Source: Levilactobacillus parabrevis ATCC 53295 (GTDB lineage: Bacteria > Bacillota > Bacilli > Lactobacillales > Lactobacillaceae). Taken from it: a stretch of 61,621 nucleotides of DNA. The position numbers and the translations under genes are program-made. Under the pieces are notes generated by a model that made no database searches, was not told the origin of the DNA, and saw only the letters and a list, made by a program, of their open reading frames with translations. Within the stretch, counting starts at the first letter, position 1. Each line of letters opens with the position of its first letter. Below, in pieces: positions 1 through 61,621 of this stretch. The stretch is taken from assembly GCF_001434055.1 (NCBI RefSeq), contig NZ_AZCZ01000015.1:1-61621 (forward strand), in the 5' to 3' direction.

Positions 1-69
1 GAGTCTCGTACAGACCGTTGTTATGTTATTAACAATTTAATACACAACAAACATATTACATGATGGTAT

Positions 70-142
70 GGCTCGGTAGCTCAGTTGGTAGAGCAATGGA
101 TTGAAGCTCCATGTGTCGGCGGTTCGATTCCGTCCCGCGCCA
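70..142 (+). tRNA. tRNA-Phe (GAA)
   Basis: A 73-nt cloverleaf with anticodon GAA, a D-arm beginning AGCTC and the T-arm TTCGATT. The discriminator is A142 and CCA is not encoded. Acceptor pair 4:69 is a T/C mismatch; the other six pairs are canonical. First of six tRNAs in one array, probably the tail of a longer rRNA/tRNA operon that begins before the window. Confidence 0.95.
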
Positions 143-147
143 TTTAT

Positions 148-230
148 GGTGGGGTAGCGAAGTCTGGCTAAACGCGGCGGACTGTAAATCCGCTCCTTCG
201 GGTTCGGTGGTTCGAATCCACTCCCCACCA
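148..230 (+). tRNA. tRNA-Tyr (GTA)
   Basis: Class II tRNA of 83 nt with a long variable arm and anticodon GTA in the loop ACTGTAAAT. Acceptor GGTGGGG pairs perfectly with CCCCACC and the discriminator is A. It starts 5 nt after tRNA-Phe. Confidence 0.96.
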
Positions 231-237
231 TCATTAT

Positions 238-308
238 AGGGATATAGTTCAATGGTAGAACAACGGTCTCCAAAACCGTCGATGTGGGTTCAACTCCTAC
301 TATCCCTG
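238..308 (+). tRNA. tRNA-Trp (CCA)
   Basis: 71-nt cloverleaf with anticodon CCA in the loop TCTCCAAAA, acceptor AGGGATA pairing with TATCCCT and discriminator G. Part of the same array. Confidence 0.96.
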
Positions 309-321
309 TTTGTAATGTGAT

Positions 322-395
322 GGCGGTATTGGTGAAGTGGTTAACACACCGGATTGTGGTTCCGGCACGCGTGGGTTCGATTCCCACATACCGCC
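322..395 (+). tRNA. tRNA-His (GTG)
   Basis: 74 nt with anticodon GTG and the encoded extra 5' G at position -1 (G322) facing C395, the histidine identity feature. Acceptor GCGGTAT pairs with ATACCGC. Confidence 0.96.
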
Positions 396-455
396 CTTAG
401 ATTGGTCATCTTGAATTATTTTCAGCTGATCCAATCAGATTGGATAGGCGATTAT

Positions 456-526
<71 letters not shown>

Positions 527-557
527 TTGACTGGGTGTATCCAATCAATATTTTTTT

Positions 558-642
558 GCCGGAGTGGCGGAACTGGCAGACGCGCTGGACTCAAAATCCA
601 GTGACCGTTGAGGTCGTGTGGGTTCGAACCCCACCTCCGGTA
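558..642 (+). tRNA. tRNA-Leu (CAA)
   Basis: Class II tRNA of 85 nt with anticodon CAA (loop ACTCAAAAT) and a long variable arm. Acceptor GCCGGAG pairs with CTCCGGT, including a terminal G-T, and the discriminator is A. Last tRNA before the array terminator. Confidence 0.95.
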
Positions 643-675
643 TCACTAAGAACATGTTCGGTTTTCATAAAAGTA

Positions 676-713
676 ACGACAAGTCCTGTTCATTCAGGCT
701 TGTCGTTTTTTTT
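676..713 (+). terminator. terminator of the tRNA array
   Basis: Stem ACGACAAG(T)CCTG / CAGGCTTGTCGT with loop TTCATT, followed by a T-run. Confidence 0.92.
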
Positions 714-773
714 ATGACTGATTTTAACTAACAGCTTCGTCTATATTCTGTGTCCCGCCTGTGCCTCTTGTAA

Positions 774-789
774 CGGCCTACGGTTAGGC
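774..789. promoter_or_regulatory. perfect inverted repeat upstream of the NlpC/P60 gene
   Basis: GGCCTA-CGGT-TAGGCC is a 6-bp perfect palindrome with a 4-bp spacer, 47 bp before the GTG start and with no T-run. It could be an operator or a leader hairpin; no cognate regulator is evident. Confidence 0.4.
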
Positions 790-835
790 CTAAACTAAGA
801 TTATCATACATATATAGATAGGAAGTCTCAGGATA

Positions 836-1774
836 GTGAAAGCAAATAAACTGATTCGTTACGCGTTAATTGGGTTGATTGCTACTGGTGGCGGTATTTT
901 ATTGGAGCAAGAGCCTGCTCAGGCGAGTTACAACACCATGTTCGCCAGAGAAGGGTACTTCTCTACGCATGAGAAGGTGGACGCGACGTCTTCCTTTGAT
1001 CGGAAAGTCAGCACCTATAAGTCGGTCTACATCACCCAGACGAAGCATGGAGCAGTTCGTAATGCCAGTCTTATGTTTTACAGCAAGCCACAGACCAGTA
1101 AATTCAATGGTTATGCGAAGCACTGGATCAATGTTCGCCAGTTGAAAAACGGCAAGGTCTACGCCTATAACGACAAGACGGTTTACGGTAATTATTTGGT
1201 GAGCTATCATCAGCTGAGCAAGGGACACGGCAGCAACATCAAGGCTGGATCACGAAAGGTCAACGTGCACTTCTCTAAGGCAGGGAACGTCCTATTTAAA
1301 TACCAGAAAAATTTGCTCACGGTGCACTTGAGGAGTGGTCGGATCACACTCAATGGTAAGGCCACTCAGGCGCGGAATAACCGAGTCTTCAAGCGTGCTG
1401 TCCCCAAGCATGGTACTCGGGTAAATCGGCTGGTAGCGGACGCTAAACGCTATCTGAGCGTCCCTTATCGCTATGCTGGTCGTGATGCCTTTGGTGGGCT
1501 GGACTGTGCCTCGTTCGTTGATCAAGTCTACTTAGATGTCGAGCATCGTGACATCGGGGGAATGACTGGTGTACAGCAGAAACTCGGCAAACACGTGGCT
1601 GTCAGCAAGGCAAAGAAGGGGGACTTGCTCTTCTGGCAGATTGCTGGGCAAAAGTACACCTACCACGTGGCCATGGCGATTGGACACGGCAAGCTGATTG
1701 AGGAAGCGGGAAAGTCGGTTCATATTTCTAAGATAAGTCATCGTCATCCGCAGTTTGCTATTCATATGAAGTAG
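836..1774 (+). CDS. secreted NlpC/P60-family cell-wall peptidase
   Basis: A 312-aa exported protein. Residues 1-30 form a signal peptide with a likely cleavage after AQA. Residues about 31-190 are a basic region without a family I recognise. Residues about 195-312 are an NlpC/P60 domain: Cys224 in the LDCASF motif and His277 in YHVAMAIG. Such domains cut peptidoglycan stem peptides, usually at D-gamma-glutamyl bonds, outside the cell. The third catalytic position, usually a polar His/Asn/Gln about 12 residues after the His, appears to be Glu289. The GTG start at 836 has AGGAAG upstream. An inverted repeat GGCCTA-CGGT-TAGGCC lies at about 774-789. The gene is monocistronic, with its own terminator. 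Confidence 0.85.
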   Translation: MKANKLIRYALIGLIATGGGILLEQEPAQASYNTMFAREGYFSTHEKVDATSSFDRKVSTYKSVYITQTKHGAVRNASLMFYSKPQTSKFNGYAKHWINVRQLKNGKVYAYNDKTVYGNYLVSYHQLSKGHGSNIKAGSRKVNVHFSKAGNVLFKYQKNLLTVHLRSGRITLNGKATQARNNRVFKRAVPKHGTRVNRLVADAKRYLSVPYRYAGRDAFGGLDCASFVDQVYLDVEHRDIGGMTGVQQKLGKHVAVSKAKKGDLLFWQIAGQKYTYHVAMAIGHGKLIEEAGKSVHISKISHRHPQFAIHMK

Positions 1775-1783
1775 ATGATAATA

Positions 1784-1831
1784 AACCGCTAGTACAGTGG
1801 AAGGATTTCCATTCTGTACTAGCGGTTTTTA
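1784..1831 (+). terminator. terminator after the NlpC/P60 gene
   Basis: A long stem, CCGCTAGTACAG / CTGTACTAGCGG with an inner GGAA/TTCC, followed by TTTTT. It is 10 nt past the stop codon. Confidence 0.92.
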
Positions 1832-1923
1832 TTGGTGTATCGGGGATTTTTAAGCGGGCGTTTGATCGTAGTGATTGCGGGGATACCCGAAACCTTACAG
1901 GGGAGTTGGCGTCCTGCAGGTAT

Positions 1924-1957
1924 TAAAAAATCCTAGCTGGACAGGCTAGGATTTTAT
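1924..1957 (-). terminator. terminator of the matrixin-like gene
   Basis: Stem AATCCTAGC / GCTAGGATT. On the minus strand it ends in a T-run (AAAAAA at 1925-1930 on the plus strand), just downstream of the stop codon at 1991. Confidence 0.88.
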
Positions 1958-1990
1958 CAGTCATATAAGAAAGTTGTTTTGTTAAATAGA

Positions 1991-2557
1991 TTAGCCTTCG
2001 TAGGCGTCTTGTAAGCCGACCTTATCTTGATGGTCGATAGAAGCGTAACGATCGGAAGCGTACATTACGCTGGACTTGTCACCGGAGTGGCTCAAGCCTA
2101 AGGCATGGCCAATTTCGTGGGTGGCAACGTTGGTCCGTTGGCTCTTGGTGTAACCGTACTTAGTTAAGAGGCTCCGGTTCAACGTGGACTTAGCGGAAAC
2201 GATTTGGTTGTTGTCGCTCTTCTTTAAGTAAGAGTAGTTCGTGTAACCCGCCAACTTACCGCTCTTAGTGCTTAATGACTTGGAAGAGGTTAAGGTAATG
2301 TCAGTTTTTTCGCCGCTCTTGGCAGCCTTTAATTGAACAACGCCAACCTTGTTCCAACGCTTAACGGCGTTCTTCCAAACGCTCTTGTAGTAAGAGGAGG
2401 AAGTGTTGGTCTTGTAAGTAATGGTGGTGTCATTCCAACTACCCCATGAAGGCGTTGGCTTGCTTGCGGATGCGAGGATCGTGGTACTGAAGCTTGCGAG
2501 GGTCAAGACGATGGTGGCGATTACTAAGACTGTCCATTTAACAACTTTCTTTAACAT
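1991..2557 (-). CDS. secreted matrixin-like zinc metalloprotease
   Basis: 188 aa. The N-terminus is a signal peptide or anchor (about residues 1-32). The mature part carries the metzincin zinc site HEIGHALGLSH at residues 147-157, followed by SVMYAS, which supplies the Met-turn. This places it in the matrixin (M10A-like) group, a small catalytic domain with no visible propeptide cysteine switch and no extra domains. It is probably exported and active on surface or extracellular proteins. The start is ATG with AAAGTAGG upstream on the minus strand. It is monocistronic. The substrate cannot be read from the sequence. Confidence 0.85.
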   Translation of the reverse strand: MLKKVVKWTVLVIATIVLTLASFSTTILASASKPTPSWGSWNDTTITYKTNTSSSYYKSVWKNAVKRWNKVGVVQLKAAKSGEKTDITLTSSKSLSTKSGKLAGYTNYSYLKKSDNNQIVSAKSTLNRSLLTKYGYTKSQRTNVATHEIGHALGLSHSGDKSSVMYASDRYASIDHQDKVGLQDAYEG

Positions 2558-2721
2558 TTTAATGACCTACTTTCTTAATTCCGAACTATTTGTAATTCGG
2601 TTGTGTAATATCTTATTGACTATCGTTAGTATAAAGCGGGTCGTGGATCAGTTGTTATGCCACAATGACGAGTGTGGATAGTTTCCACGGGACAATATTG
2701 TGGAAGTGGATATAAACGACC

Positions 2722-2766
2722 AAAAAAAGCCCGTAACACCGCGAAAAGCGTTACACATCGGGCATT
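2722..2766 (-). terminator. distal of two tandem minus-strand terminators
   Basis: On the minus strand, stem GCCCG...GTAACGC / GCG..GTTAC.GGGC is followed by seven Ts. It lies about 55 bp beyond another terminator (2820-2880) and upstream of the matrixin gene promoter region, so read-through from the YbjQ-family gene meets two stops. Confidence 0.75.
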
Positions 2767-2819
2767 GTGGCCACTTGAAATATCGGTGCTAACTGACTAT
2801 CTTTGGTTGTCCAAGCGCA

Positions 2820-2880
2820 CAAAAAAAGACTGGATAAAGTAGAACTCTTTTTTTAGAGTCACTTTGTTCAGTCTGTTTAA
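2820..2880 (-). terminator. terminator of the YbjQ-family gene
   Basis: A long interrupted hairpin on the minus strand, AGACTG..AAAGT.ACTCT / AGAGT..ACTTT..AGTCT, followed by a T-run. It lies 65 bp after the stop codon at 2945. Confidence 0.85.
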
Positions 2881-2944
2881 AACGATATTTATAATCAGAG
2901 TGTAACGAACATTTGGTGGTAACACTTTCCCTATTGTGGGGTAA

Positions 2945-3265
2945 TTAGCGATATTTGACGGCGGTTCCGTAAGCGGCAACGGATTGCATGTCTGTGCCAA
3001 TGGAACCGGAATCAAAACGCATCATCACGACAGCATCTGCGCCCATGTCGATCGCGTTCTGTCGTAGTCGCTCGATGGCGATGTGGCGTGATTCATTCAG
3101 CATGGTGGTGTAATCCTTGATTTCACCACCGACCACGTTTTTCAAAGACGCACCGATGTTACGCATGATGTTTTTGGACTGGGTGGTCAGGCCAAAGACC
3201 TCACCTAGAACCTCGTAATCTTGTCCGGGAATCTTTTCAGTCGTTGTTACTAGAATTTCTGCCAT
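2945..3265 (-). CDS. YbjQ/UPF0145-family protein (first of two in the window)
   Basis: 106 aa beginning [11 protein letters not shown]. The body carries the family hallmarks: an early GEV segment, a central basic helix with many Met/Arg, [12 protein letters not shown] and the terminal [13 protein letters not shown]0145 members form oligomers and are annotated as heavy-metal-binding-domain proteins, but no clear function is established. I chose ATG 3265, which has GAGGAGG at a proper distance; the in-frame ATG at 3274 touches the ribosome binding site. Monocistronic. A second paralogue lies at 17596-17874. Confidence 0.82.
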
Positions 3266-3621
3266 AGTGTACATCCTCCTCAGATAGGTTACCCCTAATA
3301 TACCGGTGTTGGGGGGGGAATACAACTTTGATAATTCAGAGAAAATCGTGCGAGAAAGGGGCTGGTCAAATCTCGAAGCCTTGGCAACGGATTTTGACTT
3401 GATTCGTCGGGATCTAAACTGCATGAATAGGCGATATCTGGCTGTATATCCAGTGGCACGACCCACTCCTCACCTTTTGCGGCTTAAAATCTTGCATATA
3501 ACCGGTATCCTAGCGCCAGTATTAGCCAGACTGGCAATGTTATTAGCTGTTAATTGGGATAACCACATGTTAAGCTGTGACTTGTGGAGACCTAATAAGA
3601 GGTACCACCTAAGGAGAAAGC
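3266..3621. other. 356-bp intergenic region, no gene recognised
   Basis: Contains the minus-strand GAGGAGG of the YbjQ gene at its left end and, at its right end, AAGGAG in front of ATG 3622. A short perfect hairpin GCCAGT / ACTGGC lies near 3512-3532 without a T-run. Open frames here have no ribosome site or recognisable sequence. Confidence 0.5.
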
Positions 3622-4218
3622 ATGACGATAGAAGGCAGAGAATCACGACGTCCCCTGGAAGCACTAACGAACGAGACGCTGAATCAGCCATTATCACAGA
3701 AACAGCGCGACCAGATTGATACTTTCTTAGCTACCGAAAGGGCTCACCGGGAGGCTGTGATTGTGTTAGAGCAGTCGCTACACGCCCCCCTTGCGAACTA
3801 CCATGATCAGCGGTTATTTTATCAGAACGTGAGTGACCTGACGCACTTTCGCCGGAACTTCTTCACGCGGATCGGTCGTTTCTTACAGAAGTCCGTTGCG
3901 GCAACCTATCAACTGGAGTTCTGGGATCGTGATTCCCATCAGAAATATTGTTTTCCACAGCATGAGCTGTCACGCGCGGACACCTGCGACATCAAGACGG
4001 GAACCGCGGTCGAAACGCTCACCTACGTACAACTGGACTATAAGATGCGGCGCACGTATGACATCCAAAATCATCACCTCTACCAGGTTAAAATGCAGTT
4101 TTACGTTGAAGGTCAGCCCTGTGACATGGTCGATGGGTTGATGCTCCTGCAGCAGCGGTTAGAGAGCCGTTCAGTGTGGCTCAAAGACGCCATTCTTCAC
4201 ATCAAGGATTTTACCTAA
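3622..4218 (+). CDS. conserved hypothetical protein, 198 aa
   Basis: Starts ATG with AAGGAG 7 nt upstream. There is no signal peptide or membrane segment; the sequence is soluble and charged. An N-terminal helix-rich half (residues about 20-110) contains TERAHREAVIVLEQ, and a C-terminal half is beta-like (LTYVQLDYKMRRTYD, QVKMQFYVEG). I do not recognise a family. It is flanked by opposite-strand genes and probably transcribed alone. Confidence 0.7.
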   Translation: MTIEGRESRRPLEALTNETLNQPLSQKQRDQIDTFLATERAHREAVIVLEQSLHAPLANYHDQRLFYQNVSDLTHFRRNFFTRIGRFLQKSVAATYQLEFWDRDSHQKYCFPQHELSRADTCDIKTGTAVETLTYVQLDYKMRRTYDIQNHHLYQVKMQFYVEGQPCDMVDGLMLLQQRLESRSVWLKDAILHIKDFT

Positions 4219-4269
4219 ATCAAGTGACTAACCATCTGCTGCGAACGGTGGCAGATACATACGAAGGCA

Positions 4270-4309
4270 AAGAAAAAATCCAACCGCAAGCACGTTGCTG
4301 GTTGGATTC
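4270..4309 (-). terminator. terminator after the gene at 4311-4655
   Basis: Stem AATCCAACC / GGTTGGATT with a T-run on the minus strand (AAAAAA at about 4272-4277). It may also stop the convergent plus-strand gene. Confidence 0.88.
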
Positions 4310-4310
4310 A

Positions 4311-4655
4311 TTAGTTAGCTGACGACTGGGCAGCTAGGATGGTCGCTAATTTACGCTTAGTTGTGCCAACTTCGCCGCGTAACAGCGCTCTGTGACTGAC
4401 AGGGATAATGTTGGCCATGCTGCGCTGATGGTCGCTAGCGTCTAAAATATGCTCATCCACAACGTAGATGATTGCGGGATTAACAACTAGATCCCAGTGG
4501 TGTTCAGCGTGAACGGATTGTGGTGATAGGGCTAGTGCGGTGATTAAGCTCTGACAAAAGCGATCAATCAAGGCAGCGTCCACAATGGTATTACCCGTTA
4601 ACGTTGGCTGAAACTTACCACTTAGGATGTCACCGATCACTTTGATTTCAGGCAT
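4311..4655 (-). CDS. hypothetical protein, 114 aa
   Basis: I chose the start MPEIKVIGD at 4655 because GGAGGAACCCCT precedes it; the 33 codons upstream in frame lack a ribosome site. It is a small soluble protein with no membrane segment and a basic C-terminal helix (HRALLRGEVGTTKRKLATIL). It has no motif I can name. A terminator follows the stop codon. Confidence 0.65.
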   Translation of the reverse strand: MPEIKVIGDILSGKFQPTLTGNTIVDAALIDRFCQSLITALALSPQSVHAEHHWDLVVNPAIIYVVDEHILDASDHQRSMANIIPVSHRALLRGEVGTTKRKLATILAAQSSAN

Positions 4656-4777
4656 AGGGGTTCCTCCAATTTCAATGATGCCCCATTTTAACACGAGAAC
4701 TCGGGGAGGGGGACCAAATACCTGTGAGCTTAGCGAAACTTTAAATTTACGCAACTAAATATTACTTTTCTGATGAT

Positions 4778-5485
4778 TTAATCGAAAATCAGTAGGCCCA
4801 GGATGAGTTGGACGACACTGGTCGTGACCAGCCGGTAGTTATCGTTGATCTTGGGCTGGAGCCACCAATAAGCGACCGCTAACAGGCCGGCAATGACAAT
4901 CTGACACGAGAAGCCGAGGGTAAGCAGTGTCAGTATCAAGATAGCGGGGGTGACGAGTGTCCAGCGCCAGTCGCGTTCCTTAGTTAAATAGTAAGGTTCG
5001 AAGAAGACCAGGTAGCTAGCGACTAACGGCACCATGGGCATTAGAAATTGCATTGCCAGGTAGTGATTGCGAAGAAAGAATAGGATCACCGGGACGCCAC
5101 AACCGGCCAAGAAACTGAAGACTACGAGGCCATAGGCGGATTGCAGTCCCAATTGGGGAACGCATGCTAGGACCAGGAAGACGCACAGTAAAATCGCAAA
5201 CAGTTGTAGCATATGATCGTGCGGGGCCGCCAGCAATCCCAACGTGGCTGCCGCAACCACGAAAATTGGACCGATGCGGGACTGAAAGTGACGTTTAAGA
5301 ATCAGAAAGTAGCCAGCAGCGACGAGCATACCGTATCCACCAAGGTAGACCTTAATATTCGTAGCCAGGGGCGTTCCCGTTGCGGCGGTCGACCCGGCGA
5401 CCCACCAAAGTAAATTTTGAAAAAAGGTGAAAATGAATAATTGTTGTACCGTCTTATTTTTTAAGAAGGCCATGATTGTGGTCAT
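4778..5485 (-). CDS. polytopic membrane protein of unknown function
   Basis: 235 aa from ATG 5485 (MTTIMAF), which has GGAGCG six bases upstream; a longer TTG start (5503) is less likely. About seven hydrophobic segments span the chain, for example LFIFTFFQNLLWW, LFAILLCVFLVLACV and LVTPAILILTLLTLGF, with short loops. It is a cytoplasmic-membrane protein, perhaps a transporter or uncharacterised envelope protein. There is no Walker motif or peptidase signature. Divergent from metK, whose leader begins about 140 bp away. Confidence 0.65.
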   Translation of the reverse strand: MTTIMAFLKNKTVQQLFIFTFFQNLLWWVAGSTAATGTPLATNIKVYLGGYGMLVAAGYFLILKRHFQSRIGPIFVVAAATLGLLAAPHDHMLQLFAILLCVFLVLACVPQLGLQSAYGLVVFSFLAGCGVPVILFFLRNHYLAMQFLMPMVPLVASYLVFFEPYYLTKERDWRWTLVTPAILILTLLTLGFSCQIVIAGLLAVAYWWLQPKINDNYRLVTTSVVQLILGLLIFD

Positions 5486-5624
5486 GGAATCGCTCCATTT
5501 CAACTGATTTAGTCTTATCCTTTATAATAGATATTGTTTTGACCCTGGTCAATCATTCTTTGCAAAAAAACGGCAAGGTTTCTTTTATCCCTCATTAATA
5601 TATGTTAGAATGCTTAAGTTATGA

Positions 5625-5724
5625 GTCAATTCCCGATAGGATTCACGCATTCAGTGAAGCTGCCTTGTAACCGACTGGCGCGAGATTATCGGTCAACTCG
5701 TCGTCAACACTATCTAGGGGGAAT
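5625..5724 (+). promoter_or_regulatory. SMK-box (SAM-III) riboswitch of metK
   Basis: The leader contains the SMK core in order: TTCCCGATAGGAT (anti-Shine-Dalgarno, 5630-5642), a short hairpin arm GAAGCTGCCTTGTAACCGA (5656-5674) and AGGGGGAAT (5716-5724), which is the metK ribosome binding site. In this family SAM binding pairs TTCCC with the GGGGGAA site and blocks translation. Here the two halves are separated by about 41 nt that could form its own hairpin; minimal versions have only a few bases there. Matches are from memory of the family consensus. Confidence 0.88.
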
Positions 5725-5729
5725 ATCCA

Positions 5730-6917
5730 TTGCAAGAAAGACATTTATTTACGTCGGAATCCGTTTCAGAAGGCCATCCAGATAAAATTGCTGATCAGAT
5801 CAGTGATGCCATCTTAGATGCTCTACTGGCTCAGGATCCGGATTCACGGGTTGCCTGCGAGACGTCCGTTACGACTGGCCTGGTGCTGGTCTTCGGTGAA
5901 ATCTCTACCAAGGCATACGTGGACATCCAAAAGGTCGTTCGTCAAACCATTAAGGAAATTGGGTACACGGACGGTCAATACGGTTTTGACGGTGACAACT
6001 GTGCCGTCCTCGTCGCTATCGACGAACAATCACCCGACATTGCGCAAGGGGTCGATGACTCTTATGAAACGCGTGAAGGTGATGAAGATCCACTGGACAA
6101 GATCGGTGCCGGTGACCAAGGGTTAATGTTTGGTTACGCCATCGACGAAACGCCAGAACTGATGCCCCTCCCAATCACGCTGAGCCACGCTTTGATGCGT
6201 CGGATCGCCAGCCTGCGGAAAATGGGCACCATTGATTACTTACGGCCAGATGCGAAGGCAGAAGTCACCGTTGAATATGACGATGAGGGTAAGCCATTAC
6301 GGGTCGACACCGTTGTCTTGAGTACGCAACACGATCCAGACGTTACGTTGGACCGAATTCGTCAAGACGTGATCGATCAAGTGGTTAAGGAAGTTATTCC
6401 CGCCCACTTGTTAGACGACAAGACGAAGTACTTCATCAACCCAACTGGTCGTTTCGTTATCGGGGGTCCTCAAGGGGATGCCGGTCTGACCGGTCGGAAG
6501 ATCATCGTCGACACGTATGGTGGGGCTGCTCACCATGGTGGTGGGGCCTTCTCCGGGAAGGACGCCACGAAGGTGGACCGTTCAGCAAGTTATGCTGCGC
6601 GGTACATTGCCAAGAACATTGTGGCTGCCAAGTTGGCAACGGAATGTGAAGTCCAGATTGCCTATGCCATTGGTGTGGCGGAACCCGTTTCCGTTTCCAT
6701 CAACACGTTCGGCACCGGGGTCGTTACGGAAAGCAAATTAGCTGCTGCCGTTCGTCAACTCTTTGACTTACGTCCAGCCGGCATCATCAAGATGCTCGAC
6801 TTAAAGCGGCCAATCTACAAGCAAACTGCCGCATACGGCCACTTTGGTCGGACCGACATCGATTTGCCTTGGGAACACACGGACAAGGTCGATGCTTTAA
6901 AGGCTGCTTGCAAATAA
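5730..6917 (+). CDS. metK: S-adenosylmethionine synthase MetK
   Basis: 395 aa, full family length. Makes SAM from methionine and ATP in the cytoplasm. Typical motifs are present: [14 protein letters not shown] at the N-terminus (ATP/methionine site), [12 protein letters not shown] in the centre, [14 protein letters not shown] (P-loop-like) and [17 protein letters not shown]. The TTG start at 5730 lies 8 nt after the GGGGG ribosome site that the SMK riboswitch masks, so SAM probably represses its own synthesis at translation. Monocistronic with a strong terminator. Confidence 0.98.
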
Positions 6918-6940
6918 GTACCACGATTAATTTCTAAAAT

Positions 6941-6985
6941 GAAATCCCATCAGTTTGGCACTCCGCCGGCTGATGGGATTTTTGC
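6941..6985 (+). terminator. metK terminator
   Basis: Stem AAATCCCATCAG / CTGATGGGATTT followed by TTTT. Confidence 0.92.
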
Positions 6986-7128
6986 GTTCGAGTTGTGTGG
7001 GTGAAGGTGGCGTTTCACGTTGCCAGGGGATTATCGGTTCTTAATAAACGTTTAGCCAAATCGGCTTGGGTTAAATGCTGTTGTTTCCGATGAACTATGA
7101 GCGATGTCTGTAATTTTAGCTGATCCAT
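6966..7128 (-). pseudogene. frameshifted XRE-type HTH regulator remnant
   Basis: From ATG 7128 (GGAGG eight bases upstream) a 37-aa frame reads MDQLKLQTSLIVHRKQQHLTQ and then ADLAKRLL, a convincing first half of a Cro/C1-type helix-turn-helix. It then hits a stop at 7015. A different frame immediately downstream reads PWQRETPPSPTQLE, which resembles the W-E-R-G...P end of the same HTH fold. The second frame overlaps the metK terminator. I read this as a gene decayed by frameshift and truncation; a genuine 37-aa peptide is the alternative. Confidence 0.5.
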
Positions 7129-7481
7129 GGAAATCCGCCTCCGTTTACGTCTAGCATGCCACATTATGCAGAGCTTGTCTGTCAAAAGTCTTTGACATTG
7201 CCGTAAAGTCAGCACTTTGGCTTAGTTAGGTTAGAAAAAAACTAGAAGGTTGAAGATCCTGACCGTCAGCGCTGAAAAAAAACGCGACTTGTCGTAGCCT
7301 TAACGCGCAAGCAAAAAAAGACATTGGCTGGACCACCAGATTTATTTTCACCAGAAAGGTGTCCTTTCACCAGCAATCCGTGATAATATAAGATATTACT
7401 GTGTCAAACAGAATTTGGGAAGTAGCGCTGTTGGCTACTCAGTTTCGTTGTGTGGTGGGGCCCAACGGTAGGAGGAAAATT
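7129..7481. other. 353-bp intergenic region before the exporter gene
   Basis: Mostly AT-rich. A repeated CACCAG/AAGGTG motif near 7345-7375 forms a small hairpin (CACCAGAAAGGTG). A -10-like TATAAG lies in GATAATATAAGAT near 7382-7395. GGAGG precedes ATG 7482. Confidence 0.4.
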
Positions 7482-8957
7482 ATGAAACAAACAAATGTTA
7501 AGGTCGTCACCATTGCCGTCTTTGTGGCAACCTTCATGTCTGCCGTTGAAGGAACAATCGTGTCGACCGCCATGCCGACCATCGTTGGTGACTTAAAAGG
7601 GGTGGCCCTGATGAACTGGGTCTTCTCCATCTTCTTACTGACCAGTGCCATTGCCACACCCATCTATGGTAAATTGGCCGATACCGTTGGCCGGAAACTG
7701 GTCTTTCTCGTGGGGCTGTTCATCTTTGTCCTGGGATCCACGTTATCGGGGATGTCCCACAGCATGGAGACGTTGATTGCTTGGCGTGCCCTGCAGGGAA
7801 TCGGAGCGGGGGCCATCATGCCCGTGTCGTTCACGATTCTCGCCGATATTTACCCCGTTGAGCAGCGTGCCCGCGTGATGGGCCTCAATGGGTCTGCCTG
7901 GGGAATTGCGGCAGTTGTCGCACCACTATTGGGGGGATTCATTGTCGATCAACTGAGCTGGCACTGGATCTTCTTCATTAACATTCCAATTGGGATCGTG
8001 ACCATGGGATTGATCTGGTTCTTTCTCAATGAGAACACAGAACGTAAGGCGTTTACCATGGATTGGGCCGGTTGTATCTGGCTGTCCGTGGGTCTCTTGG
8101 CAGTCATGCTGACGTTTCAGCTACTTGGTGAAGGGGACCTTAATATCGTGTGGGTGATTGGCGGCCTGATTGCTGCCATTGTCGCCTTTTGGGCATTTAT
8201 TCGCCGCGAGAAGCGCACGGATGACCCACTGATTCCCATGGAATTGTTTAGCAACCGAACCTTTGTGGTCCAAAACCTGATTGCGGCACTCTTAAGTGGC
8301 TTTATCATGGGATTCGAAGTGTATCTCCCAACCTGGACGCAGGGGTTACTGGGATTGAAGGCCTCCGAAGCGGGATTTGCTATTACACCGAGCTCGCTGA
8401 TGTGGATCGTTGGTTCCTTTATTGCTGGTAAATTATTAATGAAACGCTCACCATATCAGATTGTTAATATTAGTCTGACGCTGGTGCTGATTGGGGCGGT
8501 TATCATGGCGATTATTCCCGCTACCACGCCATTCTGGAGCTTCTTTGTCATTGCCGCGATCTGTGGGACTGGTTTTGGGATTACGATTACCACCACGACC
8601 GTGACGGTGCAGAGTAAGGTACCCGTGGCAGAGATTGGGGTGGCGACCTCCTTTAATACCTTGGCACGAACGTTGGGACAGACCGTGATGGTGTCCGTTT
8701 TAGGGATCGTCATGAACGTGGTGATGGCGCATGGCGTTGCCAGTCATCCCGGGACCAGCATGGCGATGATGAATAAGTTAATTAACCCACAAACGGCCAA
8801 GAATCTCCCAGCGCACCTGTTACCTACGCTACATGGTATTCTGTATCAAGGGTTACACCTGATTTTCATTACCGGGGCCTGCCTGATTGTGGTTTCATTC
8901 TTGGTCAACTTGCTCGACCGCCGAGGCACGCAGAGCTTAAGTGACCATCAAGCGTAA
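7482..8957 (+). CDS. MFS drug exporter, DHA2 (EmrB/QacA, 14-helix) family
   Basis: 491 aa from ATG 7482 with GGAGG seven bases upstream; an in-frame start 27 codons earlier lacks a ribosome site. The family motifs are visible: AVEGTIVSTAMPTI in helix 1, motif A GKLADTVGRK after helix 2, and the antiporter motif C region GSAWGIAAVVAPLLGGFIVD. About 14 membrane helices fit the length. It probably exports drugs or other amphiphilic compounds from the membrane by proton exchange. The substrate is unknown. No adjacent intact regulator remains; the decayed HTH gene next door could once have been one. Confidence 0.9.
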   Translation: MKQTNVKVVTIAVFVATFMSAVEGTIVSTAMPTIVGDLKGVALMNWVFSIFLLTSAIATPIYGKLADTVGRKLVFLVGLFIFVLGSTLSGMSHSMETLIAWRALQGIGAGAIMPVSFTILADIYPVEQRARVMGLNGSAWGIAAVVAPLLGGFIVDQLSWHWIFFINIPIGIVTMGLIWFFLNENTERKAFTMDWAGCIWLSVGLLAVMLTFQLLGEGDLNIVWVIGGLIAAIVAFWAFIRREKRTDDPLIPMELFSNRTFVVQNLIAALLSGFIMGFEVYLPTWTQGLLGLKASEAGFAITPSSLMWIVGSFIAGKLLMKRSPYQIVNISLTLVLIGAVIMAIIPATTPFWSFFVIAAICGTGFGITITTTTVTVQSKVPVAEIGVATSFNTLARTLGQTVMVSVLGIVMNVVMAHGVASHPGTSMAMMNKLINPQTAKNLPAHLLPTLHGILYQGLHLIFITGACLIVVSFLVNLLDRRGTQSLSDHQA

Positions 8958-9023
8958 TTATTCCCGTTTTAAGGGGAGATACGGTATAATAGTTCTAAAT
9001 GACTGAGAGTGGAGGCGAAGAAA

Positions 9024-9353
9024 ATGTTTGAAAATAATCATTCACGTTACGCCAGTTACGGTACCGTTGCGGCCTTGCCCGGCGACATGATCGACGCCGT
9101 TTGGGAGATCATCGACCAAGACCTCCAAGGGGTATTCCCGTTGGAGAATCTACTGACGTTTAAGCTGCATAACAACCAAGGGACGACTACGTTTGAATAC
9201 GTCCAATTAGATGAAAATGATCATCCAGGAGCCCTGAGTGCGGGGTTCGATACGGATTTCGCTTATGCTCCCGAACTCCCAGATACTGTTCTGGCCTACG
9301 ACGATGGTGACAGCCAGATTATCCTGCTGCCATCCGAAACGGCGGACCATTAA
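9024..9353 (+). CDS. DUF960-like small protein
   Basis: 109 aa from ATG 9024 with GGAGG upstream. Residues 9-60 match my recollection of the DUF960 pattern: ASYGTVAALPGDMIDAVW, EIIDQDL.GVFPLENLLTFKL, then an aromatic TFEYVQLDE strand. Soluble and acidic. No function is established for the family. A shared bidirectional terminator separates it from the convergent kinase gene. Confidence 0.6.
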   Translation: MFENNHSRYASYGTVAALPGDMIDAVWEIIDQDLQGVFPLENLLTFKLHNNQGTTTFEYVQLDENDHPGALSAGFDTDFAYAPELPDTVLAYDDGDSQIILLPSETADH

Positions 9354-9356
9354 ATT

Positions 9357-9400
9357 AAAAAACTCCCCCAAACCATTTCTGGCTTGCGGGAGTTTTTTGT
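9357..9400. terminator. bidirectional terminator
   Basis: AAAAAACTCCC / GGGAGTTTTTT with loop; serves 9024-9353 (plus) and the kinase at 9405-10052 (minus). Confidence 0.92.
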
Positions 9401-9404
9401 CAAT

Positions 9405-10052
9405 TTAGACCGTTGCGTCGGTCCGAATGTCTTTTAAGGCGTCATCAATTTGAGCCAAGACGAGTTCCGTATTACCTGGTTTGTCCAAGTCGTACTTTTG
9501 TAAGTCAATCTTGATCTTAGGACTGATGTCGTAGTCGGCGAACCAACCTTGGTAAGCCGTCCACATCTTTTTGTAGTAGGATTCCAATTCAGGATTGTTG
9601 TCGAATTGTTCGTAGTCCCGGCCACGCTTCTTGATCCGGTGAAGAATGGTGTCGAAGTCGGCGTCAGCGTAGACTAACAAGTCTGGTGCCTTCTTTGGGA
9701 GTTCGTTCAGTTCAGTCATCATGTTGTCGAGGAGTTGTAAGTAAACCTCGAGTTCGGTATCCGTAATGTTTCCTTCAGCGTTGTTTTCTCGCGTGAACAG
9801 GGCGTCTTCGTAGATCGAACGGTCGAGGACATTGTTGTCGTCCGCGAGGGCTCGTTTGATCATACTAAACCGTTTGTTCAAGAAGTAGATCTGTAGCAAG
9901 AAACCATATTGCTTTGGGTCCCGGTAGTAGAGTGGTAACACCGGGTTATCACCGACCGGTTCGAAGAATGCTTGCGTATTTAAATGTGATGCGATTTTTC
10001 CAGTTAGAGTCGTTTTACCGACCCCGATCATTCCAGCTGTAATTATCACCAT
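9405..10052 (-). CDS. deoxynucleoside kinase
   Basis: 215 aa, normal length for the dGK/dAK/dCK family of lactobacilli. It phosphorylates deoxynucleosides to monophosphates for salvage. Seen: P-loop GMIGVGKTT (residues 7-15), an E-P-V substrate-site segment (FFEPVGDNP), the LDRSIYED motif that replaces ERS, and a lid with RIKKRGRDYEQF. Lactobacilli often carry a pair of such genes; only one lies here, so deoxyadenosine versus deoxyguanosine specificity is not decided. Start ATG with GAGGGG upstream. Confidence 0.9.
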   Translation of the reverse strand: MVIITAGMIGVGKTTLTGKIASHLNTQAFFEPVGDNPVLPLYYRDPKQYGFLLQIYFLNKRFSMIKRALADDNNVLDRSIYEDALFTRENNAEGNITDTELEVYLQLLDNMMTELNELPKKAPDLLVYADADFDTILHRIKKRGRDYEQFDNNPELESYYKKMWTAYQGWFADYDISPKIKIDLQKYDLDKPGNTELVLAQIDDALKDIRTDATV

Positions 10053-10207
10053 GATAGCCCCTCTTTAATTAGAAATACAAGATATAGTGTACCATAAAAT
10101 GACTGACTACTACATCTGCCGGGAAGAAAAATTTCCGCCATTTCCAGTACTTTGGTCATTGTTGTATAATGAAACCGTTGGTATTAGTGGATTAGGAGGT
10201 TGATTAA

Positions 10208-10978
10208 ATGTATCAAGCAATCGTCTTTTTTGACTTGGATGGAACGTTATTTGACGACGACAAGAATGTTTTACCGACAAGTGTCGCAGCCATTCAAGAA
10301 ATGCAACAACATCATATTCTACCAGTTATTGCGACTGGAAGAAACATTTTTGAGATTCAATATGTCCTGGATGCCACGGGAATCGATGCTGTGGTCAGTG
10401 CGAACGGCAGTTACGTCCAATATCAGGGTAAAAAATTAACTGCGGCCGTGATCGATCAGAAGACGTTAACGGCCATTACGGCCTTTGCCAAAGAGCAAGG
10501 TGATCCGCTGGGTTACTTTAACAACCAGGGCTTTCGCTTGAGTCAGGCAAACCAGGACACAACCGATAACTTTAAATTATTGCGGTTAGACGCGCGGGTC
10601 GATCCTACTTGGTATCAGTCACAAGACATTAACTTTTTGAACGTCTTCAACCGCGACAAGGAAAAAATCTACCGCGAGAAGTTCGCGGGGACACTGTCCT
10701 TCGTCCGCAACAATCCGCGCGCCTTGGACACCATGCAGACGGGGGTCACCAAACAGACGGGAATTCGCACGTTCTTGAAGGAAGCCGGCCTCGAGAAGGT
10801 TAAGACTTACGCCTTTGGGGATGGCTTGAACGACCTACAGATGTTTGATGAGGTCGATATCCCAATTGCCATGGGTAACGGGGTTTTCCAGGCCAAGAAT
10901 AAGGCCGCGTACGTCACGGCTAGCAATATGGATGACGGCATCGTCAAGGGTCTGCGTCACTTCGGTTTGATCCAGTAA
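10208..10978 (+). CDS. Cof-type HAD-IIB phosphatase
   Basis: 256 aa. HAD motif I DLDGT at residues 9-13 (Asp9 nucleophile, Asp11 acid/base), motif II VIATGR, and motif III/IV GDGLNDLQMF near residue 200. The cap is the C2b type of Cof/YbiV proteins. These cytosolic enzymes remove phosphate from sugar phosphates, nucleotides or FMN. Start ATG with TAGGAGG upstream. Confidence 0.88.
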   Translation: MYQAIVFFDLDGTLFDDDKNVLPTSVAAIQEMQQHHILPVIATGRNIFEIQYVLDATGIDAVVSANGSYVQYQGKKLTAAVIDQKTLTAITAFAKEQGDPLGYFNNQGFRLSQANQDTTDNFKLLRLDARVDPTWYQSQDINFLNVFNRDKEKIYREKFAGTLSFVRNNPRALDTMQTGVTKQTGIRTFLKEAGLEKVKTYAFGDGLNDLQMFDEVDIPIAMGNGVFQAKNKAAYVTASNMDDGIVKGLRHFGLIQ

Positions 10979-11040
10979 ATCAGGTAACCAGTCTCGTTAG
11001 TATAGCGTATTTTGATTAGGAAGAATAGGGTCAAAAAGAC

Positions 11041-11100
11041 GGGCGACACGTAGCCAATCTGCTCACTATTGCAGTGGGGGATGGCGGGTGTTGCCCTTTT
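11041..11100 (+). terminator. likely terminator of the Cof-type phosphatase gene
   Basis: Nine-pair stem GGGCGACAC / GTGTTGCCC with a long loop of about 38 nt, then TTTTATTGTTT. Confidence 0.65.
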
Positions 11101-11136
11101 ATTGTTTAATTTGTGAGAACGTAAATTTTTCTAAAG

Positions 11137-11173
11137 TTGCCAATAAAGATGCGACTGATTGGCCATTTTTTAC
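11137..11173 (+). terminator. second terminator-like hairpin
   Basis: GCCAAT / ATTGGC stem with a 13-nt loop followed by CATTTTTTAC. It sits about 40 bp past the first terminator. Confidence 0.5.
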
Positions 11174-11255
11174 ATTAGTACTAAGTAGGGGCAAAGCCAA
11201 GAGGGCGAAGGCAGCTGTCTTTTGACACACGTTTCTATACCTATAAAACAGCTTA

Positions 11256-11292
11256 ATAAAAGGGCCCAGGGAGTTGGCCCAGGCCCTACTGA
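11256..11292 (-). terminator. terminator of the GH65-pgmB operon
   Basis: Minus strand: AGGGCCTGGG / CCCTGGGCCCT, ten pairs with two G-T, followed by TTTTATT. Confidence 0.88.
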
Positions 11293-11326
11293 TAGCAGAT
11301 TGTTTATTTCAGATTGCGCGTTGTGA

Positions 11327-11998
11327 TTAGCCTAACTTCTTTGCGATGTTCGCCAACGTTACGTCGGCCGTGTCGGCAAAGACCATGTCGGCGGCACCCA
11401 GTTCGGTGGCATCGCCGATTCCCAGTGAGACTTCACCGGCAGCGTTGATGGCTTGGACGCCGGCAGCGGCATCTTCGACCCCAATACATTGTTCAGGTGG
11501 CAAGTTTAACAACTGTGCCCCCTTGGTGTAGATCTCAGGGTCCGGTTTGCCATGCGTCAGGCTTGCTGGGTCGACAACCTTAGGGAAGTAGTCGGCCAGT
11601 TGTAACTTGTCCAAGACACGCGGGGCGTTCTTAGAAGCAGAGGCCAGGGATAATTGGTAACCCTTAGCCCGCAGATCGTCCAGGAAGGCCTTCATGCCAG
11701 GGAGAATGTTGGCGGGGGTCATCTTGTCGACTTCGGCCACGTAGTTTGTATTCTTCTTGGTTGCTAATTCTTCCTTTTGGGCTTGGGTGTAGTCGTTTTC
11801 CTTGCCCCCAGCCTTGAGAATCATTTCCAGGGAGTCCATTCGGCTAATGCCCTTGAGACCGTTGGCGAGTTCGTCGCTCCAGGCCACGCCGAGGTAGTCG
11901 GCCAATTGATGCCAGGCAGTACCGTGTAGGACGGAAGTATCGGTGATGACCCCGTCTAAGTCGAAAACGAATCCTTTAATATCAGCAAATTTTGTCAT
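11327..11998 (-). CDS. pgmB: beta-phosphoglucomutase
   Basis: 223 aa, standard length. Interconverts beta-glucose-1-phosphate and glucose-6-phosphate. The HAD motif I DLDGVITDT has Asp13 (phosphoryl acceptor) and Asp15. The substrate-cap segment GLKGISRMDSLE, the SASKN motif and VEDAAAGVQA complete the family pattern. The gene follows the GH65 phosphorylase by 13 bp, so the pair turns a glucose disaccharide plus phosphate into glucose and glucose-6-phosphate. Confidence 0.96.
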   Translation of the reverse strand: MTKFADIKGFVFDLDGVITDTSVLHGTAWHQLADYLGVAWSDELANGLKGISRMDSLEMILKAGGKENDYTQAQKEELATKKNTNYVAEVDKMTPANILPGMKAFLDDLRAKGYQLSLASASKNAPRVLDKLQLADYFPKVVDPASLTHGKPDPEIYTKGAQLLNLPPEQCIGVEDAAAGVQAINAAGEVSLGIGDATELGAADMVFADTADVTLANIAKKLG

Positions 11999-12011
11999 TG
12001 CGAAACACTCC

Positions 12012-14729
12012 TTAATATGAAATGGTTGCGGGTTGTTGCGGTTTTAGTGAAACTTCATGTTGACCAATAGTTAGTGTGGCGGCGTGATCGGCGGTTACCG
12101 TGACTTGACGGTGGTCGATCTCAAAGGTGTAACGGATGCCTCGGACCAGCTGGTGGAACCGAATGGCTCGCCAGTTTTCTGGCAAGTGGGGGTTCACTGT
12201 GAGTTGCGGTGCCAGGACATCAACGCCGGCGTAGTGCCGTGTGGACATCAGGGTAACGGCACCCATGACGCCGAGGTGGATGCCTTCAGCGGTGGTGCCG
12301 CCCTGAATGTCGTAATAGTCGGATAACAGGGCCTGTGAGAAGAGTTTCCACGACTGGTCCATGTTCCCCGCCATCGCCGTCAAAACAGCGTAGACGATGC
12401 GTGAGAGGGTGGAACCATGGGTCGTGCGGTCGAGGTAGAACTGGAGGTTCTTCATCAAGGCTTGCTGTGGTAAGTCATAGCCCAGTTGCTTGAGCAGACC
12501 CATGACGGCCGTAGCATCCAGACTGTAGAAGGCCATTAGCGCGTCGGCCTGTTTAGCCACCTGATAAGCGTCGGGCGTCTTACCCTCGGCCTTCAAGATG
12601 CGGTCCATCCGCGAGATGTCACCGTACTTCTTCTGATATTTGCTAAAGTCTAAGCGTGGGAGCTTAAAGTAACCCTCGAACTGCCCGATGATGCCATCTG
12701 GGTTGATATCGAGCTTGAGATGGTGGCTCACATCGGCGACTTCTTTGATCACGTCTTGGTTAAAGCCGGTCTTCTGGTCGGTGGCGGCAACCTGTGCCTG
12801 TGGTAAGGATTGCCGTAAATCAGTCAGCTGATTGAACAGCCAGGTGACCATCAGGTTGGTATAAGCGTTGTTGGCCAGTCCGGTTGAGTCGGCATTGGGA
12901 TAATTTTCGTGAAATTCATCGGGACCCATGACCTGGTCGATCGTATAGCGACCGGTCTTGGTGTCCAATTTGGCCTTGCTGAGCCAGAACTGCGAGATTT
13001 CCTCCAACATTTCCAAACCGTAGTCGGTCATGAAGTCGGTGTCGCCGGTGATGTGCGTGTACATGATCACGTTGTAGGCCACGGCCAATGAGACGTGACG
13101 TTGCAGTGAGGAGTAGTCCGGATCCCAGGTGTTGGTCAGCGGATTCAAGTGAACGACTTGCGATTGCTCGTCGCCAACCTCACCAGATTGCCACGGATAC
13201 ATGGCCCCGGCGAAACCCGCGTCCTTGGCGTTCTGCTTAGCTGCGGACAGCCGCCGGTAACGGTACATCAGAAGTTGCTTGGCGAGTTGCGGATCGTGTA
13301 GTGCGTAAACGGGAAGATCAAACATTTCATCCCAGAAGACGTGGCCGCGGTAGGCTTCACCGTCGAGTCCTCGGGCGTTGACGGAAGCATCGATCTTGCC
13401 AGAGGCGATGGCCTGTGCCGAGGAGAACAGGTGATAGAGATTGACCCGGGTTAACTTCTGCGCGGTAATGTCTCCGGTGATCTGGATGTCGGCGCCGGCC
13501 CACCGCTGCTGCCAGTAGGCCGTTGAGCTGGCCAGGGTGTTGTCAAAGCTGGCTTGTTGAAGGTCAGCTGTGGCGGTCGTCATAAGGTCTGTCTTGGTTT
13601 CACGGCTGGTGAACAGGACCACGTTTTTTTCAAAGGTGTAGGTTTGATTAGGTTGGACGGCGACCGAGCGCATCTGTTGAATGTGTTGTTCGGCATTTGG
13701 TCGGGTATCGACTGGCGCATCGAGGGCCTTGCCGGGACCAACCAGCTGGGAACCAAAGATGAAGTTAACCTTGGAGGAGCGTGTGTGGCCTTCCAGGTAG
13801 ATGGTATCGGGCTGTTGACCGGTGCCGGTTACCTTGATGTGGTGCTGATCGAAGGCGGCATAGCGGTCGACGTTACTGTTGATAACGCTACCATCAATTT
13901 CTGAATAGATCTGCAGGGTGCCCGCAAAGTTGAGGGGGGTCACACTGTAGCGAATGCCGAGACGATGCCAGTCCTTCATATTGGCGAGTTTCGTTGTTCT
14001 GATCTGTAGACTATGGCCAGTGGGAAGTTGAACCAGCATGGTCGTGGTTAAAGCCCCAGTATGGAGGTCAAGACTGCGGTAGATGTCTTGAATGTCGCTG
14101 GCTTTGATCTGAAATGGATTCTGATGGTCAACGCCAAAGGTCAGGGCCTGTGCATTGGGCAGGTTGACCAAATCCTCATTCGTCACCTGGCGACCGTTGA
14201 TGTTAGTCGACAGTTGGTCGTAGAGACCCGCGGCGTACATGCCAGGATAGTTGTCGTGATCGGCATGGGCCTCGGTATAGGCCCCTCGTAGACCGAAGAA
14301 ACCGTTGCCCACGGTGAGCATGGCTTCTTGGCCATAGTTGCGCTTACCTTGGTACTGGCCATAGTAGTCGAGGTGCCAGCTCAGATAGTTGCGCTTGGCA
14401 GTGAGAGCCGCATTTAGCCCTTGGTCAGCAATGGCCTGACTGCTGACGACGGGGATGTTAAGCATGTTGGTAATGGCAAGACCGATGTCGATTCGTTGGT
14501 GATTGATACCGACGACGGTGTCAGAGAAGGGGTAGCTCAATGCATTGTCGATGACGGCAGCGTCCACATCGAGCCCCGCTAACTTTAGTCGGAGGTTTTC
14601 CAAATTTTCACCGATAGCTTGATCCGAGTTGTAGGCAATTGTAAATTGACGCTGGGCAGCGGGTTGGCCGGCCGGTGCGTAACTCACCTGCAAGGAATTG
14701 TCTAAAACGTGTAATGTAATTATTTTCAA
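12012..14729 (-). CDS. GH65 disaccharide phosphorylase (maltose-phosphorylase type) with N-terminal extension
   Basis: 905 aa. Cytosolic GH65 enzymes split alpha-linked glucose disaccharides with phosphate to beta-glucose-1-phosphate. The domain begins near residue 120 (LSWHLDYYGQYQ, then LTVGNGFFGLRG) and the general-acid motif GPDEFHENYPNAD has Glu605. The classical maltose phosphorylases I recall are about 750 aa, so residues 1-118 are an added domain with no family I know. The start is TTG 14729 with AAGGACG a little far upstream and no better start nearby. With pgmB it forms an operon. Maltose, trehalose, kojibiose or nigerose are possible substrates. A cre-like site lies 136 bp upstream, suggesting CcpA control. 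Confidence 0.9.
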   Translation of the reverse strand: MKIITLHVLDNSLQVSYAPAGQPAAQRQFTIAYNSDQAIGENLENLRLKLAGLDVDAAVIDNALSYPFSDTVVGINHQRIDIGLAITNMLNIPVVSSQAIADQGLNAALTAKRNYLSWHLDYYGQYQGKRNYGQEAMLTVGNGFFGLRGAYTEAHADHDNYPGMYAAGLYDQLSTNINGRQVTNEDLVNLPNAQALTFGVDHQNPFQIKASDIQDIYRSLDLHTGALTTTMLVQLPTGHSLQIRTTKLANMKDWHRLGIRYSVTPLNFAGTLQIYSEIDGSVINSNVDRYAAFDQHHIKVTGTGQQPDTIYLEGHTRSSKVNFIFGSQLVGPGKALDAPVDTRPNAEQHIQQMRSVAVQPNQTYTFEKNVVLFTSRETKTDLMTTATADLQQASFDNTLASSTAYWQQRWAGADIQITGDITAQKLTRVNLYHLFSSAQAIASGKIDASVNARGLDGEAYRGHVFWDEMFDLPVYALHDPQLAKQLLMYRYRRLSAAKQNAKDAGFAGAMYPWQSGEVGDEQSQVVHLNPLTNTWDPDYSSLQRHVSLAVAYNVIMYTHITGDTDFMTDYGLEMLEEISQFWLSKAKLDTKTGRYTIDQVMGPDEFHENYPNADSTGLANNAYTNLMVTWLFNQLTDLRQSLPQAQVAATDQKTGFNQDVIKEVADVSHHLKLDINPDGIIGQFEGYFKLPRLDFSKYQKKYGDISRMDRILKAEGKTPDAYQVAKQADALMAFYSLDATAVMGLLKQLGYDLPQQALMKNLQFYLDRTTHGSTLSRIVYAVLTAMAGNMDQSWKLFSQALLSDYYDIQGGTTAEGIHLGVMGAVTLMSTRHYAGVDVLAPQLTVNPHLPENWRAIRFHQLVRGIRYTFEIDHRQVTVTADHAATLTIGQHEVSLKPQQPATISY

Positions 14730-14864
14730 GCTTGATCGTCGTCCTTTCTGCTAAAACTTAGCGTATTATTCACTATTTATCTTAGGTTACCCACTGACAA
14801 TAAGCAATTAATTCCCCTTAATTTTGTTAAAATTTACGTGAAGTAAAACGCTAAAGCGGCGCTG

Positions 14865-14880
14865 TTGCAAGCGATTGCAC
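14865..14880. promoter_or_regulatory. cre-like (CcpA) operator upstream of the GH65 gene
   Basis: TTGCAAGCGATTGCAC agrees with WTGNNARCGNWWWCAW except at two W positions near the end and is nearly palindromic (TGCAA/TTGCA). It lies between the divergent phosphorylase operon and the small membrane protein gene. Confidence 0.65.
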
Positions 14881-15003
14881 GATTCGAACTTTTACCTATT
14901 GGTTCGACCAATTGAGTGACCGAGCATCGGTAAAATAGGCTTCGATAAATTGGCAGAAACGTGGTAAGCTTTTGATATTGAATTGTGAAGGGAGCTAACG
15001 CTG

Positions 15004-15207
15004 TTGAAAGTGTTAACGATGATCCTAATTGTCCTGGCAACTGGCCTCATTATTGGCGGCACCCTCTGGGGCTTGCTGGCGTGGGCCCTCGTTGGTTGGA
15101 TAAAGGTTGCGGTCGGTTTTGGTGGCTTGTTGCTGGCAACGGTCGTCAATTTCTTCTTATATTGGACGCTGTGGCCGCATCGACCTTTTGAAGATGACGA
15201 TGAATAG
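15004..15207 (+). CDS. small two-helix membrane protein
   Basis: 67 aa from TTG 15004 with GGGAG nine bases upstream. Two hydrophobic segments (about residues 5-35 and 37-57) are joined by a short WALVGWIK turn, and an acidic tail FEDDDE follows. I do not recognise a family. It is divergent from the GH65 operon. The downstream hairpin ends in Ts only on the minus strand, so its own terminator is unclear. Confidence 0.6.
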   Translation: MKVLTMILIVLATGLIIGGTLWGLLAWALVGWIKVAVGFGGLLLATVVNFFLYWTLWPHRPFEDDDE

Positions 15208-15244
15208 GGAATTTTCCGGAAGACGAAACGCTTAAAAATAGACA

Positions 15245-15415
15245 CAAAAAAAGCCATTACGATAAGTCGCAATGGCCAAAGAGTAAGGTTACAACATAAT
15301 TGGGGGATTATGTTGTAAAAATTTCATCTACTTTGGGGGAGTAAAATGAAATCTGTCTGTTGAATGAGGACAGAAGCCTCACGCGTAAGTTGAAGGTTAG
15401 TCCAAACTTACCCGC
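15245..15415 (-). ncRNA. candidate sRNA with two CCCCCA-loop hairpins
   Basis: On the minus strand a -35 ATGGCA (15446-15451), 18-bp spacer and -10 TACTAT (15422-15427) point to a start near 15415. The transcript then forms GTAAGTT/AACTTAC, a small CTGTC/GACAG stem, ATTTCAT..TACT/AGTA.ATGAAAT with loop CCCCCAA (15321-15352), and a perfect 12-bp stem TTACAACATAAT/ATTATGTTGTAA with loop CCCCCA (15289-15318). It ends in a textbook terminator (10-pair stem, 15253-15276, then seven Ts). No frame with a ribosome site is present. C-rich loops are how many Gram-positive sRNAs pair with Shine-Dalgarno sites, so that role is inferred. Neither flanking gene is an obvious cis target. Confidence 0.6.
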
Positions 15416-15571
15416 AACCCTATAGTAACGCAGAACAAGAAAAAATGCCATTAAAAAATAAATATTTGGCAAAACTTTTGCGGTTTTAAGGGTGACCCGA
15501 GAAACGGCGGTAACCTAGATGGGTTACGGGTTTGTTCGGCAAAAAAACAAAGTGATAGAGGGAATGATAAC

Positions 15572-16249
15572 GTGCAAATTAAGCAGCAACCAGTTAGCTA
15601 TTGGAATTTTGGATGGGTCCTGATTATGATTGTCGTGACGTCGGTGGTTCAGATTCCACTGAATTTTATGGCGCACGGCACGACACTCCATCGCGGATTG
15701 TGGGCAGCTGGCTATCTGGTCGGGTTTACCGTGGCAATCGCGCTGGGTGCTTGGATCTTCCAGCGTGTGCATCCGGTGCACTGGCAGCGATTGACGCGTC
15801 AGGACTGGCAGTTGATGGTCAAGGGCTACGCGTTCATTATTGCTGCAGAGATTGTTTTAAACGTGGTCAATAACGTCTTCTTTGGTGAAACCAGTACGAA
15901 GAACAACGCCCTGATCGCGGATATCATGGGTCACAGCTCCTTGACGCTGGTGATGCTCAGTCTAACGGCTGTGTTGGCCTCACCCTTTCTGGAGGAACTG
16001 ACCTTCCGGGGGATTCTGGTCGGGGGATGCTTCCCAGCCAAGATGTTTTGGCTACCGGTTATCACCAGTGGTGTCATCTTCTCGCTGGTCCACCAGAGTG
16101 ACAATATCATCAGTTGGCTGATCTACGCGCTGATGGGGGGCACGTTCGCCTACATTTACCGGAAGACGGATAAGCTCCAGACAACGATCATTTTGCACGG
16201 CTTTAATAATTTGATTGCCGTCGCCGTGATGATTGCGACGCTGCGCTAA
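15572..16249 (+). CDS. CPBP-family intramembrane metalloprotease
   Basis: 225 aa from GTG 15572, preceded by GAGGG. About six to seven membrane helices. The Abi/CAAX-protease motifs are LEELTFRG with Glu141-Glu142, FSLVHQS with the second-motif His, and a third motif HGFNNLIAV near the C-terminus. In lactobacilli such proteins often accompany bacteriocin immunity loci, but no bacteriocin gene is visible here, so a general membrane-proteolysis role is all that can be said. Confidence 0.88.
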   Translation: MQIKQQPVSYWNFGWVLIMIVVTSVVQIPLNFMAHGTTLHRGLWAAGYLVGFTVAIALGAWIFQRVHPVHWQRLTRQDWQLMVKGYAFIIAAEIVLNVVNNVFFGETSTKNNALIADIMGHSSLTLVMLSLTAVLASPFLEELTFRGILVGGCFPAKMFWLPVITSGVIFSLVHQSDNIISWLIYALMGGTFAYIYRKTDKLQTTIILHGFNNLIAVAVMIATLR

Positions 16250-16337
16250 GATAATTGGGTGAATCAGAATCGGTGATTGCTTGCTCCAGAGGGGGCAGTC
16301 GCCCACCGGAAGCAACAGCTTTTAACCAATAGAAACA

Positions 16338-16380
16338 ACAAAAAGGCCAACGCACTCACAAATGGGGGCGTTGGTCTTCT
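16338..16380 (-). terminator. ohrR terminator
   Basis: Minus-strand stem GACCAACGC / GCGTTGGCC followed by TTTTTG; the other strand also has TCTTCTTT, so it may act for the CPBP gene too. Confidence 0.85.
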
Positions 16381-16860
16381 TTATTCGACGGTGTCGACTT
16401 CTTTTGTAATGAGCCGCTCGTTGCTGACCGTATCGAGCTGTTGCTTGACGGTCACCAGTTCAGTCATCATTGAATCAATTTCTTCTGACGACATCCCAAG
16501 TAGCGTTTGACATTGACCAATTCGTGAGTAGACTTCGTCACGCTTAGTCGTGGCCATTTCAGTCAAGTGAATCAGGACTTGGCGTTCGTCGGTTTGGCTC
16601 CGAACCCGGGTGACCCAACCTTGCTTTTCAAGTCGCTTCAGCAGCGGTGTCAACGTACCACTGTCTAATTCCAAGCGTTCACCAAGCTGGTGAACCGTCA
16701 GAGGCGCCTTTTCCCACAGAACAAGCATTGCAATGTATTGGGGATAGGTTAAGCCAAAGGGTGCTAAAGCACTCTGGTAAAAATGATTAAATTTCTTGCT
16801 GGCCGAATAGATTGAAAAACATAACTGTTCATCCAACAATACGGGGTTAACGTCTGTCAT
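16381..16860 (-). CDS. ohrR: OhrR-type organic-peroxide-sensing MarR regulator
   Basis: 159 aa. The N-terminus LDEQLCFSIYSASKK places Cys14 at the peroxide-sensing position of OhrR proteins. The winged helix carries TYPQYIAMLVLWE, LTVHQLGERLELDSGTLTPLLKRL and the wing RSQTDERQVLIHLT. Oxidation of the N-terminal Cys releases DNA. The partner gene ohrA is usually adjacent but is not within this window on either side, so the target is elsewhere or the regulator acts on itself. The operator-like palindrome at 16894-16905 sits just upstream. Confidence 0.85.
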   Translation of the reverse strand: MTDVNPVLLDEQLCFSIYSASKKFNHFYQSALAPFGLTYPQYIAMLVLWEKAPLTVHQLGERLELDSGTLTPLLKRLEKQGWVTRVRSQTDERQVLIHLTEMATTKRDEVYSRIGQCQTLLGMSSEEIDSMMTELVTVKQQLDTVSNERLITKEVDTVE

Positions 16861-16893
16861 CGTATTGGCCTCCTTTCGTTTACTTTCCAGTGT

Positions 16894-16905
16894 ATTGTAT
16901 ACAAT
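16894..16905. promoter_or_regulatory. likely OhrR operator
   Basis: ATTGTATACAAT is a perfect 12-bp palindrome within TGTATTGTATACAATTAAATTG, close to the TACAATT-ATTGTA boxes bound by OhrR proteins. It is 34 bp before the ohrR start. Confidence 0.55.
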
Positions 16906-17383
16906 TAAATTGCCGCTGGCAAGTAAAATACCTCAGCTTGCCCGCCATGGGCCTATCTGGTCGCGTGAATAACCAAAAGGCGAGACAATTCAGCAAAAAT
17001 GTAACATCACAATAATTATATAGCATATCTATAGGTAAATACAACGATTGTTGACGAAATTAGTTTTATTACACATTTAAAATTTAGGGGAGTAGTTAGT
17101 TCGTAAAGGGTATGTGTGGTTGTGCCCAGTAACTTACGATAACTTAAAAACTAAACCACTATTGGTGATCAGGCCGTAATGCTAACTCGGCAGGAAACCT
17201 TGTGAAAATATGGTTAAAGTGGTCAATTGATTACCTGGTTGATAAGACCGTCTAAGTATACCAGAAGATTTAAAAATAAAAAGTTAAATTTTATAGATAT
17301 GATAATGAAAGTCTAGTGAAAGGAATGTGGCTTGGTGCGCGGTGGGGAAGCATCAACGTTGATACTGAATTGAATACTGGGGA
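16906..17383. other. about 480 bp of AT-rich intergenic DNA, no gene recognised
   Basis: Both strands have only short frames without ribosome sites. No strong terminator, tRNA or repeat is visible. A TTGACG hexamer near 17050 could be a -35 element, without a convincing -10. The region ends at the tRNA-Leu terminator. Confidence 0.45.
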
Positions 17384-17429
17384 TAAAAAATAGGAGCCTT
17401 GCTAGACGTTAATCTAACAAAGCTCCTAT
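17384..17429 (-). terminator. terminator of tRNA-Leu(CAG)
   Basis: Long stem TAGGAGC.TTG.TAGA / TCTA.CAA.GCTCCTA with a T-run on the minus strand (AAAAAA at 17385-17390). Confidence 0.9.
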
Positions 17430-17445
17430 ATCAGGTTATTCGTGA

Positions 17446-17529
17446 TGCCCCGAGCAGGATTCGAACCTGTACTTGATCTCTCAAACAGCGACCTGAACGC
17501 TGCGCGTCTGCCAGTTCCGCCATCGGGGC
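17446..17529 (-). tRNA. tRNA-Leu (CAG)
   Basis: 84-nt class II tRNA on the minus strand: acceptor GCCCCGA pairs with TCGGGGC, discriminator A, anticodon CAG (loop TTCAGGT), long variable arm. It has its own terminator. Confidence 0.95.
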
Positions 17530-17595
17530 AACTCAACAACAAGTAATATATTACACTATCCGTGTATAAATGTGAACCCTTAATTTAAATTTTTT

Positions 17596-17874
17596 TTATT
17601 TAGGGAATTTAACGGCCGTCCCGTAGCCGTGAACCACTAGAAATTTTGGGGCAACATTCATCTGGGCGATCTCGGTATTGAAGCGAACTTCAATCAGACC
17701 GTCTGCGCCCATTTCTTGTGCTTTCTTCATCAACGCTTGCTTGGCCTCATCGAATAGGCCATCGAAGAGTTCGAATTGATCCGGCTTTTCCGACCGCAAC
17801 ATGGTGTGTGTCGTCGCGGTCAGGATGCCTTGGATCTGGTGGGACCGGTTTAAGCCCCCAGTTGTCATGAACAT
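17596..17874 (-). CDS. YbjQ/UPF0145-family protein (second copy)
   Basis: 92 aa from ATG 17874, which has GAGGAGG eight bases upstream. The order of motifs matches the protein at 2945-3265: a central helix with QALMKKAQEMGADGLIEVRFN and the terminal VHGYGTAVKFPK. The N-terminal segment is shorter (MFMTTGGLNRSHQIQG). Function unsettled. It lies 13 bp after the VanZ-like gene on the same strand, so the two form an operon. Confidence 0.75.
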   Translation of the reverse strand: MFMTTGGLNRSHQIQGILTATTHTMLRSEKPDQFELFDGLFDEAKQALMKKAQEMGADGLIEVRFNTEIAQMNVAPKFLVVHGYGTAVKFPK

Positions 17875-17887
17875 CTGTAATTCCTCC

Positions 17888-18388
17888 TCATTTTAAAACC
17901 TGGTAATGGCGTTGCAGGAGCAGCATGCAGGCCGCGCCAATGATGACGCCTGTGCAGTTAGTCAGAACGTCATTGATGTCGACCCAACGGCCCAGACCGA
18001 CCAGCCAGTTAAAGATGGCCTGACCACTCTCAAGCGTCAAACCAGTGGCAAGACCGGCGAGTAGCCATTGGCGCCACCGATGCTGACTATGGTTGTATTG
18101 CCAGATAACGCCTTGCGGAATGGTCATGACAATGTTCAGCCAAAATGACAGGTCGACACTGGCCGGTTGCAGGGGCCAAATGACCCAAGTGCCGCCAGCA
18201 ATCCAAAAAGTTTGAATTTGGCCAACACTACTCCCCAGCGTAATAGCGACTGGCGTCCACGTCAGGGCGTTTAGTCCCCAGCAACCCAGCCACCACCAGA
18301 TTCGGCGGTAACGTCGCTGATGCCAGTCCCTGAGGCTCAGTATGGCCCACAGTAGGCTGACACCAATAAATGGAATCCATCGGACCAT
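17888..18388 (-). CDS. VanZ-family membrane protein
   Basis: 166 aa with four to five membrane helices. The family signature is in the C-terminal half: LTLESGQAIF, then GRWVDINDVLTNCTGVIIGA, matching the E-x-x-Q and D-x-x-D-x-x-x-N-x-x-G pattern. VanZ-like proteins are found in envelope and antibiotic-resistance settings, but this is the common chromosomal form with no vancomycin cluster around it. First gene of the operon with the YbjQ-type protein. Confidence 0.85.
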   Translation of the reverse strand: MVRWIPFIGVSLLWAILSLRDWHQRRYRRIWWWLGCWGLNALTWTPVAITLGSSVGQIQTFWIAGGTWVIWPLQPASVDLSFWLNIVMTIPQGVIWQYNHSQHRWRQWLLAGLATGLTLESGQAIFNWLVGLGRWVDINDVLTNCTGVIIGAACMLLLQRHYQVLK

Positions 18389-18512
18389 GTTTAGCGCCTC
18401 CTAACATTTCCAGTATACCGATTTGCTGGGAGGGGGACAATTGCTTTTGAAGATTTTATTTTTGCGGATTTGCCGCGAATTGGCCGGTTAGGTTCGATTT
18501 CTGCTTGGAAAA

Positions 18513-19028
18513 TCATTTTTGAAAAACGTCCTTGCCATATTCCTTGATCATGGCCTTCCGCCAGTTGCTGTACGTCAGGTAGGGGCCCATTCCTAATTCG
18601 CCGGTCTTTGGATCAAGGTACTGTCGATTCGTAGTCGTGGGGAGATCACCCGTACAGGGCGTGGCGATGCAACGACAGCCTTTGTGAAAGGGCGGGTAGT
18701 TGATGCCTGGTCTGGCTTCGTCCGTCCGATAGACGCGGCCATCCTGAGCGCCACAGTCCGGACAAGTCTCCTGATCGAGAACGCAGGTAATCTGGTAGTA
18801 ATCGGTATAAGGCGTCCCGACCGGCTGTTGGGCTTGCGTAACTTGCGGCCGGTTAAGCCCAACTGAGCGCCCAATCTGTGGAAATAACCAGTAGATGATA
18901 GCCAAGACCAGTGCGATCACCGTTGACCACGTGATGGCGTATCCTAGTGTATAGAAGATGATGCCAAGAACGACATCCAGAATTAGAAAGACGATAACGC
19001 TAATTGAAATACCGCTTCTTTTTTTCAC
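18513..19028 (-). CDS. membrane-anchored protein with a phage SPP1-gp7/Mu-F-like cysteine module
   Basis: 171 aa from GTG 19028 with GGAGG eight bases upstream. Two hydrophobic helices fill residues about 5-55. After a linker, the C-terminal half reads CVLDQETCPDCGAQDGRVY, then PGINYPPFHKGCRC, LDPKTGEL and YSNWRKAM. This resembles the C-terminal module of minor head (SPP1 gp7 / Mu gpF) proteins, which carries CxxC and HxxCxC metal-like ligands. No other phage gene is nearby. Function unknown; membrane location follows from the helices. Confidence 0.65.
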   Translation of the reverse strand: MKKRSGISISVIVFLILDVVLGIIFYTLGYAITWSTVIALVLAIIYWLFPQIGRSVGLNRPQVTQAQQPVGTPYTDYYQITCVLDQETCPDCGAQDGRVYRTDEARPGINYPPFHKGCRCIATPCTGDLPTTTNRQYLDPKTGELGMGPYLTYSNWRKAMIKEYGKDVFQK

Positions 19029-19254
19029 GGGATTGCCTCCATAAGTAGATTTTGAAAGCCCTATCACTGTATTATACACGAGACGCTCGCCAATGTGCGA
19101 AACAGTTCGCTGGCACGACGATTATCGCGGGCAGTTACCCGAACTGACGACTACTTCGAGGTTAAAACGATAGTTAAGCCGTAACCCTGAATTTCCAGAG
19201 TAAGTAGGGTAGAATGAAAACATTGACTAATTTCGAAAGGGGTCCCTCGTTTTT

Positions 19255-21756
19255 ATGACGAATCAGTTACCGACTAAGATCAAAGTTCGTGGTGCAAAGG
19301 TCAATAATCTCAAGAATTTGGATGTTGATATTCCGTTGAATAAGTTTGTGGCAATTACTGGCCGCAGTGGTTCCGGCAAGTCGTCCTTGGCCATGGGGGT
19401 GCTCTATGCCGAGGGGGCCCGGCGCTACCTCAATGCGCTTTCAACGTTTACGCGGCGGCGCATCAATCAGATGGGCAAGGCAGCGGTTGAATCCGTTGAG
19501 TATCTGCCTTCCGCGTTGGCACTCCGTCAGCGGCCACAGGTTCCTGGTGTGCGCTCGACCGTGGGGACAATGTCGGAAAGCCTCAATATCTTGCGGCTAG
19601 TCTTTTCACGGCTGGGGTCACCCGTCTGTCCGAATGGGCATCAGGTGCCACCAACGCTAGCAGTGGCCGAAAATGATGGCTACGTGACCTGCCCAACCTG
19701 TGGTGTGACTTTTCGTGCGCCCGGAGCTGAAGACTTCGCGTTTAACTCCGACGGTGCTTGCCCGACCTGCGGCGGTTTAGGCGAGGTGCGGCAATTGGAT
19801 TCATCGCTGTTGATTGCCAATGAAGACCAGACGATTGAAGAGGGTGCGGTTGCATCCTGGCATTTGCCCGGACGTAATTTTATGCCAATCGTCGCCAACG
19901 CTATCGGTATTCCTATCGACGTGCCATACAAGGATCTGAGTGCGGCCGATAAGCAGCGTGTCTTGCACGGTCCTAAGCAGAACGTGGCGATTAACATTCC
20001 TAGTAGTAAGGGCAAGATCTTCCATATGGACAATGCGGTCTACGAGAATGCCTTTGCGGCGGTTGAGGATAGCTTAGCCACGACCAAGAATGAACGAACA
20101 ATTGCGAAACTTAATAAATTTTACACGTTTGACACCTGCCCAACTTGCCACGGTACGCGGTTGAATCCGAAGCTGCTAAAACAATTACTGAATGGTAAGA
20201 ATCTGGCGGAGGTCAGTGATTTGCCAGTTAAACAGCTACGTGAGTTTGCCGGCACCATTGTTGACTGGCTTCCCGCTAAAATGCATAAGCTGGGAACGGA
20301 CCTCGTCGATGAACTCGTGCGTAGCCTGCAGCCGATGGTCGACTTGGGCTTAGATTACCTGACACTGAGTCGCCCCGGTGCGACGCTGTCCACTGGTGAG
20401 CTCCAACGAATCCAGTTGGGCCGGACCCTGCGGAGCGCAACGACTGGCGTCCTGTACGTGCTAGATGAACCCTCAGTGGGCTTACATCCGGCTAACGTGA
20501 CTGGACTAATCAAGGCCTTTAGAGGATTGGTTGCACAAGGCAATTCTGTGGTGGTCGTGGATCACGACACCCGGATTATTGGTGCGGCGGATTACGTGAT
20601 TGAAATCGGTCCTGGTGCCGGGAAAAATGGTGGCACAGTGGTCGATCAGGGGACGGTCGCCGAGGTGGCGCGGAGTCCACATTCACTGATTGCACCATTC
20701 TTGAACGGGACGACGCAACTGCGTGAGCGGCCGATGCTGAGTGATCAAGCACTCTGGCAAAAGGGACAGCTCAGTCTGGAAGTGCAGCACCGGTTTAACA
20801 TCGATGACGTGGCGGTGAAGTTTCCGAAGAATCGGCTAACGACGGTCACGGGGATGAGTGGTGCTGGCAAGACGACGATGATTCTCGACAGCTTGATTCC
20901 GGCGATTGAAGCCGAAGTGGCCCATCGGCCGTTACCTAAGCACGTCACCCAACTGGACCGCGCGGGTATTCGTCACGTGATCAAGGTTGACTCGGTTCCC
21001 GTGGGAAAGAATGTGCGCTCAACGGTAGCAACCTATACGGATATCTTGAATCGCTTACGGAAGCTGTTCGCAGCAACACCAACAGCGCAGGAACGTGGCT
21101 ATACTAATAGTCGCTTCTCGTATAACGTTAAGGCTGGGGCTTGTCCCACGTGTAACGGGACCGGTCAGATTTCTCTAGATGTTCAGTATCTGCCGGATAT
21201 TACGGAAGTCTGCCCGCAGTGTCACGGTCAGCGCTACAACCAAGAAACGTTGGCCGTGAAATGGCAAGGGTACAGTATCGCCGATGTTTTGGCCTTGTCC
21301 GTTGATGAAGCCCTACCCGTTTTTGCCGAAGAAGCGGGTATCGAACAGACCTTACAGACGCTTCACGACATGGGATTAGGTTACCTGTTACTCGGTGAAA
21401 GTACGCCGGCGCTCTCCGGTGGGGAGGCCCAACGTCTGAAGCTGGTGTCTCGCATCGGTAAGCGGCAGAACGGCACGTTGTTTATCTTTGATGAACCCAC
21501 GGTCGGGTTGCATCCCCTGGACATTCAGCAGTTGGTCAAGGTCTTCGATCAGCTTCTGCAGCAGGGGGCCACGGTCATTGCCATCGAGCATGACTTGGAT
21601 CTGATTGCCAACGCGGACTATGTGATCGATATGGGTCCCGGTGGCGGGATTGCTGGGGGACAACTGGTCGCAACCGGTACACCGGCCGCGGTCAGTGAGA
21701 ACCCGGCGAGTGTGACGGGACGGTATTTGAAGGCCCAGTTAGACCTATTCGCCTAA
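19255..21756 (+). CDS. class II UvrA-like ABC ATPase (UvrA paralogue)
   Basis: 833 aa, about 110 shorter than housekeeping UvrA. Two UvrA-type ATPase halves: Walker A GRSGSGKSS and GMSGAGKTT; signatures LSTGELQRIQLGR and LSGGEAQRLKLV; Walker B VLDEPSVGL and IFDEPTVGL. Zinc modules CPNG..CPTC and CPTCNGTG..CPQC are present, but the UvrB-binding segment after the first Walker A seems missing. Class II UvrA proteins go with DNA-damage or drug tolerance rather than core excision repair. Transcribed alone with a TAGAAT -10 upstream. Confidence 0.9.
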   Translation: MTNQLPTKIKVRGAKVNNLKNLDVDIPLNKFVAITGRSGSGKSSLAMGVLYAEGARRYLNALSTFTRRRINQMGKAAVESVEYLPSALALRQRPQVPGVRSTVGTMSESLNILRLVFSRLGSPVCPNGHQVPPTLAVAENDGYVTCPTCGVTFRAPGAEDFAFNSDGACPTCGGLGEVRQLDSSLLIANEDQTIEEGAVASWHLPGRNFMPIVANAIGIPIDVPYKDLSAADKQRVLHGPKQNVAINIPSSKGKIFHMDNAVYENAFAAVEDSLATTKNERTIAKLNKFYTFDTCPTCHGTRLNPKLLKQLLNGKNLAEVSDLPVKQLREFAGTIVDWLPAKMHKLGTDLVDELVRSLQPMVDLGLDYLTLSRPGATLSTGELQRIQLGRTLRSATTGVLYVLDEPSVGLHPANVTGLIKAFRGLVAQGNSVVVVDHDTRIIGAADYVIEIGPGAGKNGGTVVDQGTVAEVARSPHSLIAPFLNGTTQLRERPMLSDQALWQKGQLSLEVQHRFNIDDVAVKFPKNRLTTVTGMSGAGKTTMILDSLIPAIEAEVAHRPLPKHVTQLDRAGIRHVIKVDSVPVGKNVRSTVATYTDILNRLRKLFAATPTAQERGYTNSRFSYNVKAGACPTCNGTGQISLDVQYLPDITEVCPQCHGQRYNQETLAVKWQGYSIADVLALSVDEALPVFAEEAGIEQTLQTLHDMGLGYLLLGESTPALSGGEAQRLKLVSRIGKRQNGTLFIFDEPTVGLHPLDIQQLVKVFDQLLQQGATVIAIEHDLDLIANADYVIDMGPGGGIAGGQLVATGTPAAVSENPASVTGRYLKAQLDLFA

Positions 21757-21764
21757 AATTTAAG

Positions 21765-21806
21765 ACAAAAAAGGGCGCCGACGAACCAATCTTCGTCGAC
21801 GCTCGT
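21765..21806. terminator. terminator between uvrA-like gene and 21817 gene
   Basis: GCGCCGACGAA / TTCGTCGACGC stem with AAAAAA on the left, a T-run for the minus-strand gene. Confidence 0.8.
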
Positions 21807-21816
21807 TTCATCTAGA

Positions 21817-22056
21817 TTAAAGTTTCTTGGAAATTTGGTAACGCTCGCTGGCCGCGTGGCCGGTCTGGCCATTTCCCAGTTGTGATTCTGCTAGGAAGAT
21901 ATCAAAGGAAGGCTCACCTTTTTCGCTCTTCACTACCAAAACGTGACCGGCATCGGTGTGCCGTTCTTGATAGATCTGCGCCGATTGGACGGCTTCGTGA
22001 TAATCGTGAAAGTTACCAATTGAATCGCCAGGATTAAAGAGTACAACTTCATCCAT
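21817..22056 (-). CDS. hypothetical small protein, 79 aa
   Basis: From ATG 22056 (MDEVVLFNPGDSIGNFHDY) with AAAGGA nine bases upstream; the in-frame ATG three codons earlier abuts the ribosome site. Soluble, mixed alpha/beta, with a basic tail ERYQISKKL. No recognisable domain. It is followed by a terminator and preceded by pepD with a 69-bp gap. Confidence 0.65.
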   Translation of the reverse strand: MDEVVLFNPGDSIGNFHDYHEAVQSAQIYQERHTDAGHVLVVKSEKGEPSFDIFLAESQLGNGQTGHAASERYQISKKL

Positions 22057-22125
22057 TATAATCATTCCTTTCAGGGCTAGCTGCTAATTTCATTATACCG
22101 CACTTGTCCTGAAAACGGTATCAAT

Positions 22126-23535
22126 TCACAAATTCTGGTCCATGGTAAATGACAGCTGTGACTGTTCAGCGTTGGCACAGAGCAATTTGCCGGCTTGATT
22201 TTCAATTTCTGTCGCAAAAAGTTGTGCGGTAGCCGCGTTGAAATGGCCTAAGCTGGTGTCATCGTTCGCTGTCAGCGCATCGCCAGCGGTCACACGCTGA
22301 ATCCCCAATGATTGGGTGTGCTTCAGGAAATCCGCAATGAGCTGGCGATTCTCGTGATAGTGCGCTTCACTCAGATCCTCTAGCAGTTTGCCAGCCCAAT
22401 AGGGGTTTTGTGGCGAGAACTGCTGATTGGCGGCCGCATACGCCGTGCCGAGCTGGTCGCCGTTGGCGTAGAAGGGGACGTAGGGATTGAAGGCGGGGTT
22501 GCCAAAACATTGCCAGATAAGACCGGCTAACTGAGGAATCACGTGACGTCTGATCTGCAGGATGTGGGAATTTTCCGTGCGTGAAAGGCCAATGGCACGG
22601 TAGAGGTGGCGTTCGGTTTCGGTGCCATCGCCAAATGGATCGTAGGGCGTTTCCTGGTAGTGTGAACCGAGTAACTCCGCAACGTCCGGCACGCTGATCT
22701 TGCGTTCCGCATGACGAATGAAGGGGAGTTCCTGGTCGGTCGGATTTTCAAAGGCACTCGGCGTGAAAAGCTTGTGTCCGTACCAGACTCGTGGCGTATT
22801 GTAGTGAGCGTCGAAAACGGTTTGGGTGCCGAAGATGTGGCGGGAGTTGAACCGATTACCGTCCGGGTTAAGATGATTGCGCTGAACGAAGTGCCGGATA
22901 CCGGTAGAAGTCAGAAAGTCACCGGGACGGTCGAAGTCGATATCCTGAATGGCCAATTGATTGGCGACCACGGCGTACATGTCGTCGGGGATGCGCTGGG
23001 CAACCCAGTGATGACCACTGACGATTTCCATGTACCAGACCTCATCGCTGTCGCTAAAGAGAACGCCGTTGGCCTCGGCAGCGCCGTTGGTTTCAACCAG
23101 TTGGCCTAGTCGTTTGACACCAGCTTGAGCTGAGTCCACGTAAGGGAGAACGACCGTGACCATCGCGTCTTCAGCAATACCGTCGTCGACGAGTGGATCT
23201 ACGCCCAGCACGCGGCTGTTAGCGTAAGCGGATTCCGTGGCGCTCATGGCGACGTTGTGACTGTTAATGCCGCTCTCAGCGTAATCACCCTCACTCGGAT
23301 CACTGTCGGGCACGGCGGTGTAGTGAGCCGCGTGAACTGGAAGAGTGGTGGTGAAGTGATTGTTCTTAGAAATAAAAGTCGTGTTCGGATTGTCGGTTGC
23401 TGGGTGCACGACCGCTTGTTTCGGCCAGATGGCGACACCGTTGTCCTCGTTGCGGGCAATCAAGGGGCTACCGTCGATGGTGGCTAGCTTGCCGGCAAGA
23501 AATGAGGTGCAGGCCTGGTGGGTTTGACGAGTCAT
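22126..23535 (-). CDS. pepD: dipeptidase PepD, C69 family
   Basis: 469 aa, the normal length for lactobacillar dipeptidase A. The Ntn-hydrolase nucleophile is Cys9 in QACTSFLAGKLATIDGS; ARNEDNG follows as expected, and VWYMEIVSGHHWVAQRIPDD is a family-typical strand region. Splits a broad range of dipeptides in the cytosol, completing peptide use. The short segment before Cys9 means a propeptide of at most eight residues. Start ATG with GGAGG upstream. Confidence 0.93.
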   Translation of the reverse strand: MTRQTHQACTSFLAGKLATIDGSPLIARNEDNGVAIWPKQAVVHPATDNPNTTFISKNNHFTTTLPVHAAHYTAVPDSDPSEGDYAESGINSHNVAMSATESAYANSRVLGVDPLVDDGIAEDAMVTVVLPYVDSAQAGVKRLGQLVETNGAAEANGVLFSDSDEVWYMEIVSGHHWVAQRIPDDMYAVVANQLAIQDIDFDRPGDFLTSTGIRHFVQRNHLNPDGNRFNSRHIFGTQTVFDAHYNTPRVWYGHKLFTPSAFENPTDQELPFIRHAERKISVPDVAELLGSHYQETPYDPFGDGTETERHLYRAIGLSRTENSHILQIRRHVIPQLAGLIWQCFGNPAFNPYVPFYANGDQLGTAYAAANQQFSPQNPYWAGKLLEDLSEAHYHENRQLIADFLKHTQSLGIQRVTAGDALTANDDTSLGHFNAATAQLFATEIENQAGKLLCANAEQSQLSFTMDQNL

Positions 23536-23749
23536 GGGGGTTCCTCCTTCAAAAAGTGCGTAAATATAAGATTCACTATAGCATATTTTGACCGAATAAG
23601 CCGTTGACCACCGTTTCTATCCAATTGTTTGCTAGAATAGACTCTGGATAGCTACCGAATTTTGAGAGTGGCGACTGATTAGGCGTCAGGATGGCAAGAG
23701 TAGTCACTTCATAGTGGCCGGAAAGCAAGATTTTAAAGGAGATGTCGTG

Positions 23750-24451
23750 ATGGAAAGTGTCCATACGCATGAACATTCGATTGAACGAGAATTAGAGTGT
23801 GTTTCACAGGTGCCGATTTTTCAGCGGTTGTCTGCCGAACAGATGACCTCGGTGGCACAAGTGACTCGCCCGATTCATGCCGAAAAGGGCGGTGCCGTCT
23901 TTAGCACGGGCGAGGTCTCACAAACGCTGTACATTGTTAATCAGGGACAGGTTCGCTTGTATCATTTGGCCGAGGATGGCCGAGAACAGGTTTTACGGGT
24001 CCTGAATCCGGGAGACTTCGTTGGTGAAATTGCGTTGTTCACGGACGAAATCCATGCGTCCTACGCTGAAGCAACCAAAACAACCGAGCTGTGTACCATT
24101 TCGCGGGCCTCGCTGACGGCACTGATCAAGAAGTTGCCGCCACTGTCGATGGCCTTACTGGGTGCTTTGGCCGACCGGCTGAAGTCCGCCGAACGTCAAG
24201 CAACATTGTTGGCGATTCCAGATGCGTTACCTCGTTTGGCAGGATATTTACAGGAACTCACCGGCCATACGACGGGCACGGTTGACTTACCGATGAGCAA
24301 ACAGGATCTGGCTGCTTATCTGGGGATGACGCCGGAATCGTTGAGCCGCAAGCTGAGACAGCTGGCAACGTCCGGAATTATTGAGACGATTGGCCGGCGG
24401 CAGGTCAAAGTAACCGATTCCATTAAACTCAGCGAATTAGCCCCATCATAG
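23750..24451 (+). CDS. Crp/Fnr-family regulator, FLP-like
   Basis: 233 aa from ATG 23750 with AAAGGAG upstream. Cyclic-nucleotide-type beta-roll (residues about 25-130, with NPGDFVGEIALF) and a C-terminal HTH (QDLAAYLGMTPESLSRKLRQL). There is no N-terminal cysteine cluster for iron-sulfur binding. Cys17 and Cys115 lie 98 residues apart, close to the spacing of the redox disulfide pair in the FLP protein of Lactobacillus casei as I recall it, so thiol sensing is inferred. The target promoters are not evident. Convergent with nothing; asnB starts 147 bp downstream on the same strand from its own -10-like TGCTAAAAT. Confidence 0.85.
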   Translation: MESVHTHEHSIERELECVSQVPIFQRLSAEQMTSVAQVTRPIHAEKGGAVFSTGEVSQTLYIVNQGQVRLYHLAEDGREQVLRVLNPGDFVGEIALFTDEIHASYAEATKTTELCTISRASLTALIKKLPPLSMALLGALADRLKSAERQATLLAIPDALPRLAGYLQELTGHTTGTVDLPMSKQDLAAYLGMTPESLSRKLRQLATSGIIETIGRRQVKVTDSIKLSELAPS

Positions 24452-24598
24452 GCCATTTTCAGCGAACCGTTTAAGAATCCTTAATAATATGGTATTCCCG
24501 AAATAAATTTGCTAAAATGATGGGTGTTGTGTTTCATTTAAATCTTAATGAACGACCAAATTAGACTTAATAATAAACAGGAAAAAGGGGATACGCAC

Positions 24599-26482
24599 AT
24601 GTGTGGATTCGTTGGCTACGTGAACCAAAAGGATGTTCCGGCTACCACGATTAATGATATGGCAGACCGCATCAAGCACCGGGGGCCAGATGACGAGGCT
24701 TACTTCAGTGATGACCAAGCTGTCATGGGTTTCCGTCGCTTGTCGATCATTGACTTGGCTCACGGTAAGCAACCAATGTACAACCGGGACCAGACGAAGG
24801 TCTTAACTTTTAATGGTGAAATTTATAACTATAAAGAAATTCGAGCTGACTTACAAAAGCTCGGCTACGAATTCCAAACGGACGTGGACTCTGAAGTTTT
24901 GATCCACGGTTATGATGCTTGGGGTCCTAAGTTATTGGACCGGCTTCGGGGAATGTACGCCTTTGCCATTTACGACAAGACGAAGAACGAAGTCTTTGGT
25001 GCCCGGGATCATTTCGGTATCAAGCCAATGTACTACTATGACGATGGTAAGACGTTCCTGTGGGCCTCTGAAATCAAAGCGTTCCTCGAACATCCAAACT
25101 TCAAAAAGGAATTCAACGAAACCTTATTGCCAATCCACTTGAGCTTTGAATTTATCCCATCACGGGACACCATGTTCAAGAACGTCTACAAGGTTTTACC
25201 TGGACAATACTTCATTCACCACGCAAACGGCGAAACGGAAACGCACCGTTACTTCAAGTTCAACTACGATCACATCGACAACAGCCAAACGGTTGAAGAG
25301 GATGCCAAGAAGATTCGCGGTATCGTTGACGAATCTGTAAAGACCCACATGATCGCCGATGTTGAAGTTGGGAGCTTCTTATCCAGTGGGATCGATTCTT
25401 CCTACGTGTTGAACGAAGCTTCTAAGCTTAAGCCAATTCAATCCTTCTCCTTAGGGTTCAAGAACTCTAAGTACAGTGAACTGAGTTGGTCCACTGAGTT
25501 TGCCAAGGAAATCAAGCAGAAGAACACGCCACTCTACATGACCGGGGAGGATTACTTCGATATCCTGCCAACTATCATGTACTACATGGATGAACCATTG
25601 TCTAACCCTTCAGCGATGCAGTTGTACTACCTGTCTAAAGGGACGCGTGAATCCGTGAAGGTTGCCCTGTCTGGTGAAGGGGCCGATGAATTCTTCGGGG
25701 GCTACAACACGTATCTCGAAGCGATTCCATTCGAACGTTACCAGAAGTGGGTGCCAAAGGGGATTCGGAAGATGCTGGGTGGCATCGCCGAAAAGTTTCC
25801 TCGCTTCCATGGGCGGCGGTTCCTGGTGCGTGGTGCGCAGCCATTGAGCGAACGCTACTACCGGGTCAACTACGTCTTTGACTACCATGATCGGAATAAG
25901 ATTTTGAAGAATCCTAAGCTCAACCAAGATGCTGGTGCTTACACTAAGCACTTGTTTGATGACGTTAAGGGCTTGGATGAAATGACGCAAATGCAATACT
26001 TTGACATCAACACTTGGTTGCCTTATGACATCTTACACAAGGCTGACCGGATGAGTATGGCGAACTCCCTGGAAGTACGGACCCCATTGGTTGATAAGGA
26101 AGTGGCGAAATTCGCCGCAACTATGCCAGTGAAGACGCGGATTCACACGGATGAGACCAAGGTTTCTCTGCGGACCGCTGCCGAGGCCGAATTGCCAGAA
26201 CGGGTAGCGAAGAAGGAAAAGATGGGCTTTCCATCCCCAATCGCTACTTGGATCAAGACGGAACCTTACAAGTCACGAATTATTGAAGCCTTCAATTCTG
26301 ACGTGGCTCACAAGTTCTTTGATACCGAAGCCTTAATGGATATCTTGCGTGAACACATCAACGGTAAGTCCAGCATGCAAAAGATCTTTACCATCTACAC
26401 GTTCATTCTCTGGTATGAAGTTTACTTCCCAGAAGACACGACGGCTAAGACGATTGATCTGGTCCACCGGACGCAAGTTTAA
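24599..26482 (+). CDS. asnB: glutamine-dependent asparagine synthetase, probably the D-Asp amidating (AsnH) type
   Basis: 627 aa from ATG 24599 (GGGG upstream), so the amidotransferase nucleophile is Cys2 (MCGFVGYVN). The N-terminal glutaminase domain has RGPDDEAYF and FNGEIYNY. The C-terminal synthetase domain has the PP-loop SFLSSGIDSSYV and LSGEGADEFFGGY. It makes amide groups from glutamine and ATP. The next two genes make and attach D-aspartate to peptidoglycan, so this paralogue probably amidates D-Asp to D-Asn on the cross-bridge, as AsnH does in lactococci and lactobacilli. That role is inferred from context; ordinary asparagine synthesis is the alternative. Confidence 0.92.
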   Translation: MCGFVGYVNQKDVPATTINDMADRIKHRGPDDEAYFSDDQAVMGFRRLSIIDLAHGKQPMYNRDQTKVLTFNGEIYNYKEIRADLQKLGYEFQTDVDSEVLIHGYDAWGPKLLDRLRGMYAFAIYDKTKNEVFGARDHFGIKPMYYYDDGKTFLWASEIKAFLEHPNFKKEFNETLLPIHLSFEFIPSRDTMFKNVYKVLPGQYFIHHANGETETHRYFKFNYDHIDNSQTVEEDAKKIRGIVDESVKTHMIADVEVGSFLSSGIDSSYVLNEASKLKPIQSFSLGFKNSKYSELSWSTEFAKEIKQKNTPLYMTGEDYFDILPTIMYYMDEPLSNPSAMQLYYLSKGTRESVKVALSGEGADEFFGGYNTYLEAIPFERYQKWVPKGIRKMLGGIAEKFPRFHGRRFLVRGAQPLSERYYRVNYVFDYHDRNKILKNPKLNQDAGAYTKHLFDDVKGLDEMTQMQYFDINTWLPYDILHKADRMSMANSLEVRTPLVDKEVAKFAATMPVKTRIHTDETKVSLRTAAEAELPERVAKKEKMGFPSPIATWIKTEPYKSRIIEAFNSDVAHKFFDTEALMDILREHINGKSSMQKIFTIYTFILWYEVYFPEDTTAKTIDLVHRTQV

Positions 26483-26613
26483 TAATTTACGATGGCGCCG
26501 TGCATTTACACGGCGCGTACATAACGCTCAAGGTTGCTATTGGACTCGTCCGCTAACAACCTTGCTTGCGTTTCATCAGATAAAAGTAGTTGTGAAGGGA
26601 CTTTTAAATAGTT
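26483..26613 (+). promoter_or_regulatory. asnB-D-Asp ligase spacer with perfect GC-rich hairpin
   Basis: GCGCCGTG-CATTTA-CACGGCGC forms a perfect 8-bp stem at about 26495-26516 with no T-run. A second loose inverted repeat, AAGGTTG / CAACCTT, lies at about 26531-26565. The first could stabilise or process the operon mRNA; it is not a canonical terminator. Confidence 0.45.
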
Positions 26614-27867
26614 ATGGAAAACAATGGCGTAAAATTCACCCCAATCTTGTTGGGGAGTGACTTCAACGTTTACGGGATGGCCCGGTCATTTTACGACCTG
26701 TACCATGAACCCGTTCAGGCCTTCGCCAGCATTCAGTTGGCCCCGACCCGCTACACCAAAGTGGTTAATTTGGAATTGATCCCCGGCTTCGATGAGGACC
26801 CCGTGTGGATTGAAACCATGCGGAAACTCAAGGAACGGTATGCCAATCATCCCGAACCCGTTATTTTAATTGGCTGTGGGGATGGTTATGCCCAACTGAT
26901 CAGTAAGCACAAGGCTGAATTGGAAGATGTCTTTATCTGCCCATACATTGATTACGATAAATTGCGGCACCTAAACAACAAGGAAAACTTCTATAAGGTG
27001 TGTGACCAGTACGATTTGCCTTACCCGGCAACGCGGATCATTACCAAGGATGAAGCAACTAGTGGCGATATCGAGCAGCCTTTCGATTACCCGGTTGCCT
27101 TGAAGCCAGCTAATAGCGTGGAATGGCTCGACGTGCACTTTGAGGGTCGGAAGAAGGCTTTCCGGATTCAGAGTGAAGCCGAGTTCAAGGACATCGTGGC
27201 CAAGGCTTATGCCAATGGCTACACGTCCGATCTGATCTTGCAGGACTTCGTGCCCGGTGATGATAGCAACATGCGGGTGCTGAACGCCTACGTGGATCAG
27301 CACCACCACGTGAAGATGATGTGCTTGGGCCATCCCCTGTTGGAAGATCCCGCACCATCGGCCATCGGTAACTACGTGGCCATCATTCCGGAATATAACG
27401 AAACGATTTACAAAAACATCCAGACCTTCCTGGAAGCCATCGACTTTACCGGTTATGCCAACTTTGACATGAAGTATGACGTCCGTGACCACAGCTTCAA
27501 GTTGTTTGAAATCAACTTGCGGCAGGGGCGGAGCAGTTTCTTCGTGACGTTGAACGGCTACAACCTTGCGGATTGGGTCGTTAAGGACTATGTTAAGGGT
27601 GAACTGGTTGATGCACCGACTGTTTACGGAAACAAGGATGAGAGCCAACACGCCCTGTGGCTGGGAGTTCCTGTCAAGGTTTTCAAGCAGTACACGCGTG
27701 AAAATGCCGACAAGGAACGCGCCCTCAAGCTGATTGCAGCGGGCAAGTATGGCACCACGTATCGTTATGATCAGGATATGAACCTGAAGCGTTGGGCCTT
27801 AATCCAGTGGATGCAACACAACTACACGGTCAACTTTAAGAAGTACTTCGCAGAAAACAAGGGGTAA
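26614..27867 (+). CDS. D-aspartate ligase (ATP-grasp), peptidoglycan cross-bridge
   Basis: 417 aa. An ATP-grasp enzyme with an N-terminal pre-ATP-grasp fold (residues 1-120), then KENFYKVCDQYDLPYPATRII, DLILQDFVPGDD and the metal-binding FKLFEINLRQGRSSFF near residue 305. This matches the Asl family of Enterococcus faecium, which joins D-Asp to the lysine side chain of UDP-MurNAc-pentapeptide. It stands between the amidating synthetase and the racemase. No signal peptide, so cytosolic. The ribosome site (AAGGGA) is about 13 bases upstream of ATG, slightly far. Confidence 0.88.
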   Translation: MENNGVKFTPILLGSDFNVYGMARSFYDLYHEPVQAFASIQLAPTRYTKVVNLELIPGFDEDPVWIETMRKLKERYANHPEPVILIGCGDGYAQLISKHKAELEDVFICPYIDYDKLRHLNNKENFYKVCDQYDLPYPATRIITKDEATSGDIEQPFDYPVALKPANSVEWLDVHFEGRKKAFRIQSEAEFKDIVAKAYANGYTSDLILQDFVPGDDSNMRVLNAYVDQHHHVKMMCLGHPLLEDPAPSAIGNYVAIIPEYNETIYKNIQTFLEAIDFTGYANFDMKYDVRDHSFKLFEINLRQGRSSFFVTLNGYNLADWVVKDYVKGELVDAPTVYGNKDESQHALWLGVPVKVFKQYTRENADKERALKLIAAGKYGTTYRYDQDMNLKRWALIQWMQHNYTVNFKKYFAENKG

Positions 27868-27872
27868 TTGCC

Positions 27873-28583
27873 ATGCAAAAATTCTTTACGATTATTGGCG
27901 GCATGGGCACCATGGCCACCGAAAGTTATTTACATCAATTGAACTTACGGACGCCGGCTCACGCCGATCAGGAGTATTTGAATTATATTTTGGTCAACCA
28001 CGCCACGGTGCCGGACCGGACGGACTATATCTTGGATCACAGTCAGCCCAATCCGTTACCGAGCTTGTTAGAGGATATTCAGCAGCAGAGTCAGCTGAAC
28101 CCGGCATTCTTCACGTTGCCTTGCAACACGGCGCATTATTTCTATGACGATCTGCAAGCGGCTACCGACATTCCCATCCTGCACATGCCACGCGAGACGG
28201 TTAAGGAAATCAAGCGCCGGTATCCGGATGCCAAACGTATCGGAATTACCGGGACGCGAGGAACCATTGCCGATAAGGTCTACGAGGATGAGGTGCAGGC
28301 GGCCGGGTTAACGCCCGTTCTGCCAACGGATGCCATCGAAGATGAGACGATGACGCTGATCTACCATTACATTAAAGAAAACAACGAAGTCAACGCCGAC
28401 CTGTTTCATCGCATCATTCGTGAAATGATGACGGAACAGCACGCCGACGTGGTTATCTTGGGCTGCACGGAGCTTTCACTCGCTCAGGAACGGGAACCCG
28501 AGACGACTTTCCCAACGGCCGACAGCCAATCTATTTTGGTCGACCGGACGCTGGAACTGGCTTTGAAGATGCGCGAAGCATAA
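27873..28583 (+). CDS. racD: aspartate racemase
   Basis: 236 aa. The Asp/Glu racemase family has two catalytic cysteines: seen in FFTLPCNTAHYF (first half) and VILGCTELSLA (second half). It makes D-aspartate from L-aspartate, the substrate of the preceding ligase, without PLP. It begins 5 bp after the ligase stop, so the genes are cotranscribed, and the operon ends in a strong terminator. Confidence 0.93.
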   Translation: MQKFFTIIGGMGTMATESYLHQLNLRTPAHADQEYLNYILVNHATVPDRTDYILDHSQPNPLPSLLEDIQQQSQLNPAFFTLPCNTAHYFYDDLQAATDIPILHMPRETVKEIKRRYPDAKRIGITGTRGTIADKVYEDEVQAAGLTPVLPTDAIEDETMTLIYHYIKENNEVNADLFHRIIREMMTEQHADVVILGCTELSLAQEREPETTFPTADSQSILVDRTLELALKMREA

Positions 28584-28593
28584 ATTTCGACAG

Positions 28594-28634
28594 TCAAAAA
28601 CGGACCTGCTCATAACGAGCGGGTCCGTTTTGCT
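28594..28634. terminator. bidirectional terminator of the cross-bridge operon
   Basis: AAAACGGACC.GCTC / GAGC.GGTCCGTTTT stem, with T-run both ways; also stops the minus-strand gene at 28647. Confidence 0.93.
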
Positions 28635-28646
28635 TACAGGCAACTA

Positions 28647-28988
28647 TTATCGAAAGGCTAAAGTTAGGCCCAGACCAACCGTGATCAGACCCACAACGCC
28701 CAGTACCCAGTAGATCAAGTGGGGGGTATCACGTTCCATTTTGCGGCCAAAACTGACTTCAATCAGCGCGATGGTGGCAATCCCCAAGACAAACTTGAGA
28801 CTGATTAACAGGGGGGCGTGACCGAACGTTCGAATACTCAGGACAACGCCACTAATGATCATGACCAGGTAGGCCAGTCTCGCCAGTAGTAAGAATTGCG
28901 TCACGCGTTTTTCCGAGTGACGTGTTAGACCGAAGATCACCAGAATCGTCAGGATGATCCAGGTCCAAAAATGTAAGGCTAACCACAT
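28647..28988 (-). CDS. YisL-family (DUF1516) membrane protein
   Basis: 113 aa from ATG 28988 with GGGAGCGG upstream; a GTG start seven codons earlier is less supported. Four hydrophobic helices: LHFWTWIILTILVIFGL, RLAYLVMIISGVVLS, LKFVLGIATIALIE and WVLGVVGLITVGLGLTL. The short loops and length match the YisL/DUF1516 family. Function unknown. Confidence 0.72.
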   Translation of the reverse strand: MWLALHFWTWIILTILVIFGLTRHSEKRVTQFLLLARLAYLVMIISGVVLSIRTFGHAPLLISLKFVLGIATIALIEVSFGRKMERDTPHLIYWVLGVVGLITVGLGLTLAFR

Positions 28989-29050
28989 CGTAACCGCTCC
29001 CTTAAGCACTATTTACGTCCAGAGTACCATATTGGAGGGGCGAAAGTGAA

Positions 29051-29581
29051 CTAATTTACCCGGTGATAAACGACTTCGGCTAATGGACCATATTGGTTGG
29101 TAGTCATTAGCTGATAATTTTGGGGCTGTGTGAGCTCGCCGAATAGGCGTTTGCCAGTACCCAACAGAATGGGCGCAATCTGAATATACAGGTCGTCGAC
29201 GAGGTTAGCGGCTAGAAGTGGGGTGAGGACGCCGCTGCCACCGACAATCCAGACGTTACCCGACTGCTGAGCCAGCTGAGTGGCCAGAGTGACCACGTCC
29301 GTTGACGTAAAGGTGTAGCCGGGCTGGGATGGTCTAGCCTGACGAGACAGCACGTAGCTGACCATAGCGGGATTGTGAGGATTCAGTGGACTTCCTGGCG
29401 CCATGGTTTGAACCGCCTCGTAGGTGACCCGGCCCAGGATGGCGCTCGACATGGCGGCGAGGGTGTCAGCGCCCACGTCGGCGGGAATGTTCGGCAGTCC
29501 GGTCAGCCAGTCAATGTTATCATCCGTGGTCGCCAGGTAACCATCGAGAGAAATAGCACCGTAGAATTGAATTTTACCCAT
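29051..29581 (-). CDS. dihydrofolate-reductase-fold protein (RibD C-terminal family)
   Basis: 176 aa with the reductase-type fold: IQFYGAISLDGYLA at the start, AILGRVTYEAVQTM in the NADPH-binding region, VWIVGGSGVLTPLL and the terminal strand PILLGTGKRLFGEL. Relatives such as YwjB are NADPH-dependent reductases whose substrates are unknown; this is not the folate-pathway FolA enzyme. Start ATG with AAAGGAG upstream. Confidence 0.85.
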   Translation of the reverse strand: MGKIQFYGAISLDGYLATTDDNIDWLTGLPNIPADVGADTLAAMSSAILGRVTYEAVQTMAPGSPLNPHNPAMVSYVLSRQARPSQPGYTFTSTDVVTLATQLAQQSGNVWIVGGSGVLTPLLAANLVDDLYIQIAPILLGTGKRLFGELTQPQNYQLMTTNQYGPLAEVVYHRVN

Positions 29582-29600
29582 GTAAGGTCACTCCTTTAGT

Positions 29601-29638
29601 CAAAAGGGGCGCAACCCCCATGGTGTTGCGCCCCTTAA
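29601..29638 (-). terminator. amidase terminator
   Basis: Perfect 12-bp stem AAGGGGCGCAAC / GTTGCGCCCCTT followed on the minus strand by TTTTGACT. Confidence 0.9.
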
Positions 29639-29648
29639 TGTCTATTTG

Positions 29649-30896
29649 TTAGTTTAAGTTCAGGCTCGTGGACTTGGCCCAGTAAGTGTTACCAGCAACG
29701 GCAACACGGTACCAAGTTGATCCATCGCTGGACTTATAGCCCTTTTTATTGATCTTGGCAGTAGTTCCCGCCTTGAAGTCTTGCGTGTGGGCCATCGTCT
29801 TGGACAGGTAGTCTGAGTTCAGGACGTGGTTGTATAACGCATAGTTCTTGGTGGTCTTCAGGGTTGGCGTCCCGTTAGCGTCACTGTAGCTGACCTTAGG
29901 GAAGTTCAGCACCTTGTTGTAGACCCAGTACTTGTAACCGGAGTTCTTGCTGAAACGAATCCGGTACCAAGTACCACTCCAGCCGCCCTTTTTGACGCCT
30001 CGGCTATCGACGTAGACCTTGGCCCCGCGATAGTCGGAACTCAGGTTGGACCAGCCAATCTTCCGGGCGCCATTCGTGCCTTTAACGTGATTGTAGACGG
30101 TCCAGTTGGTGTAGTTGTTGGCCAACGTAGCCGTTTCGTTGTTCCCGCCGTGGTAGTACTTCACGGTCTTAGGCTTAGCTACCGTATGCTGTGTGGATTC
30201 GTCGGGAGTCTCGTCAGTGGTCGTGTTATCCGTGGTGCCACCGAGACTTGCATACTGTGACTTAACCAGGCTAACAAAGTCAGTCATGTTGTAGGTTGTG
30301 CCGAAGTACTTCCGAGCGTTAGTGGACCAGTAACCATCGGGATCGGTATGGTTCGTCCCACCCAGTTGATTAGAGACATCGTGGTGGGAAAGAACTGTCG
30401 TGTACCGCTTTGGTGTTAATCCATACTGTTTAAGAATGTAAGCCGTGTAGTAGGCCGCATTGTTTAATTCGGAGGCGAAGGCTGACTTTGAGTGAACCTC
30501 GACTTGTTCGAATTGCACGTAACGCTGGTTGGCTACCGGGCCAGCTCCCCAGCACAGGTACTTCGTGTTGGCGATGTTGATGATGTTACTGGCATCAACG
30601 AAGGTGTGCACGAAGGCGTTGTTATAGTGGCTAGTCATGTAGCTGATTTCACCAAAAATATTGGAATTAGGGTTGGCCGTTTCGTGGACGACGACCCCTT
30701 CAGGCTTGTTGTGCCGGTACTTATTTTGAGGCAAGACCGATTGGTAGGCCTTTTTGATCTTGGGGGTGCTGTAATCTTGATTACCAATGTAGGTATTGAT
30801 TGCATTGGCACTAGCGGTCGTGGATGACCAGAATAATCCCAGACATCCCGCCGTGAGGGCGATTCCCCGAATCGTCCAGCGTTGCCATTTCTTCAT
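29649..30896 (-). CDS. secreted N-acetylmuramoyl-L-alanine amidase with GW modules
   Basis: 415 aa. Residues 1-31 are a signal peptide (cleavage after ASA). Residues about 40-215 are an amidase-2 (PGRP-like) domain with zinc-ligand segments GVVVHETAN, FVHTFVDAS and NHTDPDGYW. A Thr/Asp-rich linker follows (residues about 218-240). The C-terminus has two GW/SH3-8 modules, with WTVYNHVKG...GWSNLS and YALYNHVLN...KAGTTAKINKKG, which bind lipoteichoic acid. Cuts the amide bond between MurNAc and L-Ala outside the cell. An autolysin role is inferred. Confidence 0.92.
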   Translation of the reverse strand: MKKWQRWTIRGIALTAGCLGLFWSSTTASANAINTYIGNQDYSTPKIKKAYQSVLPQNKYRHNKPEGVVVHETANPNSNIFGEISYMTSHYNNAFVHTFVDASNIINIANTKYLCWGAGPVANQRYVQFEQVEVHSKSAFASELNNAAYYTAYILKQYGLTPKRYTTVLSHHDVSNQLGGTNHTDPDGYWSTNARKYFGTTYNMTDFVSLVKSQYASLGGTTDNTTTDETPDESTQHTVAKPKTVKYYHGGNNETATLANNYTNWTVYNHVKGTNGARKIGWSNLSSDYRGAKVYVDSRGVKKGGWSGTWYRIRFSKNSGYKYWVYNKVLNFPKVSYSDANGTPTLKTTKNYALYNHVLNSDYLSKTMAHTQDFKAGTTAKINKKGYKSSDGSTWYRVAVAGNTYWAKSTSLNLN

Positions 30897-31236
30897 AATA
30901 ACTTCTCCTCCTACTGAGTATCTCTTATCTTAAAAAAAGATGTAACGCAACGACTCGATTATAACGTATTTTTCAAAGGTTGAATATTGAATAGCTTATG
31001 GGGTGATCTATCGGTGAAGTTCGGAGTTTCGACATGCATAGTGAGAAAAGGGCGGATAGTGTCGCTAACTGTCGGATTCTTGCGTGTTTTACATGATATT
31101 TACAATAAAAGTTCGGAATTAACTGTTTGTTTCAATGTTCTTACAATTCTGTGGCAGAAATGGCAGACGCATTTGCTTGCGGTCACGCCAGAAGTTGGCT
31201 ATAATTATTATTTGCATACGAAAGGAGCGACGAACA
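30897..31236. other. 340-bp divergent intergenic region
   Basis: Contains the amidase ribosome site (minus) and, for the plus strand, a promoter TTGCGG (31177-31182) with a 17-bp spacer and TATAAT (31200-31205). No gene seen. Confidence 0.7.
31177..31205 (+). promoter_or_regulatory. sigma-A-type promoter of the YkvS-like gene
   Basis: -35 TTGCGG, 17-bp spacer, -10 TATAAT. The gene's AAAGGAG lies 14 bases further on. Confidence 0.8.
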
Positions 31237-31479
31237 ATGGCTGATGAAACGACTGATACAACAGAGATTAAGATTGGCGATTACGTTGCGGCAAAGAAGT
31301 TTGGTCCCCTGGAACACAATTTCACGGGTGAAGTGACCAAAGTGTATGATAATTCAGTTTTAGTTGAGATCCGCGACTACGATCCAGCTGATAAAACGGC
31401 GGTCGGGGACATGAATAACCGTGCCGTTGTACGTAAGTCAGCTGCTAAGATTACGGGCAACAAAGCAGACGAAAACTAG
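31237..31479 (+). CDS. YkvS-like DUF2187 protein
   Basis: 80 aa from ATG 31237 with AAAGGAG upstream; frames beginning earlier overlap the promoter. The core EIKIGDYVAAKKFGPLEHNFTGEVTKVYDNSVLVEI is an SH3-like beta-barrel pattern of DUF2187 (Bacillus YkvS). Small, soluble and acidic at the N-terminus. Function unknown. Confidence 0.7.
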   Translation: MADETTDTTEIKIGDYVAAKKFGPLEHNFTGEVTKVYDNSVLVEIRDYDPADKTAVGDMNNRAVVRKSAAKITGNKADEN

Positions 31480-31516
31480 TTTTTAACAATTTTTTGAATT
31501 TATTTGCAAAAAGATA

Positions 31517-31545
31517 ATGACAACTCACAGATGGTATGCTATACT
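31517..31545 (+). promoter_or_regulatory. tRNA-Gly promoter
   Basis: -35 ATGACA, 17-bp spacer, extended -10 TGC-TATACT, 12 bp before the tRNA start. Confidence 0.8.
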
Positions 31546-31557
31546 TTTCTGTGTTGT

Positions 31558-31628
31558 GCGGGTGTAGTTTAGTGGTAAAATTCAAGCTTCCCAAGCTTGT
31601 GTCGCGGGTCCGATTCCCGTCACCCGCT
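31558..31628 (+). tRNA. tRNA-Gly (CCC)
   Basis: 71 nt with anticodon CCC (loop TTCCCAA), acceptor GCGGGTG pairing with CACCCGC and discriminator T. Read GGG codons. It stands alone, directly before the argS T-box leader. Confidence 0.95.
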
Positions 31629-31635
31629 TTCGAAT

Positions 31636-31667
31636 GGGGCGGCCTTTAGGGTCGTCTTTCTTATTAT
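31636..31667 (+). terminator. tRNA-Gly terminator
   Basis: Imperfect stem GGCGGCC / GGTCGTC with G-T pairs, then TTTCTTATTATT. Confidence 0.6.
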
Positions 31668-31677
31668 TCGAAAGCAC

Positions 31678-31868
31678 CTCAGACGAATTAGTACGGTGGG
31701 TATAATTTTCAGCGAATCCGGGAGGCTGTGAGCCGGGTAATTTCACCATCGGAACGGAGCGGCTGAGTCAATTAAATTGATCATTTAAGTGGACTTTTAA
31801 GTCAATCAGAGTGGTACCGCGGGAAATCTCGTCTCTTACAAATATTTTTGTAGGGGACGTTTTTTTAT
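31678..31868 (+). promoter_or_regulatory. T-box leader of argS, specifier CGG
   Basis: Stem I base CTCAG (31678-31682) pairs with CTGAG (31763-31767). The specifier loop shows AGTA (31690-31693) opposite GAA followed by CGG (31755-31757) and a purine, so the codon read is CGG, arginine. The T-box sequence GTGGTACCGCGG lies near 31811-31822 (bulge TGGT, matching a tRNA ending in A-CCA). The terminator CGTCTCTTACAA / TTGTAGGGGACG with seven Ts lies at about 31829-31866. Uncharged tRNA-Arg(CCG) should favour antitermination and argS expression. Confidence 0.9.
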
Positions 31869-31940
31869 CCCACCGGTGAAATGATGTAAACTAAGAGCAC
31901 AACGTCATTGATGAAGTGAATTATAGGGAGGAAAATTAGC

Positions 31941-33632
31941 ATGGATTACAAACAAACAGTTACTGCAGCCTTAGCCCAAGCCCTCGACGGCCAATTGACC
32001 GCTGACGAGATCAGCGCCAAGCTAGAACGGCCAAAGACATCTGACAAGGGGGACATGGCGTTCCCAACGTTTACGCTGGCTAAAGTTTTACACCGCGCAC
32101 CCCAACAGATTGCGCAGGACTTAGCTGACAAGCTGGATACGACTGACTTTGAAAAGGTCGAGGTCGTGGGTCCTTACCTGAACTTCTTCTTTGACAAGGG
32201 CGCTTACAGTGAAGCTACCCTGGACACGGTTTTGACGGCCGGTGCCAGCTATGGGAAGAACGAAGACGGTAATGGTGGTAACGTGCCCATTGACATGTCT
32301 TCACCTAACATTGCGAAGCCAATGTCCATGGGTCATCTGCGTTCAACGGTTATCGGAAATTCGATCGCTGAAATCTTGACCAAGAACGGTTACCATCCAA
32401 TCAAAGATAATCACCTGGGTGACTGGGGGACCCAATTTGGGAAGCTGATCACCGCCTACAAGTTATGGGGGAATGAAGCCGATGTGAAGGCTGATCCTAT
32501 CAACAAGTTGGTTGAATATTACGTGCGTTTCCACAAGGAAGACGTCGACAAGCCTGAATTGGACGACGTTGCGCGGGAATGGTTCAAGAAGTTGGAAGAT
32601 GGTGACGAAGAAGCCCACCGTCTGTGGAAGTGGTTCCGTGAAGCTTCCCTCCAAGAATTCAACGACGTTTATGACGAATTGGGCGTGAAGTTCGATACCT
32701 ACAACGGTGAAGCCTTCTACAACGACAAGCTGGAAGAAGTTGTCCAGATCTTAAAGGACAAGCACTTACTGGTTGAGTCACAAGGCGCCCAAGTGGTTGA
32801 TTTGAGCAAATACGACTTGAACCCAGCCTTAATCTTGAAGAGTGACGGGGCATCCCTGTACATCACCCGTGATATCGCCACGGCATTGTACCGTGACCGG
32901 ACTTACGATCCAGCTAAGAACCTGTACGTGGTTGGTTCCGAACAGACTTACTACTTCAAGCAATTGAAGGCCGTTCTGAAGGAAATGGGCGTTAAATCTG
33001 CCGACAACCTGCAGCACGTGCCATTTGGCCTGATCACCGTTGACGGAAAGAAGTTATCGACCCGTTCTGGCCGGATCATCTTGTTGGCCAAGGTTCTGGA
33101 AGAATCCGTTAAGTTGGCTGGTGAACAGATCAACGAAAAGAATCCAGAATTGGCAAACAAGCAAGAAGTTGCCAAGCAAGTTGGTGTTGGGGCCATTGTC
33201 TTCGGTGATTTGAAGAACGAACGGACGAACAACATTGACTTCGTATTGGCTGACCAATTGAAGTTCGAAGGAGAAACTGGTCCATACGTCCAGTACTCCC
33301 ATGCTCGTGCCGAAAGTATCTTGCGTAAGGCATCTAACGTTGACGTGCAGGCAGCTGGCAACCAAATCACGGACCCAGAGGCTTGGGATACCATCAAGAC
33401 GTTGGCTGACTTCCCAGCAATGGTCAAGATGGCTTGCAAGGAACTGGAACCATCCGTCATTGCCAAGTACGCCATTCGCTTAGCGAAGACTTTCAACAAG
33501 TACTACGCGCACTCCAAGATCCTGACGGAAGACGCCGAATTACCAGCACGTTTAGCACTGGTCAAGGCCGTTTCCACGGTTCTGAAGGAATCCTTACGCC
33601 TGTTGGGTGTTCAAGCACCGGACGAAATGTAG
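31941..33632 (+). CDS. argS: arginyl-tRNA synthetase
   Basis: 563 aa, full length. Class Ia: the HIGH-like motif in SSPNIAKPMSMGHLRST (P-M-x-x-G-H-L-R-S-T), and KKLSTRSGR in place of a canonical KMSKS loop, as is usual for bacterial ArgRS of Firmicutes. The N-terminal Add-1 domain (residues about 1-110) recognises the tRNA elbow and the C-terminal DALR helical bundle (YVQYSHARAESIL onward) the anticodon. GGAGG precedes ATG 31941. Controlled by the upstream T-box. Confidence 0.97.
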   Translation: MDYKQTVTAALAQALDGQLTADEISAKLERPKTSDKGDMAFPTFTLAKVLHRAPQQIAQDLADKLDTTDFEKVEVVGPYLNFFFDKGAYSEATLDTVLTAGASYGKNEDGNGGNVPIDMSSPNIAKPMSMGHLRSTVIGNSIAEILTKNGYHPIKDNHLGDWGTQFGKLITAYKLWGNEADVKADPINKLVEYYVRFHKEDVDKPELDDVAREWFKKLEDGDEEAHRLWKWFREASLQEFNDVYDELGVKFDTYNGEAFYNDKLEEVVQILKDKHLLVESQGAQVVDLSKYDLNPALILKSDGASLYITRDIATALYRDRTYDPAKNLYVVGSEQTYYFKQLKAVLKEMGVKSADNLQHVPFGLITVDGKKLSTRSGRIILLAKVLEESVKLAGEQINEKNPELANKQEVAKQVGVGAIVFGDLKNERTNNIDFVLADQLKFEGETGPYVQYSHARAESILRKASNVDVQAAGNQITDPEAWDTIKTLADFPAMVKMACKELEPSVIAKYAIRLAKTFNKYYAHSKILTEDAELPARLALVKAVSTVLKESLRLLGVQAPDEM

Positions 33633-33654
33633 GCTCATAATAAATTTAAAAGTT

Positions 33655-33706
33655 TAGAAAAGACGATCACCAACTGGGCATAGGCTGAGTTGGTGGTCGT
33701 CTTTTT
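33655..33706. terminator. bidirectional terminator argS / merR-type gene
   Basis: 15-bp stem AGACGATCACCAACT / AGTTGGTGGTCGTCT flanked by A-run and T-run. Confidence 0.94.
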
Positions 33707-33726
33707 GTGGTGTGGTCACTTGAAAG

Positions 33727-34206
33727 CTAATTCAACGTTCCTAGTTTCTCGGGACTGGCACCGTTGGCAACGAGCTGGTTGAACTCGGCGTGAACGGCTG
33801 GGTCTACTTGGTTGGTACCCGGCAGATAGTGGATGCTTTCGGTGCCGGCCTGAAGCGCCGTCTTGTAGTACCACTTCTTCCACCGCAGGAAATCTAGGGT
33901 ATGTTGGAGCCGAGCCATCTTGGCTTCCAGCTTAGCCTCGTGGTCGTCTAAGAAATCGTAGCGCGCCTGTAACGTGGCATCCCCGGTCATACAGAGGTCG
34001 ATGAAGTCCCCGATTTGCTTGACGGGCACACCGGCTTCCTTGAGGCAGACGATGACTTCTAGAAAATTAAAGTCGTTATCCTTGAAGCGCCGGCGCCCGG
34101 CAGCATTGCGATCGACGAAGGGTAGCAGGCCCTCCTTATCGTAATAGCGAAGGGTATAGGGGCTGATGGCGAGCTTATCCGCGACTTCCCCGATTGAGTA
34201 GCTCAT
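33727..34206 (-). CDS. MerR-family transcriptional regulator
   Basis: 159 aa from ATG 34206 with AAAGGAG upstream. The N-terminal winged helix YSIGEVADKLAISPYTLRYYDKEGLLP and the second helix KDNDFNFLEVIVCLKEAGVPVKQIGDFIDL are classic MerR. A coiled-coil dimerisation helix follows (KLEAKMARLQHTLDFL). The C-terminus contains no metal-binding cysteine cluster, so an organic or redox effector is likelier. Divergent from the SDR gene, whose promoter carries the matching operator. Confidence 0.92.
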   Translation of the reverse strand: MSYSIGEVADKLAISPYTLRYYDKEGLLPFVDRNAAGRRRFKDNDFNFLEVIVCLKEAGVPVKQIGDFIDLCMTGDATLQARYDFLDDHEAKLEAKMARLQHTLDFLRWKKWYYKTALQAGTESIHYLPGTNQVDPAVHAEFNQLVANGASPEKLGTLN

Positions 34207-34237
34207 CAGAAAATCTCCTTTATTTTTCAAATTGGTG

Positions 34238-34268
34238 TTGACTTAGAGTTAACTCTAGATTATATACT
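34238..34268 (+). promoter_or_regulatory. MerR-type promoter of the SDR gene with 19-bp spacer operator
   Basis: -35 TTGACT (34238-34243), spacer of exactly 19 bp and -10 TATACT (34263-34268). The spacer begins with the perfect 14-bp palindrome TAGAGTTAACTCTA (34244-34257). Overlong spacers with a central palindrome are the hallmark of promoters twisted by MerR proteins. Confidence 0.85.
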
Positions 34269-34312
34269 ACGATTATTCAAGTTATTTCGGAAAAAATAGG
34301 AGGATTTATCTG

Positions 34313-35050
34313 ATGTTAAATGCAAAACCATTAGTTGTCATTACCGGTGCCAGTTCAGGATTTGGCGCGGAAGATGCAAAATTATTCAATGCTGCAGGCT
34401 ACCCCATGTTACTATTGGGTCGGCGTGTAGAGAAAATTAAGGCGTTGCCCCTGAACTTTGATAACGTTCTGGTGGATGCCGTTGATGTGACTGATCAAGC
34501 AGCTTTGGCCGCCGCGATTCGTCAAGCTGAAGCACAGTATGGGCCCACGGACCTGTTGATCAACAACGCCGGCGTCATGTTATTGGGAAACGTCACCCGT
34601 CAAGATCCTAAGGAATGGCAGACGATGTTAGATACCAATGTAATGGGCGTCTTGAACGGTACGCAAATCGTGTTACCAGGCATGATCGAACGCCAACACG
34701 GAACCATCATCAACATGTCGTCAATCGCTGGATTTAAGGCGTTTGCCAACCATGCTGCCTACGTTGCCAGCAAGTTTGGTGTTCACGGCCTGTCGGAAAC
34801 GATTCGTCAGGAAGTGGCCAACGATAATGTGCGAATTTCCTTGGTTGCGCCGGGTGCTGGTGAGACGGAATTACTGACGCACGTGACGGACGCCAGTGCC
34901 TTGAAGGACTACGAAGCCTGGAAGGATACTATGGGTGGTTTAACGTTAGACCCGAAGTATGTGGCCCAGACGGTGAAGTTTATCTATGACATGCCACAGG
35001 AAGTTAACGTCCGTGAGATTGATTTAGCTGCAACGCGTCAGGATAGCTAG
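34313..35050 (+). CDS. SDR-family NAD(P)-dependent oxidoreductase
   Basis: 245 aa. Rossmann glycine motif TGASSGFG (residues 11-18), LLINNAGVM, the catalytic Ser in INMSSIAGF and YVASK (Tyr-x-x-x-Lys). Cytosolic reductase of unknown substrate. Its promoter holds a MerR-type operator next to the divergent MerR gene, so the enzyme is probably induced by the compound that MerR senses and may act on it. Start ATG with AGGAGG upstream. Confidence 0.92.
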   Translation: MLNAKPLVVITGASSGFGAEDAKLFNAAGYPMLLLGRRVEKIKALPLNFDNVLVDAVDVTDQAALAAAIRQAEAQYGPTDLLINNAGVMLLGNVTRQDPKEWQTMLDTNVMGVLNGTQIVLPGMIERQHGTIINMSSIAGFKAFANHAAYVASKFGVHGLSETIRQEVANDNVRISLVAPGAGETELLTHVTDASALKDYEAWKDTMGGLTLDPKYVAQTVKFIYDMPQEVNVREIDLAATRQDS

Positions 35051-35152
35051 AGAGCTAGTTAATGGCGTTTGTAGCTATTATCCTTGTTAACTGCTATTTC
35101 AATTGGAAATTGATGACTGGATGATTCACTAACGTCGTGATTAAGCTTTAGC

Positions 35153-35373
35153 ATAGCCGAAGGTGGTCAGAGATGGCGCCAGCCGTGAAAACGGTGTTAG
35201 GCCGGGCGATTGTTTCTTCCCGGTCTTACACCGCGGGACGCGTTTGGAAACTCGCATGAACTTGGCGAGGTTTCAAACCGAGCCGGAAGCCAGGTTTTCA
35301 GGCTGCAGGCGGTCCCCACAGCAGGTGTAATCCCTGGCAGCCGCAAGCGGTAATTTTTAACCAGTGCAGTTCG
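35153..35373 (+). ncRNA. structured non-coding region, diverged relative of the dispersed element
   Basis: No frame fits. It begins ATAGCCGAAGG and has CAGCCGTG (35180-35187) as in the dispersed elements. It then runs through the same plan: hairpin CGGTGTTAG-GCCGGG...CCCGGT-CTTACACCG (35192-35233), hairpin GTTTGGAAAC.CGC...GCG.GGTTTCAAAC (35242-35277) holding the shared GAAACTCG, and hairpin AGCC...GGCT (35288-35304). Then comes GGCGG-CCCC. Stem sequences differ from the other copies but pairing is kept. A terminator follows, so it may be an independent RNA or a leader ending before argR. It does not match tmRNA, RNase P, 6S or cobalamin patterns I know. Confidence 0.5.
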
Positions 35374-35410
35374 TTAAGAAGTTTCCCGTTCCTGAGGAAG
35401 CTTCTTTTTG
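35374..35410 (+). terminator. terminator after the structured region
   Basis: AAGAAG.TTCC / GGAA.CTTCTT stem followed by TTTTTG, 113 bp before argR. Confidence 0.85.
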
Positions 35411-35522
35411 CGTTGAAAACGAATATTTGGTACACTTGCTTTATAAATATGCAGAGACGTGTGGCTAAATTCCGCATCCTTTGTTATACTTAATGCAATT
35501 TTATGCGGGAAGGGTGGTCGCA

Positions 35523-35990
35523 ATGAAGAAAAGTATGCGTCAATCACGTATCGAGCAGCTGATCAATCAATATCCGATCGGTACGCAGGAAGAGTTAATG
35601 GAACACCTCGAGGAGGTTGGCATTCAAGCTACGCAGGCCACCATCTCGCGGGATATTCGGGAAATGCAGATTGTTAAGGCCCAGGATGGTCATGGCCACT
35701 TGCGCTACACAATTTTCAAGGCAGGTAATCGTAGCGAGGAAGAACGGCTACGGGAGACCATCAACGAGGTCGTTACGGGCCTGACCCGGGTTGAATTCGT
35801 CAATATTTTGAAAACGCTGCCGAGCAACGGGAACCTTTTAGCAGCGATCTTTGACGACTTGAATTTACCAGAGGTGGCCGGAACACTAGCGGGACATGAT
35901 ACCATCTTCATTATCAGTCCTAGCGCCGAAGTGGCGGTCAAGCTCCACGACATGATCGCAGACGAAATGAATCCGGACATCGTCCATTAA
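35523..35990 (+). CDS. argR: ArgR-family arginine repressor
   Basis: 155 aa from ATG 35523 with AAGGGTGG upstream. N-terminal winged helix (RQSRIEQLINQYPIGTQEEL, then ATQATISRDIREMQIVK) and C-terminal arginine-binding hexamerisation domain (NGNLLAAIFDDL and GTLAGHDTIFII with the GTxxGxDT motif). Controls arginine synthesis and/or the deiminase pathway. Lactobacilli often have two ArgR proteins acting together; only one is here. No arg operon is adjacent, although argS lies nearby. Confidence 0.93.
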   Translation: MKKSMRQSRIEQLINQYPIGTQEELMEHLEEVGIQATQATISRDIREMQIVKAQDGHGHLRYTIFKAGNRSEEERLRETINEVVTGLTRVEFVNILKTLPSNGNLLAAIFDDLNLPEVAGTLAGHDTIFIISPSAEVAVKLHDMIADEMNPDIVH

Positions 35991-36007
35991 ACTTACCAGA
36001 TAATTTG

Positions 36008-36048
36008 AGAAGGCGTAAAGCGAATAGCCGTTCGCTTTACGCCTTTTT
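36008..36048 (+). terminator. argR terminator
   Basis: Perfect 13-bp stem AGGCGTAAAGCGA / TCGCTTTACGCCT followed by TTTT. Confidence 0.94.
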
Positions 36049-36354
36049 GCCGATTCGGTAAACTTAGTGATCGGAACTGGTGTAGGTCCTGTAGCAACCC
36101 AAAGTTAAGCTATTTTAAAGGTTCGTAAAGTTTTCGGGAAACGCCGGGCGGGGCAATGGACTATGCTAAAATAGTGATATTACACGCGGCAGGTTTATTT
36201 AGAATCATGTGTGAGCCGTGAGTACGCGTTTGTCGCAAGGCAACACGACTAGCTAACGGATACGCAAGCCAGTGCCGACCGTCCGAACTGATAGTTTGGC
36301 GGGGTTAGCCTAACCTGAGTATTCAATTCTAATTGAGATAAGAAGAGGCTATTT
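36049..36354 (+). promoter_or_regulatory. promoter and long leader of the PBP1A gene
   Basis: An extended -10, TGC-TAAAAT (36164-36172), would start transcription near 36180 and give an untranslated leader of about 175 nt. The leader contains GTCG / CGAC and GTACGCG / GATACGC-like complementary parts and the motif GAGCCGTGAG (36212-36221). No known riboswitch consensus fits and no terminator is seen inside it. Confidence 0.5.
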
Positions 36355-38454
36355 ATGAATAACCAACAACCTAATCAGAACTTTTGGTCAGGCTTCAAGG
36401 CCCGCTTCAAGTACATCTGGCATCGATTCCAATTAACCCGGTGGTTGATCGTCATTGTGATGAGTGGGTTCTTGGTGTTAAGTGGTTACCTGACGTTCAT
36501 GGCTAAGACAGCCAACGTCGGTGACCTGAAGGCTGCACTGGAGAATCCAACGCAGATCTATGACCGCAGTAATCAAAAAGCCGGGACGCTGTATTCCCAG
36601 AAGGGGACCTACGTGCCATTAAAGAGTATCTCGCCGAGCGTCCAGAGCGCCGTCATCTCGACGGAAGATCGAAACTTTTATCATGAGTATGGGTTTTCCT
36701 TCAAGGGATATGCGCGGGCTCTACTTTTGTATGCCAAGAATAAGATACTTCGACACAACTACATCAGTGGTGGGGGAAGTACCTTGACCCAACAACTGGC
36801 TAAGAATGCCTACCTGACGCAGGAACAGACTTTTACGCGAAAGTTTAAGGAACTCTTTTTGTCGATTGAAATTGAAAATGTTTATACCAAAAAGGATATT
36901 CTGTCGATGTATCTGAATAACGCTTACTTCGGTAACGGGGTCTGGGGCGTTCAGGACGCGGCCGAACGGTATTTTGGCACCTCAGCCGAACAGCTGTCTG
37001 TGCCCGAGTCTGCTGTCCTGGCGGGGATGTTGACCTCACCGAGTGCGTATAATCCCATTGACCATCCGCAGGCATCACGCGCCCGGCGAAACGTCGTGCT
37101 GGGACTGATGGCGGAGACTGGGGCGATTACCTCGGACCAGGCTAAGCAGTATCAAGCCACCGCGCTAACCACTAGTGATAGTTATTCCTATAAGAATACC
37201 TATAAGTACCCGTACTTCTTCGATGCCGTGATCAACGAAGCCGTCAGCAAGTATGGCCTGACCGAATCGGAGATCATGAACAAGGGGTACAAGATCTACA
37301 CGACGCTGGATCAGTCTAATCAGCGGCAGATGCAGACCTTGTTCAAGAACACTAGCTACTTCCCAGCCAATGCGAGTGATGGTACCAAGGTCCAAGCAGC
37401 CAGCATCGCCATTGATCCGGATACTGGTGGTGTTGAAGCGGTCGTCGGGGGTCGGGGTAAACACGTCTTCCGGGGGTACAACCGGGCAACGCAGATGCAG
37501 CGGCAACCGGGATCGACCATCAAGCCACTGGCCGTTTATACGCCAGCCTTGGAGAACGGGTATTACTATGACTCAGAATTGACCAACAAGAAGAAATCGT
37601 ATGGGTCTAACAAGTACACGCCAGAAAATTATGGTAACCAGTATACCGGAAAGATGCCAATGTACCAGGCACTTGCGCAGAGTGCCAACGCACCGGCCGT
37701 GTGGTTACTGAATAAGATCGGTGTGGACAAGGGATATGAGTCTGTGAAGAAGTTTGGCCTACCCGTGACGAAGTCCGATAAGAATTTGGCGTTAGCGCTG
37801 GGTGGCTTGAAGACTGGGGTATCGCCACAACAGTTGGCGCAGGCCTACACGGCATTTGCCAACAACGGGACCATGACCTCGGCACATTACATCCGCAAAA
37901 TCGTGGATGCTTCGGGGAACGTGGTCGTCAGCACGGATGACAGTCAAGCTAAGCGTTCTAAGGTGATGTCGCAGAAGACCGCTAAGCAGATGACTAGTAT
38001 GATGATGGGTGTCTTCAACTACGGGACTGGGACCAGTGCCAAGCCTTACGGGTACACGATTGCCGGGAAGACCGGGAGTACCGAAGCCGATGGGGATGCC
38101 GATGCGACCCGTGATAAATGGATCGTTGGTTACACGCCTGACGTGGTCGTCACGACCTGGGAAGGGTTTGATAGTACCAGCAGTAAGCATCACTTGGAGA
38201 ACGTCAGTGGTACCGGCGAAGGCCCACTGTTCCAGGCAGAAATGCAAGGCATCCTGCCCAACACTAAGGGGACGTCGTTTACTACCAAGGATGCATCGAC
38301 TCTGGCTAGAGCTCAGAATTCCGGAACGACTTCCGCGTCTAGTGACATCTGGGATCAGGTTCAAAGCGGAATCGATAACGCTGGTAAGTCATTTAACAAC
38401 GCTGCCGATACGGTTAAAGCTTGGTGGGAAAAGGCGAAATCCTACGTGGAATAG
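36355..38454 (+). CDS. pbp1A: penicillin-binding protein 1A (class A)
   Basis: 699 aa. One N-terminal membrane helix (residues about 29-52). The GT51 glycosyltransferase domain follows, with Glu104 in STEDRNFYHEYG, GGGSTLTQQLAKN and RKFKELFLSIEIE. The transpeptidase domain has the nucleophile Ser387 in PGSTIKP, QSANAPAVW and KTGST. A Ser/Thr-rich tail follows (TSASSDIWDQ), with an amphipathic end. Polymerises and cross-links peptidoglycan at the outer face of the membrane. Start ATG with AAGAGG upstream. Confidence 0.96.
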   Translation: MNNQQPNQNFWSGFKARFKYIWHRFQLTRWLIVIVMSGFLVLSGYLTFMAKTANVGDLKAALENPTQIYDRSNQKAGTLYSQKGTYVPLKSISPSVQSAVISTEDRNFYHEYGFSFKGYARALLLYAKNKILRHNYISGGGSTLTQQLAKNAYLTQEQTFTRKFKELFLSIEIENVYTKKDILSMYLNNAYFGNGVWGVQDAAERYFGTSAEQLSVPESAVLAGMLTSPSAYNPIDHPQASRARRNVVLGLMAETGAITSDQAKQYQATALTTSDSYSYKNTYKYPYFFDAVINEAVSKYGLTESEIMNKGYKIYTTLDQSNQRQMQTLFKNTSYFPANASDGTKVQAASIAIDPDTGGVEAVVGGRGKHVFRGYNRATQMQRQPGSTIKPLAVYTPALENGYYYDSELTNKKKSYGSNKYTPENYGNQYTGKMPMYQALAQSANAPAVWLLNKIGVDKGYESVKKFGLPVTKSDKNLALALGGLKTGVSPQQLAQAYTAFANNGTMTSAHYIRKIVDASGNVVVSTDDSQAKRSKVMSQKTAKQMTSMMMGVFNYGTGTSAKPYGYTIAGKTGSTEADGDADATRDKWIVGYTPDVVVTTWEGFDSTSSKHHLENVSGTGEGPLFQAEMQGILPNTKGTSFTTKDASTLARAQNSGTTSASSDIWDQVQSGIDNAGKSFNNAADTVKAWWEKAKSYVE

Positions 38455-38543
38455 CCGATTCTCGCTGGGGTTGCATCGGAAAGCATGGTACAATAGTTGG
38501 TGATTAACTTATCCGGGCGAAGGCCCATCAAGGAGGAACACTA

Positions 38544-38885
38544 ATGGCAGACATGCACGCACTGGGCGAACAAGTAGCCCAAACCTTGCAAGAAACGCAA
38601 GAATTCAAGGATCTTCAAGCAGCTTTCGACACGATGAAGGCTGACGATGAAACGTACAAGTTGTTTAAAGAATTTGAACAAATTCAAATGGACTTACAAC
38701 AAAAACAAATGACGGGTCAACAACCTACGGACGAAGACATGAAGCACGTCCAAGAAGTTGCCGGTCGCGTTTCCGAAAAGGATGCCATCAAGGCCTTGAT
38801 GGATAAGGAACGGGGCGTTAACGACCTGTTGACTGATTTAAACAAGATGATTACCGAACCCATCCAAGCTATCTACAAGGGCTAG
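38544..38885 (+). CDS. YlbF/YheA-family protein
   Basis: 113 aa, nearly all helical: residues 5-50 with a heptad-like LGEQVAQTLQETQEFKDLQAAF and a second helix DLQQKQMTG. This is the YlbF/YmcA/YheA fold (DUF964). Relatives in Bacillus partner with RNase Y or have unknown roles. Not an RNase Y partner by any sign here. Start ATG with AAGGAGG upstream. Confidence 0.85.
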   Translation: MADMHALGEQVAQTLQETQEFKDLQAAFDTMKADDETYKLFKEFEQIQMDLQQKQMTGQQPTDEDMKHVQEVAGRVSEKDAIKALMDKERGVNDLLTDLNKMITEPIQAIYKG

Positions 38886-38889
38886 GCAA

Positions 38890-38945
38890 AAAGAATCGTC
38901 GGCGCAACCATTCCGTTGGGAAGGTCGGCGCCGACGATTTTTTTA
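38890..38945 (+). terminator. terminator of the YlbF-type gene
   Basis: Perfect stem AATCGTCGGCGC / GCGCCGACGATT followed by TTTTTTT. Confidence 0.95.
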
Positions 38946-39179
38946 CCCGACCATGTTTTGGAACGGGTTCAGAGGAGATTGGAATTTATTGTTGGTTGTG
39001 CCTATCGTTTTTGGTTGAAGTTTGTGCGGGTGAAACCTCGTGAAGCTCACAAAGGCTTTAAGTCCAACACCATAGATAATGCTGGGTGGCAATTGCGTTC
39101 GATCAGAGATTAATGAGCTGACTGTGTGAAACTAAATTCGCATGGTGATTGTGCAAGTAATGATTGGAGACCACAATAT
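38946..39179. other. 234-bp unassigned stretch before element copy A
   Basis: No ribosome site with a credible frame, no terminator and no RNA gene seen. Together with copy A and the yhaO leader it makes a 550-bp non-coding gap. Confidence 0.5.
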
Positions 39180-39362
39180 AAGCCGTGAGGGGGGCGCAAA
39201 TAGACTCAGCCGTGGGAATTCTCTTAGCAGCTGGTTTTGCTGCTTAGAGAATTGGTGCTTTGAAACTCGGTCCACAGAGGTTCAAAGCAAGTTCAGAGAC
39301 CGCTCTTTGGCTCTGGACGTCCGCCCCAGCGTTCCAGTCTATTTGCGCCCCCCGGTAAGGCG
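39180..39362 (+). repeat. dispersed structured element, copy A
   Basis: 183 bp. Closing stem: GGGGGGCGCAAATAGACT (39189-39206) pairs perfectly over 18 bp with AGTCTATTTGCGCCCCCC (39336-39353). Outside it, GCC-GTGA faces GGTAA-GGC. Inside: CAGCCGTG, then hairpin AATTCTCT / AGAGAATT (39217-39253) with tip CAGC / GCTG, hairpin GCTTTGAA.CTC / GAG.TTCAAAGC (39257-39288), hairpin CAGAG / CTCTG (39294-39315), then GTCCGCCC. No coding frame. It sits 73 bp before yhaO. Confidence 0.85.
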
Positions 39363-39435
39363 CGGCAAAAATCAATGGATGTTTCTTCCAATCTAGACTT
39401 AACCCAAAGGAAATAAGGAAAGGCAGGCCCGAACC

Positions 39436-40650
39436 ATGAAATTCATTCATGCGGCTGATTTACATTTAGATAGCCCGTTTTTGGGGCTGCAACATTTACC
39501 CAACGCCCTGTTGGCGCAAGTGCGGGCATCAACTTTTACTGCGGCAACTAAGGTTTTTGACAAGGCGATTGCCGAACACGTGGACTTTGTGCTACTTGCT
39601 GGAGATCTCTTTGATCGGGCGGAACAGAGCGTGGCCGCGCAGGCCTATTTATTCGAGCAGTTTGGCCGACTCAATGATGCGGGAATTCCAGCGTTGATCA
39701 GCTTTGGGAATCACGATTATCTCGCCGATCAGCATCAGACGGTGGCGTATCCGGCCAATGTGACCGTGTTTGGTCCGGAAGTCGGCACACAAATGCTGAC
39801 GTTAGCTTCTGGAGAGACCGTGGCGATCAGTGGTTTCAGTTATCCGCAACGCTGGGTGCCGGAGGATCAAGTCATTCAATTTCCCACGCACGCGGCGACA
39901 GACTGGCACATTGGCATGCTCCACGGCGCTGTCAGTACGGGGAGTGGCGACCACTACGCGCCGTTTACGGTGGCCGAGTTATTGGCAAAACACTACGATT
40001 ACTGGGCGCTGGGCCATATTCATCATCGACAGGCATTGAATGACCAGCCACCAATCCTGTACGCGGGAAATACGCAGGGGCGGGCGATCACCGAGACGGG
40101 CACCAAGGGCGCTTATTTGGTGACCAGCCGGACTGGCCAACTGGTCCCAGAATTCTTTGAAACGTCGACAATCAACTGGGAAATGGCTAACTTGTCTGGC
40201 GGCGATTCCCTCCAGGCCTTGAGTCAGCAGCTAGCGGACTGGTTAACGGCGCATCCCGCGGACCGCACGACACTCACGGCCGTCACGGTCCAATTGACGC
40301 AGCCACTGACCGGTGAGGATGCCGCGCAACTTCAGAGTGGGGATTGGTTAGCGCTGTGGCAACGAACGCAGCAGCGGGTGATGCGAGCAGCTCAGCGCTA
40401 CGTGGTTACGGTTAATGTGGCGACCCAGATGGCTAGTGTTGCGGCGCCCCAACTGGACCAGCATTATTGGGAACAGGGAGCAGCTGGCGTCTTTACGCCG
40501 GAAAACTTACAACAGCTATTTGGCAAGCTCAATCAGGATCCCGCATTGGCAGAGTGGTTCACGCAGCCACAGACAACGAAGGCTGTGGAAGCTCTGGCGC
40601 GGCAGCAATTAGCAGAATTAATGGGAGAGGAGGGGAACCATGAGGCTTAA
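39436..40650 (+). CDS. yhaO: YhaO-type DNA-processing phosphoesterase (SbcD/Mre11-like)
   Basis: 404 aa. The calcineurin-like phosphoesterase motifs are in order: DLHLDSPF (residues 7-14), LLAGDLFDRAE, FGNHDYL, MLHGA and WALGHIHHRQ. Relatives are Mn-dependent nucleases paired with an ATPase. The next gene (yhaN) overlaps by 11 nt, and the same pair exists in Bacillus. Binding of DNA ends is inferred from family. Confidence 0.92.
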   Translation: MKFIHAADLHLDSPFLGLQHLPNALLAQVRASTFTAATKVFDKAIAEHVDFVLLAGDLFDRAEQSVAAQAYLFEQFGRLNDAGIPALISFGNHDYLADQHQTVAYPANVTVFGPEVGTQMLTLASGETVAISGFSYPQRWVPEDQVIQFPTHAATDWHIGMLHGAVSTGSGDHYAPFTVAELLAKHYDYWALGHIHHRQALNDQPPILYAGNTQGRAITETGTKGAYLVTSRTGQLVPEFFETSTINWEMANLSGGDSLQALSQQLADWLTAHPADRTTLTAVTVQLTQPLTGEDAAQLQSGDWLALWQRTQQRVMRAAQRYVVTVNVATQMASVAAPQLDQHYWEQGAAGVFTPENLQQLFGKLNQDPALAEWFTQPQTTKAVEALARQQLAELMGEEGNHEA

Positions 40651-43267
40651 CCAGTTGACGATTTATGGTTTTGGTAAATTTCATGATCGGACTTTTCCGC
40701 TGAATGCAGGCTTAAACGTTCTGTTGGGGCCAAATGAGGCGGGAAAGTCCACGCTGACGCAGTTTATCAGCGCCATCCTCTTTGGTTTTCCCACGAAGAA
40801 GCATCCGGAACTCCGCTATGAACCCCTTGATGGCAGTCGGTTTGGCGGTGAGATTGCTTTCACTCAGGACGGAACGGATTACCTGGTCAGCCGGGTCGAT
40901 GGTCCCCGTGGGGGTAAGGTGACATTGCGCAACGTGACGCTTGATTTGGCCCTGCCAGCTACCACACTCACTCACTTGTTGGCGCCGGTCGATGCTCAGC
41001 TCTTTAGCAACGTTTACGCAATCAATGAGCCCCGTTTGGGAACCGTCTTTGCGGCGTCTAAACAGGCACTGATCGATCGGTTACGTCACGTGGGGGCTGT
41101 CGGCAGTGACTTCTGGTTGGCCCAGGCGCATCAACTGGATGATGCGGCGGATGAGTTGTATAAGCCGCAGGGCCGCAAGCCCCGCCTGAATCAGCAACTT
41201 CAGGAGTATCAAGATTTGACGGAAAAATTAAATCGGGCGAATGCCAGTTATGCGACCTATTGGGAGCTTTTACAAACGCAACAGCAACAGCGTTCGCAGC
41301 AGAAAGACATACAACGACAACTTGCGGTGCAACGGCAGGTAGCTAACCAATACGATCAGCAGTTGTCACTGTGGTCGACATATCAGCAGTGGCTAGACTT
41401 GGATGATACGGCTGTGCCAGTCGTCAGTGGTTTTCAGCAGAACGATGCCACGACTCTGGAACGATTGACCAATCAGGTAAATGCCACGGCGGCGACTCTT
41501 CAAGGAGACCAGGAACAACTGGCGAGCTTGCAAGACCAGGCCCAATTACCGCCACTCTTTCAACAATACTTATTAGTCGCGGGCCAGGTCGACCCCCTGA
41601 TTGCGCAGTTTCCCGATGTAACGATTGCTGCGCGGGAGCAGGAACGTTTGCAGACCGATCAGGCAGAGCTTCAGCGGCAGGCTGGTGATATTGAACGCCA
41701 GTACGCAAAGCACGGTCAGATGCCACGGGCGTTTTCACTGGCAACCACGCAGCGGGTTCAGGAGTTAACCGCGAGTCTATCGTTGGCAAACCAGAAGCGC
41801 CGGCGGCTCCAGCAACAACTGAATCAACTTAACGAGCAGTACCGTCAGCAACAGCCAACCCGTCAGCAACGTCAGAATCCGCTGGCCGATAAGCAGGTCG
41901 GTTGGTTGGCAGCGGGATTGATCGTGCTGATTGGCGCAATGTTTCTTCCCGGCGCGCTATTTAAGCTGGGCGGTGCGTTACTTGGTGTGGCCGTGGGCTA
42001 CTATGGTGTCTTCATCGTGGATAGCAGTACGCCAGCCAGCCGGCAAATGCAGACGTTAGAGGAGGATATCCGTGACGTTCAGGCGCAGCTACGAGAGGGT
42101 GGTAAAGCTATTGATCACCTGACTCAGCAGCTCGATGATATTGGGGATGCTCACGGTCTAGGCGACTTGGCACCTGCACAGTGGAACGCGGCTCAGGACG
42201 CCATCGTGATGTGGGATCGCCTCACACAACGTTTGGAGAATGTAGCCGAGCAGTTGGCAACGGTGGTAGCAACGGTCACGGACTTTCAGGCAGCCGTTCG
42301 GCGGGTACTGCCGGCGGCGACAGCGGCCGATTTTACGAAATTGGCGCGTGAGTTACAGGATTTACAGAGCACACAACAACGCTTGCGAACCCAAGAGAGC
42401 GATGTCACGGCGGTAGCTAGTCGGTTAAAACGCGACCAGAATGCGCTAGACCAAGCTCAACGAGCCGTCACGACCTTTTTACAAACGCGTAATTTACGAA
42501 GCACGGATGCCTTTTATCAGCAGTATCAGCAGGTGCGTGAACAGGGGAATCGGACGCAACAACGGGCAGCCTTGGCCGAGCAACTGGGTGCGCGTAACTT
42601 AGCGGCACTTCAACAGGTTGCTAGCCACGCGGACCTCAGTCAACGTGCGCAGTCGGCGACGACACAGGTCGCAGATTTACAGCAACAGTTAGATGCCGTA
42701 ACGGAACAGCTCGCGACGATTGCTGGTCAGCTAGACCATTTGACCGCCAGCGGCACGCAGGCTGGCTTACGACAAAAGTTAGCGAACCTGGCGGCACAGA
42801 TGCAGGCGACCGCGCAGCAGTGGCTGGTCGATCGCCTGGTGAGTCAGTGGATCGCGGCAACTCTAGCAGCGGCATCCGGCGACCGTTTGCCCCAAATCGT
42901 CAAAACGGCTAGCCAATTCTATGGTAAATTAACGGAAAACCGGTATACTGAAATTGAACTCACACCAACCACGCTCCGGGTCAAACGTGCGGATGGTGAT
43001 TGGCGTACGGTGGGACAATTGTCGCGGGGAACGGCCGAGCAGCTCGACTTCGCCGTGAAATTGGCCTTCGCTGTGGTCATGGCGCAACAGGTGGCTATGC
43101 CGGTAGTCATCGACGACGGCTTCGTTAATTTTGATGCCGATCGGCGACGGGCAGCTTACCAGTTACTGGCAACCATCAGTGACACGATTCAAGTGATTCT
43201 ATTGACCGCGGATGACGGGGTCGCAGATAAATTACCCACAGAAAATTTAATTCGATTAACTGATTAG
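40640..43267 (+). CDS. yhaN: YhaN-type AAA ATPase (SbcC/Rad50-like)
   Basis: 875 aa. P-loop GPNEAGKST near residue 32, then a long Gln-rich coiled coil (residues about 175-420). A hydrophobic hairpin of two helices follows (WLAAGLIVLIGAMFLPG and GGALLGVAVGYYGVF), then more coiled coil. The C-terminal half-site has LSRGTAEQLDFAVKLAFA and VVIDDGFVNFD. Expected to power the YhaO nuclease. The membrane hairpin is unusual for SMC-like ATPases but known in this family. ATG overlaps the end of yhaO. Confidence 0.9.
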   Translation: MRLNQLTIYGFGKFHDRTFPLNAGLNVLLGPNEAGKSTLTQFISAILFGFPTKKHPELRYEPLDGSRFGGEIAFTQDGTDYLVSRVDGPRGGKVTLRNVTLDLALPATTLTHLLAPVDAQLFSNVYAINEPRLGTVFAASKQALIDRLRHVGAVGSDFWLAQAHQLDDAADELYKPQGRKPRLNQQLQEYQDLTEKLNRANASYATYWELLQTQQQQRSQQKDIQRQLAVQRQVANQYDQQLSLWSTYQQWLDLDDTAVPVVSGFQQNDATTLERLTNQVNATAATLQGDQEQLASLQDQAQLPPLFQQYLLVAGQVDPLIAQFPDVTIAAREQERLQTDQAELQRQAGDIERQYAKHGQMPRAFSLATTQRVQELTASLSLANQKRRRLQQQLNQLNEQYRQQQPTRQQRQNPLADKQVGWLAAGLIVLIGAMFLPGALFKLGGALLGVAVGYYGVFIVDSSTPASRQMQTLEEDIRDVQAQLREGGKAIDHLTQQLDDIGDAHGLGDLAPAQWNAAQDAIVMWDRLTQRLENVAEQLATVVATVTDFQAAVRRVLPAATAADFTKLARELQDLQSTQQRLRTQESDVTAVASRLKRDQNALDQAQRAVTTFLQTRNLRSTDAFYQQYQQVREQGNRTQQRAALAEQLGARNLAALQQVASHADLSQRAQSATTQVADLQQQLDAVTEQLATIAGQLDHLTASGTQAGLRQKLANLAAQMQATAQQWLVDRLVSQWIAATLAAASGDRLPQIVKTASQFYGKLTENRYTEIELTPTTLRVKRADGDWRTVGQLSRGTAEQLDFAVKLAFAVVMAQQVAMPVVIDDGFVNFDADRRRAAYQLLATISDTIQVILLTADDGVADKLPTENLIRLTD

Positions 43268-43278
43268 GAGGGTCTAAC

Positions 43279-44253
43279 ATGGCGGCAACAAAACAATTAA
43301 TGGACTATGCAGTGGACGAAGCGGTCGACTTATTTGTGTTATTAAAGTCAGCGGACGTCCGGATGGCTAAGAATGGGAAGCAATACATCGCTTTGATTTT
43401 TGAGGACCGATCTGGGGAGATCTCAGGTAAGTACTGGGATGCTTCCGAAGAGGATGTCAAAAACTACGTGTCGGGGCAGGTCGTGCACTTGCAAGGTAAG
43501 CGGGAGAATTACCAGACCCATCCGCAAATTAAGATTTTTCACCTGCGGTTAGCCAAGCCAGGCGAGCCAACCGATCCAGAAATGTTTATTGAACAGGCGC
43601 CAATGGACCGGGCAGCCATGGAAGACTATATTAACCAAACGATTTTTGAAATTACTCAGCCAACTTGGAATCGGTTGGTGCGCAAGCTTCTGGGGGAATA
43701 TCAAGATCAATTCTTCACGTTCCCAGCGGCCAAAAGCAATCATCACGCATTCAAGGGGGGACTAGCCTTCCACACGATTTCAATTTTGAAGTTAGCCCAT
43801 TCGGTAGTCAAACAGTATCCAGATTTAAACGCGCCGTTGCTCTTTGCTGGTGCAATCCTGCATGATCTGGGCAAGACGATTGAGTTGTCTGGGCCGCAGT
43901 CAACGACCTACACCTTGGCCGGTAACCTGATTGGCCACATTGTCTTGATCGATGGTGAATTGGTCCGGGCTTGTGATCCACTCAAATTGGACCCACAGGC
44001 TGAGGATGTCTTGCTGTTGCGGCACATGATTTTGAGTCACCATGGCCTACTAGAATACGGCTCCCCCGTGCGCCCAGCTCTGCGTGAAGCCGATGTGCTC
44101 CACCAACTGGACGAATTGGACGCCTCCATCATGATGTTGGATACGGTCGTGGACCACACGGAACCAGGAGAATTCTCGGAACGAGTCTTCGCTTTAGACG
44201 GCCGTCGCTTCTACCGGCCAACGACGGATGCACCGGAAAAGAAGCAGGATTAG
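43279..44253 (+). CDS. yhaM: 3'-5' exoribonuclease YhaM
   Basis: 324 aa. N-terminal OB fold (residues about 15-100, with FVLLKSADVRMAKNGKQYIALIFEDRSGEI) and a C-terminal HD domain with AGAILHDLGKTIEL and MILSHHGLLEYGSP. Digests RNA from the 3' end in the cytosol. Third gene of the yhaONM operon, 11 bp after yhaN. AGGAGG precedes ATG. The last residues (about 312 onward) are a charged tail. Confidence 0.95.
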   Translation: MAATKQLMDYAVDEAVDLFVLLKSADVRMAKNGKQYIALIFEDRSGEISGKYWDASEEDVKNYVSGQVVHLQGKRENYQTHPQIKIFHLRLAKPGEPTDPEMFIEQAPMDRAAMEDYINQTIFEITQPTWNRLVRKLLGEYQDQFFTFPAAKSNHHAFKGGLAFHTISILKLAHSVVKQYPDLNAPLLFAGAILHDLGKTIELSGPQSTTYTLAGNLIGHIVLIDGELVRACDPLKLDPQAEDVLLLRHMILSHHGLLEYGSPVRPALREADVLHQLDELDASIMMLDTVVDHTEPGEFSERVFALDGRRFYRPTTDAPEKKQD

Positions 44254-44315
44254 GACGTAAGATTTAAGTCAGACATGGCTCAAAATTTTTCGATAACATC
44301 TGAATAGAATAGAAA

Positions 44316-44348
44316 ATCACGCCAGTTAATTTTGGGCGTGGTTTTTAT
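44316..44348 (+). terminator. yhaONM operon terminator
   Basis: CACGCC / GGCGTG stem with an 11-nt loop, then GTTTTTATTT. Confidence 0.8.
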
Positions 44349-44462
44349 TTCAAGTTATGGTGTCTTTGAGTGGTTATAGTAATTGATTCAATCTGGGGGA
44401 TGGGCGGAGAGGAAGTACTACTTAGACGATGAGGACAAGAACAGCGATTTTTTAGCAAGTGT

Positions 44463-44642
44463 CAGCCTTGAGGGCGGTGAAAATAAACTCAGCCGTGGGA
44501 ATTCTCTTAGTGACTTGTCGCTTAGAGAATTGGTGACTTTGAAACTCGCTTCTTATAGGTTCAAAGCAAGTTCCGAGACCGCTCTTTGGCTTGAGACGTC
44601 CGCCCACCGCGTTCCAGTTTATTTTCACTGCCCGGCAAGGCG
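44463..44642 (+). repeat. dispersed structured element, copy B
   Basis: 180 bp. Closing stem GGGCGGTGAAAATAAACT (44472-44489) pairs with AGTTTATTTTCACTGCCC (44616-44633): 18 of 18 with one G-T. Inside: CAGCCGTG, hairpin AATTCTCT / AGAGAATT with tip GTGAC / GTCGC, hairpin CTTTGAA / TTCAAAG holding GAAACTCG, and a third, weaker arm around ACCGCTCTTTGG. Outside: GCC-TTGA faces GGCAA-GGC. It lies between convergent yhaM and prsA. Confidence 0.85.
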
Positions 44643-44655
44643 AAGGGCAAAGACG

Positions 44656-44704
44656 ACAAAAAAATCCCCGGTAAGCCGACGGAAATCGGTGTACCGGGGA
44701 TTCG
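44656..44704 (-). terminator. prsA terminator
   Basis: Stem AATCCCCGGTA / TACCGGGGATT; T-run on the minus strand (AAAAAAA at 44658-44664). It abuts copy B. Confidence 0.92.
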
Positions 44705-44717
44705 TTTAATTCAGAAA

Positions 44718-45638
44718 TTACTTAGTTGCGGATGAAGTCGTCTTTGAAGACTTGCTTGATGATAAGTAATCAGACAAGATGTTCTTCAAATCGTTATCCT
44801 TGATGGAAACGTCACCCTTCTTCAAGACCTTGGCAACCACGTTGTGCAGAACAGTAGAATCGTTCATGTCGTTGTCAATGATTTGCTTCTTAAGTTCAGC
44901 CTTGTGTTGGTTCATAGTACCCTTACCAGGGTTCTTCAACATTAAGATGACGTGGTAACCGTATTGCGTCTTAACAGGCGTAGCGGTGTATTCACCAGTC
45001 TTCAGCTTGAAGGCAGCCTTCTTGAAGGTTGAGTCCAGAGAAGTATCAGTGCTATCGAAGGCACTCAACTTACCACCCTTGTTCTTGGTAGCTGTATCAG
45101 TAGAGTACTTCTTAGCTAACTTCGTGAATTCAGACGTCATGTCGCTCTTCTTGGTGTCCTTCAAGTCGTTGATAACAGTGTTAGCAGTAGACTTCTTGGA
45201 TACTAAGATGTGGGCAACAGTAACTTCTGGTTCGTAGCTCTTGAATTGCTTCTTGTATTGCGCATCAGTAACCGTTACGTTGTCCTTAACGGCTTCCTTC
45301 AACAGTAAGTTAGAACGGATTTCAGTCTTTAAGCTGGATTCCGTCATCCCACTTTGTGCAAGAACGCTCTTGAATGATGACCCGTATTGGGCTTTGTAGG
45401 TATTGAATTGCTTAGTAACAGCGGTCTTCTTGACCTTGCTACCGTATTGCTTTTCCAAGACCTTGTTCAGGATCATTTGTTGCAGAACTTGCTTACCAGA
45501 TGAAGTTCCCTTCAAACTGCTGTAGTAAGCACTTTCGGTGATCTTGCCACCGCTAGTGGTTGCAACGGTTTGGTTCCCACAACCAGCAAGCGTTACAGTC
45601 AGTAACAAGCCAGCAAGGGCGATAAACCATTTCTTCAT
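44718..45638 (-). CDS. prsA: foldase lipoprotein PrsA
   Basis: 306 aa from ATG 45638 ([13 protein letters not shown]); a start six codons earlier is possible. Lipobox LAGC with lipidated Cys near residue 20. The SurA-like N-terminal helices (residues about 30-135) surround a parvulin domain (about 140-235) with [29 protein letters not shown] and [11 protein letters not shown]. Anchored outside the membrane, it folds secreted proteins such as PBPs. Ser/Lys-rich end. Position next to hit and ecs as in Bacillus. Confidence 0.95.
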
Positions 45639-45750
45639 ATTACTCAACACATCCATTCATCAAAATTGGTGTAAACACCATACTTGGATATCATAACACA
45701 AATATAGCGAAACCTAAAAAGGTACGCGAAGCTTTACAAAAAGTTCAAAT

Positions 45751-46071
45751 TTAGAGCTTATCCCAGCGTGAGACGGTATCCTGAATTTCTTCCACGCGGG
45801 GGCCAATTTTAAACGCAAACTTTTCAACGTCGCTTTGGATGTCTTCAATGGCAGGGGTGGCAGCAGTGACAGCGGCGTCAAGGGCGGCCACCTTTGTTGT
45901 CACGTTATCTTTAGCCGTTTTGACGTCATCAACCTTGTTAACAGTGTCTTTGATTTGGTCACCGAGTTGCTGGGCCCAGACGCGTGGGTCTTGCTTGGTC
46001 AACGTAAAGTAGGCTGCCAAACCAACGCCGGTTGCCAGGGTAACGCCCGTTAGAAATTTACCAAATCCCAT
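45751..46071 (-). CDS. YhaH/YtxH-like single-helix membrane protein
   Basis: 106 aa. An N-terminal glycine-rich helix LTGVTLATGVGLAAYF, then a long charged amphipathic coil with heptads (VDDVKTAKDNVTTKVAALDAAVTA). Matches the YtxH/YhaH plan. Starts 2 bp after the hit stop with GGAGG upstream, so it is in one operon with hit. Role unknown; a stress role is reported for some relatives. Confidence 0.7.
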   Translation of the reverse strand: MGFGKFLTGVTLATGVGLAAYFTLTKQDPRVWAQQLGDQIKDTVNKVDDVKTAKDNVTTKVAALDAAVTAATPAIEDIQSDVEKFAFKIGPRVEEIQDTVSRWDKL

Positions 46072-46073
46072 GA

Positions 46074-46532
46074 TTAATCCTCCACGTGTGCTTTGATCTT
46101 AGCTTGAATAGCGGCGTAGTCGTCTGGTGTGTAGTTGCCGGAGTTATCCTTAAAGATCATTTGGAAATCATCGTCGTCGGTGTAGCGGGGAACCAGGTGG
46201 AAGTGGGAATGGAACACGGATTGATAGGCCACCTTACCATTGTTATTGACGATGTTCATCCCAGTAATGGCGGGATCTGACGCCTGAACGGCACGGGCGA
46301 TTCGCGGAATCCGGGAGAAGACGGCTGCTGCGAGATCACTGTCGTAGGCGAAGATGTCCTTGACGTGGGTCTTCGGAATGACCAGTGTGTGGCCGGGAGT
46401 CCCTTGTGAAATGTCTAGGAAAGCCTTCACGATATTATCTTCGTAAACGGTGTAGCTCGGGATGTCTCCCTTTAAGATTTTGCAAAAAATACAGTCGTCA
46501 TCATAGTGCGGTTCGAGTGTCATTTTATCCAT
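46074..46532 (-). CDS. hit: HIT-family nucleotide hydrolase/transferase
   Basis: 152 aa. The histidine triad HSHFHLVP (H-x-H-x-H) is near residue 110, and CIFCKILKGDIPSY with a zinc-type Cys pair is near the start. Hydrolyses nucleoside phosphoramidates or dinucleotide-like bonds. Next to the divergent ecsA promoter, as in Bacillus. Start ATG with AAGGAG upstream. Confidence 0.94.
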   Translation of the reverse strand: MDKMTLEPHYDDDCIFCKILKGDIPSYTVYEDNIVKAFLDISQGTPGHTLVIPKTHVKDIFAYDSDLAAAVFSRIPRIARAVQASDPAITGMNIVNNNGKVAYQSVFHSHFHLVPRYTDDDDFQMIFKDNSGNYTPDDYAAIQAKIKAHVED

Positions 46533-46624
46533 GAAATCTCCTTCTTTCGGGTTGATTTCGTCTATTATACACCATCGTTAGGGGCGGATTCATCTCCACC
46601 GTTCGTTCACAGTCTACGCTATGG

Positions 46625-46630
46625 TATAAT
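46625..46630 (+). promoter_or_regulatory. extended -10 of the ecsAB operon
   Basis: ATGG-TATAAT with the TG extension, in the divergent hit/ecs region. Transcription from it would run through copy C in the antisense direction and give a leader of about 400 nt. A minus-strand TATAAT for hit lies near 46562-46570. Confidence 0.55.
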
Positions 46631-46687
46631 AGCTGAGTTATCACCGACCACTAGGGTATCCGTTGGACTTGGAATTGTGTGGGCTGT

Positions 46688-46874
46688 CGCCTTACCGGGT
46701 GGTGCAAATAAACCGGGACGCTGTGGGCGGACGCCTGGAGCCAAAGGGCGGTCTCCAGCCTTGCTTTTAACCTCTGAAAGGCGAGTTTCAAAAGCACCAA
46801 TTCTCTAAGCGGCATGACCCATGCCACTAAGAGAATTCCCACGGCTGAGTTTATTTGCGCCACCCTCACGGCTT
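46688..46874 (-). repeat. dispersed structured element, copy C (minus strand)
   Basis: 187 bp, read on the minus strand. Closing stem GGGTGGCGCAAATAAACT pairs with GGTTTATTTGCACCACCC (17 of 18, one C/A mismatch). Inside: CAGCCGTG, hairpin AATTCTCT / AGAGAATT with a new tip TGGCAT / ATGCCG, hairpin GCTTTTGAA.CTC / GAG.TTAAAAGC, and hairpin CTGGAG / CTCCAG. Outside: GCC-GTGA faces GGTAA-GGC. It lies in the divergent region between hit and ecsA. Confidence 0.85.
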
Positions 46875-47045
46875 AAATGCGTTTAAGAAAGTTCCGCTTA
46901 CGCTAACGGTCGGGTGCATACCTGAGAATTTTTAGCTAGGTAGCTGGACCTCGGGTGTGGCGACAACGGTAGCGTTCATTAAATTTAGAAAAAATTAAAG
47001 ACCGCCTAGTTAACAGCAGGGTGGTCAAGAAATGAGGGAATGTTT

Positions 47046-47780
47046 ATGGCTTTAGAAGTTAGCCACGTTGTGGGAGGGTACTCCCAGATTCCCGTCTTAA
47101 AGGATATTAGTTTTGACGTTAAGGACGGCGAATTGGTTGGTTTGATCGGGCTGAATGGTGCCGGTAAATCAACGACGATCAATCATGTTATTGGGTTATT
47201 AACACCCCATAAGGGAACGATTACGCTTAACGGCGTGACCATCGATCAGGATAGTCAGGCGTATAAGCAACAGATTGCTTACATTCCTGAAACGCCCGTG
47301 CTGTATCAAGAATTGACGCTGCGGGAACATCTGGAAGTGACCATGATGGCCTATGATTTGGACCATGATCAAGCTTGGACGACGGCTCATGAGTTATTGA
47401 AGACCTTCCGGCTGGATAATAAGCTGGACTGGTTCCCCGCGAACTTCTCCAAGGGGATGAAGCAAAAGGTCATGATCGTCTGTGCCTTCTTGACACAGGC
47501 CAAACTGTTTATCATTGATGAGCCCTTCCTGGGGCTAGATCCGTTGGCCGTTAACGATCTGTTGAATCTGATTGAGGATCGCAAGAAGAAGGGTGCTAGC
47601 ATTCTGATGTCGACCCACGTGCTGGACACGGCGCAACGTTACTGTGACCGCTTCGTTCTATTGCATGATGGTCAAGTTAAGACTGAAGGGACTCTCAGTG
47701 AGTTACAAGCCGCTCTTCCCGAAGCGGGGGAATCGCTGAATGATATTTACCTGTCCATGACGAAGGTCGACCGCGCATGA
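47046..47780 (+). CDS. ecsA: ABC transporter ATPase EcsA
   Basis: 244 aa from ATG 47046 with GAGGG eight bases upstream; an ATG two codons earlier is too close to the site. Walker A GLNGAGKST, the signature NFSKGMKQKV in place of LSGGQ, Walker B LFIIDEPFLGL and a switch His (STHVLD). Pairs with EcsB. In Bacillus, Ecs affects secretion, membrane proteolysis (RasP) and competence. Overlaps ecsB by ATGA. Confidence 0.95.
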   Translation: MALEVSHVVGGYSQIPVLKDISFDVKDGELVGLIGLNGAGKSTTINHVIGLLTPHKGTITLNGVTIDQDSQAYKQQIAYIPETPVLYQELTLREHLEVTMMAYDLDHDQAWTTAHELLKTFRLDNKLDWFPANFSKGMKQKVMIVCAFLTQAKLFIIDEPFLGLDPLAVNDLLNLIEDRKKKGASILMSTHVLDTAQRYCDRFVLLHDGQVKTEGTLSELQAALPEAGESLNDIYLSMTKVDRA

Positions 47781-49003
47781 CCGGTTTATTCAAGACGCGG
47801 CTGCAGCGCCATCTCCGGGAAATGGCGAAGTATTTGCGGCTCGTGTTCAATGATTTCTTTGTCTTTGCCCTGCTCTTCTTAATGGGGGGCTTGGGATACG
47901 GCTATTCAAATATGTTAAAGACGCTGAAGACCGGCTACTGGTGGGCACCCGTTGTGGCGCTGCTGGTGTTGGTAATTGTGGCACAGATTGGGCGGTTTGC
48001 GACGCTGATTGAAGATGCCGATCGCGTCTTCCTATTGCCAAAGGAACGGGCGATGCACGCTTACTTGGTGGCCGCTCGGCGGTACAGCCAAGGTTTGGCA
48101 CAGGCTACCCAGGTGATTGCCGTCTTCCTGTTGGCACCATTTATGAGTGTGACCATGGCTTGGCCGGTGTTGAGCCTCGTTGAATTGGGCTTGGCGCAGA
48201 TCATCTTAAAGGATGCGCTGCTCCGGCTTGACTTGGCGAGTGCCTACCAGGTCACGGGACAGACGCGGATGAATCGTTGGGAGTTCAAGTGGCTGCTGAG
48301 TATTGTTGTCTTGGCGGCGGGGTTGTGGACGCTACCCTTGGTGGCCGTTGGCTTAGCCTTGATTCTCGATATCGCCGTGGCCGTCTGGTACGCCCAGCAC
48401 TGGCAAAAACAACAGATTCGTTGGCGTGAACAGATTAAGATTGAAGATAATCGGATGCTGGGCATTTATCGCTTCTTCAACATGTTTACTGAAGTACCTA
48501 TGCTGGCCGGCACGATTAAACGCCGGCGCTATCTCGATGGCCTATTCAAACTGATCAAGCCACGACACGATAAGTTCTATCTCTACCTCTACAGTCGGGG
48601 TATGGTGCGGGGCAGTGAGTTCAGTGGGCTAGTCGTTCGGTTAACGGTGATCGGTATGTTGCTGCTGTACTTTGTCCGGGGTGAGTGGTTGCCAGTGATT
48701 CTGGCGGCTCTGTTCATCTACCTGATTGGGTTTCAACTGCTCCCATTCTTCCAGCAATACGAGGATATCGTCTTTACCCACGTCTATCCAATCTTACCGG
48801 CACAGCGCTTAAAGAGCTTCGTGACGCTGATTACGCTGATTCTGAGTGTGGCGGCGTTGCTCCTGTGGCTCGTGGTCGTTGTGGCCAATCCACACCTGAT
48901 GACGGCTGGGATAACGCTGCTGGTCGAGGTCGTTGAGGTCTGGTACCTCGCCAGAATCTATACACCGCAACGGTTAGCTCGGTCGATTGAAAATAGGGCT
49001 TGA
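47777..49003 (+). CDS. ecsB: ABC transporter permease EcsB
   Basis: 408 aa with about eight membrane helices in two sets (residues about 20-180 and 275-400). The start ATG overlaps the stop of ecsA. The sequence FNDFFVFALLFLMGGLGYGYSNM and the loop PKERAMHAYLVAARRYSQGL fit the EcsB family. Forms the membrane channel of the exporter. No substrate is known. Confidence 0.93.
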   Translation: MTGLFKTRLQRHLREMAKYLRLVFNDFFVFALLFLMGGLGYGYSNMLKTLKTGYWWAPVVALLVLVIVAQIGRFATLIEDADRVFLLPKERAMHAYLVAARRYSQGLAQATQVIAVFLLAPFMSVTMAWPVLSLVELGLAQIILKDALLRLDLASAYQVTGQTRMNRWEFKWLLSIVVLAAGLWTLPLVAVGLALILDIAVAVWYAQHWQKQQIRWREQIKIEDNRMLGIYRFFNMFTEVPMLAGTIKRRRYLDGLFKLIKPRHDKFYLYLYSRGMVRGSEFSGLVVRLTVIGMLLLYFVRGEWLPVILAALFIYLIGFQLLPFFQQYEDIVFTHVYPILPAQRLKSFVTLITLILSVAALLLWLVVVVANPHLMTAGITLLVEVVEVWYLARIYTPQRLARSIENRA

Positions 49004-49061
49004 CGTGGCTCTAATTTCCCCATAGAATTAATAATAGCTGACAAATCGAGGAGGGGTGACC

Positions 49062-49853
49062 ATGGCACTGGATATCAGTGACGGCTGGAGTCTGTATCCG
49101 CTGGGCGGGAATACCGGTACAGCGTATATGGGGACGAAGGCTTCACAAAAAGTGTTCTTAAAACAAAATGCGTCACCGTTTCTTGCCGCGCTCTCGATGG
49201 AGGGCATCACACCCCGGTTGGTGTGGACGAAGCGGCTTGCCAGTGGGGATGTCATGACGGCTCAGGAATGGCTGAACGGTCGCACGTTGCATCGCGAAGA
49301 AATGCGCGAACAGCGGGTCGCTCGGCTCCTGCATCGGGTCCATCATTCTCACCTGCTTCATGATATGTTATTAAAAGTCGGCGGACGATTTACCACGCCC
49401 GCCCAGTTGTTGACTCGCTTACAGCCAGCCCTAGCTGCTGACTTACGGCGCCATCCGCTGATTCAATCGGCGTTTGCCGCGTTACAAGCTGAGCAACCAC
49501 AACTGCCCAAGACGCATTACGAAGTATGTCATGGTGATTTAAACCATAAAAATTGGCTGTTGTCTGATCGGCGACGGCTGTACCTAGTCGACTGGGATGC
49601 AGCAACGTTTGCCGATCCCGCTTATGATCTCGGCGCCTTGCTCTGTGAATACGTGCCACTGGAAGAGTGGCAACGGTGGTTACAGGACTATGGCGAGAAG
49701 ATCACGGCGGATTTAACGGCGCGGGTCAACTGGTATGCGCGGATTCACTGTTTAACGGTGATTGCCGACAGTTACCACCAACAGCGTTTTCAAATTATGA
49801 ATCAACATTTAATTTTATTAGAAAAGCTGACGAGAGAGTCAGTGACGGACTAA
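49062..49853 (+). CDS. YtmP-like aminoglycoside-phosphotransferase/choline-kinase-family protein
   Basis: 263 aa from ATG 49062 with GAGGAGG upstream. The kinase-like fold has the catalytic HGDLNHKNWLLS and metal-binding VDWDAATFADPAYDLG. In Bacillus and lactobacilli the ytmP gene precedes trmB, as here. The physiological substrate is not known; it is not a resistance enzyme on this evidence. It ends 62 bp before trmB. Confidence 0.85.
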   Translation: MALDISDGWSLYPLGGNTGTAYMGTKASQKVFLKQNASPFLAALSMEGITPRLVWTKRLASGDVMTAQEWLNGRTLHREEMREQRVARLLHRVHHSHLLHDMLLKVGGRFTTPAQLLTRLQPALAADLRRHPLIQSAFAALQAEQPQLPKTHYEVCHGDLNHKNWLLSDRRRLYLVDWDAATFADPAYDLGALLCEYVPLEEWQRWLQDYGEKITADLTARVNWYARIHCLTVIADSYHQQRFQIMNQHLILLEKLTRESVTD

Positions 49854-49915
49854 GCGTCGGCGGGAGCGAGGAAGGACCTTGCGCCCGCCGTTGTGATTGA
49901 AGGAGGAATTGGACA

Positions 49916-50569
49916 TTGCGCGTGCGAAATAAACCGTGGGCCAAGGATTATGTGGCCGAACACACTGAACGACTCGTTGAGGAACCAGAACCACTGAAGG
50001 GGAAGTGGCAGAGCCGTTTCCCTAAGGACCAACCGTTGTATGTTGAGATTGGAACGGGTAAGGGGCAGTTCATCGTTGAAATGGCGAAGGCCCATCCCGA
50101 CCGAAACTTCATTGGGATCGAAATTCAGTTCTCCGTGATTGCAGCGGCTTTGAAGAAGGTCGTTGCCAGTGAACTGACTAACATTCAATTGGTTCACACG
50201 GATGGCGAAGCAGTCAACACGTTCTTTGCGGCTGGCGAAATTGCCGGCCTGTACCTGAACTTTTCCGATCCGTGGCCTAAGTCGCGGCATGCTAAGCGGC
50301 GGTTGACGTCACCAGTCTTTCTGGCGCACTACGCCGATGTTTTACAGCCTGAAGGCGCAATTCAATTTAAGACCGATAACCGGGGCCTGTTCGAATATTC
50401 CTTAGGGAGTTTGAACAACTTTGGCTTGGTCTTCGATGGGGTCTGGCTCGATCTTCACGCCGCTACGGATGACGTGGAAGATATTCAGACGGAATACGAA
50501 CAAAAATTTTCAGCGAAGGGGCCAATCTATCAAGTGATTGCCCACTTCCCGACTGAAACTAAAGATTAA
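49916..50569 (+). CDS. trmB: tRNA (guanine-N7) methyltransferase TrmB
   Basis: 217 aa from TTG 49916 with AGGAGG upstream. SAM-binding motif VEIGTGKGQFIVEMA near residue 45, the family-specific NFSDPWPKSRHAKRR and FKTDNRGLFEYSL. Makes m7G46 in tRNA variable loops. Likely cotranscribed with the ytmP-like gene. Confidence 0.96.
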   Translation: MRVRNKPWAKDYVAEHTERLVEEPEPLKGKWQSRFPKDQPLYVEIGTGKGQFIVEMAKAHPDRNFIGIEIQFSVIAAALKKVVASELTNIQLVHTDGEAVNTFFAAGEIAGLYLNFSDPWPKSRHAKRRLTSPVFLAHYADVLQPEGAIQFKTDNRGLFEYSLGSLNNFGLVFDGVWLDLHAATDDVEDIQTEYEQKFSAKGPIYQVIAHFPTETKD

Positions 50570-50576
50570 GCTTGCG

Positions 50577-50633
50577 GGTCCGTGGGGACAGACAGTGGTG
50601 ATGACACCGGTGTTTGTTCGCACGGATTTTTTT
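50577..50633 (+). terminator. trmB terminator
   Basis: TCCGTG...CACGGA closing pairs with an inner TGGTG / CACC hairpin, then TTTTTTT. Confidence 0.75.
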
Positions 50634-50705
50634 GAAATAAATTGCAGAAATAAAATATATTTTGGCCCTTTTTACGGAGTTAGAGAGTAAAGGGGGACGG
50701 CGACC

Positions 50706-51791
50706 ATGTTGATTGCTTTACTGAAGGGGAAGTTGATTGACGCGGCGTATGCAAAGCGGCTGCAAGACTATTGCTGTCCCGCTTGCCGACAACGCGTGAC
50801 CTTACATCATGGGACGCGGGTCCAGCCGTACTTTGCCCATCGACCCAGGGCAGCCTGCACAATTCTAGGTGAGGGCGAGACCCAACAACATTTGATGGGC
50901 AAACGACAATTAATGGCATTCTTTGACTCGTGGGGAACGGTATCCTTGGAACGGATCTTACCGGATATTCAGCAACGCGCGGACTGTTGGGTGGAACGAA
51001 AGGGGCAACGACCGGTTGCTATCGAGTTTCAATGCAGTCCAATCATGACGAGACAGGTTGCTTGGCGAACCAGGGGGTATCAGAAACTGAACGTTTATCC
51101 TTTTTGGATTTTGGGGAGTCGCTATAGTAAGCAAAAGCTAGGGTGGTCGCTGATTGAGCGATTTGCCACTTGGCTGCGTGGGTGGGGCCTGTGTCTCTTA
51201 TTTTGGGATGTCCAACACCAGCGCATGCGGATCGACCATCATCTCTATCAAGATGCGCTCGGCAACTATCATCGTCGGACAACCTGGTTGCTAAATATTG
51301 ACGAATTAATTGCCGGTAATCAGGTACCACTGCCTAAGTTGGTCCTGGACTATCCTAAATGGCGTTCTCAATTGGCTCGTGATTTACATACGAAGCGGCC
51401 CGCAGTGTTGGCGATTCAGGAGGCCCTTTATGCCACGGGACATCATGTATTGGATGTGCCCAACTTCTTGATGACCACGACAGTTACGCTACCGGTTTTT
51501 GGGCAGGGGTTGTTGCTGTGGCGTGCGTTGGTCATGGCCCAACTGTTTGCGTTGCCGGTATTGCGAATCACGGGGACCACGATAGATTCGCTTGCGGTAA
51601 AAAGTTTTAAAACAGTTGGCGGCCACCAACGAGCGGTTTGGTTTTCGGCGGACAAAGCGCTACATAAAGCACAATGTAGCTTGCTAGTGGATTTGGTGGC
51701 GCTGGGCTATTTGCGACCAATTGATGAAAACTGGCAGATTTGTCGACGACCGAAGTGGGTCGGTGAAACAAAGAGTGTTAGAGAACGATGA
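50706..51791 (+). CDS. coiA: competence protein CoiA
   Basis: 361 aa. N-terminal zinc-like CCPACRQRVTLHHG with a following PYFAH, then a nuclease-like centre with RADCWVERKGQRPVAIEFQCSP (D-x(n)-E-x-Q core of the PD-(D/E)xK type) and FWILGSRY. CoiA acts on incoming DNA in transformation. It comes right before pepF, the Bacillus order (yjbF-pepF). No other competence gene is seen in the window. Start ATG just after AAAGGGGGACGG. Confidence 0.92.
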   Translation: MLIALLKGKLIDAAYAKRLQDYCCPACRQRVTLHHGTRVQPYFAHRPRAACTILGEGETQQHLMGKRQLMAFFDSWGTVSLERILPDIQQRADCWVERKGQRPVAIEFQCSPIMTRQVAWRTRGYQKLNVYPFWILGSRYSKQKLGWSLIERFATWLRGWGLCLLFWDVQHQRMRIDHHLYQDALGNYHRRTTWLLNIDELIAGNQVPLPKLVLDYPKWRSQLARDLHTKRPAVLAIQEALYATGHHVLDVPNFLMTTTVTLPVFGQGLLLWRALVMAQLFALPVLRITGTTIDSLAVKSFKTVGGHQRAVWFSADKALHKAQCSLLVDLVALGYLRPIDENWQICRRPKWVGETKSVRER

Positions 51792-51874
51792 GAAAAAATA
51801 GAGGCGCAGTACCCAACTCCCACACCAGAAGTGGTAAACTATTGTTATGCAAAAATTAAAGGAGGATTAGGAAA

Positions 51875-53683
51875 ATGAAACAAATTCCCGAACGCGCGGC
51901 AGTTCCCGAGGCTTTGACCTGGGATCTGACCCCAATTTATGCCGATGACGCGGCCTTTAAGCAGGCCGTTGCTGCAATCAAGGCGCAAGCCAAACAGGTG
52001 GCGACCAAGCAAGACCAACTCGCAGAAAGTGCGGGCGACCTTTATGAAGTAACCGCCGCCATTTTTGACCTTAACCGTCAGCTGGAAAAGGTGTACGTGT
52101 ATGCCTCCCTTAAAAACGATCAAGATACCAGTGATGCCAATGCCCAAGCTTTATCCGGCCAAGCCGAAAGCTTAGTTGCAACGGTGGCTGCGGCTACCTC
52201 CTGGTACGAACCAGAAGTGCTCGCTTTGCCACAGGTCGTCTTGCAGGCGTTGATTGACGCGGAACCACGCTTAACTGAATATCAACACTTCTTTGATGTC
52301 TTAGGGAAACAACGCGATCACACGTTGTCTGCGACTGAGGAAAAGCTGCTGGCCGGTGCCAGTGATATTTTCGGGGCTTCCGCCAAGACCTACAGCGTTT
52401 TGAGCGATGCCGACTTGAAGTTCCCCGTAGTTCAGGACGAAGCGGGCAATGACGTTCAGCTTTCCGAAGGCTTATACGGCGTCTTACTGCAATCAACCCA
52501 ACCAAAGGTCCGTGAACAAGCTTTTAAAGCCCTGTACAGCGTTTATCAACAATTCCGGCATACATTTGCCAGCACGCTGTCCAGCGAGGTTAAAACGCAT
52601 AATTTCAGTGCTGAGGTCCGGCATTACGGGAGCGCTCGTGAGGCTGCGATGAGCAGTAATAGCGTGCCTGCTGTCGTTTATGATACGCTGGTCAAGACGG
52701 TCAATGACCACTTGGATTCCCTACATCAGTACGTGAACCTGCGTAAAGAGATTCTCGGGTTGCCCGAGCTCCACATGTATGACCTGTATACGCCGATTAC
52801 GGGGGAACCCAGCCTGTCGTATACCTATCCAGAGGCTCAGCAGGAAGCGCTCAAGGCCCTCAGTGTGCTGGGCCCAGATTACGTGGCTAACGTGCAGAAG
52901 ATGTTTGATGGGCGCGCAATTGATGTGGTCGAAAACAAGGGGAAGCGGACTGGTGCTTATTCCGGTGGGATGTACGACACCAAGCCTTACATCCTCCTGA
53001 ACTGGCAGGATAGTCTGGAAAGTCTATTCACGTTGGTTCACGAAATGGGTCACAGCATGCACAGCCACTATACCCGGACTAATCAACCTTACCAGTACGG
53101 GGATTACTCGATCTTTGTGGCAGAAATTGCATCAACGACTAACGAAAATCTTCTAACGGATTACCTATTAAAGACGCAGACGGACCCACAAGTTAGAGCT
53201 TACGTCCTGAACCATTATCTGGACGGCTTCAAGGGAACGGTCTACCGTCAAACCCAGTTTGCTGAATTTGAAGATTACATTCACCAACAAGCAGCAGCCG
53301 GTGAGACGTTGACCGCGGACTTCATGAGTAAGTTCTACGGCGACCTGAACCAGCGCTACTATGGCGATGGGGTCATCTCTGATCCCCAGATTGCGGACGA
53401 ATGGACGCGAATCCCACACTTCTATTATGACTACTACGTTTATCAGTATTCCACTGGATTTGCGGCCGCAACCACATTGGCCCAACGCGTCCTGAGTGGG
53501 GATGTCGCTAAGCGCGATGCCTACCTGAACTACTTGAAGTCTGGGAGCTCCGCTTTACCAATTGAAGTGATGCAAAAGGCAGGGGTCGACATGACCAAGC
53601 CAGATTATTTGGAAACGGCATTTAAGACCTTCGACGATCGACTGGCTGAATTCAGTAAGTTAGCGCGTGAGTTGAAGAAGTAA
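51875..53683 (+). CDS. pepF: oligoendopeptidase F
   Basis: 602 aa, normal length. M3B zinc site HEMGHSMHSHY at residues 389-399 with a downstream E in FVAEIASTTNE. The N-terminal helical arms (residues about 1-200) narrow the groove to short peptides. Cuts peptides of about 7-17 residues inside the cell. Start ATG with AAAGGAGG upstream. Confidence 0.97.
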   Translation: MKQIPERAAVPEALTWDLTPIYADDAAFKQAVAAIKAQAKQVATKQDQLAESAGDLYEVTAAIFDLNRQLEKVYVYASLKNDQDTSDANAQALSGQAESLVATVAAATSWYEPEVLALPQVVLQALIDAEPRLTEYQHFFDVLGKQRDHTLSATEEKLLAGASDIFGASAKTYSVLSDADLKFPVVQDEAGNDVQLSEGLYGVLLQSTQPKVREQAFKALYSVYQQFRHTFASTLSSEVKTHNFSAEVRHYGSAREAAMSSNSVPAVVYDTLVKTVNDHLDSLHQYVNLRKEILGLPELHMYDLYTPITGEPSLSYTYPEAQQEALKALSVLGPDYVANVQKMFDGRAIDVVENKGKRTGAYSGGMYDTKPYILLNWQDSLESLFTLVHEMGHSMHSHYTRTNQPYQYGDYSIFVAEIASTTNENLLTDYLLKTQTDPQVRAYVLNHYLDGFKGTVYRQTQFAEFEDYIHQQAAAGETLTADFMSKFYGDLNQRYYGDGVISDPQIADEWTRIPHFYYDYYVYQYSTGFAAATTLAQRVLSGDVAKRDAYLNYLKSGSSALPIEVMQKAGVDMTKPDYLETAFKTFDDRLAEFSKLARELKK

Positions 53684-53723
53684 AGCACAGTAACGTTGCG
53701 TGACCGGCATGGACGGTTGGCAA

Positions 53724-53777
53724 TAAAAAAAACTGGTATCATCACTGCGTATTTGGCAGTGATGATACCAGTTTTTA
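53724..53777. terminator. bidirectional terminator pepF / degV
   Basis: About 20-bp stem AAACTGGTATCATCACTGC / GCAGTGATGATACCAGTTT flanked by A-run and T-run. Confidence 0.95.
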
Positions 53778-53798
53778 GGTTAATCGTACGAGCTAAAA

Positions 53799-54659
53799 CT
53801 AAATTGATTGCCAATCTCGTTGCCACAGCACGCCCATCGTCTTTTCGCCAGTGTGCACACTGATGGCGGGGCCCAGCGCACTCCGGGAGACGCGAACCTG
53901 TGGGAACTGTTCATGAAGGGCTTGCTGCCATCGGCGTGCGGTCTCTTCATTATTGGCGTCAATGACCGTTGCGTGGAGTGGGTAATCGATCTCCTGTAGG
54001 CGCGCGGTCAGGTGGGCAGTGATGAAGCCAAAGGCCTTGCGCATCGTCCGCTCTTTGTCGATGGCGATGATCTTACCCGCGTCGTCGAAGGTCAGTAGTG
54101 GTTTGATGTTGAGGAGGTTACCGATCATTGCTGAGCGATTACTCAATCGTCCGGTCCGTGCCAAATGACTCAGGTTGTCCACGGCGAAGTAGACCTGCTG
54201 CGTATCGCGAAGGGCGTTCAGCTGGGGAACAATCTGCTCGGCGGTCTGACCAGCCTTAATCAACTTGCCCGCCAGCAAGCACAGATTGGCCTCACCGGCA
54301 CTGGCAACCAGGGAATCTACCGGATAGATCTTAGCCTTGGTGTAAGTCTGACAGAACATCTTCAGATTGCTAAGAAATGATGTGATGCCACTGGAAAGGT
54401 GAATCGAGATGATCTCATCGACGCCCTGGCTAGCCAGCTCATCGTAAGCATCCTCAATCTGTCCCAAAGAGACTTGCGCAGTCGTTGGCAGTTCGTTATC
54501 GGTTTTTAAATAATCGTAAAAAGTTTGTGAGCTTAATTCAGACTCGGGATACTGCTGTCCACCGAGAATTACGGTGATGGGCAACACCGTGATCGGATTT
54601 TGTGCAATCTGGTCGGCGGTGAGATAGGAAGCAGTATCGGTAACGATGGCAGTTGTCAT
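53799..54659 (-). CDS. DegV-family fatty-acid-binding protein
   Basis: 286 aa. Family start AIVTDTASYL, ligand-pocket motifs TAQVSLGQIEDAYDEL and IISIHLSSGITSFLSN, and GRLSNRSAMIGNLLNIKPLL. DegV proteins hold a fatty acid and, in some firmicutes, pass it to the FakA kinase; which partner is used here is unknown. It interrupts the pepF-spxH order seen in Bacillus. Start ATG with AGGGGAA upstream. Confidence 0.93.
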   Translation of the reverse strand: MTTAIVTDTASYLTADQIAQNPITVLPITVILGGQQYPESELSSQTFYDYLKTDNELPTTAQVSLGQIEDAYDELASQGVDEIISIHLSSGITSFLSNLKMFCQTYTKAKIYPVDSLVASAGEANLCLLAGKLIKAGQTAEQIVPQLNALRDTQQVYFAVDNLSHLARTGRLSNRSAMIGNLLNIKPLLTFDDAGKIIAIDKERTMRKAFGFITAHLTARLQEIDYPLHATVIDANNEETARRWQQALHEQFPQVRVSRSALGPAISVHTGEKTMGVLWQRDWQSI

Positions 54660-54761
54660 AAGCGTTCCCCTTTAAAAATCCAAAATAGTTGGGTCAATCA
54701 TACCATATTGGGTGGGGCAACGGGGGAATATTGGACCACTTTTTTAGGGCCACCGTAATCC

Positions 54762-54799
54762 ATACAAAAAGGCCCACGCAAACGCACGTGGACCTTGCT
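54762..54799 (-). terminator. spxH terminator
   Basis: AAGG.CCACG / CGTGG.CCTT stem with TTTTTG on the minus strand. Confidence 0.85.
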
Positions 54800-54809
54800 G
54801 TAAAACGAT

Positions 54810-55460
54810 TTATAACACCCGCAGATGCGGTGGAAAAGCACCCAATGATGCTGAATTAGCTTGGTCATTTTTGGGGTAATTAGGTTCAGCCATTAACATT
54901 TCTCGCGTAGCAACACCCTGGCTCTCACAGACGTCACACAGGGAGTCGTAAGTCACATCGTTTAAGAGTAATCCGCATTCGGAAACGTCACAATTGAAGA
55001 TAACTGCAGATGAAGATTGTTGGATCTTCATTTCGGCTGCGAGCTTTTGATCCGTCTTAAAGGCTTGTTTCGCCAAGTCGGAGTCACAGTCTTCCGTGAA
55101 CATGTCGAGGTCTAAGCGACAGTCTTTCGCCACTTCCACTGCCAAGTTCTGTGAGAACTTTTGGTGGTCGTTGACAACGGCCGTTTGCATGTCGAGTAGG
55201 AATTTCCGTCCTTTACGTTTGCCCTGGAAAAGGGCTGCTTTATAGGCTAAAATAGCCTGATAGTAAACGTTGAAGTAGGCGTTACGTTGGGCCAACGTGG
55301 GCCGTTCAGGCAAGGCCTGTTCAATGATTTGTTGATTTAGCAGTGGGACGAATTGAAACGACACCTTGCTATTTAAATGGTCGGCCAACCGCATAATATT
55401 CTGTTCTGAACGTATGCAACGTGCGCCCAGGGGGTTGACGAACAAATAGACTTCTAACAC
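54810..55460 (-). CDS. spxH: SpxH (YjbH)-type DsbA-fold ClpXP adaptor
   Basis: 216 aa. Thioredoxin/DsbA-like: the first strand YLFVNPLGARCIRSEQNIMRL has a single Cys where DsbA enzymes have CxxC, as in other lactobacillar YjbH proteins. The insert is helical. Further Cys residues lie at FTEDCDSD, FNCDVSECG and CDVCESQ. Known family role: bring Spx to ClpXP for degradation. The gene is between pepF/degV and relQ, matching Bacillus order. GGAGG precedes ATG. Confidence 0.85.
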   Translation of the reverse strand: MLEVYLFVNPLGARCIRSEQNIMRLADHLNSKVSFQFVPLLNQQIIEQALPERPTLAQRNAYFNVYYQAILAYKAALFQGKRKGRKFLLDMQTAVVNDHQKFSQNLAVEVAKDCRLDLDMFTEDCDSDLAKQAFKTDQKLAAEMKIQQSSSAVIFNCDVSECGLLLNDVTYDSLCDVCESQGVATREMLMAEPNYPKNDQANSASLGAFPPHLRVL

Positions 55461-55776
55461 ATTGCTTCCTCCTAATATCTATCCTGCTTGGTAACCAGCA
55501 AGGGTCACCAAACAAAAAGTAACAATAGCACTACTTTAGCAAATTTTCAAAAAATAGCAATCCAAACGTTTGTTTGAGGTGAATCCCGTCCGTTTAAAAC
55601 GCAACCTAATCATGCAACATTTTTGGCTGGAGGTAAAGCTAAACGCCTCGTGAAATCAAAACTGGCAGGAACTTTGAAATTTAACGGGAGGATACCGAGT
55701 AATTAGTCTCGGTTCCGGCCGAATTATGGTAAAATTCAAAGGTAAGCTGTGTATTAAAGGTTGGGGGATAGTCGTC
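55461..55776. other. 316-bp divergent region spxH / relQ
   Basis: Contains an extended -10-like TATGGTAAAAT (55726-55736) for relQ, a hairpin ACCGAG / CTCGGT at about 55695-55714, and the relQ ribosome site GGGGGA. No gene seen. Confidence 0.5.
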
Positions 55777-56436
55777 ATGATAGCAAATTGGGATCAATTT
55801 TTATTGCCCTATCAACAGGCCGTGAGCGAGCTGAAAGTTAAGCTCCGCGGTATCCGAAAGCAATTTGAGAATCGCAATCAGCGGCCGCCCATTGAGTTTG
55901 TTACCGGACGGGTCAAACCGGTACCTAGTATCGTGGAAAAGATGACCCGGCGGCATGTGGCCGAGGAACGTTTGGAACAAGATATGCAAGACATTGCGGG
56001 ACTACGCATCATGTGCCAATTTGTTGAGGATATCTACCAAGTGGTTGACCTGCTACGGCAGCGGACGGACCTTACGATTCTTGAGGAACGTGATTACATC
56101 CATAACGAAAAGCCCAGTGGCTACCGGTCTTATCACATTGTGATCGAGTATCCGGTTCAGTTGGTCACGGGGGAAAAGAAAATTTTAGCAGAGATTCAGG
56201 TGCGGACACTGGCTATGAATTTCTGGGCAACGATTGAGCATTCATTGAATTATAAGTACCAAGGTGACTTCCCGACAGAGCTGAGCGCACGACTCCAGCG
56301 AGCGGCGGAGGCCGCTTTCAAGCTGGACACGGAAATGTCCGAAATTCGAGAAGAGATTCAGGAGGCCCAACACTATACACCGCAAAACGGTGCTGGTGGG
56401 GATTCTCCGGACGCACCTCACAGTAAGGAAGATTGA
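55777..56436 (+). CDS. relQ: small alarmone synthetase RelQ
   Basis: 219 aa from ATG 55777 with GGGGGA upstream; a start 17 codons earlier lacks a site. Single RelA/SpoT synthetase domain: [29 protein letters not shown] and [24 protein letters not shown]. No hydrolase or TGS domain, so it only makes (p)ppGpp. In one operon with nadK (4 bp) and the pseudouridine synthase (overlap), as in Bacillus yjbM-N-O. Confidence 0.95.
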
Positions 56437-56440
56437 CGCA

Positions 56441-57244
56441 ATGAAGGTTTCCATTTATGGCAATAACGGCCAGGCCTCAGTGAAGGTCGCGACGGCTTTA
56501 AAAAAAGGACTTACGGCGGCGGGAATCGAGCTAGATAGTCTCGATCCAGACATCGTCATCACGGTGGGGGGCGATGGAACGCTGTTGTCGGCGTTTCACC
56601 ACTACAGTGATCGGTTGGATAGAGTACGCTTCGTGGGGATTCACACGGGACACTTAGGCTTCTATACCGATTGGCGTGATTATGAGGTTCAGGAGCTGAT
56701 CGATAGTCTAGTCGAAGACAACGGTCAGAGTGTCAGCTACCCGTTGCTCACGATTAAAGTGGAGTATGCGGATGGCACGCATCCCGATAAGGCCTTGGCG
56801 TTAAACGAATCGACGATTAAGAAGGTCTCTGGAACCATGGTGGCCGATGTCTATATCAAGGGCGAATTCTTCGAAAGTTTTCGGGGGGATGGCCTGTGTA
56901 TCTCGACGCCGACTGGCTCGACGGCCTACAATAAGGCCGTTGGTGGTGCTGTGTTGAGTCCGCAATTCAACGCGATTCAGATGGCGGAAATTGCCTCAAT
57001 CAACAACCTTGTCTTCAGAACGTTGGGGTCACCACTGATTTTACCGGCCGATGAGTGGATTCGCGTGGAACCAGCCAGCTCGGCTAATAATGTTTTGATG
57101 TGTGACCAGTTGAGCATTGAAGGGCGGCCAATCAAGGCCATCACCTACCAGATTGCGCAGCAGCGGATTTCCTTTGCGGAGTATCGGCATACGCACTTCT
57201 GGCAGCGCGTTGAGTCTTCCTTTATTGGGAGGGACAACGGATGA
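56441..57244 (+). CDS. nadK: NAD kinase
   Basis: 267 aa from ATG 56441 with TAAGGAAG upstream. Motifs: [21 protein letters not shown] and [15 protein letters not shown]. Makes NADP from NAD and ATP. Second gene of the relQ operon. Confidence 0.96.
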
Positions 57245-58152
57245 CGGCCTTTGCCTGGCGCGTGACGGGGACCAGCCCGATTCACGTGCGGACGGTCTTA
57301 ATGGACCACGGGGTGACGCGGACCTTCCTGAAGAAAGTGAAATTTCACGGTGGAATTGTCACTTTGGATGGCGTAGAGGTTCGCGTCATTGCGATGGCTA
57401 ATCCCGGTCAGACCGTGGGACTACAACTGCCACCAGAGCAGGCAAACGATCACGTTTCAACGTCATTTGCTCCGCTGGAGATTCTCTATGAGGACCCCCA
57501 CTTTTTAGTGGTGAATAAGCCGGCTGGAATGGCGTCTGTGCCATCGCACCTCTATCCAGATGATACGTTGGCCAATCGCGTCAAAGGGCACCTGACGGCA
57601 ATTAAGGCCGATAGCACGGTGACCCACATTGTGACGCGACTGGATCGTGAGACCAGTGGCGCTGTCATCTTTGCCAAACATCACTTTGCCCACTCGATTC
57701 TCGACAAACAATTGAAGTTACACCAGTTGGATAAACGCTACGTGGCGGTGGCTGCGGGCGTTGTGGCACCGCGCCATCAGCTGGTGACGGCCCCGATTGG
57801 CCGCGCGACAGGGTCGTTTATCAAGCGAGCGGTTCGGCCGGATGGACGGCAAGCTAAGACGGAACTCCGAGTGGTTGCGCAGTCGCAGACGGCTAGCCTG
57901 TTGGCGGTCAAGCTCCACACGGGTCGGACCCACCAGATTCGCGTGCATTGCGAGTCAATTGGCCACCCCTTGTTGGGGGATTGGTTGTACGGTACGACTA
58001 CGAATCCGTGGATTCGCCGCCAGGCACTGCACTGTGCGCGATTGTCTTTCTACGAACCATTCGTGCAGCGGTGGGTGACGTGTTACGCGCCGTTGCCGAG
58101 CGATATGGCGCGGGTGATTCAGCATGAGATTTATGATAATAACATTAGATAG
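57241..58152 (+). CDS. RluA-family pseudouridine synthase
   Basis: 303 aa, starting in ATGA overlap with nadK. Catalytic Asp in [10 protein letters not shown], and the family pieces [15 protein letters not shown] and [29 protein letters not shown]-terminal 85 residues form an S4-like part ([23 protein letters not shown]). It modifies uridines in rRNA or tRNA; RluD-like, exact site not resolved. Confidence 0.93.
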
Positions 58153-58154
58153 CT

Positions 58155-58200
58155 AATAGGTCCCGAACCTCAGTGAAAACTGATGGTGCGGGGCTTTTTC
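58155..58200 (+). terminator. relQ operon terminator
   Basis: CCC..CCTCAGT-GAAA-ACTGA.GG..GGG stem then TTTTTCG. Confidence 0.88.
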
Positions 58201-58259
58201 GTTTGTAAGTCCGCTTTACTTCCCCGATGGATGTTAGCTTTTTGAGGTGGATTAGTTGC

Positions 58260-58289
58260 TTGCCAGTTGAATTTGGCTTAAGTTATAAT
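58260..58289 (+). promoter_or_regulatory. promoter of the glycosyltransferase cluster
   Basis: -35 TTGCCA (58260-58265), 18-bp spacer, -10 TATAAT (58284-58289). Leader of about 75 nt to the GTG start. Confidence 0.75.
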
Positions 58290-58371
58290 CATAGAATTGC
58301 AAGTGCTTTCATTTAAACGGACGGTTACAACGTGTTTGAATGAAACGTTTGCGTAAAGAGGTGAGGGTGTC

Positions 58372-59883
58372 GTGAATTATTTTGTGGATATGAATTTGGG
58401 GTCGGCGGTAACCGGGATTGAAAAAGCCCAGTTTAACCGGATGAAGCTGTTTCAAAAGGCTGGTATGCCGGCAACCTTGGTGTATTTGGCGTATGGGTCA
58501 CGGTTACATGAACATTTGAAGAAGTTTGGCTTCCAGGGTGTCGGCTTTTCCATGTATGATTACTTTCAAGAGAGTCGCCAGTATCGAGATGTGGGGCATT
58601 TTGATTGGCGCCACTATTGGCAAATGACCTGTCATTATCGCTTGCGGGACGTTCCAGATACGAATGACGTCCGGGTGGACAATGAGGATGGGCTGTTTTT
58701 GATGTACGCACATTTCTTGGATAAGGATTATAGCCAAGTTGATTACATTAATTATTTTGATCATGATCACAATAAGATTCGGCGAGACGTTTATGACAGT
58801 CGGGGGTTTCTGAGCCGGACGAGCCTGCTGGCTGAGAACAATCAGGTTAACACGGAACTCTACTACAGCCCAGATCAACAAATCAAAATCATCAAGCAGT
58901 GTAAGCAGGTGGACGAGAAGTCTCTGTTGCGGTCGGTGACACTAAAGAACTATGGCCAGCGAGATTACTACTTTAATGATGAAACGGAACTGCAAACGTT
59001 CTTCGTCAATGAGTTGGCGCAGGCTGGCGATATTTTCTTCTCCGATCGAAACGGGAAGATGGCGCCGGCACTGGATCGGACGCGCCCAGAAATTAAGATT
59101 TGTCCGGTCTTTCACAGTACCCACGTTCGGGCCGGTCAAGATATTGTGACGGGGGCGCTCAAGCGTGGTATTTACGATTATATTCTGGCACATCCAGCCC
59201 GGTTTAATGGAATTGTGGTGTCGACTGAACAGCAGCGGACGGATCTGCTGGCACGCTTCAGTAATCTGCCACCGATTACAACGATTCCAGTCGGGTATGC
59301 GACAGCTCAGCCGGTTGATGTGATGCGCCGAGATCCGCATCGGATCATTAGTGTGGCCCGCTACTCACCGGAGAAGCAGCTCATGCATCAGGTTAGAGCG
59401 GTTGAAGAATTAATTCCGGAATTTCCGGACATTCAGTTACATTTGTTAGGATTTGGGAATAAAATTAAAAACGAGCTACAAAAGTATATTGATGAACACA
59501 GTTTAGGCGACTATGTTTTTCTCAGGGGGTTCCAAAAAGACCTGACGGACGAGTATCGCCAAGCTTCGTTAGCCTTGATGACCAGCGTTGAAGAGGGCTT
59601 CTCCCTGTCGACCGTTGAAGAATTGAGCTATGGCATCCCCGTGATTGGTTATGACATTCGTTATGGACCAAACGAAATGATTCACGATGGGGAGAACGGT
59701 TTTTTGGTTCCGGCAAATGATCAGGAACAACTCGTTGAAAAGATGCGAGAATACCTGTCTAACAGGGAATTACAGCTGACCTTCATGGGAAACGCCCAGC
59801 GCTTAGTCCAGGCGTATTCACCGACGAAGACGATGGAAAAATGGGAAAAACTGGTTCAATCTTTGAACAGTCAGCCAAAATAA
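58372..59883 (+). CDS. GtfA-type GT4 glycosyltransferase with DUF1975-like domain
   Basis: 503 aa from GTG 58372 with GAGGTGAGG upstream. The N-terminus NYFVDMNLGSAVTGIEKAQ matches the G-x-x-x-x-G-I-E-x-A-Q acceptor loop of GtfA/TagE proteins. A beta-meander (residues about 75-215) is the DUF1975-like add-on. The GT-B C-terminal half has VFHSTHVRAG, ISVARYSPEKQL (R-x4-K) and the catalytic E-G-F-S-L-S-T-V-E (E-x7-E). It probably adds sugar to a surface protein or teichoic acid from UDP-sugar. Next to a GtfB-like gene. Confidence 0.88.
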   Translation: MNYFVDMNLGSAVTGIEKAQFNRMKLFQKAGMPATLVYLAYGSRLHEHLKKFGFQGVGFSMYDYFQESRQYRDVGHFDWRHYWQMTCHYRLRDVPDTNDVRVDNEDGLFLMYAHFLDKDYSQVDYINYFDHDHNKIRRDVYDSRGFLSRTSLLAENNQVNTELYYSPDQQIKIIKQCKQVDEKSLLRSVTLKNYGQRDYYFNDETELQTFFVNELAQAGDIFFSDRNGKMAPALDRTRPEIKICPVFHSTHVRAGQDIVTGALKRGIYDYILAHPARFNGIVVSTEQQRTDLLARFSNLPPITTIPVGYATAQPVDVMRRDPHRIISVARYSPEKQLMHQVRAVEELIPEFPDIQLHLLGFGNKIKNELQKYIDEHSLGDYVFLRGFQKDLTDEYRQASLALMTSVEEGFSLSTVEELSYGIPVIGYDIRYGPNEMIHDGENGFLVPANDQEQLVEKMREYLSNRELQLTFMGNAQRLVQAYSPTKTMEKWEKLVQSLNSQPK

Positions 59884-60030
59884 TTTTTTGTGTCAGATAG
59901 CAATTGGTTTTAATTATAAAAGAAATTAGGTATAATTGAATATGTCGATGCGTGGCGGTTGTATTTAGATGAGACCGCATACATCAGGAATACGGGAACC
60001 ATTATTCAAAACGAATGGGAGTGTTGCGCT

Positions 60031-61548
60031 GTGTATTACTTTGTCAATGAGTATATTCTGCAAAAAAATTCGAGTGTTGAACATACGGCGATGAATCGGG
60101 TCAAGTTGTTTAACCACTACAAGGCGCCTGCGAAGATTGTCACGAAGATTTATGATCGACTGCTCCATCGGACGATTGGTGATTTTGGGATAACCGATGA
60201 CCAAGTCGTGAATATGTTCGATTACTTTCAAGGGGTTACGGACTATACGGACGTCAAGGTTATGACGACGGATAATATTCACATACCAGTTGAGTATGAG
60301 GTTACCGTGGGCGCTAACTTTAGCGGGGTAGCTGACGGTGACCGGTTGGTAGGTAATGTTGGGTTCATCCCTGGCACGGTTGGCCGGGTGTTCTACCAAG
60401 AATTCTTTGACCCACAGGGCAATCGAATCGGGACTGATCTCTGGGATTGGCGCGGATTTAAGTCAGCGACCCAGTACTTTGGTCAGAATGGTCAATTGAT
60501 CTTACAACGGTACTACACACCGGCTGGCCAAACGGTGCTGGAGGAGTACTACGCCCAAGATACTGAGGGTAAGCCGCTTCCTTCACGGATAATCTTGAAG
60601 GATTATCACGGTGAGGGGGACCGGTTCTTCCAGAATACGGATGATTTATTCAATTTCTTCTTGAACGAATTGAGCAATCAGGATAGCGAGACAACGACCT
60701 TTATCGTTGACCGCCCAGGTACTGGGGTCAAACCATTGCTGGCCTTAAATGATGCCTCCCGGAAGTATCTCTACATTCCTATCAACCACGCAGTCAATCC
60801 CAATGATCCAGTGCACGCTGACCTGGATGGCTTCTTGGCACCAGCGTTTGAACACTTTGGGCACTTTGATGGTTTTATCACAGCGACCGCTCAGCAGGCT
60901 GAGCATTTGACAACGCGTTTTCCTAAAGCGCATGTCTTCTCTATGCCAGCTGTGGCAACGCTACCGTTGTCGAAAGAAGCAACGGAGAAGGTGGCGCCAG
61001 CGCAGCGGATACCACACAGTTTGCTGTATGTTGGTCGGATTAGTCAAGATAAGCAGATTGATCAACAGCTACGGATGTTTGCCCTCGTCAAGGATCGTGT
61101 GCCGGACGCCACGTTCACGCTCTTTGGCTATGGAGATCCCCAGTACGTTTCGGATATGAAGAAGCTCACGGATGAACTTAGGTTGACGGGCAGTGTCTTC
61201 TTTAAGGATTACGATGCCAGCTTGGTTGCACAATATGACCATTATCAGGTCCTGACGAATATGTCGCTAGCCGATGGTGGGCCACTGGCCATGATGGAAG
61301 CGCTGATGCACGGGATTCCTGCTGTCAGCTACAAGTTTAATTATGGCCCCGCGGAGCTCATTACGGATGGTCAAGATGGCTATTTGATTGATCCAGGTCA
61401 GAACTTACAGATGGCCGAAAAGATTGTGGGCTTGTTCACGGATACGGCCAAATTAACGGCGTTTAGTGATGCTGCTTATGCCAAGTCGCACACACAGTGG
61501 ACACGTCGGAAGGTCTGGAATCGTTGGCAGAAGGAGCTCAAAGCCTAA
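60031..61548 (+). CDS. GtfB-type partner glycosyltransferase, partly degenerate active site
   Basis: 505 aa from GTG 60031 with GGGAG nine bases upstream; a start 24 codons earlier has no site. Same fold as the preceding protein (start YYFVNEYILQKNSSVEHTAMNR). It departs at key points: the acceptor-loop G-I-E is S-V-E, the HSTH segment is replaced by INHAVNP, and E-x7-E is D-G-G-P-L-A-M-M-E. R-x4-K is retained (YVGRISQDKQI). In GtfA/GtfB pairs, GtfB is the non-catalytic partner that binds the acceptor and stabilises GtfA; this fits. Confidence 0.82.
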   Translation: MYYFVNEYILQKNSSVEHTAMNRVKLFNHYKAPAKIVTKIYDRLLHRTIGDFGITDDQVVNMFDYFQGVTDYTDVKVMTTDNIHIPVEYEVTVGANFSGVADGDRLVGNVGFIPGTVGRVFYQEFFDPQGNRIGTDLWDWRGFKSATQYFGQNGQLILQRYYTPAGQTVLEEYYAQDTEGKPLPSRIILKDYHGEGDRFFQNTDDLFNFFLNELSNQDSETTTFIVDRPGTGVKPLLALNDASRKYLYIPINHAVNPNDPVHADLDGFLAPAFEHFGHFDGFITATAQQAEHLTTRFPKAHVFSMPAVATLPLSKEATEKVAPAQRIPHSLLYVGRISQDKQIDQQLRMFALVKDRVPDATFTLFGYGDPQYVSDMKKLTDELRLTGSVFFKDYDASLVAQYDHYQVLTNMSLADGGPLAMMEALMHGIPAVSYKFNYGPAELITDGQDGYLIDPGQNLQMAEKIVGLFTDTAKLTAFSDAAYAKSHTQWTRRKVWNRWQKELKA

Positions 61549-61578
61549 CGTAGCGGCTTGAGAAAGGAAGGTCTGGGA

Positions 61579-61621
61579 ATGTATTATTTTTTAAATGCCC
61601 CAATTGTCAAATCAAGTGCAA
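61579..61621 (+). CDS. start of a third glycosyltransferase of the same family (truncated by window)
   Basis: ATG 61579 with AGGAAGG upstream, 30 bp after the previous stop. Only 14 codons are visible: MYYFLNAPIVKSSA. They align with the starts of the two previous proteins (YYFVNEYILQKNSS). It most likely continues as a third DUF1975/GT4 protein. The end lies outside the window. Confidence 0.7.
   Translation, partial: MYYFLNAPIVKSSA

Follow-up and report, generated by a model that had tools for sequence, protein, structure and literature searches.

Intergenic repeats of Levilactobacillus parabrevis are probably surviving arms of a protein-less, two-armed mobile element with covarying folds

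Results

Homologous Folded Segments in the Window

The window that we analyzed, a 61,621-nt stretch of the Levilactobacillus parabrevis ATCC 53295 genome (the own genome, G000, hereafter), carries a tRNA cluster at 70-642 and a SAM-III (SMK box) riboswitch at 5614-5732 on the plus strand. Further along it contains the following features.

35154..35350, plus strand: Y arm, a homologous second arm type (model R2, 202 bits; model R1, 30.8 bits)
38965-38984 / 39386-39405, no strand assigned: possible outer inverted repeat around copy A, 80% complementary
39181..39362, plus strand: X arm, copy A (R1, 203.8 bits; fold z -9.9), with a YlbF/YmcA-family gene on one side and a calcineurin-like phosphoesterase gene on the other
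44464..44642, plus strand: X arm, copy B (R1, 182.1 bits; fold z -5.0), flanked by genes for an HD-domain protein and a PPIC-type rotamase
46688..46873, minus strand: X arm, copy C (R1, 190.8 bits; fold z -7.3), flanked by genes for a HIT-domain protein and an ABC transporter

The original prediction described three dispersed segments sharing sequence blocks, and these are present: R1, a covariance model made from 41 own-genome X copies, places copies A, B, and C at E values of 2.6e-44 to 1.9e-39, and the folding energy of each copy beats 200/200 shuffles. All three copies are real; a fourth homologous copy had been missed, and the genome has 42 X copies. This fourth copy, the Y arm, appears under R1 as a weaker place in the window (35155-35350, plus strand, E 1.8e-5) and has its own model, R2, which in turn scores the three window X copies at 49-58 bits. 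Neither model recognizes a divergent Y arm near copies A, B, and C, or a second arm beside copy A. The possible outer inverted repeat around copy A, which has no significant match to the 14-bp unit ends described below, could at an uncertain guess mark the limits of an old insertion (38965..39405).

Covariation and Strand Bias of the Arms

The X arm folds into a closing stem P1 of 18 consensus pairs, an inner helix, and two long hairpins, with a third hairpin sitting around GAGACCG...GGCTC, and its unpaired blocks are conserved as well. The changes at positions 4, 9, and 15 of the closing stem are as first described, and the claim that the stem arms stay complementary between window copies holds largely, the exceptions being a G.U at position 5 in copy B and, in copy C, a C/A mismatch at 7 and a G.U at 18. 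In the alignment of 41 X copies (A2, without L032), 97.9% of 2456 cells are paired and 42 of 60 pairs show double changes. The covariation score was 0.411 versus 0.155 in shuffled alignments (0/500 shuffles as high) and 0.059-0.077 in slid-structure controls, and double-changed cells numbered 324 versus 78.5 ± 10.2 in shuffles (0/500). All five covariation measures exceed 500/500 shuffles and all six slid structures, significance here being defined by these shuffled and slid controls. In the alignment of 28 Y copies (A3, without L357 and L361, neighboring partial matches that make up 2 of the 30 Y loci), 31 of 60 pairs show double changes (0/500 shuffles).

To read the strand on which the arms fold, we compared G.U with A.C cells using structures predicted with G.U forbidden. 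On the sense strand, the X arms gave a G.U:A.C ratio of 86:23 (p 1e-9) and the Y arms one of 44:20 (p 0.004), while Y with the structure from the opposite strand gave 47:28 (p 0.04). A wider X set of 73 sequences including orthologues (78 minus 5 left out), with an ordinary structure, gave 252:37, with 99 of the 252 G.U cells contributed by two pairs whose commonest type is U.G or G.U. In the fresh units of Levilactobacillus angrenensis described below, the ratio for the Y arm was 29:8 in its own sense, opposite to that of X, whereas G.U and A.C were equal for the X arm (12:11), a result that counts against the bias, although these arms vary too little. Since a cause in double-stranded DNA should give equal numbers, an excess of G.U on one strand points to RNA or to a single DNA strand. 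The arms probably act as RNA.

A Family Spread over Several Genera of Lactobacillaceae

When copy A served as a BLAST query against the own 2.6-Mb Levilactobacillus genome, 44 matches passed E ≤ 10, of which 40 also passed E ≤ 2.6e-23, and after a local re-search the X family in this genome amounts to 42 distinct sequences. With a Y query, for which 40 of 114 first-look candidates were scored, at least 41 matches reached E ≤ 0.001. In a first sample of neighbors, 16 of 40 genomes match, i.e., the own genome, 15 of 23 same-genus genomes, and 0 of 16 others; R1, run on two of the eight same-genus genomes that gave no BLAST match (G005 and G015), finds weaker copies in both. Many further copies in the own genome covary, and the covariance-model search of Lactobacillaceae that had been proposed extended the family beyond the genus. 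With stricter filters and at most 16 places scored per genome, R1 matches 42 of 161 genomes from 11 of 40 genera, with 7 positive genomes in the own genus and 35 spread over 10 other genera.

A pattern scan returned at least 112 stretches, with 14 among the matches listed in unrelated bacteria and the remaining ones listed in Levilactobacillus or an "uncultured Lactobacillus" metagenome-assembled genome. The 14 matches outside lactobacilli look like chance (best R1 E value there, 0.12) and were rejected. The family had no match in plasmid and phage sequences (E 0.01 and 0.1, respectively). The original prediction knew of no named family with this pattern, and at gathering score no Rfam family falls on any arm in the window and 27 loci of relatives, where the matches are tRNA, SAM-III, and one T-box, and a below-threshold look at 8.1 kb gave four matches, none on an arm. 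A full-text literature search, read by title and start of abstract, found no description of the family.

The two arm types often occur as divergent pairs. The 28 own-genome Y loci include 11 X-Y pairs less than 350 nt apart, all 11 arranged 5'-to-5', and 12 of 37 own-genome X loci have a divergent Y arm within ~360 nt. When 40 R1 places were fetched from the 161-genome search (one from the own genus), 23 proved two-armed and 22 of these divergent. By batch, 9/9 and 13/14 two-hit loci are divergent, one of the 13 being weak (E 0.006), and the remaining locus of the second batch has tandem arms, which counts against the explanation favored below.

A Two-Armed Unit in L. angrenensis

At slot A, the site of copy A, alignments read across relatives show a ~364-nt insertion in L. 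angrenensis M1530-1 (G040) that is missing from Levilactobacillus brevis CD0817 (G003) and Levilactobacillus suantsaiihabitans (G047), and a ~380-nt insertion in G002 that is missing from G041, G018, and G016 and has GATTCAGA flanks on both sides. Models R1 and R2 find an arm there in G040 and G002 and none in G003, G047, G041, G018, and G016. When the G040 insertion was used as a query against its own genome, there were at least 69 matches (40 of 267 first-look candidates scored). We fetched 30 G040 loci, found the left end in 25, and aligned the 19 of these with a length of 625-670 nt, which gave a full unit with a 642-nt consensus and a mean identity of 84%. The unit has no transposase gene; in the consensus, frames that start with ATG reach 61 codons at most and open stretches 91. 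The two arms lie back to back, Y on the minus strand in the left half and X on the plus strand in the right half, and visual inspection of the spacer in fresh units revealed no promoter.

The unit ends are 14-bp terminal inverted repeats, CTRAAGGTTGAAAG, and 20 of 25 loci match this sequence with at most four mismatches at both ends. G040 has 83 occurrences of the end motif, while a reversed-pattern control gave 0. When the 20 units with at most four mismatches at both ends were inspected for target duplications, we found exact 8-bp duplications in 5 and exact 7-8-bp duplications, a one-base offset being allowed, in 11, compared to 0/380 for mismatched flank combinations. In 9 of the 20 fresh units there is no 7-8-bp duplication, which counts against. 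Seven shorter units of 277-496 nt have the same ends and, in a comparison without control, 7 or 8 of 8 matching flank bases; they look like internal deletions of the full unit. Taken together, these findings are strong evidence for a mobile, protein-less, two-armed unit in L. angrenensis.

Twenty G040 regions with unpaired or oddly spaced ends proved to be internal deletions and unrelated genes and were rejected as autonomous copies, the exception being L322, with a truncated transposase at an end. In another G040 region (L311, 226-1871), a pair of ends spaced 1646 nt apart, whose flanks agree at 7 of 8 bases, encloses diverged unit pieces and a small frame that by eye resembles the helix-turn-helix type.

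An IS4-Type Candidate Mobilizer

At L322, the end motif adjoins the C-terminal part of a DDE transposase, which pointed to an insertion sequence (IS). At E ≤ 1e-10, this piece has relatives in 10 of 35 genomes from the genus. In G018 (L328), a 489-codon open frame with a transposase lies between ends that both read CTAAAGGTTGAAAG, with TTAATCAG on both sides, and its protein matches NF049925, IS4 family (E 7.6e-141), and Pfam DDE_5 and DDE_Tnp_1. The own genome retains a C-terminal piece of the IS with the same end at a contig edge (L329). An IS4-family element with identical ends is thus the likely mobilizer of the unit. Beyond the 14 bp, unit and IS show no likeness by eye, and movement in trans is therefore inferred. 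The IS has no match in G001, G003, G020, and G023, although copies occur there, which counts against this assignment. Truncated IS4-type copies also lie near an X-like arm in G011 (L330) and in Levilactobacillus mulengensis (G043, L331).

Occupied Slots, Missing Ends, and Possible Exchange of Interiors

Both models find no arm at slot A in G017, G014, G010, G023, G041, G018, G016, G003, and G047, and none at slot C in G017, G014, G010, and G023. In Levilactobacillus fuyuanensis 244-4 (G001), slot A holds a Y arm in the same orientation as the own-genome X arm, slot C likewise a Y arm in the same orientation, and slot B a Y arm with a surviving copy of the 3' end of copy B beside it. All three slots thus have X in the own genome and Y in G001, while slot B in G023 holds a divergent pair. 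Slots A and C would fit an insertion in the ancestor of G000 and G001, the alternative being loss elsewhere.

The window copies show no terminal inverted repeats with target duplication of the kind that defines a miniature inverted-repeat transposable element (MITE), and around the 42 own-genome copies the best matches to the 14-bp ends are no better than in shuffled flanks. With these ends no longer recognizable, the link from window to unit rests on arm homology and slot comparison, and by homology the case is strong that the window copies belong to the same family as the L. angrenensis unit. They would then be decayed arms and not intact MITEs, decay accounting for the missing ends. A search of 20 R1 loci from 16 other genomes for duplications next to inverted ends, whatever the sequence of those ends, gave one match, L381, versus 0/45 in a shuffled control, which counts against. 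The IS-like ends of L381 were dropped, as they recur in 0 of 23 other G171/G194 loci. Several L. brevis loci (L175, L194) were rejected as presence/absence sites because relatives by eye carry partial deletions.

We compared 38 of the 42 own-genome entries with L. fuyuanensis. Twenty are retained orthologues (at least 86.5% identity and best matches of each other), although L022, L023+, and L023- among them may include partial conversion; two are intermediate (L011, with 87.5% in one comparison and 84.7% in the other, and L038, with 84.0%); nine have a 70-79% identical element in the same slot and orientation, with flanks mostly 80-94% identical; and in seven the match is partial or missing. 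In the retained pairs, 131 of 2670 paired sites (4.9%) had changed versus 111 of 976 unpaired sites (11.4%). Double compensations numbered 20 and changes to other types of mismatch 7, while one-sided changes were 47 from Watson-Crick to G.U and 23 from Watson-Crick to A.C, the latter 23 counting against selection for pairing. Fewer changes at paired sites together with compensations in resident copies suggest that the folding is kept, though not strictly.

At several shared slots with conserved flanks the two sister species differ in interior or arm type (L026, L012, L007, L013, L018, and L014 vs. L103, L109, L119, L122, L128, and L129; slots A-C vs. L069). At L026, the outer stem and flanks are conserved and the interior stems differ yet still pair, and at L014 a shared 5' end is followed by a different arm type. 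We read these sites as candidates for the exchange of interiors between copies at fixed sites.

Some loci are unusual in layout. The outer 3' arm of L028 falls within the end of the neighboring coding frame. At L009 (1440-1740), an X copy seemingly sits inside the closing stem of another element with long complementary outer arms. By eye, repeated Y-type pieces vary in number across four related species at the HIT-ABC slot (L090-L093).

Discussion

In our view, a non-autonomous transposon of the MITE type, with two structured arms that are kept for their folding, probably gave rise to the repeats, which would be its surviving X arms. The mobile nature is well supported for the L. angrenensis unit, and for the decayed window copies we infer it. 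An intact unit would be ~640 bp long with no long frame, 14-bp inverted ends, and 7-8-bp target duplications, and an IS4-family transposase acting in trans would move it, as identical ends and an equal duplication length suggest. Its body would consist of two homologous, multibranched modules of ~185-196 nt that face each other with their 5' ends, and each module would fold in its own strand, the one pointing outward. Once inserted, the unit would lose its ends by decay, while selection would continue to preserve the fold of the arms, most likely at the level of RNA transcribed from the unit or from a neighboring promoter.

What the fold does is a separate matter. A self-contained cis fold, with insertion tolerated in transcribed intergenic DNA without disturbing the neighbors, is the leading candidate, though a little short of probable. 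More tentatively, this could be a family-wide lactobacillar element whose sole cargo is a divergent pair of functional RNAs, serving the element (e.g., its transposase or insertion tolerance) or adopted by the host, kept by selection and swapped between fixed sites after the ends are lost.

Other readings fare less well. The old copies with conserved unpaired blocks and covarying stems, the orthologues kept between sister species in 20 of 38 compared entries, and the presence in 11 of 40 sampled genera would all suit a host-owned class of small or protein-binding RNAs acting in trans, amplified by a transposon and then retained like tRNA genes. We find this unlikely, because several close relatives have no arm at slots A and C, the copy number varies (to the point that 8 of 23 same-genus genomes have no BLAST match, with weaker R1 copies in G005 and G015), and the spacer of fresh units has no promoter by eye.

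The covariation might also be mutational, with template switching at DNA hairpins copying one arm into the other without selection on RNA. The 5' and 3' flanks of the 42 copies are more complementary to their own partner than to mismatched ones (mean -19.6 vs. -14.0 kcal/mol; 0/10000 permutations), partly through a weak shared motif near the ends and partly in a locus-specific manner that template switching would explain, and the outer arm of L028 matches the inverted end of the adjacent coding frame. As an account of the arms themselves, this is slightly less likely again than a host RNA class. Correction in duplex DNA should leave G.T and A.C equal, whereas we observed 86:23 (X), 44:20 (Y), and 47:23 (orthologues), and conservation extends to unpaired blocks.

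It is improbable as well that the arms are cis-regulatory leaders or terminators for adjacent genes. In 37 of 42 copies the 3'-side frame is nearer to the arm than the 5'-side one, and L036 has a likely promoter by eye upstream of the unit, but the 3'-side frame runs with the arm in 25 of 42 copies and against it in 17, the second arm and spacer on the 5' side account for much of the asymmetry, and no common family links the genes next to the window copies. Recognition of the second arm also weakened the idea of a 3' end tied to gene starts.

A single-stranded-DNA element of the Y1/IS200-IS605 or REP-like kind, recognized by its hairpin, is very improbable: the strand-specific fold is also compatible with a single DNA strand and 23 of 35 genomes from the genus have Y1 transposases, but Y1 genes have no match in G011 and G002, which both have copies, and the two arms fold on opposite strands. 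Moreover, Y1 elements are not known to make inverted ends with 7-8-bp duplications, and the duplications largely refute this reading. A group II intron or retroelement was rejected, as RVT_1 has no match in G000, G001, G023, G017, and G019, all of which have copies.

The two-armed transposon reading bears on what had been predicted from the window. The choice offered there, between an RNA class in many copies and a non-autonomous mobile repeat with a structure, may not be a choice, since both halves appear to apply: the copies covary, and relatives have the ends and duplications. Extra copies whose stem arms do not covary and whose ends carry transposase-type inverted repeats with target duplications had been named as a refutation. 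Such ends with duplications are present in the L. angrenensis unit; the arms of the family nevertheless covary, and the two signs are therefore not mutually exclusive here. The divergent arms, the Y arm, the IS4-type partner, the 11 genera, and the interior change at fixed sites go beyond that prediction.

These findings add a structured family without an Rfam entry to the genomes of food bacteria such as L. brevis. Small transposons are usually seen as folded DNA junk, and here homologous RNA-like modules covary strand-wise and outlive the ends, which raises the question of whether the body of a MITE can be a functional RNA, kept for the element or for the host. They also call for caution in RNA searches, because a mobile repeat is compatible with strong covariation.

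Among known systems, the RUP and BOX elements of Streptococcus pneumoniae are multi-copy, intergenic, folded sequences with terminal inverted repeats and target duplications, typically <200 bp (BOX, 67-637 bp) and nearly absent from most other streptococci; some BOX elements are transcribed, and RUP has been hypothesized to move in trans by IS630-Spn1 (PMC3049150). In the passages concerned, RUP and BOX resemble the lactobacillar element in being multi-copy, intergenic, and folded, with inverted ends, duplications, and a proposed trans mobilizer, and those passages mention neither two divergent homologous multibranched modules nor strand-specific covariation, so that by description the element is set apart. 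Lacto-int, Lacto-rpoB, and Lacto-usp, which we take to be Rfam structured RNAs of Lactobacillales, are likewise structured RNAs of lactobacilli, and none reaches the gathering score on the arms. Mobile cassettes of IS231 are known among IS4-family insertion sequences; the likely partner shares with these the IS4 transposase and identical ends, while the unit itself has no gene. MITEs in general (e.g., MITEAba12) are, like the unit, protein-less and present in many copies, with inverted ends shared with an IS, a duplication, and internally deleted forms. What distinguishes the unit from other MITEs is its body, a covarying pair of structured arms that outlasts the decayed ends.
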